DNA of 64,000 nt, taken from assembly GCA_029569255.1 (NCBI GenBank), contig JAKQUO010000008.1:62001-126000 (forward strand), given 5' to 3'. This DNA comes from Acidobacteriota bacterium. GTDB taxonomy: Bacteria; Acidobacteriota; Aminicenantia; Aminicenantales; Saccharicenantaceae. The translations under genes and the position numbers were made by a program. Positions 1-64,000 of this stretch are shown here, piece after piece. Positions within the stretch are counted from its first letter, which is position 1. Each line of letters starts with the position of its first letter. The notes under the pieces were generated by a model. It worked only from the letters and a program-made list of their open reading frames with translations, did no database searches and was not told the origin of the DNA.

Positions 1-76
1 CGGGGAAATGGGCCGTCGCCGGGCGGGGATGGCAGGCGTACGCCGACGCGAGGACCCTGGGGCGGAGCGTGCTCAT
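1..76 (-). CDS. glycosyltransferase, N-terminal fragment (runs off window)
   Basis: Minus-strand ATG at 76 gives MSTLRPRVLASAYACHPRPATAHFP; the ASAYACHP start is typical of GT4-like glycosyltransferases. Only 25 codons visible. Confidence 0.4.
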   Translation of the reverse strand, partial: MSTLRPRVLASAYACHPRPATAHFP

Positions 77-80
77 GGCG

Positions 81-986
81 TCATTCGGGGACGATGATCG
101 ACCTCGCCAGGCCGACGGCGTTGCCGAAGGCCCGGGCCAGGAAAGAGGCGTCTCCGCGCCGGACCGCCAGGCCGAGGCTCATCAGCAGCCGCGCGGCGAG
201 CGCCGCCCGGCACCTGGCGGGCGAGAGCTCGACGTGTTTCCCGACGAAATGGACCCGGTTGAGGACCTCGCGGAGGCCGAAGACATAGGCGCCGCCGCGG
301 CCGCCGTCGGCCGGGAGGTGCCGGTAGCCCGCGCTCGCGGCGACGGCCAGCCGGTAGACCCGGCCGACCCGGTAGCTGAAATCGAGGTCCTCGAGGTAGC
401 TGTAGCCGGAGTACCACTCGTCGAAGCGGTGGCCGCCGAAGATCTCCCGGCGCCAGACCGAGGCCCCGGTCGGCAGCCACTCGGCCCAGGCGGTCGCCTC
501 GACGCGGCCGAGCATCGTCTGGAAGCCCGAGGCGGTGACGGCGCCGCGGCGGCGGGCGTAGAGGCCGAGGGCCTCGGCCAAGGGCGTCCGCTTGAGCCCG
601 GCCAGGCCGAGCGGCGGATGGTTGAGCATGTTGAAGGCCGCCCCGCCGAGCTCGGGGCCGAACTCGTCGAAGAAACGCAGCATCTCCGCGACGGCCGCCG
701 GCTCGAGGACGGCGTCGTCGTCGACGAAGCCGACGAGATCGATGTCCGGCCCGATCGCGTCGAGGCCGAGGTTGCGTTGGCGCGTCGCCGAGGCCACCGG
801 CGACGGGACGTGCCGCAGGACGGGCCGCGGCGGCCGCGGGCCCGCGGGCGGGGCGGGCCGGGCGCCGGCGTCGACGACGACGACCTCGTCGGGAGGGCGC
901 GTCTGGGCGACGAGGCTCCGCCAGAGACGGGCCAGCTCCTCGGGCCGGTCCTTGGTGGCGACGACGAAAGAGATCCTAGACGGCAC
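81..986 (-). CDS. family 2 glycosyltransferase
   Basis: MPSRISFVVATKDRPEELARLWRSLVAQT...VGFVDDDAVLEP: GT2/GT-A N-terminus and DDD motif. Confidence 0.85.
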   Translation of the reverse strand: MPSRISFVVATKDRPEELARLWRSLVAQTRPPDEVVVVDAGARPAPPAGPRPPRPVLRHVPSPVASATRQRNLGLDAIGPDIDLVGFVDDDAVLEPAAVAEMLRFFDEFGPELGGAAFNMLNHPPLGLAGLKRTPLAEALGLYARRRGAVTASGFQTMLGRVEATAWAEWLPTGASVWRREIFGGHRFDEWYSGYSYLEDLDFSYRVGRVYRLAVAASAGYRHLPADGGRGGAYVFGLREVLNRVHFVGKHVELSPARCRAALAARLLMSLGLAVRRGDASFLARAFGNAVGLARSIIVPE

Positions 987-2145
987 CGGAGCTCCTCCCT
1001 TCGAGGGCGCCCTCGACCACGGCCTTCATCTCGGAGGCGAAGCGCGCGGCCGAGAAGGCCCCGGCCCGGGCCTCGAGGTGGCGGCGCAGCCCGGCCTCGG
1101 CCGCGGCGTCCGAGAGGACGCGGCCGATGAGCGCCGCGGCGTGGTCGCGGCCGGAGTAGGTCAGGTCCGGGTGGTCGACGATCTCGACCTGGCCGCCGCA
1201 ATCGGGCACCCAGACGACGAGCCCGGCCTTGACCATCTCGGCCACGGCGATGCCGAAAGGCTCGGCCCGGCGGCCGGAGATGCCGTACTTGTGCCGGGCC
1301 AGGAAGGCCGCCAGCTCCGGGCCGTACATCTCGCCCTCGAACCGGACCCAGTCGCCGTGCCGGCGGACGAGCGCCTCGATCGTGCGGCCGTGGGCGCCGC
1401 GGCCGCGCCGGCCGACGATGTGCAGATGGACGGCCCGGGTCTTGCGGACCTCGGCCAGGACGGCGACGATGAGGTCGAACCGCTTCTCCGGGACGAGGCG
1501 TCCGACGGCGACGAAGCCGTCCTCGCGCTCGCTCCAAGGGACCGCCGGGAAGGCGCCGGCGACCGGCGGATAGACGACCTCGGAGTCGAGGCCGAGCCGG
1601 TCACGGAGCCGGCGGGCGACCCATCTCGAGTTGGCCAGCGTCCGGTTCATCCGCCAGCCCGCCTCGCGGTCCCCGGCCAGGGCCCGGGCCAGCCGGAGGT
1701 AGAGGGACCGCCCCCGGGAAGGCCTGTGGAAGGCGGGCTCGCCGGCCCCGCCGGGGAAATCGGCCTCCCGCCGGAGGCCGTCGTCGAACGAGAGGTCGGC
1801 GATCATCTGGACCCCGGGCCGGCCGAAGTCCATGACGTTGTAGGCGGAGATCATGAGGTCGAACTCGCGGGCGTGGCGGCGGCAATAGCGGGCCAGGGGA
1901 AAGCCCCGCAGGGCGTCGAAACGCCGCCGCGTCCCCGGCGGAACGGCCGCGAGCCGCGTCTCCAGCCGGCCCGGGTCGATGCCCGCGCCGTATTTCCCGT
2001 TCAAGGCCGCGAGGTCGGGGCGGCCCGTCGTGATCAGGGTCACCGCGTAATCGTCCTGCAGGGCCCGGACCGCGCCCAGGGCCGCCGCCTCGGAGCCCCC
2101 GCCGGCGACGAGGCCCGGATGGACGACGGCGATGCGGGCTCTCAT
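976..2145 (-). CDS. group 1 (GT4) glycosyltransferase
   Basis: MRARIAVVHPGLVAGGGSEAAALGAV...FVAVGRLVPEKRFDLIVAVLAEV...EPFGIAVAEMVKAG: GT-B motifs; C-terminal part of the longer 976..3990 ORF. Overlaps both neighbours. Confidence 0.85.
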   Translation of the reverse strand: MRARIAVVHPGLVAGGGSEAAALGAVRALQDDYAVTLITTGRPDLAALNGKYGAGIDPGRLETRLAAVPPGTRRRFDALRGFPLARYCRRHAREFDLMISAYNVMDFGRPGVQMIADLSFDDGLRREADFPGGAGEPAFHRPSRGRSLYLRLARALAGDREAGWRMNRTLANSRWVARRLRDRLGLDSEVVYPPVAGAFPAVPWSEREDGFVAVGRLVPEKRFDLIVAVLAEVRKTRAVHLHIVGRRGRGAHGRTIEALVRRHGDWVRFEGEMYGPELAAFLARHKYGISGRRAEPFGIAVAEMVKAGLVVWVPDCGGQVEIVDHPDLTYSGRDHAAALIGRVLSDAAAEAGLRRHLEARAGAFSAARFASEMKAVVEGALEGRSSGAV

Positions 2146-3686
2146 CCGGCCCTCTCCGTCCCCGCCCCCCCGGCCGGGGCGGCGGCCCGCCGCGGCCGCA
2201 GGAGCCCGGCGACGAAGGCCCTCTCCCCGGCGTCGAGGAGGACGCGATAGGAGACCGCGGCGAAGGCGACCGAGAGCGCGGCCGCGCCCAAGAAGCCGCC
2301 GCCGAGAGCGGCGTTGACGGCCAGCCCGGCGGCGAAAGCGGCCAGGGCCGCGGAGACCCTGCCCAGCCCGTTCTTCCAGACGTAGCCGAAGCGGACCCGG
2401 CCGGGCCGGAACGAGGCGGCCATGAGGAAGGCCGGGAAGGCCGTCAGCCGCAGGGCCGAGGCGGCCGCGACGCCCTTGATGCCGCCGGCCTTGGCGCCGG
2501 CCCAGATCAGCGCGCCGAAGACGACGAGCTCGAACACCTGGTACTTCGGGGCGATGTCCACCCGGCCGATGCCCATCAGGTAGTTGTTGGGGACGGCGAC
2601 GACCGTGTTGACGAGGAAGCCCGCGGCCAGGACGGTGACGACGAAGGCGCTCCGGGCGGCGAAGTCCGGCCCGAGCCAGAGCCTCAGGGCGTCGCCGGCG
2701 AAGAACATGAGCAGGACGAAGACGGGGCCGGTCGTGAGGAGCAGGAGCTTCGTCGACCTGGCGAAGAGGTCCTCGGCCCGCCCGGCCCGGTCCCCGCCGC
2801 CGAGGAACGAGAAGGCCGGGAAGAGGACCATCGACAGGCTGTTGGGCACGACCCCGAGCCGGTTGATGGCCTCGTAGGGCGCGCTGTAGAACGCCACCGC
2901 CTCGACCGTGAGCAGGGAACCGATGACGAGGCGGTCGATCGACGTGGTCACGGCGTAGAGGACGCCCGACAGGCCCAGCCAGCCGCTGAACGAGAAGATC
3001 GGGCGGACCAGGGCGCGGCGGAAGACCGGGGCCGCCCGCAGGACGGGCAGGACCCGCAGGCCCAGCGCGGCCCAGGCGGCCAGGGCGGCGGCCCGGGACA
3101 GGATGAGCAGGACGACGATGCCGGGGAGGGCGCAGCCAATGGCCGCGCCGACGAGGGGCAGGACGTAGAACAGGACGTTCAAGGGCGCCTTGACGGCGTT
3201 GACGAGGTCGAACCTCTGGGCCGCCTCGAGGACGCCGCGGAACGAGGCGGCGACGAACATGACCGGCAGGGACCAGCCGACGAGCCGGAGGGTCAGGACG
3301 GTCTCTCCGGCGAAGGCGGCGGGGATGTTGAGGACGTGCCGGACGAGCGACGGGGCCAGCAGGTGCGACAGGCCGGCCGCGGCCAGGCCGATGGCCGTCT
3401 GGAGGCCGACCGTCGTCCAGACGGCGGCCGGGATGACCTCCGGCGCGCCGCGGCCGAGGGCGTCGGCGACCGTGCGGGTCGCCGTCCGGCCGAGGCCGAG
3501 GTCGAACAGCCCGAAATAGCCGAAGACGACCCAGACCAGGGCCAGGATGCCGAACCGCTCGGTCCCCAGGGCCCGGACGACCATGGGGATGGCGGCGAAG
3601 CCCGCGGCCAGGGGCAGGGCGAGGCCGAAGAGGTTCAGGGCGGTGTTGCGGAGGACCAGGCCGTTGCGGATATCCACGGAACGCAT
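2142..3686 (-). CDS. polysaccharide/lipid-linked oligosaccharide flippase (MATE/Wzx-like)
   Basis: MRSVDIRNGLVLRNTALNLFGLALPLAAGFAAIPMVVRALGTERFGIL...: polytopic Wzx-type N-terminus next to two glycosyltransferases. Confidence 0.8.
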   Translation of the reverse strand: MRSVDIRNGLVLRNTALNLFGLALPLAAGFAAIPMVVRALGTERFGILALVWVVFGYFGLFDLGLGRTATRTVADALGRGAPEVIPAAVWTTVGLQTAIGLAAAGLSHLLAPSLVRHVLNIPAAFAGETVLTLRLVGWSLPVMFVAASFRGVLEAAQRFDLVNAVKAPLNVLFYVLPLVGAAIGCALPGIVVLLILSRAAALAAWAALGLRVLPVLRAAPVFRRALVRPIFSFSGWLGLSGVLYAVTTSIDRLVIGSLLTVEAVAFYSAPYEAINRLGVVPNSLSMVLFPAFSFLGGGDRAGRAEDLFARSTKLLLLTTGPVFVLLMFFAGDALRLWLGPDFAARSAFVVTVLAAGFLVNTVVAVPNNYLMGIGRVDIAPKYQVFELVVFGALIWAGAKAGGIKGVAAASALRLTAFPAFLMAASFRPGRVRFGYVWKNGLGRVSAALAAFAAGLAVNAALGGGFLGAAALSVAFAAVSYRVLLDAGERAFVAGLLRPRRAAAPAGGAGTERAG

Positions 3687-3983
3687 GATCGGAGCTTTCG
3701 CGGCAGGCTACCGCCGGTGGATAGAACGCCGCACCTCGCGGCAGGAAGCTCGGACGCTTTAGCGGCTGTTGCGAATGAAGGCTGCCCCCATTATAGCCTG
3801 AGGCCGGGCCTGCGGAGAATCCGGGGCATGCCGTTCCATAGCGCGTCCATGATAAGGGGCGCCCCCCCCGGCGGACAATCGTCAGGCCGGATGAATCCAG
3901 GGGTGAAAAACCCCTCCCGGGCCTGACCCTTTGGGGTGAGGGGGAACGGGACCGGGCTAACCCCCTGGAAGGCGTCCGTTTCC

Positions 3984-4012
3984 TTGACACTCCGCGGGCC
4001 CTCCTCTATACT
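3984..4012 (+). promoter_or_regulatory. sigma70-type promoter for thiC-like gene
   Basis: TTGACA (3984-3989), 17 nt spacer, TATACT (4007-4012), 34 nt before the ATG at 4047. Confidence 0.7.
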
Positions 4013-4046
4013 TTGCTTTCGGCTTCGACGGCGGGCCCGTCCCATC

Positions 4047-5354
4047 ATGACGCAAACGGAAAAAGCCAGGAAAGGCATCCTCTCCCCGGCCCTGAGAAAG
4101 GCCGCGGCGGCCGAGGGGATCGCCCCGGAGACGCTGGCCGAGCGCGTCGCCCGCGGCCTCGCGGTCGTCCCCTTCAACCCCGGCCACGCCCCGGCCCGGC
4201 CCGCGGCCATCGGCCAGGGCCTGCGGACCAAGGTCAACGTCAACCTGGGGACGTCGCGCGATTTCCCGCGCCTGGCCGACGAGCTGCGCAAGGTCCGCAT
4301 CAGCCTGGCCCACGGCGCCGACGCCCTGATGGACCTCAGCACCGGCGGCGACCTGCGCCGGATCCGCCGGGCCATCCTGAAAAGGACGCCGGTGCCGCTC
4401 GGCACCGTGCCCATCTACCAGGCCGCGGTCAAGGCCCTCGAAAGCCGTCGGTCGATCGTCGGCATGACCGAGGAGGACCTGTTCGAGGCCGTCGAGTCCC
4501 AGGCCCGCGAGGGCGTCGATTTCATGACCGTCCACGCCGGCCTGACCCGGAAGGCCGTCGAGAGGCTCAAGAGCCAGGGCCGCGTCGCCGACGTCGTCTC
4601 CCGCGGCGGGGCCTTCCACCTGGCCTGGATGCTCCACAACGACAGGGAGAACCCCTTCTACGCCCGCTTCGACCGGCTGCTCGGGATCGCCCGCCGCCAC
4701 GACATCACCCTCAGCCTGGGCGACGGGCTGCGGCCGGGCTCGATCCTCGACGCCACCGACCGGCCCCAGATCGAGGAGCTGCTGACCCTCGGCGAGCTGG
4801 TCAAGCGGGCCGGCGAGGCCGGCGTCCAGGTCATGGTCGAGGGACCGGGCCACGTCCCCCTCGACCAGGTCGAGATGAACATGCGCCTGGAGAAGCGCCT
4901 TTGCCACGGCGCGCCCTTCTACGTCCTCGGCCCGCTCGTCACCGACATCGCCCCCGGCTACGACCACATCGTCTCGGCCATCGGCGGGGCGGTCGCGGCG
5001 GCGGCCGGGGCCGACTTCCTGTGCTATGTCACGCCGGCCGAGCACCTCGGCCTGCCCACCGACGACGACGTCCGCGAGGGCCTCATCGCCTCGAGGATCG
5101 CCGCCCACGCCGCCGACATCGTCAAGGGCGTCCCGGGGGCGCTCCGGCGGGACCTGGAGCTGGCCCGGGCCCGCAAGCGCCTCGACTGGGAGACCCAGCG
5201 GCGCCTGGCCATCGACCCGGCCAAGTTCGCCGCGGTCCGGAAGAGGCGCCGGACCCGGAGCGCGGCCTGCTCCATGTGCGGCGAGTTCTGCGCCATGCGT
5301 CTCGTCGGCGAGTTCCTCGGCTCGGACGGGAAGGCCGATGGCGAGTGCTCCTAG
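4047..5354 (+). CDS. thiC: ThiC-family radical SAM enzyme (phosphomethylpyrimidine synthase or 5-hydroxybenzimidazole synthase)
   Basis: [44 protein letters not shown]-terminal [10 protein letters not shown] cluster motif; short ~435 aa form. Confidence 0.85.
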
Positions 5355-6192
5355 GGCCCTTCTCTTCGGCACGGCCGGCGTCCCCTTCTCCGCGGAAGAC
5401 CCCTCCACCCTGGCCGGGATCGAGCGCGTCAAAGCCCTCGGCCTGGACGGCCAGGAGATCGAGTTCGTCCAGGGCGTCGCGATGGGCCTCGACACGGCCC
5501 GCAAGGTCCGGGAACGGGCCGAGGCGCTCGGCGTCCGGCTGAGCGTCCACGCCCCCTATCACATCAACCTCAACTCCGAGGACCCGGGCAAGCGGCTGGC
5601 CAGCCAGGAGCGCCTGCTCAAGACGGCCCGGATCGGGGAGGCCTGCGGCGCGACGAGCGCCGTCTTCCACGCCGCCTTCTACGGGCAGGACCCGCCCGAG
5701 AAGGCCTACGAGGCCGTCAGGTCCGGGCTCCGGACGGTCCTGTCCATCCTGCGGCGCGAGCGCCTGGGGATCACGCTGCGGGTCGAGACGATGGGCAAGC
5801 GGGCCCAGTTCGGCTCGCTCGACGAGGTCCTGAGCCTGTGCCGCGACCTCGAGGGGCTCCAGCCCTGCCTCGACTTCTCCCACCTCCACGCCCGGGAGGG
5901 CAAGATCAACTCCTATTCGGAGTTCGAGCAGGTGCTGAGGAAAGTGGCCCGCAAGCTCGGGCCGCGGGCCCTCCGGAACGCCCACATCCACATCGCCGGC
6001 ATCCACTACGGCGACAGGGGCGAGATCAAGCACCTCAACCTCGGGGAGACCGACTTCCGCTACGACGAGTGGCTGCAGGCCCTGCGCGACCTCGGCGTCG
6101 AGGGCATGGTCGTCTGCGAGAGCCCCAACCTCGAGGCCGACGCGGTCATGCTGAAGAGGCTGTACCGGGCCCAGGGCGCACGAAGCGTTTGA
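5338..6192 (+). CDS. endonuclease IV-like TIM-barrel protein (AP endonuclease family 2)
   Basis: [18 protein letters not shown]...[13 protein letters not shown]...HLHAREG...[10 protein letters not shown]; overlaps the thiC stop. Confidence 0.75.
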
Positions 6193-6251
6193 CCCGGCTT
6201 CCCCGGCGGGCTTATAATGGCCCTTCATCCAATAACGACAAGGAGAGGCCC

Positions 6252-6794
6252 ATGGTCGAAATCCGTTTCCATGGCCGCGGCGGTCAGGGGACCGTCGTCG
6301 CCTCCAAGATCCTGGCCGACGCCATCGCCAAGGAGGGCAAGTGGGTCCAGGCGTACCCCGAGTTCGGCGTCGAGCGGCGCGGCTCGCCCGTCGTCGCCTT
6401 CATCCGCATCGACGGCCGGCCCATCTACGACAAGAGCCGCATCTACGCGCCGGACCACGTCGTCGTCGTCGACCCCACCCTGGTCGAGGCCATCGACATC
6501 ACCGAGGGCCTCAAGCCCGGCGGGACCATCATCATCAACAGCGACCGCCGGCCCGAGGAGTTCGAGTTCCGCGGCAAGTTCCGGGTCCGGACGATCAACG
6601 CCACGGAGATCGCCGTCAAGCACAAGCTCGGCAGCCTGACCGCGCCGATCGTCAACACGGCCATCGCCGGGGCGGTCGTCAAGATCCTCGGCCTGGCCCG
6701 GCCCGAGTCCCTGGCCGCGGCCATCCGGGACGGCATTCCGATCAAGCCCGAGGACAACGTCAAGGCCGCCGAAGAGGCCTACGAGAAAGCCTGA
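6252..6794 (+). CDS. porC: 2-oxoacid:ferredoxin oxidoreductase gamma subunit
   Basis: MVEIRFHGRGGQGTVVASKILADA...; first gene of a four-gene por/kor-type operon. Confidence 0.85.
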   Translation: MVEIRFHGRGGQGTVVASKILADAIAKEGKWVQAYPEFGVERRGSPVVAFIRIDGRPIYDKSRIYAPDHVVVVDPTLVEAIDITEGLKPGGTIIINSDRRPEEFEFRGKFRVRTINATEIAVKHKLGSLTAPIVNTAIAGAVVKILGLARPESLAAAIRDGIPIKPEDNVKAAEEAYEKA

Positions 6795-6806
6795 GGGAGA
6801 GACGAC

Positions 6807-7103
6807 ATGAGACCCAGGAAAGCCAAGAAGATCGTCTTCAAGTCGGCCGAGGAGATGCCGCTCATGATCTGCTCGGTCGGCCACCAGACCCACAACCTGA
6901 CCGGGGCCTGGCGGAACATCCGGCCCGAGATCGACCTCGAGAGATGCATCAAGTGCGGCATCTGCTGGAAGTTCTGCCCCGAGCCCTCGATCGACGTCGT
7001 CGACGAGTGGCCCGTCATCGACTACGACTACTGCAAGGGCTGCGGCATCTGCGCCGAGGAATGCCCGACCAAGTGCATCGCCATGGTGGAGGAGCGGAAA
7101 TGA
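6807..7103 (+). CDS. porD: 2-oxoacid:ferredoxin oxidoreductase delta subunit (2x[4Fe-4S])
   Basis: CIKCGICWKFCPEP...CKGCGICAEECPTKCI motifs. Confidence 0.88.
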   Translation: MRPRKAKKIVFKSAEEMPLMICSVGHQTHNLTGAWRNIRPEIDLERCIKCGICWKFCPEPSIDVVDEWPVIDYDYCKGCGICAEECPTKCIAMVEERK

Positions 7104-8254
7104 GAAAAGTCATCATGGGCAACCACGCGCTGTCCTACGGCGCGATGCTGGCCCGGTCCCAGGTCATCTCCGCCTACCCGATCACGCCCCAGACCCAGGT
7201 CGTCGAGCTGCTCTCGGAGATGTGCGCCGACGGGACCCTCGACGCCCAGTTCATCAAGGTCGAGTCCGAGCACTCGGCCATGGCCTCCTGCATCGGCGCC
7301 TCGGTCGCCGGGGCCCGGGCCTTCACGGCCACGTCGGCCCAGGGCCTGGCCCTGATGCACGAGATGCTCCACTGGGCGGCCGGCGGCCGCCACCCCATCG
7401 TCATGGGCAACATCAACCGGGCCATGGCCCCGGGCTGGTCGATCTGGACCGACCAGAACGACAGCCTGTCGCAGCGAGACACCGGCTGGATGCAGTTCTA
7501 CTGCTCCTCGAACCAGGAGGTCGTGGACACGGTCATCCAGGCCTTCAAGGTGGCCGAGACGCTGATGATCCCGGCCATGGTCATCCTGGACGCGTTCGCC
7601 CTGTCCCACACCTACGAGGTCGTCGACGTCCCGGACCAGGCGCTCGTCGACCGCTACCTGCCGCCGTTCAAACCGTCCATCAAGCTGACCCCGGCCGACC
7701 CGCGGGCCTTCGGCGGGCTGACCGGCGCGGAGCACTACATGGAGCTCCGCTACAAGCTCCAGAAGGACATGGAGAAGGCCCCGGCCCTGATCGAGGAGAC
7801 GGGCCGCGAGTTCGGGAAGGTCTTCGGCCGCGAGCTCGGCCTCGTCGACCCCTATCTCTGCGGCGACGCCGAGTTCGTCTTCGTCACCTCGGGGACGGCC
7901 GGCTTCACGGCCCGGGTCGCCGTCGACGAGCTGCGGGCCGCCGGGGTCAAGGCCGGGAACCTGCGCATCAAGGTCTTCCGGCCCTTCCCCTTCGACCGGG
8001 TCCGCGAGGTCCTGGGGAAGGTGAAGAAGGCGGCCGTCGTCGACCGCAACTGCTCCTACGGCGCGGGCGGCATCTTCTACCAGGAGGTCAAGTCGGCGGT
8101 CTACGGGCGGCCGGGGATGCCGCCGCTCATCGGCTACGTCGCGGGCCTCGGCGGGCGCGACATCACCACCGCCCAGTTCAAGGAGGTCGCCGCCGACGCG
8201 ATGGCCAAGGCCAAGGCCGAGGAAGAGATCGTCTGGATCGGAGTGAAGAAATGA
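7100..8254 (+). CDS. porA: 2-oxoacid:ferredoxin oxidoreductase alpha subunit
   Basis: MRKVIMGNHALSYGAMLARSQVISAYPITPQTQVVELLSEM...; overlaps porD and porB by 4 nt. Confidence 0.88.
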   Translation: MRKVIMGNHALSYGAMLARSQVISAYPITPQTQVVELLSEMCADGTLDAQFIKVESEHSAMASCIGASVAGARAFTATSAQGLALMHEMLHWAAGGRHPIVMGNINRAMAPGWSIWTDQNDSLSQRDTGWMQFYCSSNQEVVDTVIQAFKVAETLMIPAMVILDAFALSHTYEVVDVPDQALVDRYLPPFKPSIKLTPADPRAFGGLTGAEHYMELRYKLQKDMEKAPALIEETGREFGKVFGRELGLVDPYLCGDAEFVFVTSGTAGFTARVAVDELRAAGVKAGNLRIKVFRPFPFDRVREVLGKVKKAAVVDRNCSYGAGGIFYQEVKSAVYGRPGMPPLIGYVAGLGGRDITTAQFKEVAADAMAKAKAEEEIVWIGVKK

Positions 8255-9159
8255 GCCCTGAAGCGAAAAAAGAGAAGAAGTTCGCCCTGACCCTGCCGGC
8301 CGAGGAGCTGATGGCCTGCGGCCACCTGGCCTGCCAGGGCTGCGGCGCGACGCTGGCCATGCGCTACATGCTCAAGGCCCTGGGGCAGAAGACCGTCCTC
8401 TGCATCCCGGCCTGCTGCTGGGCCGTCATCGACGGGCCCTACCCCTACTCGTCCCTGGACGTGCCCATCTACCACTGCGCCTTCGAGACGGCCGCCTCGA
8501 CGGCGACGGGCGTCAAGGCCGGGCTGGAGGCGACGGGCGACACGGAGACGACGGTGGTGGCCTGGGCCGGGGACGGGGGCACCTTCGACATCGGCATCCA
8601 GGCCCTGTCCGGGGCGGCCGAGCGGAACGACGACATCATCTACGTCTGCTACGACAACGAGGCCTACATGAACACGGGCATCCAGCGCTCGTCGGCGACG
8701 CCGTACGGCGCCTGGACGACGACGACGCCGGTCAAGCACTTCAAGAACCGGCCCAAGAAGGACATCGTGGCCATTCTGGCCGCCCACCGCATCCCCTACA
8801 TCGCCACGGCCAGCGTCTCCCACCCGGAGGACTTCGTCAAGAAGATGAAGAAGGCCAAGGACATCAGGGGGACGCGCTTCTTCCACGTCTACGCCCCCTG
8901 CCCGACGGGCTGGAAGAGCAGGCCCGAGGACACGATCAAGCTGGCCCGGATGGCCGTGCAGAACGGCTATTTCCCGCTCTACGAGATCGAGGACGGCGAG
9001 AAGACGACGGTCAACCTGAAGCTCAAGGAGCGCAAGCCGGTGGAGGATTTCCTGCGCCTCCAGGGGCGTTTCCGGCACCTGAAGCCGGCGGAGGTCGCGG
9101 CCGTCCAGGCCGAGGTCGACGCCCGCTGGGAGCGCCTGATGAGGAGCTGCGCCGGGTAA
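8251..9159 (+). CDS. porB: 2-oxoacid:ferredoxin oxidoreductase beta subunit (TPP binding)
   Basis: GHLACQGCGATLAMRYMLKALG...AWAGDGGTFDIGIQALSGAAERNDDIIYVCYDNEAYMNTG. Confidence 0.9.
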   Translation: MSPEAKKEKKFALTLPAEELMACGHLACQGCGATLAMRYMLKALGQKTVLCIPACCWAVIDGPYPYSSLDVPIYHCAFETAASTATGVKAGLEATGDTETTVVAWAGDGGTFDIGIQALSGAAERNDDIIYVCYDNEAYMNTGIQRSSATPYGAWTTTTPVKHFKNRPKKDIVAILAAHRIPYIATASVSHPEDFVKKMKKAKDIRGTRFFHVYAPCPTGWKSRPEDTIKLARMAVQNGYFPLYEIEDGEKTTVNLKLKERKPVEDFLRLQGRFRHLKPAEVAAVQAEVDARWERLMRSCAG

Positions 9160-9165
9160 GAGCCG

Positions 9166-9255
9166 GAAGGGGTCAAACCTTTAATTCTTTAATTTTCGCG
9201 GGCGGACCGATCCGTCCGGGACCAGAAATTAAAGAATTAAAGGTTTGACCCCTTC
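9166..9255. repeat. family A palindrome copy A1
   Basis: GAAGGGGTCAAACCTTTAATTCTTTAATTTT ... GAAATTAAAGAATTAAAGGTTTGACCCCTTC; ~30 bp inverted arms. Confidence 0.95.
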
Positions 9256-9322
9256 ATTTTTCGCCCCGCTTTCACTATAATTTACGACGTATTCAGTAGG
9301 TTTTGATCCCGAGGAGTGAACG

Positions 9323-9820
9323 ATGAGACGTTCGTTCGCCGCCGCCGCGGCCATCGTCGTGTCCATCGCCATCGCCGCCGCCGCGTGCGCCACGCCCGCC
9401 AAGGAGGCCGCGGCCGCCGCCGCTCCGGATTTCGCCATCACGGACCTGGAGGGCAAGACCCTGTCTTTGGCCTCGTACAGGGGCAAGGTCCTCGTCCTCA
9501 ACTTCTGGGCGACCTGGTGCCCGCCCTGCCGCCGCGAGATCCCCGATTTCATCGAGGCCTACCGCGAGCTCCAGGGCGAGGGCCTGGAGATCCTCGGCGT
9601 CTCCGTCGACGAGATGACCGCCGGGGCGCTTCGCGACTGGGCCCGGCGGACCGGCATCAACTACCCCGTCGCCCTGGCCACTCCGGAGATCGTCCGGGCC
9701 TACGAGCCGGGCGACTACATCCCGGCCACGATCGTCGTCGACCGCAAGGGCTTCATCCGCCATCGCCAGTCCAGCCTCATGGACAAGGCCACCCTGGTCC
9801 GCCTCTTCCGGCAATATTAG
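9323..9820 (+). CDS. TlpA/ResA-like thioredoxin-fold lipoprotein
   Basis: MRRSFAAAAAIVVSIAIAAAACATP (lipobox-like), VLVLNFWATWCPPCRREIP. Confidence 0.85.
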   Translation: MRRSFAAAAAIVVSIAIAAAACATPAKEAAAAAAPDFAITDLEGKTLSLASYRGKVLVLNFWATWCPPCRREIPDFIEAYRELQGEGLEILGVSVDEMTAGALRDWARRTGINYPVALATPEIVRAYEPGDYIPATIVVDRKGFIRHRQSSLMDKATLVRLFRQY

Positions 9821-9823
9821 AAT

Positions 9824-9908
9824 GGGGTCAAACCTTTAATTTTTTAATTTTCCCGCCAGACCGGCGACGAGCCAGGAAGAAAAATTAAAAAATTAAAGGT
9901 TTGACCCC
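9824..9908. repeat. family A palindrome copy A2
   Basis: GGGGTCAAACCTTTAATTTTTTAATTTT ... AAAATTAAAAAATTAAAGGTTTGACCCC, 3 nt after the TAG stop at 9818-9820. Confidence 0.95.
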
Positions 9909-9928
9909 CTCTTGCTTATAATAGAAGC

Positions 9929-10960
9929 GTGGACGAATTCCTCACGGCCCAGGCTCCCGCCGCTTCCGCCGCCGAAGGCCTCCCCTACTGGCTCCTCTGG
10001 GCCCTCCTCTGCGTCATCCTCCTCCTTCTGGCCTTCATCTTCCTCCGCGACAAGGACCTGCGCCGCCGCGTCAGCTCGTTCCTCTCGGGCGCCCGCCGCC
10101 ACATGGCCCGCCTGCGCCTCCAGGTCCGGCTGAAGAAAGAGAAAGAGAGGAAGACGTCGCTCTGGCGCGAGCTGGGCAAGCTCGCCTGGAGCGAGGAGGT
10201 CCGGGAGCCCTGCCTCGAGGCCGAGTGCGCCAAGCTCTCCGGCCTCGAGGAGGATATCGGCCGCCACCAGAAGACCTGGCACGAGGTCTACTCGCGCATC
10301 GAGGCCCTCGGCCGGGAGCACGACGCCGCCCTCAAGCGCTTCCGGGCCCTCGTCGCCGAGCAGGAGGAGTCCCGCCGCCCCCACCAGGAGGAGATGCTGG
10401 CCCTGGCCAACCGGAAGAAGGAGCTCCTCGAAGCGCTCGAGTCCTCCCTCAGCGAGGCCGCGACGGTCGAGGCCCAGGTCCGGGCCTCCGAACAGGACGC
10501 CCGCCGGATCGCCGGGAACCCCAAGCTCTCCGAGCCCGTCCGGACCGCCCGCCTGGACAAGGTCCGCGAAAGGACGGCCGCGCTCTCGGAGCGCCTGGCC
10601 CGCCTGCGCGAGAAGACGCCCCTCGTCCAGGACGAGCGCTACCGGCTCGAGCGCCGGCTCGAGGAAGCCGAGGGCCGCGTCCGGGTCTTCAACGAGGCCA
10701 TCCAGCGGATCGACGCCGAGTACCGCGAGCGCCTCCAGGCCCGGGAGAGGGAGATCCGGGAGTGGCAGAAGGCCAAGGAGCGCGTCCAGGACAGGATCGT
10801 CGGCGTCAAGCGGCTCATGGAGCCCCTCTTCGAGAACATCGGGCGCATCCTCGACGAGGCCCGGCCCGGTCCGGCGAGCCTCTCGACGCTCTACTTCGAG
10901 ATCGACGGCGTCAACCGGGCCATCGCCGACCTCGAGGCCCGCCTCGAACGCCTGAATTAG
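9929..10960 (+). CDS. membrane-anchored coiled-coil protein, unknown function
   Basis: GTG start; N-terminal TM (LLWALLCVILLLLAFIFL) followed by long charged coiled-coil. Confidence 0.7.
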   Translation: MDEFLTAQAPAASAAEGLPYWLLWALLCVILLLLAFIFLRDKDLRRRVSSFLSGARRHMARLRLQVRLKKEKERKTSLWRELGKLAWSEEVREPCLEAECAKLSGLEEDIGRHQKTWHEVYSRIEALGREHDAALKRFRALVAEQEESRRPHQEEMLALANRKKELLEALESSLSEAATVEAQVRASEQDARRIAGNPKLSEPVRTARLDKVRERTAALSERLARLREKTPLVQDERYRLERRLEEAEGRVRVFNEAIQRIDAEYRERLQAREREIREWQKAKERVQDRIVGVKRLMEPLFENIGRILDEARPGPASLSTLYFEIDGVNRAIADLEARLERLN

Positions 10961-10961
10961 A

Positions 10962-11534
10962 ATGCCCAAGCCCCGCCTGCTCGTCCACGCCTGCTGCGCC
11001 CCCGACGCCCTCTACGTCTTCGGCCTCCTCGAGGGCGCCTACGACATCGCCGGGTTCTTCTCCAACTCCAACATCCAGCCGCGCCGGGAGTACGACCTCC
11101 GCCTCGGGGAGGCCCGCGAGGCCGCCGCGCTCTGCGGCGTGCCGCTCCTCGAGGACGTCTACGACCCCGAGGGCTGGACGCGCCTGACCCTCAAGTTCAA
11201 GGACGAGCCGGAGAAGGGCCGCCGCTGCGATGTCTGCTACGCCGCGCGGCTCCTCCGGACGGCCGAGCGGGCCGCCCGGGACGGCTTCGACGCCTTCGCC
11301 ACGGTCATGAGCCTCAGCCCCTGGAAGAAGGCCGCCGTCCTGAACCGCGTCGGCCGGCAGTTCGCCGCCCGTTTCGGCCTGTCCTTCCTCGAGGCCGACT
11401 TCAAGAAAAAGGACGGCTTCAAGAAGAGCGTCGCCCTGAGCCGGGCCCACGGGCTCTACCGCCAGGACTACTGCGGCTGCCTCTACAGCCGCGAGGCCGC
11501 CCGGGCCCGGGCCAAGGAGAGGGTCCCGCCGTGA
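10962..11534 (+). CDS. queH: epoxyqueuosine reductase QueH-like
   Basis: LLVHACCAPDALYVFGLL...RRCDVCYAARL...YRQDYCGCLYS: QueH/DUF208 Cys pattern. Confidence 0.82.
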   Translation: MPKPRLLVHACCAPDALYVFGLLEGAYDIAGFFSNSNIQPRREYDLRLGEAREAAALCGVPLLEDVYDPEGWTRLTLKFKDEPEKGRRCDVCYAARLLRTAERAARDGFDAFATVMSLSPWKKAAVLNRVGRQFAARFGLSFLEADFKKKDGFKKSVALSRAHGLYRQDYCGCLYSREAARARAKERVPP

Positions 11535-13825
11535 GACGTCCCCGATGCGCCGCCGCGCGCCTCGCCGTCTTCGGCGTCGTCCAGGGGGTCGGCTTCCGGC
11601 CCTTCGTCTACCGGCTGGCCCGGCGCCTGGGGCTCGACGGCTGGGTGGCCAACGCCGGCTCGGGCGTCGAGATCCATGTCGAGGGCCCTCCCGCGGCCGT
11701 CCGCGACGCCTTCCCGGCCGCGCTCCGGTCGGGCCTGCCGCCACTGGCCGCGATCGAGCGGCTGGAGGTCCGGCCCGCCCCGGTCGCCAACCTCCGCGGC
11801 TTCGAGATCCGCGAGTCGCGCGGCGAAGGCGGCTTCGTCTTCATCTCGCCCGACATCGCCACCTGCGACGACTGCGCCCGGGAGGTCGCGGCCCCGGGCG
11901 AGCGCCGCTTCCGCTACGCCTTCACCAACTGCACCAACTGCGGCCCCCGCTACACGATCGTCCTCGGCCTGCCCTACGACCGGCCGCGCACGACCATGGC
12001 CGGCTTCGCCATGTGCGCCGACTGCCGCCGGGAATACGAGGACCCGCTCGACCGCCGCCACCACGCCCAGCCCATCGCCTGCCCCGCCTGCGGGCCGCGG
12101 CTGGTCCTGCGGGACGCCCGGACCGGACGCCGGATGCGCGGCGGGATCCCCGAGGCCGCGGCCTTGGTCAAGGCCGGCCGGATCCTGGCCGTCAAGGGCC
12201 TCGGCGGCTTCCACCTCGTCTGCGATCCCGGGAACCTCCGGGCCGTCCGCCGCCTGCGCCGGATCAAGGACCGCCGGACGAAGCCCCTGGCGCTCATGGC
12301 CCGCGACCTCGGCGCCGTCCGCCGCTTCGCCGCGCCGGGGCCGGCCGAGCGCCGCCTCCTCCTCTCCCCGCGCCGGCCCATCGTCCTGCTGCGGAAGCGG
12401 GCCGACCTCCCGCTCATCGCCCCGGACCTCGGCGAGATCGGGGTCATGCTGCCCTACACGCCCCTCCATCAGCTCCTCCTCGAAGACCTCGGCCTCGTCG
12501 TGGCCACGAGCTCCAACCCCAAGGACGCCCCGATCGCCAAGGACGAGGCGGAGGGCGGGGGCGTCCGCCGCCTCTGCGACGCCGTCCTCACCCACGACCG
12601 GCCCATCGCCATGCGGGCCGACGATTCGGTGGTCAAGGTCGTCTCGGGGCGGCCCCTCTTCGTCCGCCGGGCCCGCGGCTATGTCCCCTACCCCCAGCCC
12701 GTCCCGGCGGCGCTCCGCTCCGACCGCGTCCTCGTCGCCCTCGGCGGCGAGCTCAAGGACACGGTCTCCCTCTATAAGAACGGCTACGTCGTCACCAGCC
12801 AGTTCCTCGGCGACCTCGACGACTACCGCAACTTCGGCTATTTCCGGGAGACCCTGGCCCACCTGCTCCGCCTCTTCGACGCCAGGCCCGAGGCCGTCGT
12901 CACCGACCTCCACCCCGATTTCCGGACGACCCGCTACGCCGCCTCGATGGGCATCCCCCACTTCCGCGTCCAGCACCACTTCGCCCACGTCCTGGCCCCT
13001 CTCCTCGAGCACGGCCATGTGCCCGCGCGGCCCGTCCTCGGCGTGTCGCTCGACGGCTACGGCTACGGCGAGGACGGCACGGCCTGGGGCGGCGAGTTCC
13101 TGCTGGCGGACTACGGCGGCTACGAGCGCTACGCGCGGTTCGAGCCGGTGCCCCTGCCCGGCGGAGACCTGGCCGCCCGGGAGCCCTGGCGGATGGCCCT
13201 GGCCTATCTCGACCGGGCCTTCGGCGCGGCGGCCCCTCCGGCCCTTCCGGCCCTCGAGGCGATCGGCCCGCGCCGCTCCGCCGCCGTCCGGGCCATGGTC
13301 CGGAGCGGCCTCCGCTCGCCGCTCTCCTCGAGCTGCGGCCGGCTCTTCGACGCCGCGGCGTTCCTTCTAGGCGTGGCCCCCTTCCGCCTCGAGTACGAGG
13401 CCGAAGCGGCCATGCGCCTGGAGGCGCTGGCCGACCGGCGCTTCCGGGGCGTCTACCCCGTTTCCGTCGCCGCCCCCTCGCCGGGCCGGCCGGCGGAGGT
13501 CTCCTTCGCCCCTCTCGTCCGGGCCCTCGTCGGCGACATCGCCGCCGGGGTCCCGGCCGCGGCCGTCTCGGCGAAGTTCCACGATTCCCTGGCCCGGGCG
13601 ATCGTCCGCGTCGCCGAGCGGGCCCGCCGCGAGCGCGGGACGGCCGAGGTCGCCCTGGCCGGAGGGGTGTTCCTCAACCGGCGGCTGCTCGCGCGGACGG
13701 AGAAGCTCCTGGCGGCGAAGGGGTTCAAGGTTTTCCGGCCGGTGGCCTACTCCCCGAGCGACGAGTCGCTGTCGCTCGGGCAGGTCGCTTGGGGCCTGGC
13801 CCGGCTCAAGAGCGGCGGAACCTGA
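11531..13825 (+). CDS. hypF: carbamoyltransferase HypF
   Basis: GTG start; acylphosphatase segment (VFGVVQGVGFRPFVYRLA), CDDCAREV/CTNCGPRYTIV zinc fingers, YrdC-like and Kae1-like domains. Confidence 0.9.
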   Translation: MRRPRCAAARLAVFGVVQGVGFRPFVYRLARRLGLDGWVANAGSGVEIHVEGPPAAVRDAFPAALRSGLPPLAAIERLEVRPAPVANLRGFEIRESRGEGGFVFISPDIATCDDCAREVAAPGERRFRYAFTNCTNCGPRYTIVLGLPYDRPRTTMAGFAMCADCRREYEDPLDRRHHAQPIACPACGPRLVLRDARTGRRMRGGIPEAAALVKAGRILAVKGLGGFHLVCDPGNLRAVRRLRRIKDRRTKPLALMARDLGAVRRFAAPGPAERRLLLSPRRPIVLLRKRADLPLIAPDLGEIGVMLPYTPLHQLLLEDLGLVVATSSNPKDAPIAKDEAEGGGVRRLCDAVLTHDRPIAMRADDSVVKVVSGRPLFVRRARGYVPYPQPVPAALRSDRVLVALGGELKDTVSLYKNGYVVTSQFLGDLDDYRNFGYFRETLAHLLRLFDARPEAVVTDLHPDFRTTRYAASMGIPHFRVQHHFAHVLAPLLEHGHVPARPVLGVSLDGYGYGEDGTAWGGEFLLADYGGYERYARFEPVPLPGGDLAAREPWRMALAYLDRAFGAAAPPALPALEAIGPRRSAAVRAMVRSGLRSPLSSSCGRLFDAAAFLLGVAPFRLEYEAEAAMRLEALADRRFRGVYPVSVAAPSPGRPAEVSFAPLVRALVGDIAAGVPAAAVSAKFHDSLARAIVRVAERARRERGTAEVALAGGVFLNRRLLARTEKLLAAKGFKVFRPVAYSPSDESLSLGQVAWGLARLKSGGT

Positions 13826-14474
13826 TCCCGCCGACGAGCGACAGGACCCCGTTCGAGACGGCGGCCAGAAGGGCCCCGGCCGCGCCGCCGGCCAGGAGGC
13901 CGAGGAGCGCCCCGACGACCGAGCCGGACACGCCGCCGACGAGGTCGCCGCGGTGCTCGGCGAAGAAGGCCGGCAGGCGCTCGAGGAAGCCGGCGAACAG
14001 GCCTGTGACGCCGGCCAGGAGGCCGAGGACGAAGCCGGCGAAGAGGCCGAGGACGCCGAAGAACGCGGCGAACGACTTGAGGTCGAGGGCGCGGATGACG
14101 GTCTCCGCCGCCGCCGGCGCGGCGTCGGGGCCGTCCGGGACGGGGACGGCGCCCGGGCCCTCCGGCGCCCCGCGCGCGCGACGTCCGCCGCAGCGGGCGC
14201 AGGAGTCGGCCTCGAGATCGTTCTCGAAGCCGCAGGCGACGCAGACAGCCTTCCGTTCGAGCTGGGACGGCGGCCTGGCCTCGGCCCACCGGCCGCCCTC
14301 GTGGACGTACCAGCGCCCGCTCTGGGACCCGATGGCCCAGAAGCGCCCGTCGTCGTCCTTGATGCGGAGCCGCCTCAGGGAGTCGGAGAACTCCTGTTGG
14401 GATATCCTCCCGGCCTGGAACTCCTCGCGGAGCCGGCCGAGCGTCGCCTCGGCCTCGCGGTAGGGATCGGTCAT
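13806..14474 (-). CDS. zinc-ribbon membrane protein, unknown function
   Basis: CVACGFENDLEADSCARCGG zinc ribbon plus Gly/Ala-rich TM segments; convergent 20 nt overlap with hypF. Confidence 0.65.
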   Translation of the reverse strand: MTDPYREAEATLGRLREEFQAGRISQQEFSDSLRRLRIKDDDGRFWAIGSQSGRWYVHEGGRWAEARPPSQLERKAVCVACGFENDLEADSCARCGGRRARGAPEGPGAVPVPDGPDAAPAAAETVIRALDLKSFAAFFGVLGLFAGFVLGLLAGVTGLFAGFLERLPAFFAEHRGDLVGGVSGSVVGALLGLLAGGAAGALLAAVSNGVLSLVGGIRFRRS

Positions 14475-14528
14475 GCGGGATGCCTCCGGAACTCCCTCGC
14501 CTTCTATCTTAACGCCACAACATCCGTT

Positions 14529-14557
14529 TTTTCAACGAGTTATCAACTCGTTGAAAA
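14529..14557. repeat. perfect 13-bp inverted repeat, 3-nt loop
   Basis: TTTTCAACGAGTT-ATC-AACTCGTTGAAAA. Confidence 0.85.
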
Positions 14558-14682
14558 CGAACGAGATGGCCGGCTGACGAAAACTTGTGCAATCCGACTT
14601 ATGTTCAAGCAGGACCGGGGATTGGAGCGGCGAGCTTGGACGATTTCCACAGCATTTCCACCGAAGCTGTGAATATGTCGTC

Positions 14683-15645
14683 TCACCATTTCCCGCTCAG
14701 GATGTCGATCAGGCCCGCGCCCTGGATCGGGTCGGGAATGAAGGACAGGACGAAGACCGCGGCGACGACGGCGCTCAGGACGCGCCTCTTCCAGCCCAGG
14801 GGAGCGCCCTCGTCGACGACGGGCGGGTGGTTCAGACGGAGCTTCGAGCGGAACTCGAAAAAGAGCAGCAGCCCGGCGATGAGGAGCCAGGTCACATGGA
14901 AGAAGACGCCCAGGACGGCCAGGACGCCGATCGTGGCGAAGGACAGGTAGCGCGCTCTCGGCCCGAGCAGGGCGTAGGCGATGTGGCCGCCGTCGAGCTG
15001 GCCGAGGGGCATGAGGTTGATGGCCGTGACGAGGAGACCGACCCAGCCGGCGAAGCCGACCGGATGGAGCACGAGCGCCTCGCCTTCGGGGACCCGGCCG
15101 AAAAAGAGCGAGGCCAGGAGGCGGAAGGCCAGGGGCTCGCCGAACGTGATCGTTCCGGCCGAGGGGGCGAAGGGCGCGGTCCGGGAGAAGGCCAGGCCGG
15201 CGGCCAGGGCGGGCAGGGCCAGGGCGAAGCCGACGAGGGGGCCGTTGGCCCCGACATCGAAGATCTGCCGCCGGAAATGGATCCGCGACTTGATGCGGAT
15301 GAAAGCCCCGAAAGTCCCGATGAAGGGGGGGCCGGGCAGGAAGTACGGCAAGGTCGCCGCGATGCCGTAGCGGCGGCAGGTCAGGTAGTGGCCGAGCTCG
15401 TGGCCGACGAGGATGGCCATCAGGACGGCCGCGTAGAGGGCGCTCAGGGGGAAAACGCGGGGGTCCCGGAGGGCGCCGGCGGCCCCGGCGGCGATGTCCG
15501 TCCCCGGCGCGCCGGCCCCGAAGGCGAGATAGCTGGCGCTCCAGCCGAGCCCGGCGAAGCAGGCCGTCAAGACGGTCAGGACGAAGAGGAGCCCGTGGAG
15601 CCAGGTCCTGTCGGCGGGGCGGGCGTCGCTCATGGGGCGGGGCAA
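14683..15645 (-). CDS. M50 family site-2-protease-like membrane metalloprotease
   Basis: VGHELGHYLTCRRYG (HExxH) and NLMPLGQLDGGH; multiple TMs. Confidence 0.88.
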   Translation of the reverse strand: MPRPMSDARPADRTWLHGLLFVLTVLTACFAGLGWSASYLAFGAGAPGTDIAAGAAGALRDPRVFPLSALYAAVLMAILVGHELGHYLTCRRYGIAATLPYFLPGPPFIGTFGAFIRIKSRIHFRRQIFDVGANGPLVGFALALPALAAGLAFSRTAPFAPSAGTITFGEPLAFRLLASLFFGRVPEGEALVLHPVGFAGWVGLLVTAINLMPLGQLDGGHIAYALLGPRARYLSFATIGVLAVLGVFFHVTWLLIAGLLLFFEFRSKLRLNHPPVVDEGAPLGWKRRVLSAVVAAVFVLSFIPDPIQGAGLIDILSGKW

Positions 15646-15703
15646 AAAAAGAGGAGTGAACCGCGTTCACTCCTCCTCGGATGCCGTTCCGGGCGGCCGG
15701 CCC

Positions 15704-15970
<267 letters not shown>

Positions 15971-15993
15971 TTAGGGTCTATTATAGCACAGAA

Positions 15994-16647
15994 TCATTTC
16001 GGGCCAAGCTTGCCGGCCTTCATGGCGGCCTCGTAGCCGTAATAGGACCGGGCGTACTCCTCCTGGAGCTTCTTGTAGAGGTCGGCCGCCGCCTGGGTCT
16101 CGCCCTTGAGCGCGTGGGCCTCGGCCAGGTGGAAGAGGAGGGCGTCGACCGGGTAGGCCCGGGGCTTCCCGTCGACGGCCTTCTTGTAGACGGCGATGGC
16201 CTTGTCGAAGTCCTTCCGGCCGATGGCGATCTGGGCCTTGAGGTCCTCGGCCTGGTAATGGAGCAGGTCCTTGCGGCCGTCGACGATCCGGCCGGCGAAG
16301 GAATCGGCCTTGGCCCAATCGCCCCGCTCGGCCCAGTACTTGGCCAGCTCCAGGTTGGCCAGGCGGGCGGTCCGCCGCTTCCCGGCCAGCTTCTCGAGGT
16401 CGGCCAGCTTCCCGGGGTCCGCGGCCGCCGCGGCCGCCAGGTCGCCGACCTCCCCGACGGCCCGGCTGTAGACGCTCCGGCCGTGGACTCGGACGAGGAG
16501 CAGCCCGGCGAAAACGAGGCCGGCGAAGACGACGGCCCCGGCGACGATCAGGATCTCCCGCCTGTAGGCGTCGAAATACCCGGCCAGCCGGCTCAGGCCG
16601 TGGGCCATCCCGTCTTTTTTGAGATGATGCCGTTCCGTTCTCTTCAT
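15994..16647 (-). CDS. YfgM/TolA-binding-like TPR membrane protein
   Basis: Single N-terminal TM followed by TPR-like helices. Confidence 0.65.
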   Translation of the reverse strand: MKRTERHHLKKDGMAHGLSRLAGYFDAYRREILIVAGAVVFAGLVFAGLLLVRVHGRSVYSRAVGEVGDLAAAAAADPGKLADLEKLAGKRRTARLANLELAKYWAERGDWAKADSFAGRIVDGRKDLLHYQAEDLKAQIAIGRKDFDKAIAVYKKAVDGKPRAYPVDALLFHLAEAHALKGETQAAADLYKKLQEEYARSYYGYEAAMKAGKLGPK

Positions 16648-16716
16648 CTGTCGCTCCGCGGCGGGGATCGAAGACCCTATTTACCATAAAGCCGGGAAGC
16701 GGTCAAACCGCCTTCG

Positions 16717-16747
16717 GAAGGGGTCAAACCTTTAATTGTTTAATTTC
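16717..16747. repeat. family A half element A3
   Basis: GAAGGGGTCAAACCTTTAATTGTTTAATTTC; right arm not intact. Confidence 0.85.
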
Positions 16748-16788
16748 GGATCTCTTCCACGTTGTGTGGGTCAGATGGGCCGGCAAAT

Positions 16789-16858
16789 GGGGACATGTCC
16801 TCCCAGTAGATGTCCCCATTCAGGCCTACGGGACACGTACCGGGGCGGTACATGTCCC
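16789..16858. repeat. family B palindrome B1 (degenerate left unit plus right core 16830-16858)
   Basis: GGGACACGTACCGGGGCGGTACATGTCCC is identical to the core in B3 (62534-62562). Confidence 0.85.
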
Positions 16859-16928
16859 GACACGCGCCTCGAGCACCTGGCAACCGATCCCATGGCCACC
16901 CACAGAAAATGGAAGAGAACCTTAATTT

Positions 16929-17900
16929 CTAACCCGGCTCGTTTTCGGAGGCCGCCGCGAGCAGGTCGCCGACCGTCGTCAGGGCCAGCCCGACCGCGGT
17001 GTCGGCCGCGCCGTAGTAGACCTTGACCGGGCTCGACTCGAGGGCGAAGCCCTCGGCGTCCGTGTCCTCGACGACCATCCCCGAGGGGAACACGACGTTC
17101 GGGACCTGGCCGCAGAGCTCGTAGGGCTCGCGCGGCTCGAGGATGTTGCCGCGCGACCGGCCCAGGAGCCGGGACGGGTCGGCCAGGTCGAAGAGGGCGA
17201 CGCCGGCCTGGTAGATGTTGGAGCTGCCGAAATGGGTGGCGACGCCGTGATAGACGTGGAGCCAGCCCCGCCGCGTCTTGACCGGCGGCGGCCCCGAGCC
17301 GATGTATTCGTCCCAGTAGTGGAAGCGTCCGGCCATGACCGGGCCGCGCGGCCGCCAGCGGACGAGGTCGTCCGACTCGGCCAGCCAGACCTCCGTCCCC
17401 GTCGCCGGGCCGCCCGCGTGCCGGGCCCGGTTGGGCCGCTCGAAGCGGAGGTAGGCGCCGCCGACCTTCTCCGGGAAGAGGACGCCGTTGCGGACATCGC
17501 CGCTCGAGACGAGGCCGAGGAAGTCGAAGGCCTCGAAGTCCGCGGTCCGGGCCAGTCCCAGCCCGCAGCCGCCGTCCATGTCCATGGCGAACATGACGTA
17601 GTAGGCGCCCTCCAGCCGGGTGACGCGGGGATCGTAGACGTGATAGACCCTCTCCCGGAGCCTCCCGAGGCCGCGCAGCTCGACGACCTCCGGCCGGACG
17701 GCGAAGCGGACGCCGTCCCGGCCCTCGGCGACCATCGTGAACGTCTCCCGCGAGCGGGCCTGGACGCGGAGCATCAGGACGTAGCGGCCGCCGGCCTTGG
17801 CCGCCCCCGGATTGAAGACCGAGGTCGCGTCCGTGAGGAGCGGCGGCAGGTCCGGGACGTCGGCCCGGGTCAGGATCGGATTGGCCGGGTGTCTCGTCAT
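16929..17900 (-). CDS. glycoside hydrolase family 130-like (beta-mannoside phosphorylase family)
   Basis: NPILTRADVP...TSVFNPGAAKAGGRYVLMLRV...YDPRVTRLEGAYYVMF...YHGV. Confidence 0.8.
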   Translation of the reverse strand: MTRHPANPILTRADVPDLPPLLTDATSVFNPGAAKAGGRYVLMLRVQARSRETFTMVAEGRDGVRFAVRPEVVELRGLGRLRERVYHVYDPRVTRLEGAYYVMFAMDMDGGCGLGLARTADFEAFDFLGLVSSGDVRNGVLFPEKVGGAYLRFERPNRARHAGGPATGTEVWLAESDDLVRWRPRGPVMAGRFHYWDEYIGSGPPPVKTRRGWLHVYHGVATHFGSSNIYQAGVALFDLADPSRLLGRSRGNILEPREPYELCGQVPNVVFPSGMVVEDTDAEGFALESSPVKVYYGAADTAVGLALTTVGDLLAAASENEPG

Positions 17901-17920
17901 GGCTCCCTCCCCTCTCGGCG

Positions 17921-19864
17921 CTAGCGGCCCCTCTCCTTCCCGACGAAACCCGTGTCGGCGTGGTCGCGCGTCATGACCTTGAGCGTTCCGATCATCTCCT
18001 TGAGGTTGATGATCCCGCCGACCGAGAACCAGACGATGACGGCGATCGAGACGGCCAGCATGATCAGCGTGTAGGCCCGCCAGAACCGCATCCAGGCCAA
18101 ATCGGCGACCTCGCCGGTCAGGTTGAGGACGGTGCCGACGACGAACACGGCGACCCAGCTCGCTGTCCAGGCGTAGGTGGCGACGTAGATGACCTTGTCG
18201 AAGCGGGTGAACTCCCGGCCCATGCCCAGGACCTTCCAGCCCTTGACCGGGACCGCGTCGACGACCGTGTACTCCTCCTCGACGAGGTGCGCGCCCCGGT
18301 GGAGCATCCGGTCCATGTCGAAGGCCTTCCCGCCGCGGCCGGCGAGGAGGGAGACGGCGACGTAGACGACGCTCGAGAGGGCCATGGCCAGCCCCCAGAA
18401 CATCTGGCCGTTGACCGGGAAGTCCGGGTCGAGCTGTTGGACGACGATGCCGCCGACCGCCGTGACCGCGCCGACGATCATGGCCGACCAGGCCGCGGCC
18501 GCGGTGCCGCGCTTCCAGTACAGGCCGCCGATGATGACCGCCCCGCTGCCGCCGGCGAAGATGGCCCCGGTGACGGCGAAGAAGAGGAAGATGTACTCGC
18601 TCTGCTGGAAGAGCAGGCTGAAGACGAACGAGAAGGCGGCCACCCCCAGGATGGCGAGCTTGAGGACCTTGAGGTGCTGGGCCGGGGCGAAGGGCCTCTT
18701 GCGGAGGGGCTGGACGACGTCCTGGATGAAGACGCTGCCCCAGGAGTGGAGATAGGTCTCGTTGCAGCCGACAGCGGCCGCGAGCATGACCGCCGCGAAC
18801 GCGCCCATGAGCCCGACCGGCAGGAGCTTGGTCAGGGCCACCGGCACCGTGAGCTGGCTCCGCAGGGCCTCCGAGCCCAGGCCGTCGAGGACCGGCCGGA
18901 CCGAGGCCGCCGCCTCCGCGAACCCCTCGCCGTGCCAGAAGGTGTAGGCGACGATGGGCACGAAGACGAGGAACAGCCCCCACTGCGGGATGCCCCGCCA
19001 GTTGGCCAGGACGTCGCCCATCTTGGCCTCGTGGGCGCTCTTGGCCGAGGCGTTGTAGGCCTGGGTCCCCTGCCAGGACAGCTTCCCGTAGATCACGCCG
19101 ATCATGCCGATGAAGAAGTACCAGAAGTTGTAGTCCTTGGTGCTCCCGGTGTGGAAGGGATTGGCGAGCGAGGCGCCGGCGGGGGCCGCGGCCAGGGCCC
19201 GGAAGATCTGGGGCCAGTCGACCTTGGCCATCAGGACGACGACGATGACGATGAAGACGGCGTTGACGAAGACGCCCTGGAGGAAGTCGGTGATCATGAC
19301 CGCGATCTGGCCGCCGCTGAAGACGAAATAGAGCGGGACCCAGAGGAGGACGATCATGACCAGGGCGAAGGTCGAGACCTCCAGGCCGAAGAGGCCGACC
19401 GTCCTCGGCAGGCCGCAGAAGTAGATGAAGAAGCGGGCGCTCACGGCCGGGAAGATGCCGAAATTGATGATCCCCGAGACGAAGGCCAGGCCCCCGGCGA
19501 AGACGCGGAAGCGGCGGCTGTAGCGGACCTCGAAGAACTGGGCCATGGTCAGGCAGCGGGTCTGGCGGAAGCGGTAGAGGACCCAGCCCGAGACGCTGAT
19601 GCCGACGACGACGACGGCCATGGCCATCTCCCACCAGCGCATGTTGAAGCCGGCGATGTAATTCATCTCCAGCATGCCGACGATGGTGATGGCCCCGAGC
19701 GAAGCCGTGCCCTGGGACAGGCTGATCAGGTATCGCCCCCCGGTGCGTCCGGCGGCCAGGAAGTCGGAGACGCTCCGCATGAGCGGCTTGATGAGGACGA
19801 CGACGGCGATGATGGCGGCGAAGACGGCGGCGACGATCCCCCAGTCGATCCAGGTCAGGTTCAC
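17921..19864 (-). CDS. sodium:solute symporter (SSS family)
   Basis: SDFLAAGRTGGRYLISLSQGTASLGAITIVGMLEMNYIAGFNMRWW...; ~13 TMs. Confidence 0.85.
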   Translation of the reverse strand: MNLTWIDWGIVAAVFAAIIAVVVLIKPLMRSVSDFLAAGRTGGRYLISLSQGTASLGAITIVGMLEMNYIAGFNMRWWEMAMAVVVVGISVSGWVLYRFRQTRCLTMAQFFEVRYSRRFRVFAGGLAFVSGIINFGIFPAVSARFFIYFCGLPRTVGLFGLEVSTFALVMIVLLWVPLYFVFSGGQIAVMITDFLQGVFVNAVFIVIVVVLMAKVDWPQIFRALAAAPAGASLANPFHTGSTKDYNFWYFFIGMIGVIYGKLSWQGTQAYNASAKSAHEAKMGDVLANWRGIPQWGLFLVFVPIVAYTFWHGEGFAEAAASVRPVLDGLGSEALRSQLTVPVALTKLLPVGLMGAFAAVMLAAAVGCNETYLHSWGSVFIQDVVQPLRKRPFAPAQHLKVLKLAILGVAAFSFVFSLLFQQSEYIFLFFAVTGAIFAGGSGAVIIGGLYWKRGTAAAAWSAMIVGAVTAVGGIVVQQLDPDFPVNGQMFWGLAMALSSVVYVAVSLLAGRGGKAFDMDRMLHRGAHLVEEEYTVVDAVPVKGWKVLGMGREFTRFDKVIYVATYAWTASWVAVFVVGTVLNLTGEVADLAWMRFWRAYTLIMLAVSIAVIVWFSVGGIINLKEMIGTLKVMTRDHADTGFVGKERGR

Positions 19865-19885
19865 GGCCCGGATTCTACCTCATTT

Positions 19886-19911
19886 GATGGGGGACATGAT
19901 ACCTGTTTCCC
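19886..19911. repeat. family C half element C1
   Basis: GATGGGGGACATGATACCTGTTTCCC, identical to the left arm of C2 (53273-53298). Confidence 0.9.
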
Positions 19912-19960
19912 TGTTTGCCCCTTGTCGGGGAATGTTCCCCTCGGACCTGAAGCGCGAAAA

Positions 19961-21280
19961 TTAGATGTCGAAGACGATGAGCCCGGTCTTGAGGCGGACC
20001 TGCTCGCGGACGGCGTCCTTGGAGATGCGGTTCTCCTTTTCCGCCTTGACGGCCCGGAAGAGCTCGTAGGTCGTGACGAGCCCGTTGCCGTCCTTCTGGG
20101 CCTCCTCGATCTGGCCGGCCGAGAAGGGGTTGGCCCGGGCCTTGGGGTCGACGGCCGAGAAATAGTTGCCGACGAGGACCGCCTTCATGCGGGTGTTGTC
20201 GAACTCCTGCATCCGGCGGCCCTTGTACTTCTGGAGCAGGAGGCACTCGTCGTCGGTGGCCCAGTTCTTGCCGGCCCGGACGAGGACGAGGGCCACCTCG
20301 CCCTTGCGGATGGCGGCCTCGACCGGCATGTCGCCGGGCTCGATGAGCCAGGCGTCCTCTTCCTTGCTGCGGATGACCTTTTTCCAGTATTCGTCGACGT
20401 CGACGACCCGGCCCCAGCCGAGGTAGCGGAAGGCGTCGACGACGGCCCTCTTGAGCTCCGCGCCCTCCCCCTTGAGGAGGTGGAGGAAAGACCCGTGGCC
20501 GCCGGCCTTCATCTCCCGGATCCGCCGGTCGTAGCCGGCCAGGGCCTCCTCGAACCGTCTCTTCTCTTCCTCCCGCCGGGCGAGCAGGGCCACGAGCTCG
20601 GGGAACGCGTAGTCCACGCTCTCGGACCAGTCAGCCGCCGCGTCCCTGGCCGGCTCGCCGCCGAACCAGAGCTTGTCCTTCAGGATGTGGTCCGCGACCT
20701 CGACGTTCTTCTCCCCGAACGAGGGCAGGATGACGACGCTGCCCTTCCCGATCCGGACGGCCGCCGCCGCCGGGGCGCCGTCGGCCGTCTTGGCCAGCAG
20801 CTCGATCGTCCCGTCGGACGCCGCGTCTTTCTCCCAGACGCCTTCGGCCGGGGTCTCGTCGTAGAGGCGGAACGCCTTGGCGATGTAGGGCTTGAAGCGC
20901 TCGAAGGGGACGTGGAAGAGGGCCCGGGGGTTGAAGACGACGGCGTCGCCGCGGCCGCCGTCCCGGATCACGAGCCCGGCCAGGGGGCCGACGATGTTCG
21001 TCAGCTGGTGCGTCGCGCCCCCGCCCACGAAGCAGACGACCCGGAGGCCGCCCCGGACCCGGTCCAGGAGGGCCTGGTGGAGTCCGGCGTGAAGGTCGGC
21101 CCGGCCGGCCCCGGCCTCGCCGGCGACCCGATAGAAAACGGCCTCGCTCGCGCCCGGCAGGTCCAGGGGCTCGTCGCGGCCCGTCGCCCAGCCCGTCGAC
21201 CGGGCCTCGACGTCGTATTCCAAGGCCGCGAAGCGGTCCCGGTCGGCCTGGCCGAAATCGACCAACATGATCTTGGGCAT
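19961..21280 (-). CDS. uncharacterised protein; GATase-like N-terminus plus nuclease-fold-like C-terminus
   Basis: MPKIMLVDFGQADRDRF...GGLRVVCFVGGGATHQL; C-terminus SFLHLLKGEGAELKRAVVDAFRYLGW...VEAAIRKGEVALVLVRAG. Confidence 0.6.
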   Translation of the reverse strand: MPKIMLVDFGQADRDRFAALEYDVEARSTGWATGRDEPLDLPGASEAVFYRVAGEAGAGRADLHAGLHQALLDRVRGGLRVVCFVGGGATHQLTNIVGPLAGLVIRDGGRGDAVVFNPRALFHVPFERFKPYIAKAFRLYDETPAEGVWEKDAASDGTIELLAKTADGAPAAAAVRIGKGSVVILPSFGEKNVEVADHILKDKLWFGGEPARDAAADWSESVDYAFPELVALLARREEEKRRFEEALAGYDRRIREMKAGGHGSFLHLLKGEGAELKRAVVDAFRYLGWGRVVDVDEYWKKVIRSKEEDAWLIEPGDMPVEAAIRKGEVALVLVRAGKNWATDDECLLLQKYKGRRMQEFDNTRMKAVLVGNYFSAVDPKARANPFSAGQIEEAQKDGNGLVTTYELFRAVKAEKENRISKDAVREQVRLKTGLIVFDI

Positions 21281-21541
21281 GAACCGGCTCCTTGTCCGTT
21301 GTCCGCCCTATCATCGGGCTAATCGCGGCCACCGTCAATCACCCCTGAGGGTGAACCCCTGCGGGAAATCGCCGTCCCGGCCGCGCGGGCCCTCCGCCCC
21401 CGTAGGGTTCGCCGGCCGCCGCGCCGCGTCCGCTCCCCCTCGCCCGCGGTGAGGCCCCCGGCCAGAATATCACCCCCCCTTCCATTCCTCGGGGGGATGG
21501 CCGGGCCCGCCCGGCCCGGCGACAATGCCGGCGAGGCCATC

Positions 21542-23875
21542 ATGCGCATCTTCGGACGCTCCGGCCCGGCCCCCGCTCCGGTCAAGGTCCAGGACGGCGG
21601 CGTCCCGCCGCCCGGCCCGGCCGTCGGGACCGAGGCCAAGCCCTACAAGCCGCCTTACATCAACGAGCGGAAGAAATTCGATCTCATCATCGCCGCCTCG
21701 GGCCAGATCTTCTACGATTACGACCTGCTCACGGGGGACATCCTCTGGAGCGGCAGCCTCGAGCAGGTCCTGGGCTACGAGGCCCACGAGATGGGCGGCA
21801 TCGCCGAATGGGCCGAGCGCATCCATCCCGAGGACCGCGACGAGGCCCTGCGGCTCCTCGACGCGGCCGAGAAGGACCGGACGACCTACGATGTCGAATA
21901 CCGCTTCCGGCTCAGGAACGGCGGCTACCGCTGGCTCCACGACCGCGGCTCCTTCGTGATCGAGGACGACCGGAACCTGCGCCGCATGATCGGCATGATG
22001 CAGGACATCCACGACCGGAAACAGGCCGAGATCCTCCAGAACGCGGTCTACCGGATCGCCCAGGCCGCCGACGTCGCGGCCGGGACGCGCGACCTGTTCG
22101 GCCTGGTCCATGGGATCATCGGCACGGTCATGCCGGCCGCGAACTTCTACATCGCCCTCTACGACGCCGCCCAGGACCTCATCAGCTTCCCCTACTTCGT
22201 CGACGAGGAGGATACGCCGCCCGAGTCCGTCAAGCCCCGCAAGGGGCTGACCGAGTACGTCATCCGGAACGGCCGGCCGCTCCTCTGCGACGAGGCGACC
22301 GACCGGGAGCTGCGCGGCCGCGGCGAGGTCGAGGTCATCGGCGCGCCGTCGGCGATCTGGCTCGGCGTGCCCCTCATCGTCGACGGCAAGACGACCGGGG
22401 CCATGGTCGTCCAGCACTACTCCAACCCGGCCGCCTACGGCCCGCGGGAGCTGCGGATGCTCGAGTACGTCTCGTCCCAGGTCGCCCGGTCGATCGAGCG
22501 GAAGCAGGCCGAAGAGGCCCTGCGCCGGAGCGAGCAGGGCCTGTCGATGCATTTCCAGAAGACGCCGCTGGCCGTCATCGAGTTCGACACCGATTTCCGG
22601 GTCCGCCAATGGAACCCCGCCGCCGAACGGATCTTCGGCTGGACGGCCGAGGAGGCCTTCGGCCGCGACGTCTCCTTCATCCTGCCGGACGATTTCAAAG
22701 GCCTGGCCCGGGAGATCTGGGCCGCCCTCATGGCCAACCGGGGCGGCGACCGGAGCGCCAACAAGAACGTCACCAAGGACGGGCGGGCCATCTTCTGCGA
22801 GTGGTACAACACCCCGCTCATCGATTCCGCGGGGACGGTCATCGGGGTGGCCTCCCTGGCCCAGGACGTCACCGAGCGGATACGGGCGGAGAGCGCCCTG
22901 CGCGACAGCGAGGAGCTCTACCGCCGGCTGATCGCGGCGATCCCCGACATGATCATCCGGACGGACCTGGCCGGGAACATCGTCTTCGCCAACGACGTCG
23001 CCGCCCGGCTGAACGGGGACGGCGATCCCCAGGCGCTCGTCGGCCGGAACGCCTTCGATTTCATCGTTCCCGAGGACCGCGAAAGGGCCGCCCTGGCCAT
23101 CCGCAGCCTGTTCGACAAGAAGGTCGGGCCCCAGGAGATCCGCCTGGCCCTCTCGACCGGGGACATCGTCCCGTTCGAGATCGACGGGTCCGCCCTCCGC
23201 GACCCCGAGGGAGCGCCTTACGGCATCGTCTACCTCTGCCGGAACATCGCCGAGCGGAAGCGGGCCGAGGCCGACCTCCGCGAGGGCCTGGCCAAGCTGC
23301 GCTCGACCCTGAAGGCCTCGATCGATTCGCTGGCCTCGGCCATCGAGATGAGGGACCCCTACACGGCCGGCCACCAGGAGCGGGTCACCGATCTCGCCCG
23401 GGCCATCGCCCTGGAGATGGGCCTGGCCGAGGAGCGGGTGGAGGCCATCGAGATCGCCGGCGCCATCCACGACATCGGCAAGCTCTACGTCCCGGCCGAG
23501 ATCCTGAGCAAGCCGACCAAGCTGACCGATATCGAATACGCGCTGATCAAGATGCACGCCCAGGCCGGCTTCACCATCCTGAGCAAGATCGACTTCCCCT
23601 GGCCGATCGCCCGGATCGTCCACGAGCACCACGAGCTCGTCAACGGCTCGGGTTATCCCCAGGGCCTCTCGGGCAAGGACATCCTCCTCGAGGCCCGGAT
23701 CATCTGCGTCGCCGACGTCGTCGAGGCCATGTCCTCCCATCGTCCCTACCGGCCGGCCCTGGGCATCGCGGCCGCGCTGGACGAGATCACGCAGAAGCGG
23801 GGCATCCTCTACGACCGCGAGGTCGTCGACGCCTGCCTGCGTCTCTTCCGCGACAAGGGCTTCAAGCTCGATTGA
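21542..23875 (+). CDS. PAS-GAF-PAS-PAS-HD-GYP signalling protein
   Basis: PAS/PAC repeats, GAF region, C-terminal RDPYTAGHQERV...IHDIGKLYVPAEIL...HHELVNGSGYPQGL. Confidence 0.9.
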   Translation: MRIFGRSGPAPAPVKVQDGGVPPPGPAVGTEAKPYKPPYINERKKFDLIIAASGQIFYDYDLLTGDILWSGSLEQVLGYEAHEMGGIAEWAERIHPEDRDEALRLLDAAEKDRTTYDVEYRFRLRNGGYRWLHDRGSFVIEDDRNLRRMIGMMQDIHDRKQAEILQNAVYRIAQAADVAAGTRDLFGLVHGIIGTVMPAANFYIALYDAAQDLISFPYFVDEEDTPPESVKPRKGLTEYVIRNGRPLLCDEATDRELRGRGEVEVIGAPSAIWLGVPLIVDGKTTGAMVVQHYSNPAAYGPRELRMLEYVSSQVARSIERKQAEEALRRSEQGLSMHFQKTPLAVIEFDTDFRVRQWNPAAERIFGWTAEEAFGRDVSFILPDDFKGLAREIWAALMANRGGDRSANKNVTKDGRAIFCEWYNTPLIDSAGTVIGVASLAQDVTERIRAESALRDSEELYRRLIAAIPDMIIRTDLAGNIVFANDVAARLNGDGDPQALVGRNAFDFIVPEDRERAALAIRSLFDKKVGPQEIRLALSTGDIVPFEIDGSALRDPEGAPYGIVYLCRNIAERKRAEADLREGLAKLRSTLKASIDSLASAIEMRDPYTAGHQERVTDLARAIALEMGLAEERVEAIEIAGAIHDIGKLYVPAEILSKPTKLTDIEYALIKMHAQAGFTILSKIDFPWPIARIVHEHHELVNGSGYPQGLSGKDILLEARIICVADVVEAMSSHRPYRPALGIAAALDEITQKRGILYDREVVDACLRLFRDKGFKLD

Positions 23876-23931
23876 CCGCGGGCCCCCGGCCCTTGAATTC
23901 TCCGCCCTCGTTGGATTACGATGCGGACGCG

Positions 23932-25068
23932 ATGAACAACGCCTTCGGGCTCCTGGCGAGAGCGTCCCCCCTCCTGGCCCTGCCCCTCCTCCTGGCCGGG
24001 CTTGCCGGGGCGAGTCCCGCGAGACCGGCCCAGCTCGTCGACGCCCTCCTCAAGGGCCTCGGCGGGGAGCGGGAGCCGGGGGTCGCCGTGATGGTCCTCC
24101 AGGACAGCGAGGTCGTCTATCTCGGCGCCCGGGGCGTCGCCGACATGCAGGCCATGCGCCCCATCGACAGCCGGACGAACTTCCGGCTCGCCTCCCTGAC
24201 GAAGCCATTCACCGCGGCGGCCGTCATGCTCCTGGTCCGGGACGGCAAGCTCCGTTACGAGGACCGGCTGACCGACCTTCTCCCCGGCTTCCCCGACTAC
24301 GGGAGGGACATCACCGTGCGCCACCTCCTCGAGCACACCTCGGGCCTGCCCGACTACGAGGACTTCATGCCCGAGCCGGACCCGCGGCGGCCGGTCGAGG
24401 CGGGCCAGATCGACGACGCCGGGGTCCTCGAGATCCTGAAGGCCCGCAAGGGCGCCTGGTTCGTCCCCGGAACGCTCTGGAGGTACAGCAACTCGGGCTA
24501 CGTCGTGCTCGGCCTCATCGTGGCCAGGGTCTCCGGCCGGCCCTTCCCCGCCTTCCTCAAGGAGAGGATCTTCCTGCCCCTCAAGATGACCGGGACCGTG
24601 GCCCACGTCCGCGGCAAGTCGGTCGTCGCCGACCGGGCCTTCGGCTACGCCAAGGACGCCGGGCGCTGGCGCTTCGCCGACCAGAGCCCGACCTCGGCGA
24701 CGCTCGGCGACGGCGGGGTCTACTCGTCCCTCGCCAACCTGTCGCTGTGGGACGAGGCCCTGCGGCGTCACCTCCTCCTCACCGAAGAGGAGATGCGGCC
24801 CGCCCTGAAGCCGGTGCGCGTCCCCGGCCGGGGCCCGACCGGGCCGGACGGGAAGCCGGCCGACTACGGCTTCGGCTGGTTCCTCGACGCCTGGCAGGGC
24901 CATCCCCGCATGTGGCACTACGGCGAGACGTCGGGCTTCCGGACGGCCATCCACCGGTTCACCGAAGACGGCCTCACGGTGATCGTCCTGGCCAACCGGG
25001 CGGACGTCGACGCCTCGGCCCTGGCCGTCAGGATCGCGGGGCTCTATCTCGGCGGGAAAAAGCGGTAG
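23932..25068 (+). CDS. serine hydrolase, class C beta-lactamase family
   Basis: Signal peptide; FRLASLTKPFTAAAV (SxxK), YSNSGYVVLG (YxN). Confidence 0.88.
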   Translation: MNNAFGLLARASPLLALPLLLAGLAGASPARPAQLVDALLKGLGGEREPGVAVMVLQDSEVVYLGARGVADMQAMRPIDSRTNFRLASLTKPFTAAAVMLLVRDGKLRYEDRLTDLLPGFPDYGRDITVRHLLEHTSGLPDYEDFMPEPDPRRPVEAGQIDDAGVLEILKARKGAWFVPGTLWRYSNSGYVVLGLIVARVSGRPFPAFLKERIFLPLKMTGTVAHVRGKSVVADRAFGYAKDAGRWRFADQSPTSATLGDGGVYSSLANLSLWDEALRRHLLLTEEEMRPALKPVRVPGRGPTGPDGKPADYGFGWFLDAWQGHPRMWHYGETSGFRTAIHRFTEDGLTVIVLANRADVDASALAVRIAGLYLGGKKR

Positions 25069-25079
25069 GGGGAGCGGGG

Positions 25080-25442
25080 TCAGGCGACGGTGGTCGGGAT
25101 GCCGTCGTTCCGGCCGTAGAGGTGGCGGATCAGCGTGAGCACGGCCTGGGACGTCAGGCGCAGGAACTCGACCCCGATCTCGTGGAGGTCGCCGTCCGGC
25201 CGCGGCCGGTTCCACTTGACCTCGCCCTCGAGGTTGACGAACTGGGCGGTCCCGGCGAGGTCGAGCCGGATGCGGATGACCGTCCCGACGGGGTAGCTCT
25301 TCGAGGTCACGACGCGGGCCCCGCCCGTGGACAGATCGAACGTGTGGGCGGCGATGCCGGCGCCCTGGACCTTGTCCGCGGCCGTCCGGATGAGGACCTC
25401 GTTCCGTTCAACGAACCTTTTCCGCCTGCGGCGCTCGAACAT
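25080..25442 (-). CDS. PilZ domain protein
   Basis: RRRRKRFVERNEVLI...AHTFDLSTGGARV: RxxxR and D/NxSxGG motifs. Confidence 0.88.
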   Translation of the reverse strand: MFERRRRKRFVERNEVLIRTAADKVQGAGIAAHTFDLSTGGARVVTSKSYPVGTVIRIRLDLAGTAQFVNLEGEVKWNRPRPDGDLHEIGVEFLRLTSQAVLTLIRHLYGRNDGIPTTVA

Positions 25443-25600
25443 GTCCGGCTCCTTGGGTCGTGTCGCTCGTCCGCCCCGATTCTCGCCCCGCCGCCCCGGA
25501 GCGGCAATCCCCCCCGGCGGTGATTCGGACGGTGATTTCCCACCCCCGGCCCGGCGCGTTGACCGGCCCGCGGGCCGATGCTATCCTGGAGGCGGCGGCC

Positions 25601-26461
25601 ATGGATGCGGCGAAGCGTTGGGCCTTGATCCTCATGGGCGGCGGCGCCCGGGGGCTGGCCCACGTCGGCGTCCTGCGCGTCCTCGAAAAGAACGGCCTGA
25701 CGCCGGCGATCGTCACCGGGACGTCGATGGGCGCCATCGTCGGCGGCTGCTACGCGGCCGGGGTCACGGCGGAGACGCTGACCGGCTGGCTGGGCGGCCT
25801 GAGCGCCGACGACTTCGGCCGCAAGGGGGGGGCGGCCGGGCTTTTCAAGCGCCCCAAGAACCTCTTCGAGTACGTGCTCGTCACGAACTACAAGAACAGG
25901 TTCTTCGGCAAGTTCGGCCGGGACAAGGGCGACGCCATCGAGGCCACCCTCAAGAGCTTCGTCGGCGAGGCCCGCATCGAGGACCTGCCGGTCCGGTTCG
26001 CCTGCAACGCCGTCGACCTGGTCTCGGGCCGCGAGGTCCTGTTCACGGCCGGGCCTCTCTACAAGGCGCTCCGGGCGACGATGTCCCTGCCGCTCGTCTT
26101 CGCGCCGGTCAGGATGGGCGGGATGCTCCTGCTCGACGGCGGCATCGTCAACAGCGCGCCGGTCGAAGCGGCCCGGGCGATGGGCGCCGAGGTCGCGGTC
26201 CTCGTGGACATCCACAGGCCGCTCAAGCGGCTGCCGGCCGCCCGGATCAAGGGCCCCCTCCAGGTCGTCCAGCGGACGATCGAGGTGGCCTCGGCCGCCT
26301 CCTTCGAGGAGAGGGCCCGGGCGGCCGACTTCGTCATCCGGGTCCCCGTCGACCTGGGGATCCTCGAGTTCTCCGAGACCCGGAGGATCGCCAGGAAGGG
26401 CGAACGGGCCGCCGCCGCGGCGCTCCCCGCTCTCCGGGAGGCGGTCGGCGCGGAGCCCTGA
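25601..26461 (+). CDS. patatin-like phospholipase
   Basis: LILMGGGARGLAHVGVLRVLEKNGLTPAIVTGTSMGAIVGG (GxSxG) and DGGIVNSAPV. Confidence 0.9.
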   Translation: MDAAKRWALILMGGGARGLAHVGVLRVLEKNGLTPAIVTGTSMGAIVGGCYAAGVTAETLTGWLGGLSADDFGRKGGAAGLFKRPKNLFEYVLVTNYKNRFFGKFGRDKGDAIEATLKSFVGEARIEDLPVRFACNAVDLVSGREVLFTAGPLYKALRATMSLPLVFAPVRMGGMLLLDGGIVNSAPVEAARAMGAEVAVLVDIHRPLKRLPAARIKGPLQVVQRTIEVASAASFEERARAADFVIRVPVDLGILEFSETRRIARKGERAAAAALPALREAVGAEP

Positions 26462-26509
26462 CGCCGCCCGGCCCGAAGGGGCCGCGGCGCCCTCCCCCCG
26501 GCCGCCCGG

Positions 26510-27472
26510 TCAGTACCAGTCGGCGAAGATGAAGCCGACGCCGATGCGATGGACCCGGTGGCTGAAGTCGAGCAGGCTCTCGCCGTACCCCTGGAAGTAC
26601 TGGACGTAGCCGGCGATATTCTCGAACAACGGGAAGCTCCACTCGATCTGGACGGCCCCGCGGTTCTCCTTGAAGTCCAGGTTGTCGCGGAGCATGACGC
26701 CGAAGCGGTGCCGCTTCAGGAAATAGTAGCCCCAGACCTCGCCGTGGCCGAGGTAATTGGTGATGCCGGGGTTGTCGTCGTCGATGTCGTCGAACCGGTA
26801 CCAGGCCTTGAGGAGCAGCGAGAAGCGGCCGCGCTCGAGGCCGGCGTTGACCACGGCCCGGTCCCAGCTCCGGGACAGCGGCTCCGACTGGCCGTTGGAC
26901 TGGTGGTTGAAGCCGGCCTGGACGAAGCGCAGGTTCAGCCCGAAAAGGTCGAGGCGCGTGCCGAGGGTGAGCAGGAGCTCGGGCTCGTAGTTGGTGTCCC
27001 GGAACGGCGAGCTGTCGTCGAAGTTGTAGAGCTGCCAGAAAGACCGTTGAGTGTAACCCGCCCAGAGGACCAGGTTCCGGCCGAAGATGTCCCGCCACAG
27101 CCGGGCCTTGAAGCTCAGCTGGAAGGTCGCCTCCGGCTTGACCAGGGTCTTGGCCGGGTCGGCCTCCTGGAGGGGGGCCGGGTTGGGGCTGGTGTTGTAC
27201 GAGAAGGCCAGGGCGTAGTTGGACCGGTGGAAGGTGATCCCGGGCTTGGAGGCGCGGGTCTCCGGATCGAGCTGCCAGAGCTCGGTGAAGTAGGAAGGCC
27301 TGGTCCCGGGTTCGGGCTTGACGGCGGATGCGGTCTGGTCAGGCGCTTTCGGCCCGTCCCCCGGCGCGGCCATGAGGAGGCCGGCCCATAAGAACGGCAG
27401 GACGAGGAAGAGGAGCGGACGTGTGAGCCGTGGACGGGAATGACGGGACACGCGGAACCTGCCTTTCACCAT
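26510..27472 (-). CDS. pldA: outer membrane phospholipase A (OMPLA)
   Basis: AGFNHQSNGQSEPLSRSWDR catalytic His/Ser region and beta-barrel C-terminus. Confidence 0.88.
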   Translation of the reverse strand: MVKGRFRVSRHSRPRLTRPLLFLVLPFLWAGLLMAAPGDGPKAPDQTASAVKPEPGTRPSYFTELWQLDPETRASKPGITFHRSNYALAFSYNTSPNPAPLQEADPAKTLVKPEATFQLSFKARLWRDIFGRNLVLWAGYTQRSFWQLYNFDDSSPFRDTNYEPELLLTLGTRLDLFGLNLRFVQAGFNHQSNGQSEPLSRSWDRAVVNAGLERGRFSLLLKAWYRFDDIDDDNPGITNYLGHGEVWGYYFLKRHRFGVMLRDNLDFKENRGAVQIEWSFPLFENIAGYVQYFQGYGESLLDFSHRVHRIGVGFIFADWY

Positions 27473-27497
27473 GACGGCGGACTCGCGACTTACGGGT

Positions 27498-27527
27498 TTT
27501 ATATGACCGGTCCCGGCGGGCTGTCAA
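27498..27527 (-). promoter_or_regulatory. sigma70-type promoter upstream of pldA
   Basis: Minus strand TTGACA-18 nt-TATAAA. Confidence 0.6.
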
Positions 27528-27615
27528 GCGCCGCGACGCGGAAAGCGCCGAGCCCCGCCGAACCCCGGCGCAAGGCGCCGAAAGGGAACAGGCCGAGTCC
27601 GGGGGGAAGAGGCAA

Positions 27616-27690
27616 TGCCCCTGGCCTGACTCGAACAGGCGACAAACAGATTAGGAATCTGCTGCTCTATCCATACTGAGCTACAGGGGC
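27616..27690 (-). tRNA. tRNA-Arg (anticodon CCT)
   Basis: Minus strand: acceptor GCCCCTG/CAGGGGC, D-arm GCTC..GAGC, anticodon arm GCAGA-TTCCTAA-TCTGT, T-arm GCCTG-TTCGAGT-CAGGC, discriminator A; no encoded CCA. Confidence 0.93.
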
Positions 27691-27711
27691 ACTCAGGGAA
27701 GAAGCGGGCTT

Positions 27712-27740
27712 ACTATAGCCGAATCAACCCCCCTTTTCAA
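27712..27740 (-). promoter_or_regulatory. sigma70-type promoter of tRNA-Arg
   Basis: Minus strand TTGAAA-17 nt-TATAGT, ~22 nt before the tRNA 5' end. Confidence 0.65.
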
Positions 27741-27838
27741 TGAGACGCGAGGGCGTCGGACGGGGCGCGCCCGGCATTCGCGCCTGGCCCGAGCGGGCAT
27801 AATCGTCAAGCAAGGACGCAGGGACGGCCCGGAAGGCC

Positions 27839-28684
27839 TCAGGGAGCCCTTCTTCTCGGGGGACGCTGGCAGCGGGGGCAGAAATGGCTCGAGCGGCCGC
27901 CGACGCGCTTCATCCGGATGGGGGTGCCGCAGACAAGGCAGGGCTCTCCCGCCCGACCGTAGACCTTGTGGTCGAACTGAAAGCCGCCGGCGTTGCCGTC
28001 GGCGTCGCGATAACCCGAGTCCGCAAGCGTCGAGCCGCCGGCCTCGACGGCCGCGGCCAGGATCCTGCGCATGGCGCGGAAGAGCCGCTCGACGGCCTCG
28101 GGCCCGAGCGACGAGGCGGGCGTCTCCGGGTGGACCCGGGCCCCGAAGAGCGTCTCGTCGGCGTAGATGTTGCCGACGCCGGCAATCCGCCTCTGGTCGA
28201 GGAGCAGGCTCTTGACGCGGCCCTTGCGGGCCTTGATGATCGCCGCGAATCCGGGCAGGCCGACCTCGAGCGGCTCGGGGCCGAGCGCCGCGAGCTCGGC
28301 GCAGGCCCGCTCCGGCTCGCCCTCGAGGCAGAGCAGGAAGCCGAACTTGCGGACGTCGCGGAAGCGCAGCTCGTCGCGGCCGTCCTCGAAGCGGACGACC
28401 AGCCGGATGTGCTTGTCGCGGGGCGAGCCCTCGGCGGCGAACAGGAACTGCCCCGTCATCTTGAGGTGGAAGACGAGCGTCCGGCCGCCCTCGCACTCGA
28501 CGAGGAGCATCTTCCCCCGGCGCCGGACCCGGACGACCCGCCGCCCGCGCAGCGCCTCGAGCCCTTTGCGGCCGCCTCGCCGGAGCAGGGGCCGGTAGAG
28601 GAGCTCCACCCCGGCGATCCGGCGTCCCGCGACCCGGGGCGCCAGCGACCGGGCGATCGTCTCGACCTCGGGCAGCTCGGGCAT
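27839..28684 (-). CDS. mutM: formamidopyrimidine-DNA glycosylase
   Basis: MPELPEVETIARSL N-terminus, C-terminal CLVCGTPI...SHFCPRCQ zinc finger. Confidence 0.95.
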   Translation of the reverse strand: MPELPEVETIARSLAPRVAGRRIAGVELLYRPLLRRGGRKGLEALRGRRVVRVRRRGKMLLVECEGGRTLVFHLKMTGQFLFAAEGSPRDKHIRLVVRFEDGRDELRFRDVRKFGFLLCLEGEPERACAELAALGPEPLEVGLPGFAAIIKARKGRVKSLLLDQRRIAGVGNIYADETLFGARVHPETPASSLGPEAVERLFRAMRRILAAAVEAGGSTLADSGYRDADGNAGGFQFDHKVYGRAGEPCLVCGTPIRMKRVGGRSSHFCPRCQRPPRRRAP

Positions 28685-28708
28685 AGCGATATTCTAGCAC
28701 GGGAAATC

Positions 28709-28739
28709 GGGGACACGTGCCGAGGCGGGACATGTCCCC
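28709..28739. repeat. family B single hairpin B2
   Basis: GGGGACACGTGCCG-AGG-CGGGACATGTCCCC. Confidence 0.85.
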
Positions 28740-28776
28740 TTGATTTGCCCGGGCCATTCGACTAAGATGCGGGTTA

Positions 28777-29193
28777 ATGAAACTCAAAGGCGTCGTCGCC
28801 CTCGTCCTGGGCTGGGCCGTCCCCGGCCTGGGCCATGCCGTACAGAAGAAGTACCTCCGGGCCGCCCTCTTCTTCGTCTCCATCTTCGCCATGACCGGGA
28901 TCGGGCTGGCCATGGGCGGCAAGGTCTACCCGATGTACCTCGAGCCGCCCCGGACGGCGTTCCAGGTCGTCCTCAACCTGTTCAAGAAGGAGAACCCGCT
29001 GACCATCCTGGCCTTCTTCGCCGACCTCGGCAACGGCCTGTTCTACGCCCTGTCGCGCCTGTTCGCCTGGGGCGGCGGCCAGCTCGAACGGGCCACCTTC
29101 GAGTTCGGCACGGCCTACATCGCCGGGGCGGGCCTGCTGAACTTCCTCGTCGCCATCGACGCCTACGACATCGGCGCGGGAAAGAAGAAATGA
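28777..29193 (+). CDS. small membrane protein (DUF6677-like)
   Basis: MKLKGVVALVLGWAVPGLGHAVQKKYLRAALFF...; TM helices. Confidence 0.7.
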   Translation: MKLKGVVALVLGWAVPGLGHAVQKKYLRAALFFVSIFAMTGIGLAMGGKVYPMYLEPPRTAFQVVLNLFKKENPLTILAFFADLGNGLFYALSRLFAWGGGQLERATFEFGTAYIAGAGLLNFLVAIDAYDIGAGKKK

Positions 29194-29372
29194 TCCTCGA
29201 GAGCCACCTCCTGTCGATGGCCGTCTACGCGTCCTTCGTCGCCCTGGTCCTGGCCCTCGTCCGCCGCGACGGGGTCAAGGCCCGCCTCCGCTACGGCCTG
29301 CTCCTCTTCGCCGTCATGACCGTCGGGGCCCTGGCCTTCGGGTGGTTCATGTTCCTGTTCATCAAGAAATAG
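29190..29372 (+). CDS. small two-TM membrane protein
   Basis: ATG overlaps previous stop; MILESHLLSMAVYASFVALVLALVRRDGVKARLRYGLLLFAVMTVGALAFGWFMFLFIKK. Confidence 0.6.
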   Translation: MILESHLLSMAVYASFVALVLALVRRDGVKARLRYGLLLFAVMTVGALAFGWFMFLFIKK

Positions 29373-29374
29373 GC

Positions 29375-30040
29375 GTGATCGAGCTTCACCACATCTGGAA
29401 GCAGTACCAGAAGCCCTACTGGGCCCTGTCCGACGTCACCCTCCGGATCGAAGACGGCGACTTCTGCTTCATCACCGGGCCGAGCGGCTCGGGCAAGACG
29501 ACCCTGCTCAAGACGATCTTCCGGGAGATCGTCCCGACCGAGGGCCAGATCCTCGTCAACGGCGTCAACATCCTGAAGATCCGCGACAGCCGGATCTACA
29601 CCCTGCGGCGGACGATGGGCATCGTCTTCCAGGATTTCCGGCTGATGTTCCACAGGACGGTCTTCGAGAACGTCGCCGTGCCCCTCCAGGTCGTCGGCGT
29701 CGGGCGCAAGGAGATCCGGCGGCGCGTCTTCAACACCCTCCAGAAGGTCAACCTCCACCAGAAGATCTGGGAGATGCCGGGCCGCCTGTCCTACGGCGAG
29801 CAGCAGCGGGTGGCCATCGCCCGGGCCGTGGTCAACAACCCCGAGTTCATCCTGGCCGACGAGCCGACCGGCAACCTCGACCCCGAACTGGCCTTCGAGA
29901 TCGTCACGCTGTTCAAGGAGATCAACCGGCAGGGCGCGACGGTCATCATCGGCAGCCACGACCGGGAGCTCATCCGCCACTTCGGCGACAACATCCTGTT
30001 CCTCCAGAAGGGCAAGATCGTCGGCAAGGAAGCCCACTGA
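29375..30040 (+). CDS. ftsE: cell division ATP-binding protein FtsE
   Basis: GTG start; GPSGSGKTTLLKTI, LSYGEQQRVAIARA, LADEPTGNLDP; adjacent ftsX. Confidence 0.9.
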   Translation: MIELHHIWKQYQKPYWALSDVTLRIEDGDFCFITGPSGSGKTTLLKTIFREIVPTEGQILVNGVNILKIRDSRIYTLRRTMGIVFQDFRLMFHRTVFENVAVPLQVVGVGRKEIRRRVFNTLQKVNLHQKIWEMPGRLSYGEQQRVAIARAVVNNPEFILADEPTGNLDPELAFEIVTLFKEINRQGATVIIGSHDRELIRHFGDNILFLQKGKIVGKEAH

Positions 30041-30936
30041 TGCTCGAGAAGCTGAAGTTCTTCCTCAGCGCCACGGGCAACAACCTGTGGCAGTTCCGGA
30101 CGCGGAACCTCTTCAGCGTGGCCATCATCTGCCTGTCCTTCCTGACGGTCGGCATCTTCCTGTCGCTCGCGAACAACCTCCGGGCCACGGCCAGGGAGCT
30201 GGCGGCCAACATGACCATCGCCTTCTACCTCGACAAGGACCTCTCGGCGGCCGGCGCGGACACCCTGCGGCGGGAGATCGGCCGGCCGGGGTTCGCCGAG
30301 AGCGTCCGGGTCGTCTCCCCCGAGGAGGCCCTGGAGCGGTTCCGGGCCAGCTTCCCCGAGCTGGCCGACGTCGTCGCCGGCCTCCAGGCCAACCCTTTCC
30401 CGCCGGCGATCGAGATGCGGGTCAACGCCAAGGCCTCGGCCTCGAAGGAGGTGGCCGCCTTCGTCGAGGCGGCCCGGGCCCGGCCGGGGGTGACCGACGT
30501 CCTGTTCAACCGGGACTGGGTCGAGAAGATGCAGGGCTTCAGCCGCCTGGCCGGGGCCGTCGGGGCCTTTCTCGGCGGCATCCTCATCCTGACCTCCTTC
30601 TTCATCATCTCCAACGTCGTGAAGCTCAACGTCTTCGCCCGCAAGAACGAGATCGAGATCCTCCGCTTCGTCGGCGGGACCAACCTCTTCATCCGCATCC
30701 CCTTCTGGCTCGAGGGCGTCACCCTGGGGCTCCTGGGGAGCCTGCTGTCGCTGGCCCTGCTCTTCATCGTCATCAACCTCTTCCCGGTCTACCTGGGCTC
30801 GTCGCTCGGCGCCCTGCAGCAGCTCCTGCGGTTCCGCTATCCCGGCCTGAGCCAGGCCGCCGCCCTCCTCCTCGGCGGGGCCGCCACCGGCTTCGTCGGC
30901 TCCGCGACCTCCGTCTCCAAGTTCCTGAAGGTCTAA
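30040..30936 (+). CDS. ftsX: cell division protein FtsX
   Basis: FtsX/permease architecture with extracellular domain; overlaps ftsE by one base. Confidence 0.9.
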   Translation: MLEKLKFFLSATGNNLWQFRTRNLFSVAIICLSFLTVGIFLSLANNLRATARELAANMTIAFYLDKDLSAAGADTLRREIGRPGFAESVRVVSPEEALERFRASFPELADVVAGLQANPFPPAIEMRVNAKASASKEVAAFVEAARARPGVTDVLFNRDWVEKMQGFSRLAGAVGAFLGGILILTSFFIISNVVKLNVFARKNEIEILRFVGGTNLFIRIPFWLEGVTLGLLGSLLSLALLFIVINLFPVYLGSSLGALQQLLRFRYPGLSQAAALLLGGAATGFVGSATSVSKFLKV

Positions 30937-31026
30937 GACGGGGTCAAACCTTTAATTTTTTAATTTTCGGGCCGGCCCGTCCGTCCGGAGCGGGAAAAAT
31001 TAAAAAATTAAAGGTTTGACCCCGTC
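30937..31026. repeat. family A palindrome copy A5
   Basis: GACGGGGTCAAACCTTTAATTTTTTAATTTT ... AAAATTAAAAAATTAAAGGTTTGACCCCGTC; abuts the ftsX stop. Confidence 0.95.
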
Positions 31027-31033
31027 CTCCGGT

Positions 31034-31062
31034 TTGACCGGCTTTTTCTTTTGTCCTACAAT
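31034..31062 (+). promoter_or_regulatory. promoter for rodZ-like gene
   Basis: TTGACC-17 nt-TACAAT, ending 8 nt before the ATG at 31071. Confidence 0.6.
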
Positions 31063-31070
31063 CGGGGCAA

Positions 31071-32099
31071 ATGGCGTCATTGGGACTGGAGCTCCGCGAG
31101 GTCCGGGAAGCGCGCCGTATCTCCATCCAAGAGATCGCCTCGTCGACCAAGATCGTGCCGCGCTACCTCGAGGCGATCGAGAACGACCAACTCGGGATCG
31201 TGCCGGGCGGCCTCTTCATCCGAGGCATCATCCGGGCCTACGCCAAGGCGATCGGGCTCGACGGGGAGGAGGTCCTGGCCCGGTACCGGGAGGCCGGGCT
31301 CCTCGGGGACGCGGGCCGCAAAGTCCAGGCCTTCCCGAAGGCCGTCGCCGTCCCGGCGCCCCCCCCGCCGCCGGCGTTCGTGACGCCGCCGGCGCCCGAG
31401 CCGGAGCCCGTCCCCGCGCCGGAACCCGAGCCGGAACCGGCCGCCGCGGCCGCGCCCCTTGGGGAGACGGCGCCGCTCCCCGTGGCCCCGGCCGCGCCGG
31501 GGCCCCTGTTCGAGCCGGCGCCGAAGCCCCGGCTCTCGCCCGCCGCCCGCAAACGGCTCCTGGCCCTCTCCTGGCGGCTCGCCGCCGTCGCCGCCGTCGC
31601 CGCCGTCCTCGTCATCATCTGGACCTCCCGGCGCCCCCGGCCCCCCGACGCCGCGCCCTTCGCCGTCGCCCCCGCGGCCTCCCTGCCCGGGGAGCCGGGG
31701 CCGACCGCCCCGCGGACGGCCGCCGAGGCGCGGCCCTCCGCGCCCGCCGCCGAGGCGGCCGCCAAGCCCGAGCCCGCGCCGCCGGCCGAGGCCGAGCCGG
31801 CCTGGAAAGGCGTCACGATCGAGATCGTGTTCCACGACTCGACCTGGATCCACGTCCGCAGCGACGGCGCGATCAAGATCGACGGCGTCTTCCCGGCCGG
31901 CACCACGGCCCGGGCCCAGGCCGACCAGCTGCTCCTCATCCACACGGGCAACGCCGGCGGCTTCAGCTTCCTCCTCAACGGCGAACGCGCCCGGCCCCTC
32001 GGCCGCTCCGGCCAGGTCATAACCGACATCAGGATCACGCCCGCCAACTTCAGGGACTTCCTCGAGGCCCGGGCGCCCGGGGGTCCGCCGGACGGCTGA
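31071..32099 (+). CDS. rodZ: RodZ-like HTH membrane protein (DUF4115)
   Basis: LRLELREVREARRISIQEIASSTKI-type HTH, Pro/Ala linker, TM, C-terminal DUF4115-like domain (protein begins MASLGLELREVREARRIS). Confidence 0.8.
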   Translation: MASLGLELREVREARRISIQEIASSTKIVPRYLEAIENDQLGIVPGGLFIRGIIRAYAKAIGLDGEEVLARYREAGLLGDAGRKVQAFPKAVAVPAPPPPPAFVTPPAPEPEPVPAPEPEPEPAAAAAPLGETAPLPVAPAAPGPLFEPAPKPRLSPAARKRLLALSWRLAAVAAVAAVLVIIWTSRRPRPPDAAPFAVAPAASLPGEPGPTAPRTAAEARPSAPAAEAAAKPEPAPPAEAEPAWKGVTIEIVFHDSTWIHVRSDGAIKIDGVFPAGTTARAQADQLLLIHTGNAGGFSFLLNGERARPLGRSGQVITDIRITPANFRDFLEARAPGGPPDG

Positions 32100-32130
32100 C
32101 CCTCGCCCGCCGCCGCGAGCGCCTGAGACC

Positions 32131-32865
32131 ATGCCCAACGACCAGGCGGAAGCCATCGTCCTCCGGACGGCCCCCCTCGGCGACCAGGACAAGCTGGCCG
32201 TCCTCTTCTGCCGCGACAAGGGCCTCCTCCGCGGCGTCGCCAAGGGGGCCCGCAAGTTCGGCAACCGCTTCGGCAGCAGCCTCGAGCCGATGTCGGTCGT
32301 CCGCGCCTTCTATCACGAGAAGGAGCGGCGCGAGCTCGTCGTCATCTCCGGGTGCGACCTCCTCGAATCGTTCTTCGAGATCCAGGCCGAGCCGGCCACG
32401 GCCTTCCTGCTGACCTATTTCGCCGAGCTCATCGAGGAGTTCGCCCCGGCCCGGGCCCGCGAGGAGGTGCTCTTCCGCCTGCTCCTCTCCGTCCTCCGCT
32501 GCCTCAAGGACGGCGGCGACCGGGAGTTCGCCGCCGCTTACTTCGAGGCTTGGTTCCTCCACGCCAACGGCCTGCTGCCCGACCTCTCCGCGTGTCGGAA
32601 GTGCGGCCGGCCCCTCGCCCCGGGCTGGCTCGCTCCCGGGAAGGACGGCGCCTTCTGTCCCGACTGCGCCCCCCTCAGGAAAGAGGAGGTGCCCGCCGGG
32701 ACGGCGGCCTTCCTCCGCTGGACGCGCCGGAACCCGCCGCCGGGCGACAGCGCCCCGCCGTTCCCAGCCGAGGACGTCGCCCGGATCCGCCGGACGCTCC
32801 AGGCCGCGATCGTCCACCACATGGAGCGCGAGCCCCGGACCCTGCAGTTCCTCAAGGCGAAGTGA
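32131..32865 (+). CDS. recO: DNA repair protein RecO
   Basis: EAIVLRTAPLGDQDKLAVLFCRDKGLLRGVAKGARK; CRKCGRPL...CPDC zinc site. Confidence 0.88.
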   Translation: MPNDQAEAIVLRTAPLGDQDKLAVLFCRDKGLLRGVAKGARKFGNRFGSSLEPMSVVRAFYHEKERRELVVISGCDLLESFFEIQAEPATAFLLTYFAELIEEFAPARAREEVLFRLLLSVLRCLKDGGDREFAAAYFEAWFLHANGLLPDLSACRKCGRPLAPGWLAPGKDGAFCPDCAPLRKEEVPAGTAAFLRWTRRNPPPGDSAPPFPAEDVARIRRTLQAAIVHHMEREPRTLQFLKAK

Positions 32866-32899
32866 CCCGCTTTTTGCTATAATTGGTGGAACTTGTGCC

Positions 32900-35800
32900 A
32901 TGGAAACGAAGTCGAATGACAACGGACGCGGCTGCGGACCGACCGAGGAGGCTCCCTTGAAACACCCCCTGCGCGCCCTGGCAGTCCTCATCTCTCTGGC
33001 AGCCTTGGCGCTGCCCCCCCTGGCCGCCCAATCCCCGCGCGGGTCCGTCGCCGGCAAGGTCGTCGGCGCGGACGGCAAGCCCCTCGGCGGGGTCACGGTG
33101 ATCCTGTCCCGGCCCCGGAACGCCGACCTGAAGGCCAGGACCGACCCCGCCGGCCGCTACCGTTTCCCCGCCGTCCTCCCGGCCGCCGATTACACCGTCA
33201 GGGCCGAGCACCCCGAGCGCCGGACGGCCAGCCGGGCCAACGTCATCGTCCGGATCGGCGGGCGGTCGACCGTCGATCTGGTCATGGAGCCGGGCCAGCC
33301 CGAAGAGCAGACGGCCGTCACGAGCCCCTTCCCGGCGATCGACCCGGCCCGGATGCGGCTGGGCCTCGACCTCTCCCGGGCCGAGCTCCAGACCCTGCCC
33401 GCGCCCCGGGACCCGTGGATCGGGCTGCAGCTCGTCCCCGCCGTCATGGCCGACCGCGAGAACATCGGCGGCACCGAGTCCACCGGCCCGGCCGTCTTCA
33501 CGGCCAGGGGCGACGTCTCGAACGGCGCGACGAACGTCTGGCGTCTCGACGGCGCCGACATCGGCGACCCCGTCGTTCTCGGCAGGCCGGCCGTGTCCTT
33601 CGACCTCGACGCCGTCGACTCGATCTCCGTCACGACCGGCGGCGCCTTCGACGTCACCGTCCCGACGGGCGGCATCGTCGTCAACGCGCTCACCCGCCGG
33701 GGGGACAACCGGCCGGCCGGCTCGGCCCGGTTCTACCTGACCGACGCCGCCTTCCAGAGCAGCAATCTGACCTCCGCGCTCAGGAACGAGGGCGTCGCCG
33801 GGACCGACCGCATCGAGCAGATCAAGGACTACGGCGCGAACCTGGGCGGGCCCATCGTCAAGAACAGGATCTGGCTGTGGGGGTCCTTCGGGGTCTCCGA
33901 CATCCGCACCTACAACATTTACAACCGGCTGGACCAGGCCCTTCTCGGCAACGCCAGCGTCAAGCTGGACATCCAGCCCTTCGCCGGCAACCGGTTCGAG
34001 GCCCTCTTCCTGGCCAGCTCCAAGACGAGATACGGCGCGGACGCCTCGTTCGCCAGGCCCGAGGGATACCTTCATTCCGGGCGGTTCCGCCTGGGCAACC
34101 CCGTCATCAGGCTCCAGGACGAGCAGGCCTTCGGGAGGGACCTCGTCGTGTCCCTGAAGCTCACCGCGGCCGACACGGGCAGCCGCGTCCGGCCCGGCGA
34201 CGACGAGCATCTCGACTTTCCCGTGACCATCGACGCCGCCCGGGGCGTCTACGTCCCCTTCGCGCCCAGCCTCAGGGCGTCCTGGGACTCCTCCTCCGAG
34301 CGCCGGGCGAGGAAGGGCTTCGAGGCCGCGGCGACCCTCTACAAGGACGGCCTCCTCGGCCTGGCCCACGAGTTCAAGGGGGGCTTCGAGTTCGCCGATA
34401 AGTCCCTCACCCGCCAGGCGGGGTATTTCCAGAACTTCCAGGTCACCCGGAACTTCGCCGAGCCCCTCATCGACCTGGGCGAAGGCCTGGTCGTCCCGCC
34501 TTCGGACTGGCAGCACATCACCTTCGGCCGGGAGACCCGGGACCGGGGGCTGGCCTCCCAGGCCTCCGCCTATCTCCAGGACACGATCTCCGCGGGCCGC
34601 CTCACCCTGGTCCTGGGCTTCCGCTACGACCGCCAGAAGCCCTCGACCGGCGCCTACGGCCTGGCGACCGTCTTGCCGCAGTCGAGCGCCTGGAAGACCG
34701 TCTTCGCCGCGACCGCCATCGACGCCCTGGGCCGGTACCTTCCGCCGCTCCCGGTCGGCGCCGTCGACCCGCGGTACCGGTGGAGCACCTGGTCGCCCCG
34801 CGCCGGGCTGAGCTGGGACGTCAAGGGCGACGGCCGGACCGTGGCCAAGCTGTCCTTCGCCCAATACGGGGACATCATGGCCCCCGGGGACTTCACCGCC
34901 AAGCCGCTCGGGCTCGGCGGCGCCCTCGGCTTCTGGTGGCGGGACGCGAACGGCAACGAGCGGGTCGATCCCGGGGAGGCCTACTGGCAGCACTCGCACG
35001 TCCACCCCGAAGCCCCCGACCGGCTCTACGCCTTCCTCGACTCCAACGGGTACCTGACCGACGAGGCCATGGACGCCCTCGAGGGCGGGTTCGAGAGCGA
35101 CGCCTATCTCGCCGGCAATTACCGGGATTTCGACTGGGCGGACCCGAAGGGGATCAACTACGACTACCTGACGACGTTCTACCGCAGCGACATCGATCCC
35201 GAGGCCCGGAACGTCAAGACCTCGCCGCGGACGCGCGAGGTCGTGCTCAGCCTGGAGAAAGAGCTCCGGCCGGACCTCACCGCCTCGATCGCGGCCACCT
35301 ACCGCCGCTACGACAACTTCGATTGGGCCAAGCTCTTCTACCCGGCCGACATCTTCCCCTCGACCCCCGATCTCGTCATCGACGACAGCCGGGCCTGGTA
35401 CGTGCCCGCCGGGACCGTGCCCGCGAAGATCACCGTCACGGACGACGAGGGCCATGTCGTCAAGGAATACGACCTGCTCGAGGCCGGCGGGAAGACCTGG
35501 TACCTGCCCGGGGCCGCGTTCCCCGGCGAAACGCCCTATCGGCTCGTCGACAAGAGCAAGGCCTGCCGGACCTACTTCGGGCTCGATCTCGGCCTGACCA
35601 AGCGCCTCTCCCGCCGCTGGATGGCCGCCGCCGCGGTCACCCTGCAGGACCAGCGCCTCCACTGGAACGGCTCGTTCATCGACCCGACCAACCAGTGGGC
35701 CCTCGACGGCCAACCCTACGGGAACTGGGCCGCCGGCACCGGCGACAAGGCCCCCGTCCAGATGCACGCCCGCTGGATGGCCAAGGTCCACGCCCTCTAC

Positions 35801-36202
35801 CAGATGCCCTGGGGGATCACCGCCGCGCTGACGTTCCAGGCGCGCGAGGGCTGGAAGGTCCCCCACTCCGTCACCCTCTCCTACGCCGACGGGGAGTCCT
35901 GGGACGGCCTCTACCGGTCCAACACCGTGTATCTCCAGGCCCCGACGAAGGACCGCCTGCCCAACAACCGCATCCTGAGCTTCCGGCTCGAGAAGAGCAT
36001 GGCCCTCGGCTCCGGCCGGGTGACCCTCATGGCCGACGTCTTCAACGTCTTCAACTGGGCCATCGTCAACCGGGCCTACGACGCCCATCTGGGGACCTAC
36101 TTCGTGGACACCGGGGAGTTCGTGGCCAACCCCGCCAGCCGCCTCCCCAGCGAGGTCCTCAACCCCCGCGTCATGCGGCTCGGGGTGCGCTTCGATTTCT
36201 GA
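32900..36202 (+). CDS. TonB-dependent receptor-like outer membrane protein with carboxypeptidase-regulatory-like domain
   Basis: SVAGKVVGADGKPLGGVTVILSRPRNADLKARTDPAGRYRFPAVLP; plug-like region and long beta-barrel ending VMRLGVRFDF. Start may be internal (32957). Confidence 0.82.
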   Translation: METKSNDNGRGCGPTEEAPLKHPLRALAVLISLAALALPPLAAQSPRGSVAGKVVGADGKPLGGVTVILSRPRNADLKARTDPAGRYRFPAVLPAADYTVRAEHPERRTASRANVIVRIGGRSTVDLVMEPGQPEEQTAVTSPFPAIDPARMRLGLDLSRAELQTLPAPRDPWIGLQLVPAVMADRENIGGTESTGPAVFTARGDVSNGATNVWRLDGADIGDPVVLGRPAVSFDLDAVDSISVTTGGAFDVTVPTGGIVVNALTRRGDNRPAGSARFYLTDAAFQSSNLTSALRNEGVAGTDRIEQIKDYGANLGGPIVKNRIWLWGSFGVSDIRTYNIYNRLDQALLGNASVKLDIQPFAGNRFEALFLASSKTRYGADASFARPEGYLHSGRFRLGNPVIRLQDEQAFGRDLVVSLKLTAADTGSRVRPGDDEHLDFPVTIDAARGVYVPFAPSLRASWDSSSERRARKGFEAAATLYKDGLLGLAHEFKGGFEFADKSLTRQAGYFQNFQVTRNFAEPLIDLGEGLVVPPSDWQHITFGRETRDRGLASQASAYLQDTISAGRLTLVLGFRYDRQKPSTGAYGLATVLPQSSAWKTVFAATAIDALGRYLPPLPVGAVDPRYRWSTWSPRAGLSWDVKGDGRTVAKLSFAQYGDIMAPGDFTAKPLGLGGALGFWWRDANGNERVDPGEAYWQHSHVHPEAPDRLYAFLDSNGYLTDEAMDALEGGFESDAYLAGNYRDFDWADPKGINYDYLTTFYRSDIDPEARNVKTSPRTREVVLSLEKELRPDLTASIAATYRRYDNFDWAKLFYPADIFPSTPDLVIDDSRAWYVPAGTVPAKITVTDDEGHVVKEYDLLEAGGKTWYLPGAAFPGETPYRLVDKSKACRTYFGLDLGLTKRLSRRWMAAAAVTLQDQRLHWNGSFIDPTNQWALDGQPYGNWAAGTGDKAPVQMHARWMAKVHALYQMPWGITAALTFQAREGWKVPHSVTLSYADGESWDGLYRSNTVYLQAPTKDRLPNNRILSFRLEKSMALGSGRVTLMADVFNVFNWAIVNRAYDAHLGTYFVDTGEFVANPASRLPSEVLNPRVMRLGVRFDF

Positions 36203-36245
36203 CGGCCCGGCCGGGGCCGTCCGCGCGGGACCGGGGGCCCCGAAG

Positions 36246-36273
36246 TTGATTTTTGTCCGGACTTGTGTAAAAT
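36246..36273 (+). promoter_or_regulatory. promoter for hppA
   Basis: TTGATT-16 nt-TAAAAT. Confidence 0.45.
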
Positions 36274-36355
36274 GGGCGCTTCCCGGGGCGTCGGGGAGCC
36301 CGGCCGACGGGTCCTTCCGGCCGCCGTTCCGCATCGCTTTTCAGAGGAGTCGCGC

Positions 36356-38683
<2,328 letters not shown>

Positions 38684-38712
38684 TCACTCAAAGGGCCGCA
38701 AGGCGGCGGCGT

Positions 38713-41343
38713 TCACCTTATCGATCCTTGAGGCGGCCCGCCCGAAACGGGCAGAGACAACCACAGCCGGGAGAACCCGCGCAGGGCCCGGGCCAGCTCC
38801 AGGGCGGATTGATAGAAGCTGTCCGGCCCCTCCATCGGCCCCGGGTCGAGGATCCCGTGCTTCATTTCTTCGATCTCTTCGGCGGTCAGGTTCAGCGAGC
38901 CGCACACTTCGAGTTCTTCGGCGCCGAATCCGGCCCGGCCCAATGAATCGCGGTAGCTTTCCATCAGCTGAGTGGTCAGCTGGATATCGGGAACCCGTTC
39001 CGAAACCGCCAGCCGGGTCAGGGCCTCCAAACTATCCGCGACCGCCAGCATGGCCAGTCCGGATTCCCTTTCATACCTGATGGCGTTCTCGAGCTGGCGC
39101 CCAGCCCATTCGTCAGCGCCGGCACTCATCGCCCCGGAATGCCTTTCCACGGAAAACCTGGCCGCCCGCATTTTCGCGGTCAGGTCGATGGCCGCCGTCA
39201 TAAAGGCATTGAAAGCGTCGGCCCTGGCTCCGGTCACCCCGTCGCCGGCCCGAAGCGGCGTGAAAGCGCCCGGATCAGGCCTGGCCAGGACGGTATAGTC
39301 GCTTCGCGGCGGGTCCATGGAAGTCGCGTCAATGACATCGCCCCACACGCCGACCGTCCAGCCGATGCTGTAGCCGGCCACGGCTTTGGGGATCCCGTAG
39401 GGAGTGCCGGCTTTCAGCAGTTGCCCCGCGCCCGAAGAGGCCGCAGAGGTCCCGGAAGAGAACCATTTCATCGCCTTGCGCGTATTCTCCGCGGCCTCGC
39501 GTCCGTTCCCGGAACCTGTTTTAGTGCCGGACAGTCCAAGCCGCTGTTTGGCGGTGTTGCCGGGTTGGGCGACCTTTTCTCCGGGGACGAATTCGGGCAA
39601 CTGATGAGGCTTCCATTTCTTGGGCCTCGCGTCCCGCTCCCACTTCTTCGCCGGCTTTTTCACCCAGTTGAATTTCGGCAGCTCCCTGGCCTGAGTTCGT
39701 TTCTGCCGGCCGGACAGGGCCTTCTCCGCCCCATTTGAAAAAGAGCCGTTCTCGGCGTCCGAACACGGTCCGTCCGCGGCCTGGAATGCGAAAAACGGGC
39801 CGTTTCGAACGGCCGCAGTATCGTGTTCCGGCGTCCCTTTCGAGGCCCCGTCCGCGACCGCGGCTGCCTCCCCGGCCTCTTCCGAGCCGAGCTCTCCGGC
39901 GGCCAGCAGGGCCAGGCCTTTCATCCAGGCCCGGTAAGGAAGTCCTGTCAAGGCCGGAGGTCGCTCAACGGACCCGCTTCCCGGCGCCCCCGAAGCGGCC
40001 CGGACCGCCAGCCTGATGGCCTGGCAGTGATTGCCGACATAGATCAAGCTCCAGGCGGCAGCATCCGGAGAACCCCGCAGTTTCGGATCGGCCTTGGCCA
40101 GCCCGTCCTTCAATCCCAGGACCTCGTCCCTGTGGCTCAGGGCGAACGCATAGCGGTCGGAAGCGTCGGAGAATCTCGGCCCCGCCGAACCGGCCGGCTT
40201 GCCGCCGCCGGCCGGAACCCCCGCCAGCACCCAGCCGGCGTCTTTGATGCGCCTGGTGTCCGCCCTGCCGTCCGATCCGATCCCGGTCAATATCAATTCC
40301 TTGAAAGCGAATCCGGCCACGTTCCCGTCGCCGGCGAAAAGAAGCGGCTCGATGTCCGCGTCGTAGACGATCTCGATCCTCAGTCCCTGCCGGTCGCTGA
40401 TGGACGTCATCAGCCCGTCATCGTCGGTTTCAATGGTGAAACTCTCCGGGACCTGGATCTGGATCCTCGTCGTGGCGTAACTGGACGGAAAATAACGGAT
40501 GAAATAGCCGTCCGGCTCGTAACTCCACCTTCCCCCCGGAATGACCCGGCTGTCGGGAGGCGCCAGGATCTCGCCCACCCGGAGGGCCGCGCGCTCCACT
40601 TCGTGATAGGGCGCGGGAACGGCGCCGGCCAGCATTTCGCGCAACCTGGCTTCGGCCTGGAAAACCTCCCTGGCCTGGGACGGAAGCTTCTGCATGGCGG
40701 CGTTCAGAACAGGCTCGGGGATCTTACCTAAGGCCCCGCCGTTCAGACGGTCATATTCCTTGGTGGTCATCAGGGCCTTGGCCACCCTTTGCATGTCCTT
40801 GCCGCAGTCGGAGAGCTTGCTCCGGGAGATTATGGCCCAGAGCAGGAGTTGGACATCCTCTTGGTCGATCTCCGGATGGAAGACCGAGCTCTTCAGGACA
40901 TTGGCGACGATGTCCGCCTGCTTCCCCTTGAGCGGAGCGTGGGCGTAACCATCGCCTGCGCCGGGGGCGCAAGTCCCAGCCCTCAGACAATAGCTCTGGA
41001 ACTGACCTTCCCATAAACCGGGCAGAAGCGGGAAGCCGGCCCGCGGCGTCACGGGCAGAAAGGTCATGAAAGCGCCTTGGTCCGGATCATAATCATCGAG
41101 GAACGGGATGTCATAGGCGACATCACCGAGAGCGGTGCTGATCGGCGGTTCTTCCTGAAGCATCTTGTCCAGGTCCGGCACCCGGGGCGCCTTGATCGGT
41201 ATTTTGATCTTGTCCTTCGGGATCTTCATCTGAGCTTCCACCGGCTTGGCGGGAAACATCAAGAACGCGATAAGAACGCCGGCCAGACCCGTGGTCGCTG
41301 CGCCGGCCGGAAAGGCCAGGCCGGCCCTCGATAGCTTTGCCAT
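38713..41343 (-). CDS. large secreted protein with thioester-domain-like N-terminal region
   Basis: Signal peptide; SYCLRAGTCAPGAGDGYAHAPLKGKQADIVANVLKSSVFHPEIDQEDVQLLLWAII; C-terminal Ala-rich helical region. Confidence 0.7.
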   Translation of the reverse strand: MAKLSRAGLAFPAGAATTGLAGVLIAFLMFPAKPVEAQMKIPKDKIKIPIKAPRVPDLDKMLQEEPPISTALGDVAYDIPFLDDYDPDQGAFMTFLPVTPRAGFPLLPGLWEGQFQSYCLRAGTCAPGAGDGYAHAPLKGKQADIVANVLKSSVFHPEIDQEDVQLLLWAIISRSKLSDCGKDMQRVAKALMTTKEYDRLNGGALGKIPEPVLNAAMQKLPSQAREVFQAEARLREMLAGAVPAPYHEVERAALRVGEILAPPDSRVIPGGRWSYEPDGYFIRYFPSSYATTRIQIQVPESFTIETDDDGLMTSISDRQGLRIEIVYDADIEPLLFAGDGNVAGFAFKELILTGIGSDGRADTRRIKDAGWVLAGVPAGGGKPAGSAGPRFSDASDRYAFALSHRDEVLGLKDGLAKADPKLRGSPDAAAWSLIYVGNHCQAIRLAVRAASGAPGSGSVERPPALTGLPYRAWMKGLALLAAGELGSEEAGEAAAVADGASKGTPEHDTAAVRNGPFFAFQAADGPCSDAENGSFSNGAEKALSGRQKRTQARELPKFNWVKKPAKKWERDARPKKWKPHQLPEFVPGEKVAQPGNTAKQRLGLSGTKTGSGNGREAAENTRKAMKWFSSGTSAASSGAGQLLKAGTPYGIPKAVAGYSIGWTVGVWGDVIDATSMDPPRSDYTVLARPDPGAFTPLRAGDGVTGARADAFNAFMTAAIDLTAKMRAARFSVERHSGAMSAGADEWAGRQLENAIRYERESGLAMLAVADSLEALTRLAVSERVPDIQLTTQLMESYRDSLGRAGFGAEELEVCGSLNLTAEEIEEMKHGILDPGPMEGPDSFYQSALELARALRGFSRLWLSLPVSGGPPQGSIR

Positions 41344-41547
41344 GGGAATCCTCCTTACCCGGGCTCAAAGGATGGGAAACTCCGTCTTCGCGCCGGGCTT
41401 GAGATCGCTTCAGCCGGTGCGGACACCGAACCTTGACCCCTTCTGAAGAAGGTATCCTTGAGGGGACAGGAAGTCAAGAAAAAGGGCAGCCTGCCGAAGG
41501 CTGGAGTGTCCCTCGGGCAAATCCCTCGTTCACCGGTCAGGCGCCGC

Positions 41548-44253
41548 CTACCCCCGGCCTCCGAACAGGACGGCGTTGAAGACCAGGCGGAACGTGCCGA
41601 ACGGCTGGGCCCGCCACTGGGGCGAGAAGCCGAAAAGGACGACCCGGCCCCGGCCGCATTCGACCGAGAGGGCCGCGGCCTTGTCCTGAAGGCGCTCTTC
41701 CCCGACGAGCAGGCCCGCCAGGAGCGGCGAACCCTCGGCCGCGTACCTGGCCAGGACCTTGCCCCTGAACCCTTCCGCCGGTTCGAAGGCCGGGCCGCCG
41801 TCGGAGAAGACCGCGGCCTTGGCCGGCATCCCCGCCGTCAGGGGGTCGGTCGCGTCGAAGGCGGCCTCGAGGATCGACCCGCCGAGATAGTATTCCGTCG
41901 TCTTGAGGCCTTCCGTCGCGTCCTTGACCGGGAGGCCGAGCTGGCGGACGGCGTACTTCGCCGCGGAACCGAAACAGACGAGCCGGCCGCCTCCGCGGAC
42001 GAACTCCTCGAACCGCTTCAGGTCCTCGGGCGTGAGGGCGTAGGAATGCTCGGGCCGGGAAACGCGGGCCCGTTCGCCGGGCCGCTGCGCCCCGGGCGGG
42101 GCCGCCTGGCCGGCGGGAGCGGCCGGAGCTCCGGGCCCGGCCGCGACGGCCGGATCGGTCCGCTCGACGGGTATCCGCGAGCCGGACGGCAGGATCAGGA
42201 CGTCGATCCTCTCGCCGAGGGGCTTCTGGAAATCCTCGGGCCGGACCGTGACGAAGGCGAACTCGTACCGCTCGAGGAGCCAGCGCGTCCAGCCCTCGTC
42301 CATGTTGCCGCCCCAGGGTTGATAGAGCCCGACCCTGGGCTTCCTGACCGCGGTCCCCGCGGCCGGTCCCCGTTCGGCCCTGAGGGCCAGCGAGGCGACC
42401 AGGCCGCGCTCCGCCGGCCGGGAGAGGCCGGTGACGGCGAAGCGGCGGTCGGCCGTCAGGCGGACGGTCGCCCCCGCTTTCCAGGCCCGGTTGACGGCCC
42501 GGTAGGCGTTGTTCTGGGCCGGATCGACGACGAGGGCCGGCCCGCGGCCGGAGACCGTACCCGGCGGCGGGACGATCGCCGCGGCCGCCGGGTCGGCGTC
42601 GAAGCCGAGGCCCGGGACGCTGTCGAAATCGGCCGCGTCGGCCGCGTCCTCCGTGTTGTAAGGGACGAACGGCGCGGCCGGGTCGGGAGCGGGCCCGAGA
42701 GGCCTCAGGTTCGCCCGCGTCCCGTCGTCCAGGGGGCCGGCGACGGCCGACACGGCGACACCCATCTGCAGGGGCAGGGTCCAGGCGGTCGCGTCGTAGG
42801 GCCGCAGCGGCGGACCGCCCGCGTAGGCCCGGAGGTCGGGATAGACGCGGGCATCGAGAAGCTCCCGGGCCATGGCCCCGAACTCCTGGTCCGCCGGGAC
42901 GACCCAGGTCCCGGCCGGGTACTCCCGGCCGTCGATCTCGGCCGGGCGCGCCAGCTCGTGGACGCGGACGCCGCCGAAAGCTAGCCGGCGCAGCAGCTCG
43001 ACCGCCGCGACCGGGTCGCGCTGGTCCCGCGGCACGACATAGGCGCAAGGCGCCGTCGTCCGCCCCCGGGCGATCTGGTCCCGCCCGGCCTGGTAGCGGT
43101 TGTACAGGAGCGACGTCTTGTAGCGGGCGGCGTATTCGAGGACCGCCCGCGAGGCCGTCTCGTTATAGGCCACGGCGTCGCCCAGCCGCCACCAGCCGCC
43201 GGCCCAGGCCCGGGAGTACAGGCTCTGCGGCCGCAGGTCCCGGTAGGCCGCGGGAAAGCCGGAAGCGGGCGTTTCGCGCGGGGCGGCCATGCTCCCGGCC
43301 GTCTCGGTCCAGAACGAGGCGATGTTCTTGAAGACCGGGGCGTAGTCGACGTAGCCGGGGTACCAGGCGTCGAACGACCCCATGTGGGTGGCCCCCGGCA
43401 GGCCCCGCTCCTCGAGCCCCTTGGCCATGGCCATGCCGATCATGTTCACTTCCCGGGAGGGGATGGCCGGGGCGTTCAGCCCGATCGGGTCGGCGAACGG
43501 CGGCAGCCAGATCCGCGTCGGGAAGGGCGCCGACTGGTGATGGACGTGGATGATGTGGGGCTCCCACTGGCGCCAGAAGCGCTCCATCAGCCGCGACTCG
43601 ATCATGTTGAGCATGTAGCCGTCGCGGTTGTTGTCGTGGCCGACGTACTCCTGGTACAGGACGGGCAGGCCGGCCTGCTCGTAGGGCGTCCCGGCGTTCA
43701 GCGCGTTCCACTCGCCGACCATCTGCTGGCCGTCGGGGTTCATGGACGGCCAGAGGAGGACGATCGTCTGGCTCAGGATCAGCCGGACCTGCGGGTCGCC
43801 GTCGTCCGCGACGAGGTCGTAGGCCAGCTGGGGGATCATCTGCGGCCCGGCCACCTCGGTCGCGTGGCAGCCGCCGTCGATGTGGACCAGGGCCTTCCCT
43901 TCCTCGGCCAGGGCCCGGGCGGCCGCGTCGGTCAGGCCCTCGGGGTGGGCCAGCCGCCGGGCGATCTCCCGGTACCGGTCGACCCGCTCGAGGTTGTCCG
44001 GGTCGGAGACCAGGGCGAAATAGGCCGTCCGGCCCCGGGTCGTCCGGCCGGCCTCGAGCAGGCGCAGGCGCGGGCTGGCCGCGGCCAGCCGCCGGAGGTA
44101 ATCGATCACCTGGTCGTAGGTCAGGAGCTTGTGGTCCGCGCCGGGTTTGAAGCCGAAGACGGACTCCGGCGCCGGGACCTGGGCGGCCGCGGGCGCGAGG
44201 AACGACCAGGCCAGGGCGAGGACGAGGGCCGGGACGAACGCGGTCTTTCTCAT
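41548..44253 (-). CDS. M14 family zinc carboxypeptidase
   Basis: Signal peptide; HIDGGCHATEVAGPQ, PSMNPDGQQM, YVGHDNNRDGYMLN. Confidence 0.88.
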   Translation of the reverse strand: MRKTAFVPALVLALAWSFLAPAAAQVPAPESVFGFKPGADHKLLTYDQVIDYLRRLAAASPRLRLLEAGRTTRGRTAYFALVSDPDNLERVDRYREIARRLAHPEGLTDAAARALAEEGKALVHIDGGCHATEVAGPQMIPQLAYDLVADDGDPQVRLILSQTIVLLWPSMNPDGQQMVGEWNALNAGTPYEQAGLPVLYQEYVGHDNNRDGYMLNMIESRLMERFWRQWEPHIIHVHHQSAPFPTRIWLPPFADPIGLNAPAIPSREVNMIGMAMAKGLEERGLPGATHMGSFDAWYPGYVDYAPVFKNIASFWTETAGSMAAPRETPASGFPAAYRDLRPQSLYSRAWAGGWWRLGDAVAYNETASRAVLEYAARYKTSLLYNRYQAGRDQIARGRTTAPCAYVVPRDQRDPVAAVELLRRLAFGGVRVHELARPAEIDGREYPAGTWVVPADQEFGAMARELLDARVYPDLRAYAGGPPLRPYDATAWTLPLQMGVAVSAVAGPLDDGTRANLRPLGPAPDPAAPFVPYNTEDAADAADFDSVPGLGFDADPAAAAIVPPPGTVSGRGPALVVDPAQNNAYRAVNRAWKAGATVRLTADRRFAVTGLSRPAERGLVASLALRAERGPAAGTAVRKPRVGLYQPWGGNMDEGWTRWLLERYEFAFVTVRPEDFQKPLGERIDVLILPSGSRIPVERTDPAVAAGPGAPAAPAGQAAPPGAQRPGERARVSRPEHSYALTPEDLKRFEEFVRGGGRLVCFGSAAKYAVRQLGLPVKDATEGLKTTEYYLGGSILEAAFDATDPLTAGMPAKAAVFSDGGPAFEPAEGFRGKVLARYAAEGSPLLAGLLVGEERLQDKAAALSVECGRGRVVLFGFSPQWRAQPFGTFRLVFNAVLFGGRG

Positions 44254-44254
44254 C

Positions 44255-47128
44255 TCACTTCCCCGCCTTTTCCCTCTTGATCTCGGCCTGCCGCTCGAGG
44301 TGGCTCTGGCCCTCGGTGATCCAGGCCTCGGCCGGCTCGCCCTTCAGGTAATGGCCGAACCAGGCCAGGATCCGGCGCTGGTAATCGACCTGGTTCGGCT
44401 CCTGGCGGAGGCCGTGGTCCTCGCCCATGTAGGCCAGCATGACCACGTTCTTGCCCGCCCGGCGGGCGACGTTGTAGAGCTCGATGCTCTGGAACCAGGC
44501 CACGATCCCGTCCTTGTCCCCGCACTCGAGGAGCAGCGGGACGGTCATCCGGTGGGTCCCGAAGTAGGGGGAATTGTCGATGTAGGCCTGGAGGTCCTCG
44601 TAGAGGGGGACGACCATGCGCTCCTGGCCCGTCTCGATGTGGTCGGTCTCGGCGATCCCCTCGCCCCAGTGATGGTCGCCGTAATAGCTGACCATGTCGA
44701 TGATCGGCGCGCCGGCCACGGCCGCGGCGAAGACCCCGTCGACGCGGGTGGCGACGAAGGCGGAGTTGAAGCCGCCCATCGAGTGGCCGACGATGCCGAC
44801 CCGCTTCGGGTCGATGGCCTTGTTCTCCAGGGCCTTCTTCACCCCGGCCAGGACGCACTCGACCACCGACCAGCCCGGCTGGCGCTCCCGGAAGACGATG
44901 TCCGGCTGAAGGACGAAGTAGCCGTTGGCCGAGAACACGGCCAGGTTGTAGTAGCTCCGTTCCGAGGGGACGACGTAATTATGAAGGCCCTGGGAGAGGA
45001 GCTCGTAGGTGTAGACGATCATCGGGTATGTCTTCCCCGGCTCGTATCCGGCCGGCGAGATGAGGACGCCTTGCAGGCGGCGGCCCTTGTCGGTCGTGTA
45101 CTCGAGGAGCTCGCTTTTCCCCCAGGCGAAATCCTTCTGGAAGGCGTTGGTGGCGGTGAGCCTCTTCGGGTCCTTCAGGCCTGGCCCGGCGACGAAGATA
45201 TCGGGCGAGACGTCGTAATCCTGGACCGTGTAGGCGTAGACCTCGGCGTTCTTGGCCTTGCCCAGGCCCCCGACGCCCCGGTCGGCGAAAATCAGCCGTT
45301 CGACGCCGCCGCCGGGCAGGAGCCGGGCGTAGCCCGACCTCTTGGTCCATTCGCCGTAGAGGCTCAGGTAGAGCGGCTTGGACAGGTCGATGCCCTCGGC
45401 GGGTTCGGCCGGGCGGCCGAAGCCGCGGCGCCCGCCCCCGGCCGCGTCCAGGCGGACCAGGCGGTGGCGGACCTCCTCGGCCGCGCCGCCGGTCAGCTTG
45501 ACGGCCCCCGAGCCGTCCGAGGCGACCCGCCAGATGTCGTACTTGTCGTAAAGGAGAACGGCCCCGTCGCCCTTGACCCAGCCGGCCGCGCCGAAAGCGG
45601 GCTTGTCGGGGCTGGTCTGGTCGGATTCCAGGTCGATGAACGAGGTCGGGGCCGAGGCGGTGATGTTCACGACCTTGCCCGTGGCCGTGTCGACCGTCCA
45701 GTAGTGATCGTCCTGGATGAAGAGGAGGTACTTGCCTTCGGGGCTGGCCTGGACAAGGGAATCGTCGACAGCTTCCCGGACCTTTCTCCGGTCGGCCGTG
45801 AGGACGTCCACCAGATAAAGGTCGGCGTCGGGCCGGCCGATGGTCCTGTTGAAGGCGTATTTGGACCACTCGGCCGCGTAGGCGGTCTTCCCGCCGGGGA
45901 TGGGAGTGACGCTCTCGTCGACCGGGTCGCGGCCGAGGGCGACGAGTTTCCCGGGGCCGAGGTGATAGGCGGCCAGCAGGCTGCGGCGGCGGAAGGTCTC
46001 GGCCTGGTTCTTCTGCAAAGGCATGACGAAGACGTCCTTGGAGTGCCAGATCTCGACGGTCGAGACGTCGGCCGAGCCGGACCGGGGCGGGCCGCCGGGC
46101 TTTCTGTCTTCCGCAGGGGCGGGTTTGTCCTCCCAGCCGGCGATCCCCAGGAAAATGACCCCGCCGGTGTCCGACCAGGCCGGGCGGCGGGAATCGACGA
46201 CGCGGCGCCCGGCCGGGAAAGCGGCGTCGGCGGTCGGGTCGTACACGACCGCCTTCTCCTTCGCTCCGATCCCGGTCCAGGCCAGGAGGACCTGCGTCGG
46301 GCCTTCCTTCTTGGCGTCGGTCTTGGCCCGGAAGACGGCCAGGTCGGGGGCGTCCTTGCGCCAGGCCAGGCCGGAATACGTCGACGAGGACGAGTCCAGG
46401 ACCCGGAGGGCGCCGGTCGCGGGGTCGTAGAGCTGGACGCCGTTGCCGGCCTTCCCCTCGACGCTGAGGACCATGGCCAGGTAGCGGCCCTTGTCGCCGG
46501 CCTGCCAGGCGTATTCGGCGACGTTGCCGAAGGCCGTATCGACGCCCGTCGGCAGGCGCCGGACGACGAGGGTCGCGCCGGGCGCGGGGGAGGCCTCGTC
46601 GCCGCTTCCCGGGCGGCCCGGGCCCGGCGAGGCGCCGGGCGGAGGGCCCGAAGAGGCGCCGGCGGGGGCGTAGCGCTTCATCGCCAGGCTCGCCCCGTCC
46701 GGGCTGAAGGCGAACGACTCGACCCCCTCTATGGTCGCGGTCTCTCCCTTGGCCAGGTCGATCAAGGCCAGCTTGTTCTGGACCGGCTTTTTCTCGTCGC
46801 GGAGCCTCTTCTGGTCGGCCTCGGACATCCCGGCCGAACAGGCCAGCCACTTCGAATCGCCGGAAAAGGCCGGCTGGGCCCCGAACGCGACGGTCTTGAG
46901 CGCGCCGTCGGCGATCTTCACCACCCGGAGCTCGTTGTCCCGGTTGCTGCGGTTGATGCCGTAGACGAGCCAGCGGCCGTCCGGGGAAAAGCCGCCCGGG
47001 GAGGCCGTCCAGGCCAGGCTCTCCCACTGGCCGTAATCGGAGGCCTGGGGAGGACGCTTGGTCTGGGCGCCGAGGGCGAAAACGAGGATGAGGGCAAGGG
47101 ATGCGGAAGCGATGGCGGAGCGTTTCAT
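44255..47128 (-). CDS. S9 family prolyl oligopeptidase-like peptidase
   Basis: Signal peptide, propeller, IVGHSMGGFNSAFVATR (GxSxG), C-terminal EDHGLR. Confidence 0.88.
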   Translation of the reverse strand: MKRSAIASASLALILVFALGAQTKRPPQASDYGQWESLAWTASPGGFSPDGRWLVYGINRSNRDNELRVVKIADGALKTVAFGAQPAFSGDSKWLACSAGMSEADQKRLRDEKKPVQNKLALIDLAKGETATIEGVESFAFSPDGASLAMKRYAPAGASSGPPPGASPGPGRPGSGDEASPAPGATLVVRRLPTGVDTAFGNVAEYAWQAGDKGRYLAMVLSVEGKAGNGVQLYDPATGALRVLDSSSSTYSGLAWRKDAPDLAVFRAKTDAKKEGPTQVLLAWTGIGAKEKAVVYDPTADAAFPAGRRVVDSRRPAWSDTGGVIFLGIAGWEDKPAPAEDRKPGGPPRSGSADVSTVEIWHSKDVFVMPLQKNQAETFRRRSLLAAYHLGPGKLVALGRDPVDESVTPIPGGKTAYAAEWSKYAFNRTIGRPDADLYLVDVLTADRRKVREAVDDSLVQASPEGKYLLFIQDDHYWTVDTATGKVVNITASAPTSFIDLESDQTSPDKPAFGAAGWVKGDGAVLLYDKYDIWRVASDGSGAVKLTGGAAEEVRHRLVRLDAAGGGRRGFGRPAEPAEGIDLSKPLYLSLYGEWTKRSGYARLLPGGGVERLIFADRGVGGLGKAKNAEVYAYTVQDYDVSPDIFVAGPGLKDPKRLTATNAFQKDFAWGKSELLEYTTDKGRRLQGVLISPAGYEPGKTYPMIVYTYELLSQGLHNYVVPSERSYYNLAVFSANGYFVLQPDIVFRERQPGWSVVECVLAGVKKALENKAIDPKRVGIVGHSMGGFNSAFVATRVDGVFAAAVAGAPIIDMVSYYGDHHWGEGIAETDHIETGQERMVVPLYEDLQAYIDNSPYFGTHRMTVPLLLECGDKDGIVAWFQSIELYNVARRAGKNVVMLAYMGEDHGLRQEPNQVDYQRRILAWFGHYLKGEPAEAWITEGQSHLERQAEIKREKAGK

Positions 47129-47295
47129 CGCCGACCTCCTCGAGAGCGGGATTCACGTCGCGACGATCCGCCGCCCATTCTAACAAATAATCGGCCTTTC
47201 TCACACATCCGGGAAATTCTCTTTCCCGGCCCGGCCCGGCCCGGGCCGGGCCTCCCGCTCCCCGCTTCGCCGCCGGCCGCGCCGGCCGCGCCGCC

Positions 47296-47324
47296 TTGAC
47301 AAGCCCTTCCCGCCCCGTTATCGT
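47296..47324 (+). promoter_or_regulatory. promoter for the 47354 gene
   Basis: TTGACA-17 nt-TATCGT. Confidence 0.5.
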
Positions 47325-47353
47325 CCACTCGTGAAGGCGGAGGAGGAGACCAC

Positions 47354-50300
47354 ATGAGGAGACCGCGTGCAGGGGCGGCCGTCCGCCTGGCTTCGGCCGC
47401 GACCGCGCTCACGCTCTGCCTGTCGTCCTTGGGCTCGCCGGGCCGCCAGGCACCGACGGGCCCGGGAGAGGACTTGGCTTACGGGGCGGGGCAATGGGAC
47501 CCGGAATCGGGGCTGGGGAACCATCGCGTCGTGGTAAGGATCGAGGCCGCGGCGGGACCGGTCCCGCCCCCGGCCGCGTCGGTCCGGATCGACTGGCGGC
47601 GACGGGACCTCGAGCCGGAGAAGAAGAACGTCGTCGTCGTCGACGCCGCGACGGGCCAGCGCGTCGCCGAGGTCGCGCCCGTCCGGATCGGCCGCGAATC
47701 GGGCGAGTTCGTCTTCGAGCCGCCGACCGTCCCCGGCGAATACTATTTCTATTATCTCCCCTACAAGTCCGAGGGCCGCAAGAACTACCCCAACGTCGCC
47801 TACGATCCGCCGGCCTGGTCGGCCGGCCCCGGTCTGGCGGCGCGGGCGGCCGCCCTGGCCTCGTCCGACCCGGGCGTCGCCGCCCGGGCGAGAGACGGCC
47901 TCCTGCGGGGCGAGGCCGTCCGCTACGAGGCGGCCGACGCCTTCGCCGCCTTCACGCCGATGGAGAGGATCGCCGCGGCCGCGGAGACGAAGGCCTTGCT
48001 CGCGGCCCATCCCGGGGCGGCCTATCTTCTCTTTCCCGAGGACCGCTCGCTCTCGATCCGCATGACGGACGACCTCCCCGGGCGGTGGGCGAAGGCCGGG
48101 CCGGGCGGCGTCGTCCGCGGCGAGGCGGCCCGCGGCGAGTACTTCACGTTCCAGATCGGCGTCTGGGCGGCCCGCGGGCCCATCGCCGGGCTCGAGGTGA
48201 GGTTCTCGGACCTGGTCCAGGCGACAGACCGGATCGAGGACGGCGCCCCTGCCGCCCGGACGCTCATCCCCGCGGCGGGCCTGACCTGCTTCAATACCGG
48301 CGGCGTCGGCTGGGACGGCGCGCCGTTCGGGAAGACCGTCGCCGTGGAGAAAGGCCGGGTCCAGGCCCTGTGGTGCGGCGTCCAGGTCCCGGAGGACGCC
48401 CGGCCGGGCGTGTTCGGCGGGACGGTCACGGTGGCGCCCGAGGCCCTGCCGGCGACGACGCTGGCCGTCGAGCTCCGCGTGACCGAGGCCCTGCTCGAGG
48501 ACCGCGGCGACGCCGACCCTTATCGGATGGGCCGCCTGCGCTGGCTCGACTCGACGCTCCACCAGGACGACGGCCTCGTCCCGCCCTACACGCCGCTCGC
48601 GATCGACGGCCCCAGGGTGTCCTGCCTCGGCCGGTCGCTGACCGTCGGGACCGACGGCCTCCCGGCCCGGATCGAAAGCTTCTTCGCGCCCGCGATGACC
48701 CGCCTCGAGGCCAAGCCCGTCCCGCTGACGGCGGCCCCGGCGAGACTGATCGTGACCGACGCCGCGGGGCGCGAGCTCCGCTGGGCGCCGCTCCCGGGCC
48801 GGCCCGGCCCGCGCCCGACGGCGAAAGGCCCCGGCGCGGCCGTCTGGGAGGCGGAGAGCCGGGCCGGCGACATCGCCATGAAGGTCGCCGCCCGCATGGA
48901 GCTCGACGGCTTCGTCGACTACAAGGTCGCGGTCACGGCCGGGCGGGACACGGCCGTCTCCGACATCCGCCTCGAGGTCCCCTACCGCGAGGAGGCCGCG
49001 CGCTACATGATGGGCCTCGGCTTCAAGGGCGGGGCCCGCCCGGAGACGTTCGAGTGGTCCTGGGACCGGGAGAAGAACCAGGACGCGCTCTGGATCGGGA
49101 CGGTCAACGCGGGAATGCAGGTCGGGCTCAGGGCCGAGAACTACTCGCGGCCGCTCAACACCAACTTCTACCTTTCGAAGCCCCTCAACCTGCCGCCGTC
49201 GTGGTGGAACGAGGGCCGGGGGAAAGTGACCGTGCGGGCGGAGGGGCCGGCGGCGGCGGGACGGGCCGTCGTCATGCGCGCGGCCTCGGGTCCGCGGACC
49301 ATCCGGGCCGGCGAGACGCTCCATTTCGATTTCACGCTGCTCATCACGCCTTTCAAGCCCATCGAGCCGGGGCGCCACTTCCGGGAGCGCTATTTCCACG
49401 CCTTCGAGCCGGTGGACGAGGTCGCCGCGACGGGGGCCAACGTCGTCAACGTCCACCACGCCAACGCCGTCAACCCCTACATCAACTACCCGTTCCTGCG
49501 CGTCCCGGAGATGAAGGCCTACGTCGACGAGGCCCACCGGCGCGGCCTCAAGGTCAAGATCTACGACACCGTGCGCGAGCTGTCGAACCGGGCCCCCGAG
49601 CTCTTCGCCCTGCGCAGCCTGGGGCACGAGATCTTCACGCCCGGGCCGGGCGGCGGCTACTCCTGGCTCCAGGAGCACCTCGGCGGCGATTACATCGCGG
49701 CCTGGTTCGTCCCCGAGCTCAAGGACGCCGCGGTCATCAACAGCGGGATGTCGCGCTGGCACAACTACTACATCGAGGGCCTCGACTGGCTGGCCCGCAA
49801 CGTCGGCATCGACGGCCTCTACCTCGACGACGTCGCCTTCGACCGGACGACGATGAAGCGCGTCCGCAAGGCCCTCGACCGGAACCGCCCGGGCGCGCTC
49901 ATCGACCTCCACAGCGCCAACCAGTACAACGTCCGCGACGGCTTCGCCTCGAGCGCCAACCTCTACCTCGAGCACTTCCCCTTCCTCGACAGGTTGTGGT
50001 TCGGCGAGTACTTCGACTACGGCGGGAGCGGCCCCGACTACTGGCTGGTCGAGCTGTCGGGCGTCCCGTTCGGGCTCATGGGCGAGATGCTCCAGGACGG
50101 CGGCAATCCGTGGCGGGGCATGGTCTTCGGCATGACGGCCCGGCTGCCGTGGGCGGGCGACCCGCGGCCGCTGTGGAAGGCCTGGGACGAGTTCGGGATA
50201 GTTGGGAGCGAGATGATCGGCTGGTGGACCGACGCGAACCCCGTGAAGACGGGGCGGGAGGACGTGCTGGCGACGTGCTACGTCAGGCGCGGCGAGGGCC

Positions 50301-50599
50301 CTCGACGGACGCCGGGGCCGGTTGAGGGCGCCGCGCCCGGGCCCGGGGGCGCCGCGTCGGGCCGCGGGCCTTCCGGCCCGGGTCCGGACGGCCCCGCCGT
50401 GCTGATCGCCCTGGCCAGCTGGGCCGGCGGGCCGGTCGAGGTCCGGCTTGCGATCGACTGGAAGGCGCTCGGGCTCGACCCGAAGACGGCCGTGTTGCGC
50501 GCCCCGGCCATCGATAAGTTCCAGGACGCGGCGGAATTCAAGCCCGGCGATCCGGTCCGCGTCGAGCCGGGCCAGGGCTGGCTCCTCGTCCTCCGCTGA
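47354..50599 (+). CDS. glycoside-hydrolase-like protein (DUF6067-like)
   Basis: Secreted ~1080 aa; TIM-barrel-like segment with NVGIDGLYLDDVAFDRTTMKRV. Confidence 0.7.
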   Translation: MRRPRAGAAVRLASAATALTLCLSSLGSPGRQAPTGPGEDLAYGAGQWDPESGLGNHRVVVRIEAAAGPVPPPAASVRIDWRRRDLEPEKKNVVVVDAATGQRVAEVAPVRIGRESGEFVFEPPTVPGEYYFYYLPYKSEGRKNYPNVAYDPPAWSAGPGLAARAAALASSDPGVAARARDGLLRGEAVRYEAADAFAAFTPMERIAAAAETKALLAAHPGAAYLLFPEDRSLSIRMTDDLPGRWAKAGPGGVVRGEAARGEYFTFQIGVWAARGPIAGLEVRFSDLVQATDRIEDGAPAARTLIPAAGLTCFNTGGVGWDGAPFGKTVAVEKGRVQALWCGVQVPEDARPGVFGGTVTVAPEALPATTLAVELRVTEALLEDRGDADPYRMGRLRWLDSTLHQDDGLVPPYTPLAIDGPRVSCLGRSLTVGTDGLPARIESFFAPAMTRLEAKPVPLTAAPARLIVTDAAGRELRWAPLPGRPGPRPTAKGPGAAVWEAESRAGDIAMKVAARMELDGFVDYKVAVTAGRDTAVSDIRLEVPYREEAARYMMGLGFKGGARPETFEWSWDREKNQDALWIGTVNAGMQVGLRAENYSRPLNTNFYLSKPLNLPPSWWNEGRGKVTVRAEGPAAAGRAVVMRAASGPRTIRAGETLHFDFTLLITPFKPIEPGRHFRERYFHAFEPVDEVAATGANVVNVHHANAVNPYINYPFLRVPEMKAYVDEAHRRGLKVKIYDTVRELSNRAPELFALRSLGHEIFTPGPGGGYSWLQEHLGGDYIAAWFVPELKDAAVINSGMSRWHNYYIEGLDWLARNVGIDGLYLDDVAFDRTTMKRVRKALDRNRPGALIDLHSANQYNVRDGFASSANLYLEHFPFLDRLWFGEYFDYGGSGPDYWLVELSGVPFGLMGEMLQDGGNPWRGMVFGMTARLPWAGDPRPLWKAWDEFGIVGSEMIGWWTDANPVKTGREDVLATCYVRRGEGPRRTPGPVEGAAPGPGGAASGRGPSGPGPDGPAVLIALASWAGGPVEVRLAIDWKALGLDPKTAVLRAPAIDKFQDAAEFKPGDPVRVEPGQGWLLVLR

Positions 50600-50614
50600 T
50601 CCAGGCGGTCAAGA

Positions 50615-50639
50615 CGGCGCCTGGCATTCACAGGCGCCG
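50615..50639. repeat. GC-rich hairpin after the 47354 gene
   Basis: CGGCGCCTG-GCATTCA-CAGGCGCCG; no T-tract follows. Confidence 0.6.
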
Positions 50640-50754
50640 AGCGTCCGCCGGAGATGTGAAGACGGGGCGCCCGAAAACGGGGACCGGGCATCCTGCCCCC
50701 CTTTGGAACGCCGGGGGCGAGCTCTATCGCGCTTCGCGTCCGCGGCGAGGGCCG

Positions 50755-50840
50755 CGCGCGGCGTGCCCCACATCTTCGCCGGGAACGACCACGACCTCTA
50801 CCTCGCCCAAGGCTATGTGGCCGCGATGCAGCGGCCGAGG
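50755..50840 (+). pseudogene. remnant of penicillin acylase (S45) family gene
   Basis: Frame encodes RGVPHIFAGNDHDLYLAQGYVAAMQRPR, matching the S45 N-terminal signature; no continuing ORF. Confidence 0.5.
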
Positions 50841-50979
50841 TCTCTCTTGTCTTCGGACTCGATGCGCCCTCGCCGCCGGGATGGGGCGGGACCGTCAGCG
50901 GCTCATCACGGGCGCCGCCGAAATCGATGACCTCACGTCATGCCGCCCGCCCGGCCTTGAATCCCGATCCCGTTTATGA

Positions 50980-52024
50980 TTGAATCAGGCCGGGGCCGGC
51001 GAAGTCTTCATGAAGGACCGCGGCCTGCGGGTCGGAGTGAGGGAGGTTCCTATGCAAAGGAAAGACAGCGTTCTTCACCGCCTCGGGTTCGGTCTTCTTC
51101 TGATCTTCATCCTCGGGACCGGTTCGCCGGGCGGGCAGGCGCCGCTCATGGCTCTCAAGCCCGATCTCGCCATCGGCGTCGAGGACGGCGACGAGAACCT
51201 GATGCTTGGCCAGATCAGCCGGATCGACCTCGACGCGAACGGGAACATCTACATCCTGGACTACAAATTCCGGAAGGTCGTCGTGTGCGACCGCGACGGC
51301 CGGTTCCTGAGGTCCATCGCCGTGCCGGCCGGCCAGGGCCCCAAGGAGGCGACCAACCTGAGCGGCATCGCCGTGACGCCGGGGGGGTACGCTCTTCATC
51401 AACGACATGCAGAAAGTCATCGTCTACGGCCCGGACGGCCAGTACGCGCGAACCTTCCTCGTCAATTTCATGATCTCCTCGATCGGCTGCGCGGGGACCG
51501 AAGAGCTCGTGGCCATCGGGCCGCACGAGGGCAAGATCCTTCACGCGTTCAACGCCGAGGGGAAGCTCCTGGCGTCTTTCGGCGACACGTTCACGCCGCC
51601 GGGCGAGTTCGCGCCCATGAAGGACGTGCCGATGTTCGGTGCCCCCTTTCTCTTCGATTGCGCCAAGGACGGACGGATCTTCGTCCTTAACCCCCATAAG
51701 TACGAGATCGCGGTGTTCAAGGACCGGAAGCTCGAGAGGACGCTCACCGGGGAGAACGCAGCCTTCAAGCCTCTCCGGAAGATGGGCCGGGGCGTCCTGT
51801 CCACGGCCGCCCATATCACGGCCAGCGGCGATCTCGTCCTCGTCGCGTTCCGGGACCCCGATCCGAGCGCTAAAAAGACCGCCGACATCTTCCGGGACGG
51901 GAAGCAGATCGGCGCCGTGGACATCCCCGGGACGCCCTATAACGTTGACGCCGGGGGACGCGTTTATTTCGCGGAAACGGACCCCTTCCCGCGTGTCGTC
52001 CGCTACGCCGTCGCGCGGAACTGA
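50980..52024 (+). pseudogene. six-bladed beta-propeller protein, frameshifted at G7 (51381-51387)
   Basis: 5' part: MNQAGAG...DANGNIYILDYKFRKVVVCDRDGRFLRSIAVPAGQGPKEATNLSGIAVTPGG; 3' part in another frame (ORF 51407..52024): MQKVIVYGPDGQYARTFLVN... to VRYAVARN. Confidence 0.75.
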
Positions 52025-52025
52025 A

Positions 52026-52123
52026 AATCGGGGACACGACGCCATTTTCCGATATATCCCTCCCCGAAACACGGACCTTCAGGCCCGCCAAGAATCCGGA
52101 AGTGAGCATTGTGTCCCCGATCT
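52026..52123. repeat. imperfect inverted repeat B4 (ATCGGGGACAC family)
   Basis: AATCGGGGACACGACGCCATTTTCCG ... CCGGAAGTGAGCATTGTGTCCCCGAT, between two convergent stop codons. Confidence 0.8.
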
Positions 52124-53366
52124 AGCGGGCCAGGCGGTCGAGCTCGTCGAGCTTGAGGCGGACGCTCACGATGTAGGGCTCCGCGCCCTCCGTCCAATGG
52201 CCGTAGGTCGTCACGACGAAAGTCCCGTCCGGCAGGACCTCGACGCCGGGATAGGCGCAGTCGGCGTCCTCGGAGTTGTCCATGAGCCGGACCCGGTATT
52301 GGCCCTCGCGGCCCTTGACGAGGTCGTCGAACGTGCCGACCCAAGCGACCCAGTCGCCGCGGGTCGGGCTCTCGAGGGTCGTGTCGCGGAAGGAGACGAG
52401 GAGCCGGCCGTCGGGGGCGTACTTCCCCGTGTGGCGGTCGCCGGTGAGCGCGCCGGAGAGCTCCCGCGGCGCGGTCCAGGTCCGGCCCTCGTCCCTGGAG
52501 AACATGACGTGGGAATTGCGCCTGCGGCTGTTCTCGCGGAGGAGCGCCGCCAGGGTCTTGCCGTCGGGCGAACGGACGATCCCCGGCTCGCAGAGGTGGA
52601 CCTCGCTCGACGCGTGGACCGCCTCCGGGAAGGTCCAGGTCAGGCCGCCGTCCTCGGAAAGGGTCTTGTAGAGGGTGAAGACGGCCGGGTCCTCTTGGCG
52701 GGGCTCCTTGGCGAAGAAGCGGCCGTCGTCGTGGAACATGGCCAGGTAGCGGCCGCGGCCGAAGGGCTTGAGCTCGACCAGGGCCGACATGACCACGATC
52801 CCTCCCCAATCCCCGGCGGGGGCGAGCGGCGTCCAGGTCGCGCCGTCGTCCTGCGAGACGGCGAGACGGGCCGGGTAGAGCCCGGACCAGACGATGAGAC
52901 GCTTCGTGCCGTCGGGCCCGGCGACGCGGTGGATGGTCGGCGTCTCGAGCGAGGTGGCCCAGTTCTCCGGCACGGGCAGGCGCTCGCTCCAGGTCCGGCC
53001 GCCGTCCCGGCTCCGCTTCATGACGATCGGGCCGCGGCCGTGGCCCTTGGGATAGACGGCGATCATCGTCTCGCCGTCCTCGAGCAGGACCGTCGTCGGA
53101 TGGCCGAGGTACTGGCCCGCCTCGCGGTCGACCACGACCTGGCGCCCCGCGTCCGCGGCCAGGTCGATAAGCGGGATGGCATAGCCGCGCGAGACGGGCG
53201 GGAGAGGCGCGTCCTTCCGGACGCAGGCGTTCGCGCCGGCGAGGGCGACCGTCAGGGCCGCGACCAGGATCGGATGGGGGACATGATACCTGTTTCCCGT
53301 TTTCCACCGCCCACCGGCCCGGAGAACGGGATCGAAGAAATGGGAAATGGGTATCATGTCCCCCAT
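52122..53366 (-). CDS. sialidase/BNR-repeat lipoprotein-like exo-enzyme
   Basis: SRDGGRTWSERL, SQDDGATWTPL, SEDGGLTWTFP, SRDEGRTWTAP Asp-boxes; only visible in-frame ATG codons lie in repeat C2. Confidence 0.75.
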   Translation of the reverse strand: MGDMIPISHFFDPVLRAGGRWKTGNRYHVPHPILVAALTVALAGANACVRKDAPLPPVSRGYAIPLIDLAADAGRQVVVDREAGQYLGHPTTVLLEDGETMIAVYPKGHGRGPIVMKRSRDGGRTWSERLPVPENWATSLETPTIHRVAGPDGTKRLIVWSGLYPARLAVSQDDGATWTPLAPAGDWGGIVVMSALVELKPFGRGRYLAMFHDDGRFFAKEPRQEDPAVFTLYKTLSEDGGLTWTFPEAVHASSEVHLCEPGIVRSPDGKTLAALLRENSRRRNSHVMFSRDEGRTWTAPRELSGALTGDRHTGKYAPDGRLLVSFRDTTLESPTRGDWVAWVGTFDDLVKGREGQYRVRLMDNSEDADCAYPGVEVLPDGTFVVTTYGHWTEGAEPYIVSVRLKLDELDRLAR

Positions 53367-53367
53367 C
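53273..53367. repeat. family C palindrome C2
   Basis: GATGGGGGACATGATACCTGTTTCCC ... GGGAAATGGGTATCATGTCCCCCATC; 26-bp arms with two mismatches. Confidence 0.95.
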
Positions 53368-53455
53368 TTAACAAAAACGGGCCGGCCGAACCTAGGCCGG
53401 GCGCTTTGCGGGCGGCCGGCGGCCTGTGATAGAGTCCGGGGCGAAGGAGCGAACA

Positions 53456-53814
53456 TGGACGAGAACGCGTGGGTCAAGGAATTCGCCGCGGCGGTGACCG
53501 TCTGCGACACGGAGGGCCGCATCCTCGAGATGAACGACCGCTCGCGCGAGACGTACGCGGCCGAGGGCGGCGCCGCGCTCCTCGGCACGAACCTCCTCGA
53601 CTGCCACCCCGAGCCGAGCCGGTCGAAACTCGCCGCGATGATGGGGGAGCGGCGGACGAACGTCTACACAATCCGGAAGAAGGGCCGGAAGAAGCTCATC
53701 TACCAGGCGCCGTGGTACAAGGACGGCGCCTACGCCGGCTTCGTCGAGCTCTCGCTCGAGGTCCCATGGGACATGCCCCACTTCGACCGTGATAGGAAGG
53801 GGTCAAACCTTTAA
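53456..53814 (+). CDS. small single PAS-domain protein
   Basis: MDENAWVKEFAAAVTVCDTEGRILEMNDRSRETYAAEGG...FVELSLEVPWDMPHFDRDRKGSNL; stop codon lies inside repeat A4. Confidence 0.75.
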
Positions 53815-53852
53815 TTGTTTAATTTTTAAAAAATTAAAGGTTTGACCCCTTC
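53796..53852. repeat. family A palindrome copy A4 (short-loop form)
   Basis: GAAGGGGTCAAACCTTTAATT-(short A/T loop)-AATTAAAGGTTTGACCCCTTC. Confidence 0.95.
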
Positions 53853-55718
53853 TTAAAGCAGCGCGGTGGTCAGCAGCGGGACGTAGGTGATGAGCAGGAC
53901 CGCGGCCAGCCCCAGCAGCAGAAAGACGAAGACATCCCGGTAGACGCGGGCGATGGGCTCGTTGAACCGGTAGGACGCCAGGTAGAGGTTCAGCCCGACC
54001 GGCGGCGTCAAGTAGCCCAACTCCAGGTTGGCCAGGAAGATGATGCCCAGGTGGACCGGGTGGATGCCGAACAGGCTCCCCAGCGGGATGATGAGCGGCA
54101 CGACGACGAGGATGGCCGAGAAGATGTCCATGAGGCTGCCGACGACGAGCAGGGCCAGGTTCAACAGGAGCAGGAAGACGTACTTCGACGAGATCGTCGC
54201 CGCGACCCAGTCGCTGAGCCGCTGCGGGATCTGGGCGTCGATGACGTAGTAGGACAGCCCGTTGGCCAGGGCCAGGATGATCAGGACGCCGCCGATGATG
54301 GGCACGGCCTTGAGGAAGATGCGCGGCAGGTCGCGGACCCGCATGTCTTTCTTGATGAACGTCTCGACGATCCAGACGTAGAGCAGGGCCGCCGCCGCGC
54401 TCTCCTGGAGGTTGGCGACGCCGCCGAAATAGAGCCCGAAGACGAGGAACGGCAGGAGCAGCTCCCAGAAGGAGTCGACGAAGGCCCGGGCCGCTTCCCG
54501 GGCGCTCAGCCGCCGTCGCGGCAGGCCCCGCCTCCACGAGTACGCGATGCCGATGGCCATGACCGAGACGACCAGGAACACCCCCGGAAGGAGGCCGCCG
54601 ATGAACATGTCCTTGATGCTCGTCTGGGCGGTGACGCCGTAGATGATGACCGGCAGGCTCGGCGGGAAAAGGAGCCCGATCGACCCCGACGCGGTCAGGA
54701 GCCCGACGGTGAACCTTTTCGGATACCCGGCCTTCTCCAAAATGACGGCCAGAAGGCCCCCCAGGGCCAGGATGGTCACGCCCGAAGCGCCGGTGAAGGT
54801 CGTGAAGAAGGCGCAGACGACGACGGCCATGACCGCCATCCCGCCCGGGAACCAGCCGAGCATGGCCTGGAAGAAGCGGACCATCCTCTCCCCCGCCCCG
54901 CTCTCCGACAGGAAGAACCCGACCGCGGCGAAGAGCGGGATGGCCGGGATGGCCCCGCCCGTGAGCACGGTGTAGGCCTGGTTGGGGACGATCTCCAGCG
55001 GCAGGCCGCCCTTGAGGAAGAGCAGATAGCCGATCCCGCCGAGGACGGTGAAGATGGGCAGGCCGAGAAAGGCCGCGCCGAGCAGGACGACGATAAGCGG
55101 CCCGGCCGCCGCCGCCAGGACCGGTTGGAGGGCCTCGCCCGCCGCCGTCAGGGCCGGCGCGGCGGCGCCGCCCCCGCGCGTGGCCAGCTGGACGAGCGGC
55201 GGGAAGCCGAGGAGAACGCCCAGCGCGGCCGCCGCGGCCCCCGCCCAGAGGCGCTCGCGCCGCGTCTTGAGCCCGGAGACGAAGCGGACGGCCATGGCCG
55301 AGAAGCCCGCGGCCATGACCAGGACGACGAGCCGCTTCGGCAGGAAGCCGACCCGGTCGGCCGCGGTGAAGGCGTTCCAGGCGAACGAGACCGCGCTCAG
55401 CCCGAAGGCCAGGGTCAGGCCCGAGGCCAGGAGGGCCGTCAATGTCTCGGCGAAGCCCTTCAGGGACTTCGGCAGGAACATGCCCGTGGCCAGGGCCAGG
55501 TGCTTCTTCTCCCGGGCCGTGACCGCCCCGGCGACGAACGTGGCCGCCAGGACGAGGTGCTCGACGTAGACGCTGGAGTCGCGGACGCCCGTGCTGAAGA
55601 CCTTGCGGGCGGTCATCTCGACGAGCAGGAGGGCGGCCAGCAGGACGAGCGTCAGGAAGGCCAGGGAGTCCTCGGCCGCGCGAACGGCGCGGACGGCCCG
55701 ACGGAGGCTATCGGCCAC
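53853..55718 (-). CDS. TRAP transporter fused small and large permease (DctQ-DctM)
   Basis: N-terminal DctQ-like TMs, then DctM-like permease (GLPIFTVLGGIGYLLFLKGG... TPPVGLNLYLA). Confidence 0.88.
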   Translation of the reverse strand: MADSLRRAVRAVRAAEDSLAFLTLVLLAALLLVEMTARKVFSTGVRDSSVYVEHLVLAATFVAGAVTAREKKHLALATGMFLPKSLKGFAETLTALLASGLTLAFGLSAVSFAWNAFTAADRVGFLPKRLVVLVMAAGFSAMAVRFVSGLKTRRERLWAGAAAAALGVLLGFPPLVQLATRGGGAAAPALTAAGEALQPVLAAAAGPLIVVLLGAAFLGLPIFTVLGGIGYLLFLKGGLPLEIVPNQAYTVLTGGAIPAIPLFAAVGFFLSESGAGERMVRFFQAMLGWFPGGMAVMAVVVCAFFTTFTGASGVTILALGGLLAVILEKAGYPKRFTVGLLTASGSIGLLFPPSLPVIIYGVTAQTSIKDMFIGGLLPGVFLVVSVMAIGIAYSWRRGLPRRRLSAREAARAFVDSFWELLLPFLVFGLYFGGVANLQESAAAALLYVWIVETFIKKDMRVRDLPRIFLKAVPIIGGVLIILALANGLSYYVIDAQIPQRLSDWVAATISSKYVFLLLLNLALLVVGSLMDIFSAILVVVPLIIPLGSLFGIHPVHLGIIFLANLELGYLTPPVGLNLYLASYRFNEPIARVYRDVFVFLLLGLAAVLLITYVPLLTTALL

Positions 55719-56739
55719 GGTCCTTCCGGTATTCCTGGACGTATCCGACGACCCGGTCGTAGAGCTCCTTGGAAAAAACGGGCCCGATGAGCTTGTCGAC
55801 GGCCCGGTCGGCGGTCTCGTACCACTTGGCCAGCATGTCGGGCGGGGCGTCGTGGACGACGAGGCCGTTCTCCTTCATCATCTTGACGGCGTCGGCCTCG
55901 AGGGCCATCGTCTCGTCGTAGAGCCCCCGGGCCGCGCTGACGACCGCCTCGAGGAACGGCTGATGGAGCTCGGCCGGGAGGGAGGCCCAGGCCCGGCCGC
56001 TCAGGAGGAGCCCCCCGACGAGCGGGGCCAGGGACGGTCCGAACATGTGTGGGACGAGCGGGAAATACTGGCCCGAGGCGGCCAGGAGGGGCGGCAGGTA
56101 GGCGCCGGAGGCGGCGCCGCTCTGGAGCTGGATGAGCAGCGTCTTCTCCTCTCCCGTGACGACCTCGAAGCCCATCCTCTTCCAGACCTGCTCGATATCG
56201 GGGAAGTCGGCGGTCACGCTCATCTTGAACTTCTTCAGGTCGTCCGGGTCGACAACGGGGCCCTTGGTGAAGAAATTGACCCAGCCGGCCAGGGTCCAAA
56301 GGACCACGTGGAAGCCTTTGCCTTCGATCGTCTTTTCCAGGGTGGGCGTGACCCGCTCGAAGACGCTGTTGAATTCCTCCCGGGAGCGGAAAAGGAAGGG
56401 GATGCTGAGGACGGTCAGCGACGGGTCGACCTTGGCCAGGCCCATGCTCGAGAAAACGCCCCCCTGGAGGACGCCGAGGCGCATCTTGCGGATCATGTCC
56501 TGCTCGTTGCCGGCGATGGCGCCGGGAAAGATCCTGACCCGGACGGCGCCGTTCGAGAGGCGTTCCCATTCCGCGGCCACCTTCTCCAGGGCCTTGCCCC
56601 AGGGGGAGCGCTCGGGGGCGATGCTGGCGATCTTGAGGACGACCGCGGGGGCGGCGGCAGGGCCCGGCGCGGCCGAGGCGGCCGGGAGGGCCCCCAGCGC
56701 GAGCGTTATCGACAGGGCGGCGGCGGCGCGTTTGGTCAT
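55708..56739 (-). CDS. TRAP transporter substrate-binding protein (DctP)
   Basis: VVLKIASIAPERSPWGKALEKVAAEWERLSNGAVRVRIFPGAIAGNEQDMIRKMRLGVLQGGV. Confidence 0.9.
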   Translation of the reverse strand: MTKRAAAALSITLALGALPAASAAPGPAAAPAVVLKIASIAPERSPWGKALEKVAAEWERLSNGAVRVRIFPGAIAGNEQDMIRKMRLGVLQGGVFSSMGLAKVDPSLTVLSIPFLFRSREEFNSVFERVTPTLEKTIEGKGFHVVLWTLAGWVNFFTKGPVVDPDDLKKFKMSVTADFPDIEQVWKRMGFEVVTGEEKTLLIQLQSGAASGAYLPPLLAASGQYFPLVPHMFGPSLAPLVGGLLLSGRAWASLPAELHQPFLEAVVSAARGLYDETMALEADAVKMMKENGLVVHDAPPDMLAKWYETADRAVDKLIGPVFSKELYDRVVGYVQEYRKDRGR

Positions 56740-57743
56740 GGGCGTTCCAGCTCGATGAAGTAATCGTCGATGTGGTCGAGGAGCCAGCGGGCCTTGCGCC
56801 GGTTGAGGACGTTGACCAGCCGGGTCGAGGGGTTGCGGTCGACATCGAAGGCCAGGACCTGGTCGAGGAGCGCCCTGAACTCGGCCGCGTTCTGCTCCCT
56901 GACCGAGACCGTCGTGGCCAGGGCGACGAGGGCCGAGGTGTCCCTCGCGCCGGCCAGCGCCTGGGCCTTGGCGAAGTGCTCGCGGGCCTTGGCCGGATCG
57001 CCGCCGAGGTCGGCCGGTAGCGACCCGTAGTAGCTGACGAAGAACGCGTCGAGGGAGCCCTGCCCGTAGCCGGGCGCGAGGGCGGCCACGCGCTCGATCA
57101 TGGCCCGCGTCTGGGGCACCGTCTGGCCGAGGGCCATGTCCAGGGGGTCGACCGAATAGGCCGCCAGCCAGCCGAGGGCCGTCCAGTAGAGCAGGTCCGC
57201 GTCCGCCTTGCGGAACGGGGCCATGGCCTCCGCGTAGAGGCGGTCCTTGAGCTGCCGCCGGACGCGGGGATTGCGCTTCTCGATCGACACGAAGAGGATG
57301 TCCCGGCCGCGGAGATAGAGGTTCTTGGCCCGGGCCAGGAGGCTTTCCTTGGTGGCCAGCTCGGCCCGCGTCTTCATCTCGGCCGGGGCCTCGACGAAGG
57401 CGTTGGCGTACATGATGTAGAGGCTGCCGGTCCGCAGCCGGAGGGCCTCGTGGGCGGGGGCCGCGGCGAGGAGCGTTTCGTAGAGCTTGATGGCGAAGGG
57501 CAGGGCGTCGCCGACGAGGTCCGGGTCGTTGTCCGAGGTGAAGGCGTCGCCGCCTCCCGAGGAGCCGGAGAGCATCCCGGCGACCTTGTCGATGGCCAGC
57601 CTCCGGAGCGAGCAGGCCCCGAGCGAGAGTGCGAGGAGGAGGGCGGCGGAGGAGGATAGAGCGGCGGCGCGGCGCGCTCGGGCCGTCGGCCCCGGCGGGC
57701 GCTTCGATCCGGGTCTCGGCATATACCTCTCTCCCTGGCTCAA
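56736..57743 (-). CDS. TRAP transporter T-component (TatT/Tp0956-like) lipoprotein
   Basis: Lipobox LALSLGACS; helical repeat protein directly upstream of dctP. Confidence 0.75.
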   Translation of the reverse strand: MSQGERYMPRPGSKRPPGPTARARRAAALSSSAALLLALSLGACSLRRLAIDKVAGMLSGSSGGGDAFTSDNDPDLVGDALPFAIKLYETLLAAAPAHEALRLRTGSLYIMYANAFVEAPAEMKTRAELATKESLLARAKNLYLRGRDILFVSIEKRNPRVRRQLKDRLYAEAMAPFRKADADLLYWTALGWLAAYSVDPLDMALGQTVPQTRAMIERVAALAPGYGQGSLDAFFVSYYGSLPADLGGDPAKAREHFAKAQALAGARDTSALVALATTVSVREQNAAEFRALLDQVLAFDVDRNPSTRLVNVLNRRKARWLLDHIDDYFIELERP

Positions 57744-57870
57744 TCGGGCCTATCGACCCCGCTCTACCCTATCAAGGATAGGCCCCGGGACCGGCGAAGT
57801 CAAATCGGCGGCGGGCCTGGCCCGGGCGGGCCCGGCGGCGGGCCGAGGGGGAACGGAAAGCGGGGACGGA

Positions 57871-59301
57871 TCAGCGGGGCTTCGACGCGCCCCGTTTGAA
57901 GAACAGGTAGACGGGGATGCCCGCCAGGGCCGTGGCCACGGCGACGAGCGATTCCTTGGGCCGCTCCAGGAACGAGAGGACGAGGATCGAGGCGCCGATG
58001 AGGAGATAGAGGGAGGGGGCGACGGGATAGCCGGGGAGCCTGACCGCGCTCCGGCCGGACCGCCGGAGCTTGAACACGCCGAGGACGGCGAGCAGCGGGA
58101 AGATGCCGAGCGAGAAGCCCATGTAGGTCAGGAGCTGGTCGAAGGTCCCGAAAAAGACCATCGCGCCGGCGATCGCGCCCTGGAGGACGATCGACCGCGT
58201 CGGGACGGCGCACTTCGGGTCGACGTAGGCGATGGACCTGGGGAAGATGCCGTCGCGGGCCATCGAGTAGTAGACGCGCGGCCCCAGGATGAGATAGGCG
58301 CTGAGCGAGGAGAAGAGCGCGAACGAGATGAGGAGCGAGAGGGCGGTCTCCGCGGAGGAGCCGAAGAGGTTCCCCGCGGCCAGGCCGGCGATGGAGATGA
58401 CGCCTTCCATGTCGGCCGGGCGGATGGCGTAGACATAGAAGAGGTTGAGGGCGGCGTAGAGGAGGGTGACGATGCCGGTGCCGAGGAGGAGCGACCGGGG
58501 CAGGTTGCGGGAGGGATCGCGGACCTCGGAGCCGACATAGGCCGAGGCGTTCCAGCCGCTGTAGGCGAACATGATCCACATCAGGGCCAGGCCCATGGTC
58601 TTGAGGCCGGCGAAATCGAACCGGAAGGGCGCGGCGGCGGCGAGATGGGAGAAGCTGCCCCTGCCGACCGCGAAGCCGGCGGCGACGAGGCCGACGACGA
58701 GCAGGACCTTCAGCCCGGTCAGGGCGTTCTGGACGCGGGCCCCGGCCTCGAGGCCGCGGGTGTGGAGAAAGGTGAAAGCGGCGATGATCAGTACGGCGAA
58801 GAGCTTCTTCATGGCCGCCGGGCCGGCCGGCCCGGCGAGGAGGCCCGGGAAGGCGCGGGTCAGGTACTCGGAGAAGCCGATGGCCGAGGCGGCGATCGGG
58901 GCCGAGAAGCCGACGAAGAACGAGACCCAACCGGAAAGGAAGCCGAGGACGGGGTGGTAGAGGCGGGAGAGGAAGGCGTACTCGCCGCCGGCCTGGGGGA
59001 AGGCGGCCCCGAGCTCGCCGTAGCTCAGGGCGCCGCAGAGGGCGACGAGGCCTCCGACGAGCCACAGGGCAAGCATGACGGCCGGGTGGCGGAGGTCCTT
59101 CATCAGGAGGCCGGAGGTCGTGAAGATGCCGGCCCCGATCATGTTGGCGACGACGATGTTGGTCAGGGAGAAGAGGCCGAGCCTGCGTTCGAGGCCGTTG
59201 GCCGCGGCGCCGCCCGCGGGGACGGCTGGAGGACAACCGTTCAACGGGGCGGCGTCGGCGCGGTTGACGGCGCGGGTACGGTCGACAGCGTCAGGCGTCA
59301 T
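57871..59301 (-). CDS. APC family amino acid permease
   Basis: LGLFSLTNIVVANMIGAGIFTTSGLLMKDL...; 12 TM pattern. Confidence 0.88.
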   Translation of the reverse strand: MTPDAVDRTRAVNRADAAPLNGCPPAVPAGGAAANGLERRLGLFSLTNIVVANMIGAGIFTTSGLLMKDLRHPAVMLALWLVGGLVALCGALSYGELGAAFPQAGGEYAFLSRLYHPVLGFLSGWVSFFVGFSAPIAASAIGFSEYLTRAFPGLLAGPAGPAAMKKLFAVLIIAAFTFLHTRGLEAGARVQNALTGLKVLLVVGLVAAGFAVGRGSFSHLAAAAPFRFDFAGLKTMGLALMWIMFAYSGWNASAYVGSEVRDPSRNLPRSLLLGTGIVTLLYAALNLFYVYAIRPADMEGVISIAGLAAGNLFGSSAETALSLLISFALFSSLSAYLILGPRVYYSMARDGIFPRSIAYVDPKCAVPTRSIVLQGAIAGAMVFFGTFDQLLTYMGFSLGIFPLLAVLGVFKLRRSGRSAVRLPGYPVAPSLYLLIGASILVLSFLERPKESLVAVATALAGIPVYLFFKRGASKPR

Positions 59302-59366
59302 GGCTCGCCCTCCCCGGCGGCGGAGGCTCCACTCTATCCGCCCCCGCCCCTCCTGTCAAACCAGAC

Positions 59367-59472
59367 GGGGTCAAACCTTTAATTTTTTAATTTTCTCGGA
59401 AATCGTTACCGGCACATTCCCCTCTCCGCATGCAGCTCGCACGAAAAATTAAAAAATTAAAGGTTTGACCCC
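59367..59472. repeat. family A palindrome copy A6 (long loop)
   Basis: GGGGTCAAACCTTTAATTTTTTAATTTT ... AAAATTAAAAAATTAAAGGTTTGACCCC. Confidence 0.95.
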
Positions 59473-59503
59473 ATCTTGCCTTTTTTTTCATAATGGAGCG
59501 GCC

Positions 59504-60655
59504 TTGAGCACCGATTTCCTCGAGTTCCGCGGCGTGTCGAAGCGCTTCGGCGCGGTCCAGGCCGTCGACGGCGTCTCCCTCGGCATCAAGAAGGGCGAGT
59601 TCTACTCGCTGCTCGGGCCGAGCGGCTGCGGCAAGACGACCATGCTGCGCCTGGCCGCGGGCTTCGAGACGCCGGACGCGGGCCGCGTCTTCCTCGACGG
59701 GCGGGACATCACCGAGCTCCCTCCCGACAAGCGCAAGGTCAACACGATCTTCCAGAGCTACGCCCTCTTCCCCCACATGACCGTCCGGGCCAACATCGGC
59801 TTCGGCCCGGCCATCGCCAAGCGCCCCAAGAAGGAGATCCGCGACGAGGTCGACCGCATGCTCGAGCTCATCCGCATGACCGGCGAGGCGGCGAAGAAGC
59901 CCGACCAGCTCTCGGGCGGGCAGCGCCAGCGCGTCGCCGTGGCCCGGGCCCTGATCAACAAGCCCGACGTCCTCCTGCTCGACGAGCCCCTGGCCGCGCT
60001 CGACCTCAAGCTCCGCCAGAAGATGCTCATCGAGCTCGACCTCATCCACGACCAGATCGGCATCACCTTCCTCTACGTCACCCACGACCAGGCCGAAGCC
60101 ATGAGCCTGAGCGACCGGATCGCCGTCATGGACGGCGGCCGCATCGAGCAGGTCGGGACGCCGGCCGAGATCTACGAGGCGCCCCGGACGAGCTTCGTCG
60201 CCGCCTTCATCGGCGACACGAACTTCCTCGAGGGCCGGGTCGAGGCCTGTCCCGACCGCGAGTACTGCCGCCTCGCGATCGCCGGGATGCCGCCGGTCCT
60301 CTGCTTCAACGACAAGTCCCTGCAGCCGGGACAGCCCATCTCTCTCAGCATCAGGCCGGAAAAGGTCCACATCTCCCACGAGCGGCCCGAGGAGAAGCCT
60401 CAGCGGAACATTCTCCCGGCCGTCGTCGAGGACGTCATCTACCTCGGCTCGACCACGAAGTTCTGGGTCCGGGCCGACGGCTACCGGATCCAGGTCCTGC
60501 GCCAGCACGCCCGCTATTTCCTCGACGAGAAGCCGCTGCGCTGGAAAGAGGACTGCTGGATTTGGTGGCACGCCGACGACGGCTTCATGCTCGACCGTTT
60601 CCGCAGGTCCGACGAGGGCCTGCTGGCCGTGCCGCCGCAGCGCGTCGGGGATTAA
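59504..60655 (+). CDS. potA: spermidine/putrescine-type ABC transporter ATP-binding protein
   Basis: TTG start likely (SD-like GGAGCGG upstream); GPSGCGKTTMLRLAAGFE, LSGGQRQRVAVARAL, LLLDEPLAALD. Confidence 0.88.
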   Translation: MSTDFLEFRGVSKRFGAVQAVDGVSLGIKKGEFYSLLGPSGCGKTTMLRLAAGFETPDAGRVFLDGRDITELPPDKRKVNTIFQSYALFPHMTVRANIGFGPAIAKRPKKEIRDEVDRMLELIRMTGEAAKKPDQLSGGQRQRVAVARALINKPDVLLLDEPLAALDLKLRQKMLIELDLIHDQIGITFLYVTHDQAEAMSLSDRIAVMDGGRIEQVGTPAEIYEAPRTSFVAAFIGDTNFLEGRVEACPDREYCRLAIAGMPPVLCFNDKSLQPGQPISLSIRPEKVHISHERPEEKPQRNILPAVVEDVIYLGSTTKFWVRADGYRIQVLRQHARYFLDEKPLRWKEDCWIWWHADDGFMLDRFRRSDEGLLAVPPQRVGD

Positions 60656-60786
60656 GATGGGGTCGGGTCTAACCCACTGTTTTCACTTTTAGGCAGGAAG
60701 GCTCGCGCATGGATGACGGGCGTCGGAAAAGTGAAAAAAGCAGGTTTGACCCCCTCCGGAAAGCTCCCTTCAGATTAGACCCCATC
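60656..60786. repeat. family D composite palindrome
   Basis: Outer arms GATGGGGTCgGGTCTAA / TTAGACCCCATC; inner arms TTTTCACTTTT / AAAAGTGAAAA; contains GGTTTGACCCC. Confidence 0.9.
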
Positions 60787-61650
60787 TTTAGGCGGAAGGC
60801 GGAGTGGCTGGTCACGCTGCCGACCTTCCTCTGGCTGACGCTCTTCGTCGCCGTCCCGACGCTCCTCGTCTTCGTCATCGCCTTCCGCCCGGCCAACCCC
60901 TACGGCGGCATCGGCGCCGGCTGGACCCTGGACAACGTGCGCGCCCTCGCAACGCCGGCGACCCTGGCCATCGCCTGGCGGACGCTCTGGATCAGCCTGC
61001 TGACCACCGCGATCTCGCTCCTCCTCTCCATCCCGGCCGGCTACACTATCGCCCGGGCCTCGGAACGCTGGCGGAACCGCCTCCTCATGCTCGTCATCGT
61101 CCCCTTCTGGACGAGCTTCCTCGTCCGCGTCTTCGCCTGGCGGTCGCTCCTCCACCCCGAGGGGCCGGTCAAGCGCGTCCTCGAGGCGCTCGGCCTCGTC
61201 GGGCCCGACGCGACCCTCCTCTACAATCCGGCCGCGGTCGTCCTGGTCATGGTCTACACGTTCCTGCCGTTCACGATCCTGCCGATCTACGCCGCCGCGG
61301 AGAAGTTCGACTTCCGCCTGACCGAGGCGGCCCGCGACCTCGGGGCCCGGCCCTTCCAGGCCTTCCGCAAGGTCTTCCTGCCCGGGATCCGCCGCGGCCT
61401 CCTGACGGCGGTCCTGGTCGTTCTCATCCCCTCGCTCGGCTCCTACATCATCCCCGACCTCGTCGGAGGGCCGGGCGGCGAGATGCTCGGGAACAAGATC
61501 GCCCAGCGGGTCTTCACCGACCGCAACCTGCCCCTGGCCGCGGCCCTCTCGGCCGTCCTCGTCCTGGCCGTGCTGGCCCCGCTCGCCGGCGTCCTCGTCC
61601 TCCAGCGCAAGTCGAAGAAGGCCGACATCATCATGGGAGAGGCGCCGTGA
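60709..61650 (+). CDS. potB: spermidine/putrescine-type ABC transporter permease
   Basis: EWLVTLPTFLWLTLFVAVPTLLVFVIAF; permease EAA-like loop EAARDLGARPFQAFRKVFLPGIRRG. The ATG and first ~26 codons lie in repeat D. Confidence 0.85.
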   Translation: MDDGRRKSEKSRFDPLRKAPFRLDPIFRRKAEWLVTLPTFLWLTLFVAVPTLLVFVIAFRPANPYGGIGAGWTLDNVRALATPATLAIAWRTLWISLLTTAISLLLSIPAGYTIARASERWRNRLLMLVIVPFWTSFLVRVFAWRSLLHPEGPVKRVLEALGLVGPDATLLYNPAAVVLVMVYTFLPFTILPIYAAAEKFDFRLTEAARDLGARPFQAFRKVFLPGIRRGLLTAVLVVLIPSLGSYIIPDLVGGPGGEMLGNKIAQRVFTDRNLPLAAALSAVLVLAVLAPLAGVLVLQRKSKKADIIMGEAP

Positions 61651-62420
61651 GGCGGAGCCGCTTCCCCGTCGTCGTCACCGCCCTGGTCATGGCTTTCTTC
61701 TACCTGCCCATCTTCATCCTCGTCGCCAACTCGTTCAACCCGGCCCGCTTCTCCAGCCGCTGGCAGGGCTTCTCGCTCGTCTGGTACCGGCGGCTCTTCG
61801 AGTCGCCCGAGATCTGGGCGGCCCTGAAGAACACCCTCCTTATCGCCGTCTCGGTCACGGCCGTCTCGGTCGTCCTGGGCACGGCGGCGGCCTACGCCCT
61901 CCACCGCTACGGCCAGAGCCGGCTCCAGCGCGTCCACTACACGCTGATCTACCAGCCGCTCGTCGTGCCCGAGATCCTCATGGGCATCAGTTTGCTCATG
62001 GCCTTCGTCGCGGCCGGCGTCCCCCTCGGCCTGTTCACGGTCTTCCTGGCCCACGTGACCTTCTGCGTCAGCTTCGTGGCCATGACCGTCCTCGGCCGGC
62101 TCCAGGACTTCGACTTCTCGATCGTCGAGGCGGCCCGCGACCTCGGGGCCAGCCCGTGGCAGAGCGCCCGCAAGGTCCTCATCCCGGCGCTCATGCCGGG
62201 CATCGTCGCCGGCGCGCTGCTGGCGTTCACCCTGTCGATCGACGACTTCGTCATCACCTTCTTCGTGGCCGGGCCTGGCTCGACGACCCTGCCGCTGCGG
62301 ATCTACAGCATGATCAAATACGGCGCCCCGCCGATGATCAACGCCCTGTCGACCCTGCTCCTGGCCGTGACCTTCACGGCCGTGGTCGCCAGCCAGCGCC
62401 TGGCCCGCGCAAAACGGTGA
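61647..62420 (+). CDS. potC: spermidine/putrescine-type ABC transporter permease
   Basis: GTG start overlapping potB stop; VEAARDLGASPWQSARKVLIPALMPG. Confidence 0.88.
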   Translation: MRRSRFPVVVTALVMAFFYLPIFILVANSFNPARFSSRWQGFSLVWYRRLFESPEIWAALKNTLLIAVSVTAVSVVLGTAAAYALHRYGQSRLQRVHYTLIYQPLVVPEILMGISLLMAFVAAGVPLGLFTVFLAHVTFCVSFVAMTVLGRLQDFDFSIVEAARDLGASPWQSARKVLIPALMPGIVAGALLAFTLSIDDFVITFFVAGPGSTTLPLRIYSMIKYGAPPMINALSTLLLAVTFTAVVASQRLARAKR

Positions 62421-62469
62421 CGCGCAACGGATTCTCTTCCTTTTTGTGAGGGCGAGACTGCCTCAAGAA

Positions 62470-62562
62470 GGGGACATGTACCTTCGGTACGTGTCCCCGG
62501 TCGTGTCCGGCACGCGTCCCCGTTCGAACATACGGGACACGTACCGGGGCGGTACATGTCCC
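62470..62562. repeat. family B doublet B3
   Basis: GGGGACATGTACC-TTC-GGTACGTGTCCCC (62470-62498) and inverted GGGACACGTACCG-GGG-CGGTACATGTCCC (62534-62562). Confidence 0.93.
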
Positions 62563-62659
62563 GACTCTCGCCTTCAGCTCTTGGAAACGATCCCGAGGCT
62601 ATTCCCCCCCTTGAAAAGGCGGACCAACTGGACTATAACGGGGACTTCGGAGCCGACGC

Positions 62660-63772
62660 ATGAACGGAACGCCCCAAGCCCACGCCCAGCCCCGCGCTCG
62701 GGCCTGCGCGAGCGCGCGGGCCTTCGCCGTTTCCGCCGCTTCGTCTTTCGCGATCGCCGGCCTCGTCGCCGCCGCCGTCCTCGCGGCCGCCGCCTGCGGC
62801 AAATCCAAGCCGGTCCTCAGCCTCTACACCTGGTCCGACTACATCAAGCCCGAGCTCATCCGCCGGTTCGAGCGCGAGCGCGGCTGCCGGGTCGTCCTGG
62901 ACACCTTCGAGTCGAACGAGGCCATGTACGCCAAGCTCAGGGCGGGGGCGTCCGGCTACGACCTCCTGACGCCGTCGAGCTACATGGTCAGCCTCATGCG
63001 CGCCCAGGGGATGCTCCGGCGCCTCGACCACGCCCTCATCCCCAACCTCGCCCACGTCGACCCCGACTACCTGGCCCTGGCCTCCGACCCGGCCATGGAC
63101 CACTCCGTCCCGTACATGATCTCAAACAGCGGCATCGCCTACCTCGAGGGCCGGGTCCGGGACATCGTCCCCTCCTGGCGCATGTTCGGCCGCCAGGACC
63201 TCCGCGGCCGGATGACCATGTTCAACGACATGCGCGAGACGGTCGGCGCCGCGCTCAAGGCGCTCGGCCACAGCATCAACACGACCGACCCGGCGGAGCT
63301 CGCCGCGGCCGAGTCGCTTCTCCTCGAATGGAAGAAGAACATCGCCAAATTCGAGAACGAGCAGTACAAGATCGGGCTGGCCTCGGGCGAGTTCCTCCTC
63401 GTCCACGCCTGGAACGGCGACGTCTTCCAGGTCCGCAAGGAGAACCCCGACGTCCGCTTCCTCGTCCCCGAGGAAGGGGCGATCGTCTCCTGCGACGACC
63501 TCGTCATCCCGGCCGACGCCCGCGAGCCCGGCCTGGCCCACGCCTTCATCGACTTCCTCCACGACCCGGCCGTGGCCGCCGAGAACACCGCGGCCGTCTC
63601 CTTTCTCTGCCCCAACAAGGATTCTTACCCGCTCCTGCCCGCGGAGATCCGCGACGATCCGGGCATCTTCATGGCCCCTGAGATCCGGGCCAGGAGCGAG
63701 TTCATCGCCGACATCGGGGCCGCCAACGCCCTCTACGTCCAGGTCTGGGACCGCCTCAAGTCCGCCCGCTGA
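62660..63772 (+). CDS. potD: spermidine/putrescine-binding lipoprotein
   Basis: Lipobox AAACGKSK; LSLYTWSDYIKPELIRRFERERGCRVVLDTFESNEAMYAKL. Confidence 0.9.
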   Translation: MNGTPQAHAQPRARACASARAFAVSAASSFAIAGLVAAAVLAAAACGKSKPVLSLYTWSDYIKPELIRRFERERGCRVVLDTFESNEAMYAKLRAGASGYDLLTPSSYMVSLMRAQGMLRRLDHALIPNLAHVDPDYLALASDPAMDHSVPYMISNSGIAYLEGRVRDIVPSWRMFGRQDLRGRMTMFNDMRETVGAALKALGHSINTTDPAELAAAESLLLEWKKNIAKFENEQYKIGLASGEFLLVHAWNGDVFQVRKENPDVRFLVPEEGAIVSCDDLVIPADAREPGLAHAFIDFLHDPAVAAENTAAVSFLCPNKDSYPLLPAEIRDDPGIFMAPEIRARSEFIADIGAANALYVQVWDRLKSAR

Positions 63773-63790
63773 AGAGGCCGCCGAGCGGCG

Positions 63791-64000
63791 CTAGAAATTG
63801 AAAGTGTAGTTGAACTTCGCATAGAGGGCCCGGCCGCTCAGGGAGGGCGGCACGGGCGTCCGCGACAGGCGGTCGGTATTTCGGCCCTCGTTGCAGACGA
63901 GATAGACGTCCGTGCCCTCGCGCGGGTTGTAGCGGAGCCTCACGTTGGCCGCCACGGTGTCGTCGGCGCCGTTGTACTGGACGAGGGCGCTCGCGGAGAA
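63791..64000 (-). CDS. C-terminal end of outer-membrane beta-barrel protein (DUF5916-like)
   Basis: Minus strand reads FSASALVQYNGADDTVAANVRLRYNPREGTDVYLVCNEGRNTDRLSRTP...ALYAKFNYTFNF*. Confidence 0.65.
   Translation of the reverse strand, partial: FSASALVQYNGADDTVAANVRLRYNPREGTDVYLVCNEGRNTDRLSRTPVPPSLSGRALYAKFNYTFNF

Follow-up and report, generated by a model that had tools for sequence, protein, structure and literature searches.

A mobile palindrome between potA and potB of an Aminicenantes bacterium as the probable source of the potB translation start

The window, by which we mean the whole 64,000-nucleotide stretch of Acidobacteriota DNA that was analysed, contains a polyamine transporter operon in which a palindromic element separates potA from the conserved part of potB. 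The features of this region, in window positions, are as follows.

59362-59477, strand not assigned: second element of the same family as the potB element, ending 26 nt before the potA start and separating that gene from a divergent permease gene
59504-60655, + strand: potA, polyamine ABC transporter ATPase, TTG start; TIGR01187, 363 bits, over the cut-off; ABC_tran and TOBE_2 domains
60653-60655, + strand: potA stop codon TAA, whose AA forms the first bases of the element
60654-60788, + strand: palindromic mobile element of the potA-potB junction, 135 nt, with ends AAGATGGGGTC...GACCCCATCTT
60665-60753, + strand: inner hairpin of this element, GGGTCTAACCCACTGTTTTCACTTTT...AAAAGTGAAAAAAGCAGGTTTGACCCC, from fold prediction
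60695-60701, + strand: predicted Shine-Dalgarno sequence AGGAAGG in the hairpin loop, 7 nt before the ATG, in a region pairing with the anti-Shine-Dalgarno sequence at -6.5 kcal/mol
60709-60711, + strand: ATG, the sole canonical in-frame start before the first transmembrane segment (TM1)
60709-60788, + strand: predicted element-derived N-terminal tail, MDDGRRKSEKSRFDPLRKAPFRLDPI(F)
60709-61650, + strand: potB, spermidine/putrescine permease of 313 aa; the best-scoring NCBIfam model is PotB, at 188 bits, under the equivalog cut-off; BPD_transp_1 domain
60784-60789, + strand: codons ATC TTT, which fall inside the element's 3′ end or at its edge, placed by alignment to congeners G012, G001, G003 and G005
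60790-60807, + strand: RRKAEW, conserved segment immediately before TM1
61647-62420, + strand: potC, by best match, with a 4-nt GTGA overlap with potB
62660-63772, + strand: potD, substrate-binding protein, by best match

Among these four genes only potA exceeds a curated NCBIfam cut-off, that of the subfamily model TIGR01187, and potB, potC and potD are named by best match together with operon order. Read from ATG 60709, the potB frame is open for 313 aa, with the product MDDGRRKSEKSRFDPLRKAPFRLDPIFRRKAEWLVTLPTF. Its match to the PotB chain 8y5f_B (E 8e-41) is confined to residues 36-288; since solved PotB chains are matched only from residue 36, the N-terminal tail is extra.

The first-pass annotation described a nested palindrome of 131 nt running straight on from the potA stop. 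The palindrome is real, although slightly longer at 135 nt, and its contact with the stop is closer than described, the two overlapping by the AA of the TAA. It consists of the inner hairpin and an additional outer right arm, which has TTAGACCCCATCTT at its end. In DNA folding the element was more stable than all 200 of 200 shuffled sequences (z -3.96); for RNA the value was z -2.63, equalled by 4 of 200 shuffles. A genus-wide search with the element returned one extended relative (G005:C55) and one partial one (G007:C180), the remaining matches being of arm length. The extended relative, 78% identical over 95 nt, lies in non-coding DNA beside a tmRNA-like sequence. Its loop aligns with that of the potB element, and the triplet beneath ATG 60709 is GTT. 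The ATG may thus postdate the insertion, rather than having arrived with the element.

The potB element is a divergent member of a family that is dispersed through the genome. Exact termini of the form GGGGTCRRACC occur 85 times in the own genome, against 3 occurrences of the reversed control. Most of them form inverted pairs, whose stem is of the TTTAATTTTTTAATTTT type. The terminal motif is present in all 13 genomes of the genus, with a small excess over the control in the sparsest of them. The consensus over 72 ends is AAGANGGGGTC, in which the GTAG head that characterizes GTAG REPs was not found. Compared with the GGGGWSAS motif of some terminal inverted repeats, the family ends GGGGTCAA have a last base outside the consensus; the potB copy carries GGGGTCGG and GGGGTCTA, and its left inner end is GGGTCTAACC. 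Palindromes of a second repeat family (GGGACACGTACC...GGTACATGTCCC) were also seen in the window, at 16812-16884 and 62516-62588, and in L172, where the repeat is nested inside a GGGGTC element.

A gene for a Y1 transposase (PF01797) lies between family ends in the own genome (L174, 2041-3387), and in congener G008 one lies between complete hairpins (L065) whose stem is similar to the inner hairpin stem of the potB element. Inspection by eye suggests that the two transposase genes have the same neighbouring gene. Against the NCBIfam model REP_Tyr_transpos the transposase scored 65.9 bits (E 3.4e-18), below the curated cut-off of 80. The family is probably mobilized by a REP-associated (TIRYT/RAYT-like) Y1 transposase. 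The earlier description of the repeat as REP-like holds in so far as the family is tied to a transposase of this type; the term is loose in that the ends are AAGANGGGGTC and not GTAG, and the TIRtron/TIRYT branch accordingly fits better.

The same junction was compared in nine genomes of the genus, the own genome (G000) included, with one metagenome assembly per species. The junction is free of any insert in five congeners (G012, G001, G003, G004 and G009). In these, potB starts 1-5 nt past the potA stop, just ahead of the RR.xEWL segment, and in G004 it may start overlapping the potA stop. The codons ATC TTT align with the potB start of these relatives, 18 or 15 nt ahead of the EWL core. Relative to them the own genome carries an insertion and has lost the ordinary start. 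The distance from potB start to EWL core is mostly 12-45 nt in the loci examined from other lineages, compared with 93 nt in the own genome. The element-derived peptide, whose presence in repeat-free orthologues would have spoken against its recruitment from the repeat, is absent from them. The comparison thus supports the earlier proposal that an insertion displaced the original potB start and that its sequence was recruited as start and tail.

Four of the nine junctions are filled, those of the own genome, G002, G005 and G008, by different palindromes of the GGGGTC...GACCCC type, and potB is open through each. The G002 element has the right end GGCCCTGTC. No canonical start lies between it and TM1, and apart from one inside potA the only start before TM1 is an ATG within the element, with a weak Shine-Dalgarno sequence (-3.5 kcal/mol). 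In G005 a frame from an upstream ATG runs through the element (MGKMGSNLLFSKKSRFDPILRRRRAEWL), and a TTG at the junction is an alternative start. In G008 (L009) the element ends PotA early, with the tail DGFMLEGVKSPQ before the stop, and creates a 4-nt ATGA overlap with potB, whose start is ambiguous among three codons.

In a tree of the potA-potB region, the filled G005 is sister to the empty G004 and the filled G002 to the empty G003, with bootstrap values of 100 each. This pairing of filled and empty sisters indicates that the junction was probably hit repeatedly, and repeated insertion is the simplest reading of the sequences. An unlikely alternative is that the genus acquired a single insertion ancestrally, that the empty species have since lost it, and that the elements diverged in place where they were kept. 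The same kind of element does occupy the same junction in each case, the elements of the own genome and G005 have one arm stretch in common, and a short stretch around ATGG...ATGACG recurs in the loops of both the own-genome and the G002 element (local score 18, with 4% of shuffles as good); the deeper nodes of the tree within the genus are also weak (33-60). However, the four elements range from 53 to 135 nt and align with one another in short shared stretches only, without overall similarity, and the G005 junction element is a short hairpin type that is multicopy in the G005 genome. The fully supported sister pairs would moreover require repeated losses, each restoring an ordinary start.

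If the old start was displaced, the own genome's potB must begin elsewhere. Scanning the frame from 60712 to 60936 gave no ATG, GTG or TTG, the next in-frame start being GTG 60937, beyond TM1. This bears out the first-pass annotation, which had found no such codon between repeat and TM1, and the frame scan and pairing energy together confirm its choice of ATG 60709, with AGGAAGG at 7-nt spacing, as the only good in-frame start. The anti-Shine-Dalgarno sequence was read from the 16S rRNA of congener G008, which ends ...GGATCACCTCCTTT (tail CCTCCTTT), that of the own genome being incomplete. In the predicted RNA the Shine-Dalgarno sequence, except for its last G, and the ATG are mostly unpaired; the first six Shine-Dalgarno bases have unpaired probabilities of 0.77-1.0, and the last G is paired. 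The conjunction of an ATG, a Shine-Dalgarno sequence at least as strong as -6 kcal/mol and an open frame occurred once in 210 combinations (35 own-genome elements, two orientations and three frames), in the potB element. We infer that potB is initiated at ATG 60709.

It is improbable that potB instead starts at a non-canonical codon past the element, CTG 60808 or ATC 60784, leaving the element as a 5′ untranslated hairpin that only affects expression. Many REPs at annotated ORF N-termini have been argued to be non-coding, with translation possibly beginning downstream (PMC3733652), and CTG 60808 is preceded by a strong Shine-Dalgarno-like sequence (-8.3 kcal/mol). That sequence, however, is the coding sequence of the conserved RRKAEW segment. 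The six codons following the element read AGG CGG AAG GCG GAG TGG, against CGG CGG AAG GCC GAA TGG in G001, and all three differences are synonymous, as expected if the segment is translated. This argues for translation from upstream and against a start at CTG 60808, which would also drop the pre-TM1 segment kept by orthologues. ATC 60784 has no Shine-Dalgarno sequence (+0.4 kcal/mol), and no canonical potB start lies between the element and TM1.

That potB is a pseudogene or the junction an assembly artefact, so that no start is needed, is very hard to credit: these are metagenome assemblies with one genome per species, in which any single junction could be wrong, but comparable arrangements occur in separately assembled species, the potB core of 282 codons is intact in all nine genomes with dN/dS of 0.18-0.29 against congeners, and potA, potC and potD are intact.

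We therefore consider it highly probable that the inserted element displaced the potB start and that potB now begins at ATG 60709 with the element's Shine-Dalgarno sequence and tail. A non-autonomous palindromic element, probably moved by a REP-associated Y1 transposase, would have entered between potA and potB, displacing the original start that formerly lay directly at the potA stop. Ribosomes would then start potB at the ATG in the hairpin loop, guided by the AGGAAGG that the element itself provides, and would read the element's 3′ arm as a basic tail of about 27 residues ahead of TM1. The transporter presumably tolerates this tail, which would be neutral.

Elements of the family also abut other genes. 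With gene ends called by a self-trained codon model, trained on the window, rather than taken from annotation, 36 own-genome elements abut the 3′ ends of 35 genes and the 5′ ends of 37. These tallies are samples, which miss elements with a degenerate end. By the estimate of the same model, the element forms the stop codon at 23 of the 35 3′ ends: 13 times at its edge (T|AA or T|AG), nine times inside with the tail GSNL before the stop, and once further in. GSNL tails ending at the same place in the element were noted at 53794-53854 in the window and in eight other own-genome elements (L162, L165, L167, L174, L180, L188, L191 and L193). Among the 37 5′ ends, a single one lacks any start outside the element, and it is that of potB. 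Elements sampled from G005, with at least 100 matching places, and from G002 yielded no other gene needing an element start, apart from the frames through inserts in HrpA.

The HrpA-like RNA helicase gene of G005, identified by a TIGR01967 match well above the cut-off, contains three 53-nt copies in frame among the matches listed (L235, 1515-1567, 2877-2929 and 3321-3373). Each reads K(M/R)GSNLPFAAKGRFDP, with IL or LL next. The linkers at the insert sites are variable in relatives; at the second site G007 has an identical peptide, and related peptides occur at the first site in G007, G003 and G002. These in-frame copies suggest that potB is not alone in having elements of the family read as protein. 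A wider and more doubtful proposal, which we offer tentatively, is that the GGGGTC family acts in this Aminicenantes genus as a general remodeller of gene ends, providing stops, in-frame linkers and potB starts, that target sites are reused across species, and that potB thereby exchanges a start at the potA stop for an independent one in a hairpin loop.

Mobile repeats can, on this evidence, rewrite the beginnings of working genes. Repeats at annotated N-termini are usually dismissed by invoking a downstream start, and potB has none of the canonical kind. The relatives preserve the states before and after an event that apparently took place several times at one junction, and form a natural series in which to study the incorporation of a selfish repeat into a gene and the way in which an operon maintains translation of a subunit that has lost its original start. 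Full-text searches on Aminicenantes REPs and on repeats that give a start codon, in a literature collection of partial coverage, yielded no description of a conserved gene that has its sole canonical start inside an element of this kind.

Comparable elements are known elsewhere. Some TIRs flanking Y1 transposases share GGGGWSAS, and TIRYTs occur in Acidobacteria (PMC3733652). TIRtrons with their TIRYTs, and GTAG REPs with RAYTs (PMC3733652; PMC2817692), resemble the present family in being dispersed short palindromes that flank a Y1 HUH transposase gene; the ends here, AAGANGGGGTCAAACC, are near but not identical to GGGGWSAS and are not GTAG. The stop codons of neighbouring ORFs often come from REP termini, and some of these repeats are located at the N-termini of ORFs or inside them (PMC3733652). 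Many of the N-terminal cases were deemed possibly non-coding there, since downstream starts may be used, whereas potB has no canonical downstream start before TM1. Rickettsia palindromic elements (RPEs) are reported (PMC3733652, PMC2229807) as lying in frame in conserved proteins, sometimes N-terminally, and as being expressed. The potB tail and the G005 HrpA inserts are likewise palindromes open in frame in conserved proteins, here with predicted translation, and the HrpA inserts are an RPE-like case by analogy of behaviour rather than members of that family. RPEs belong to another lineage and are described mostly as lying within ORFs, whereas the potB element gives a putative Shine-Dalgarno sequence and start codon. 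The pneumococcal BOX element provides the start codon of a transcribed ORF (PMC3049150), but BOX ORFs match hypothetical proteins only and are without good Shine-Dalgarno candidates, while potB is a conserved transporter subunit with a Shine-Dalgarno sequence. Precedents for reading mobile palindromes as protein thus exist in Rickettsia and among REPs; the novelty here lies in the lineage, in the recruitment of a start and in the recurrence of that recruitment.
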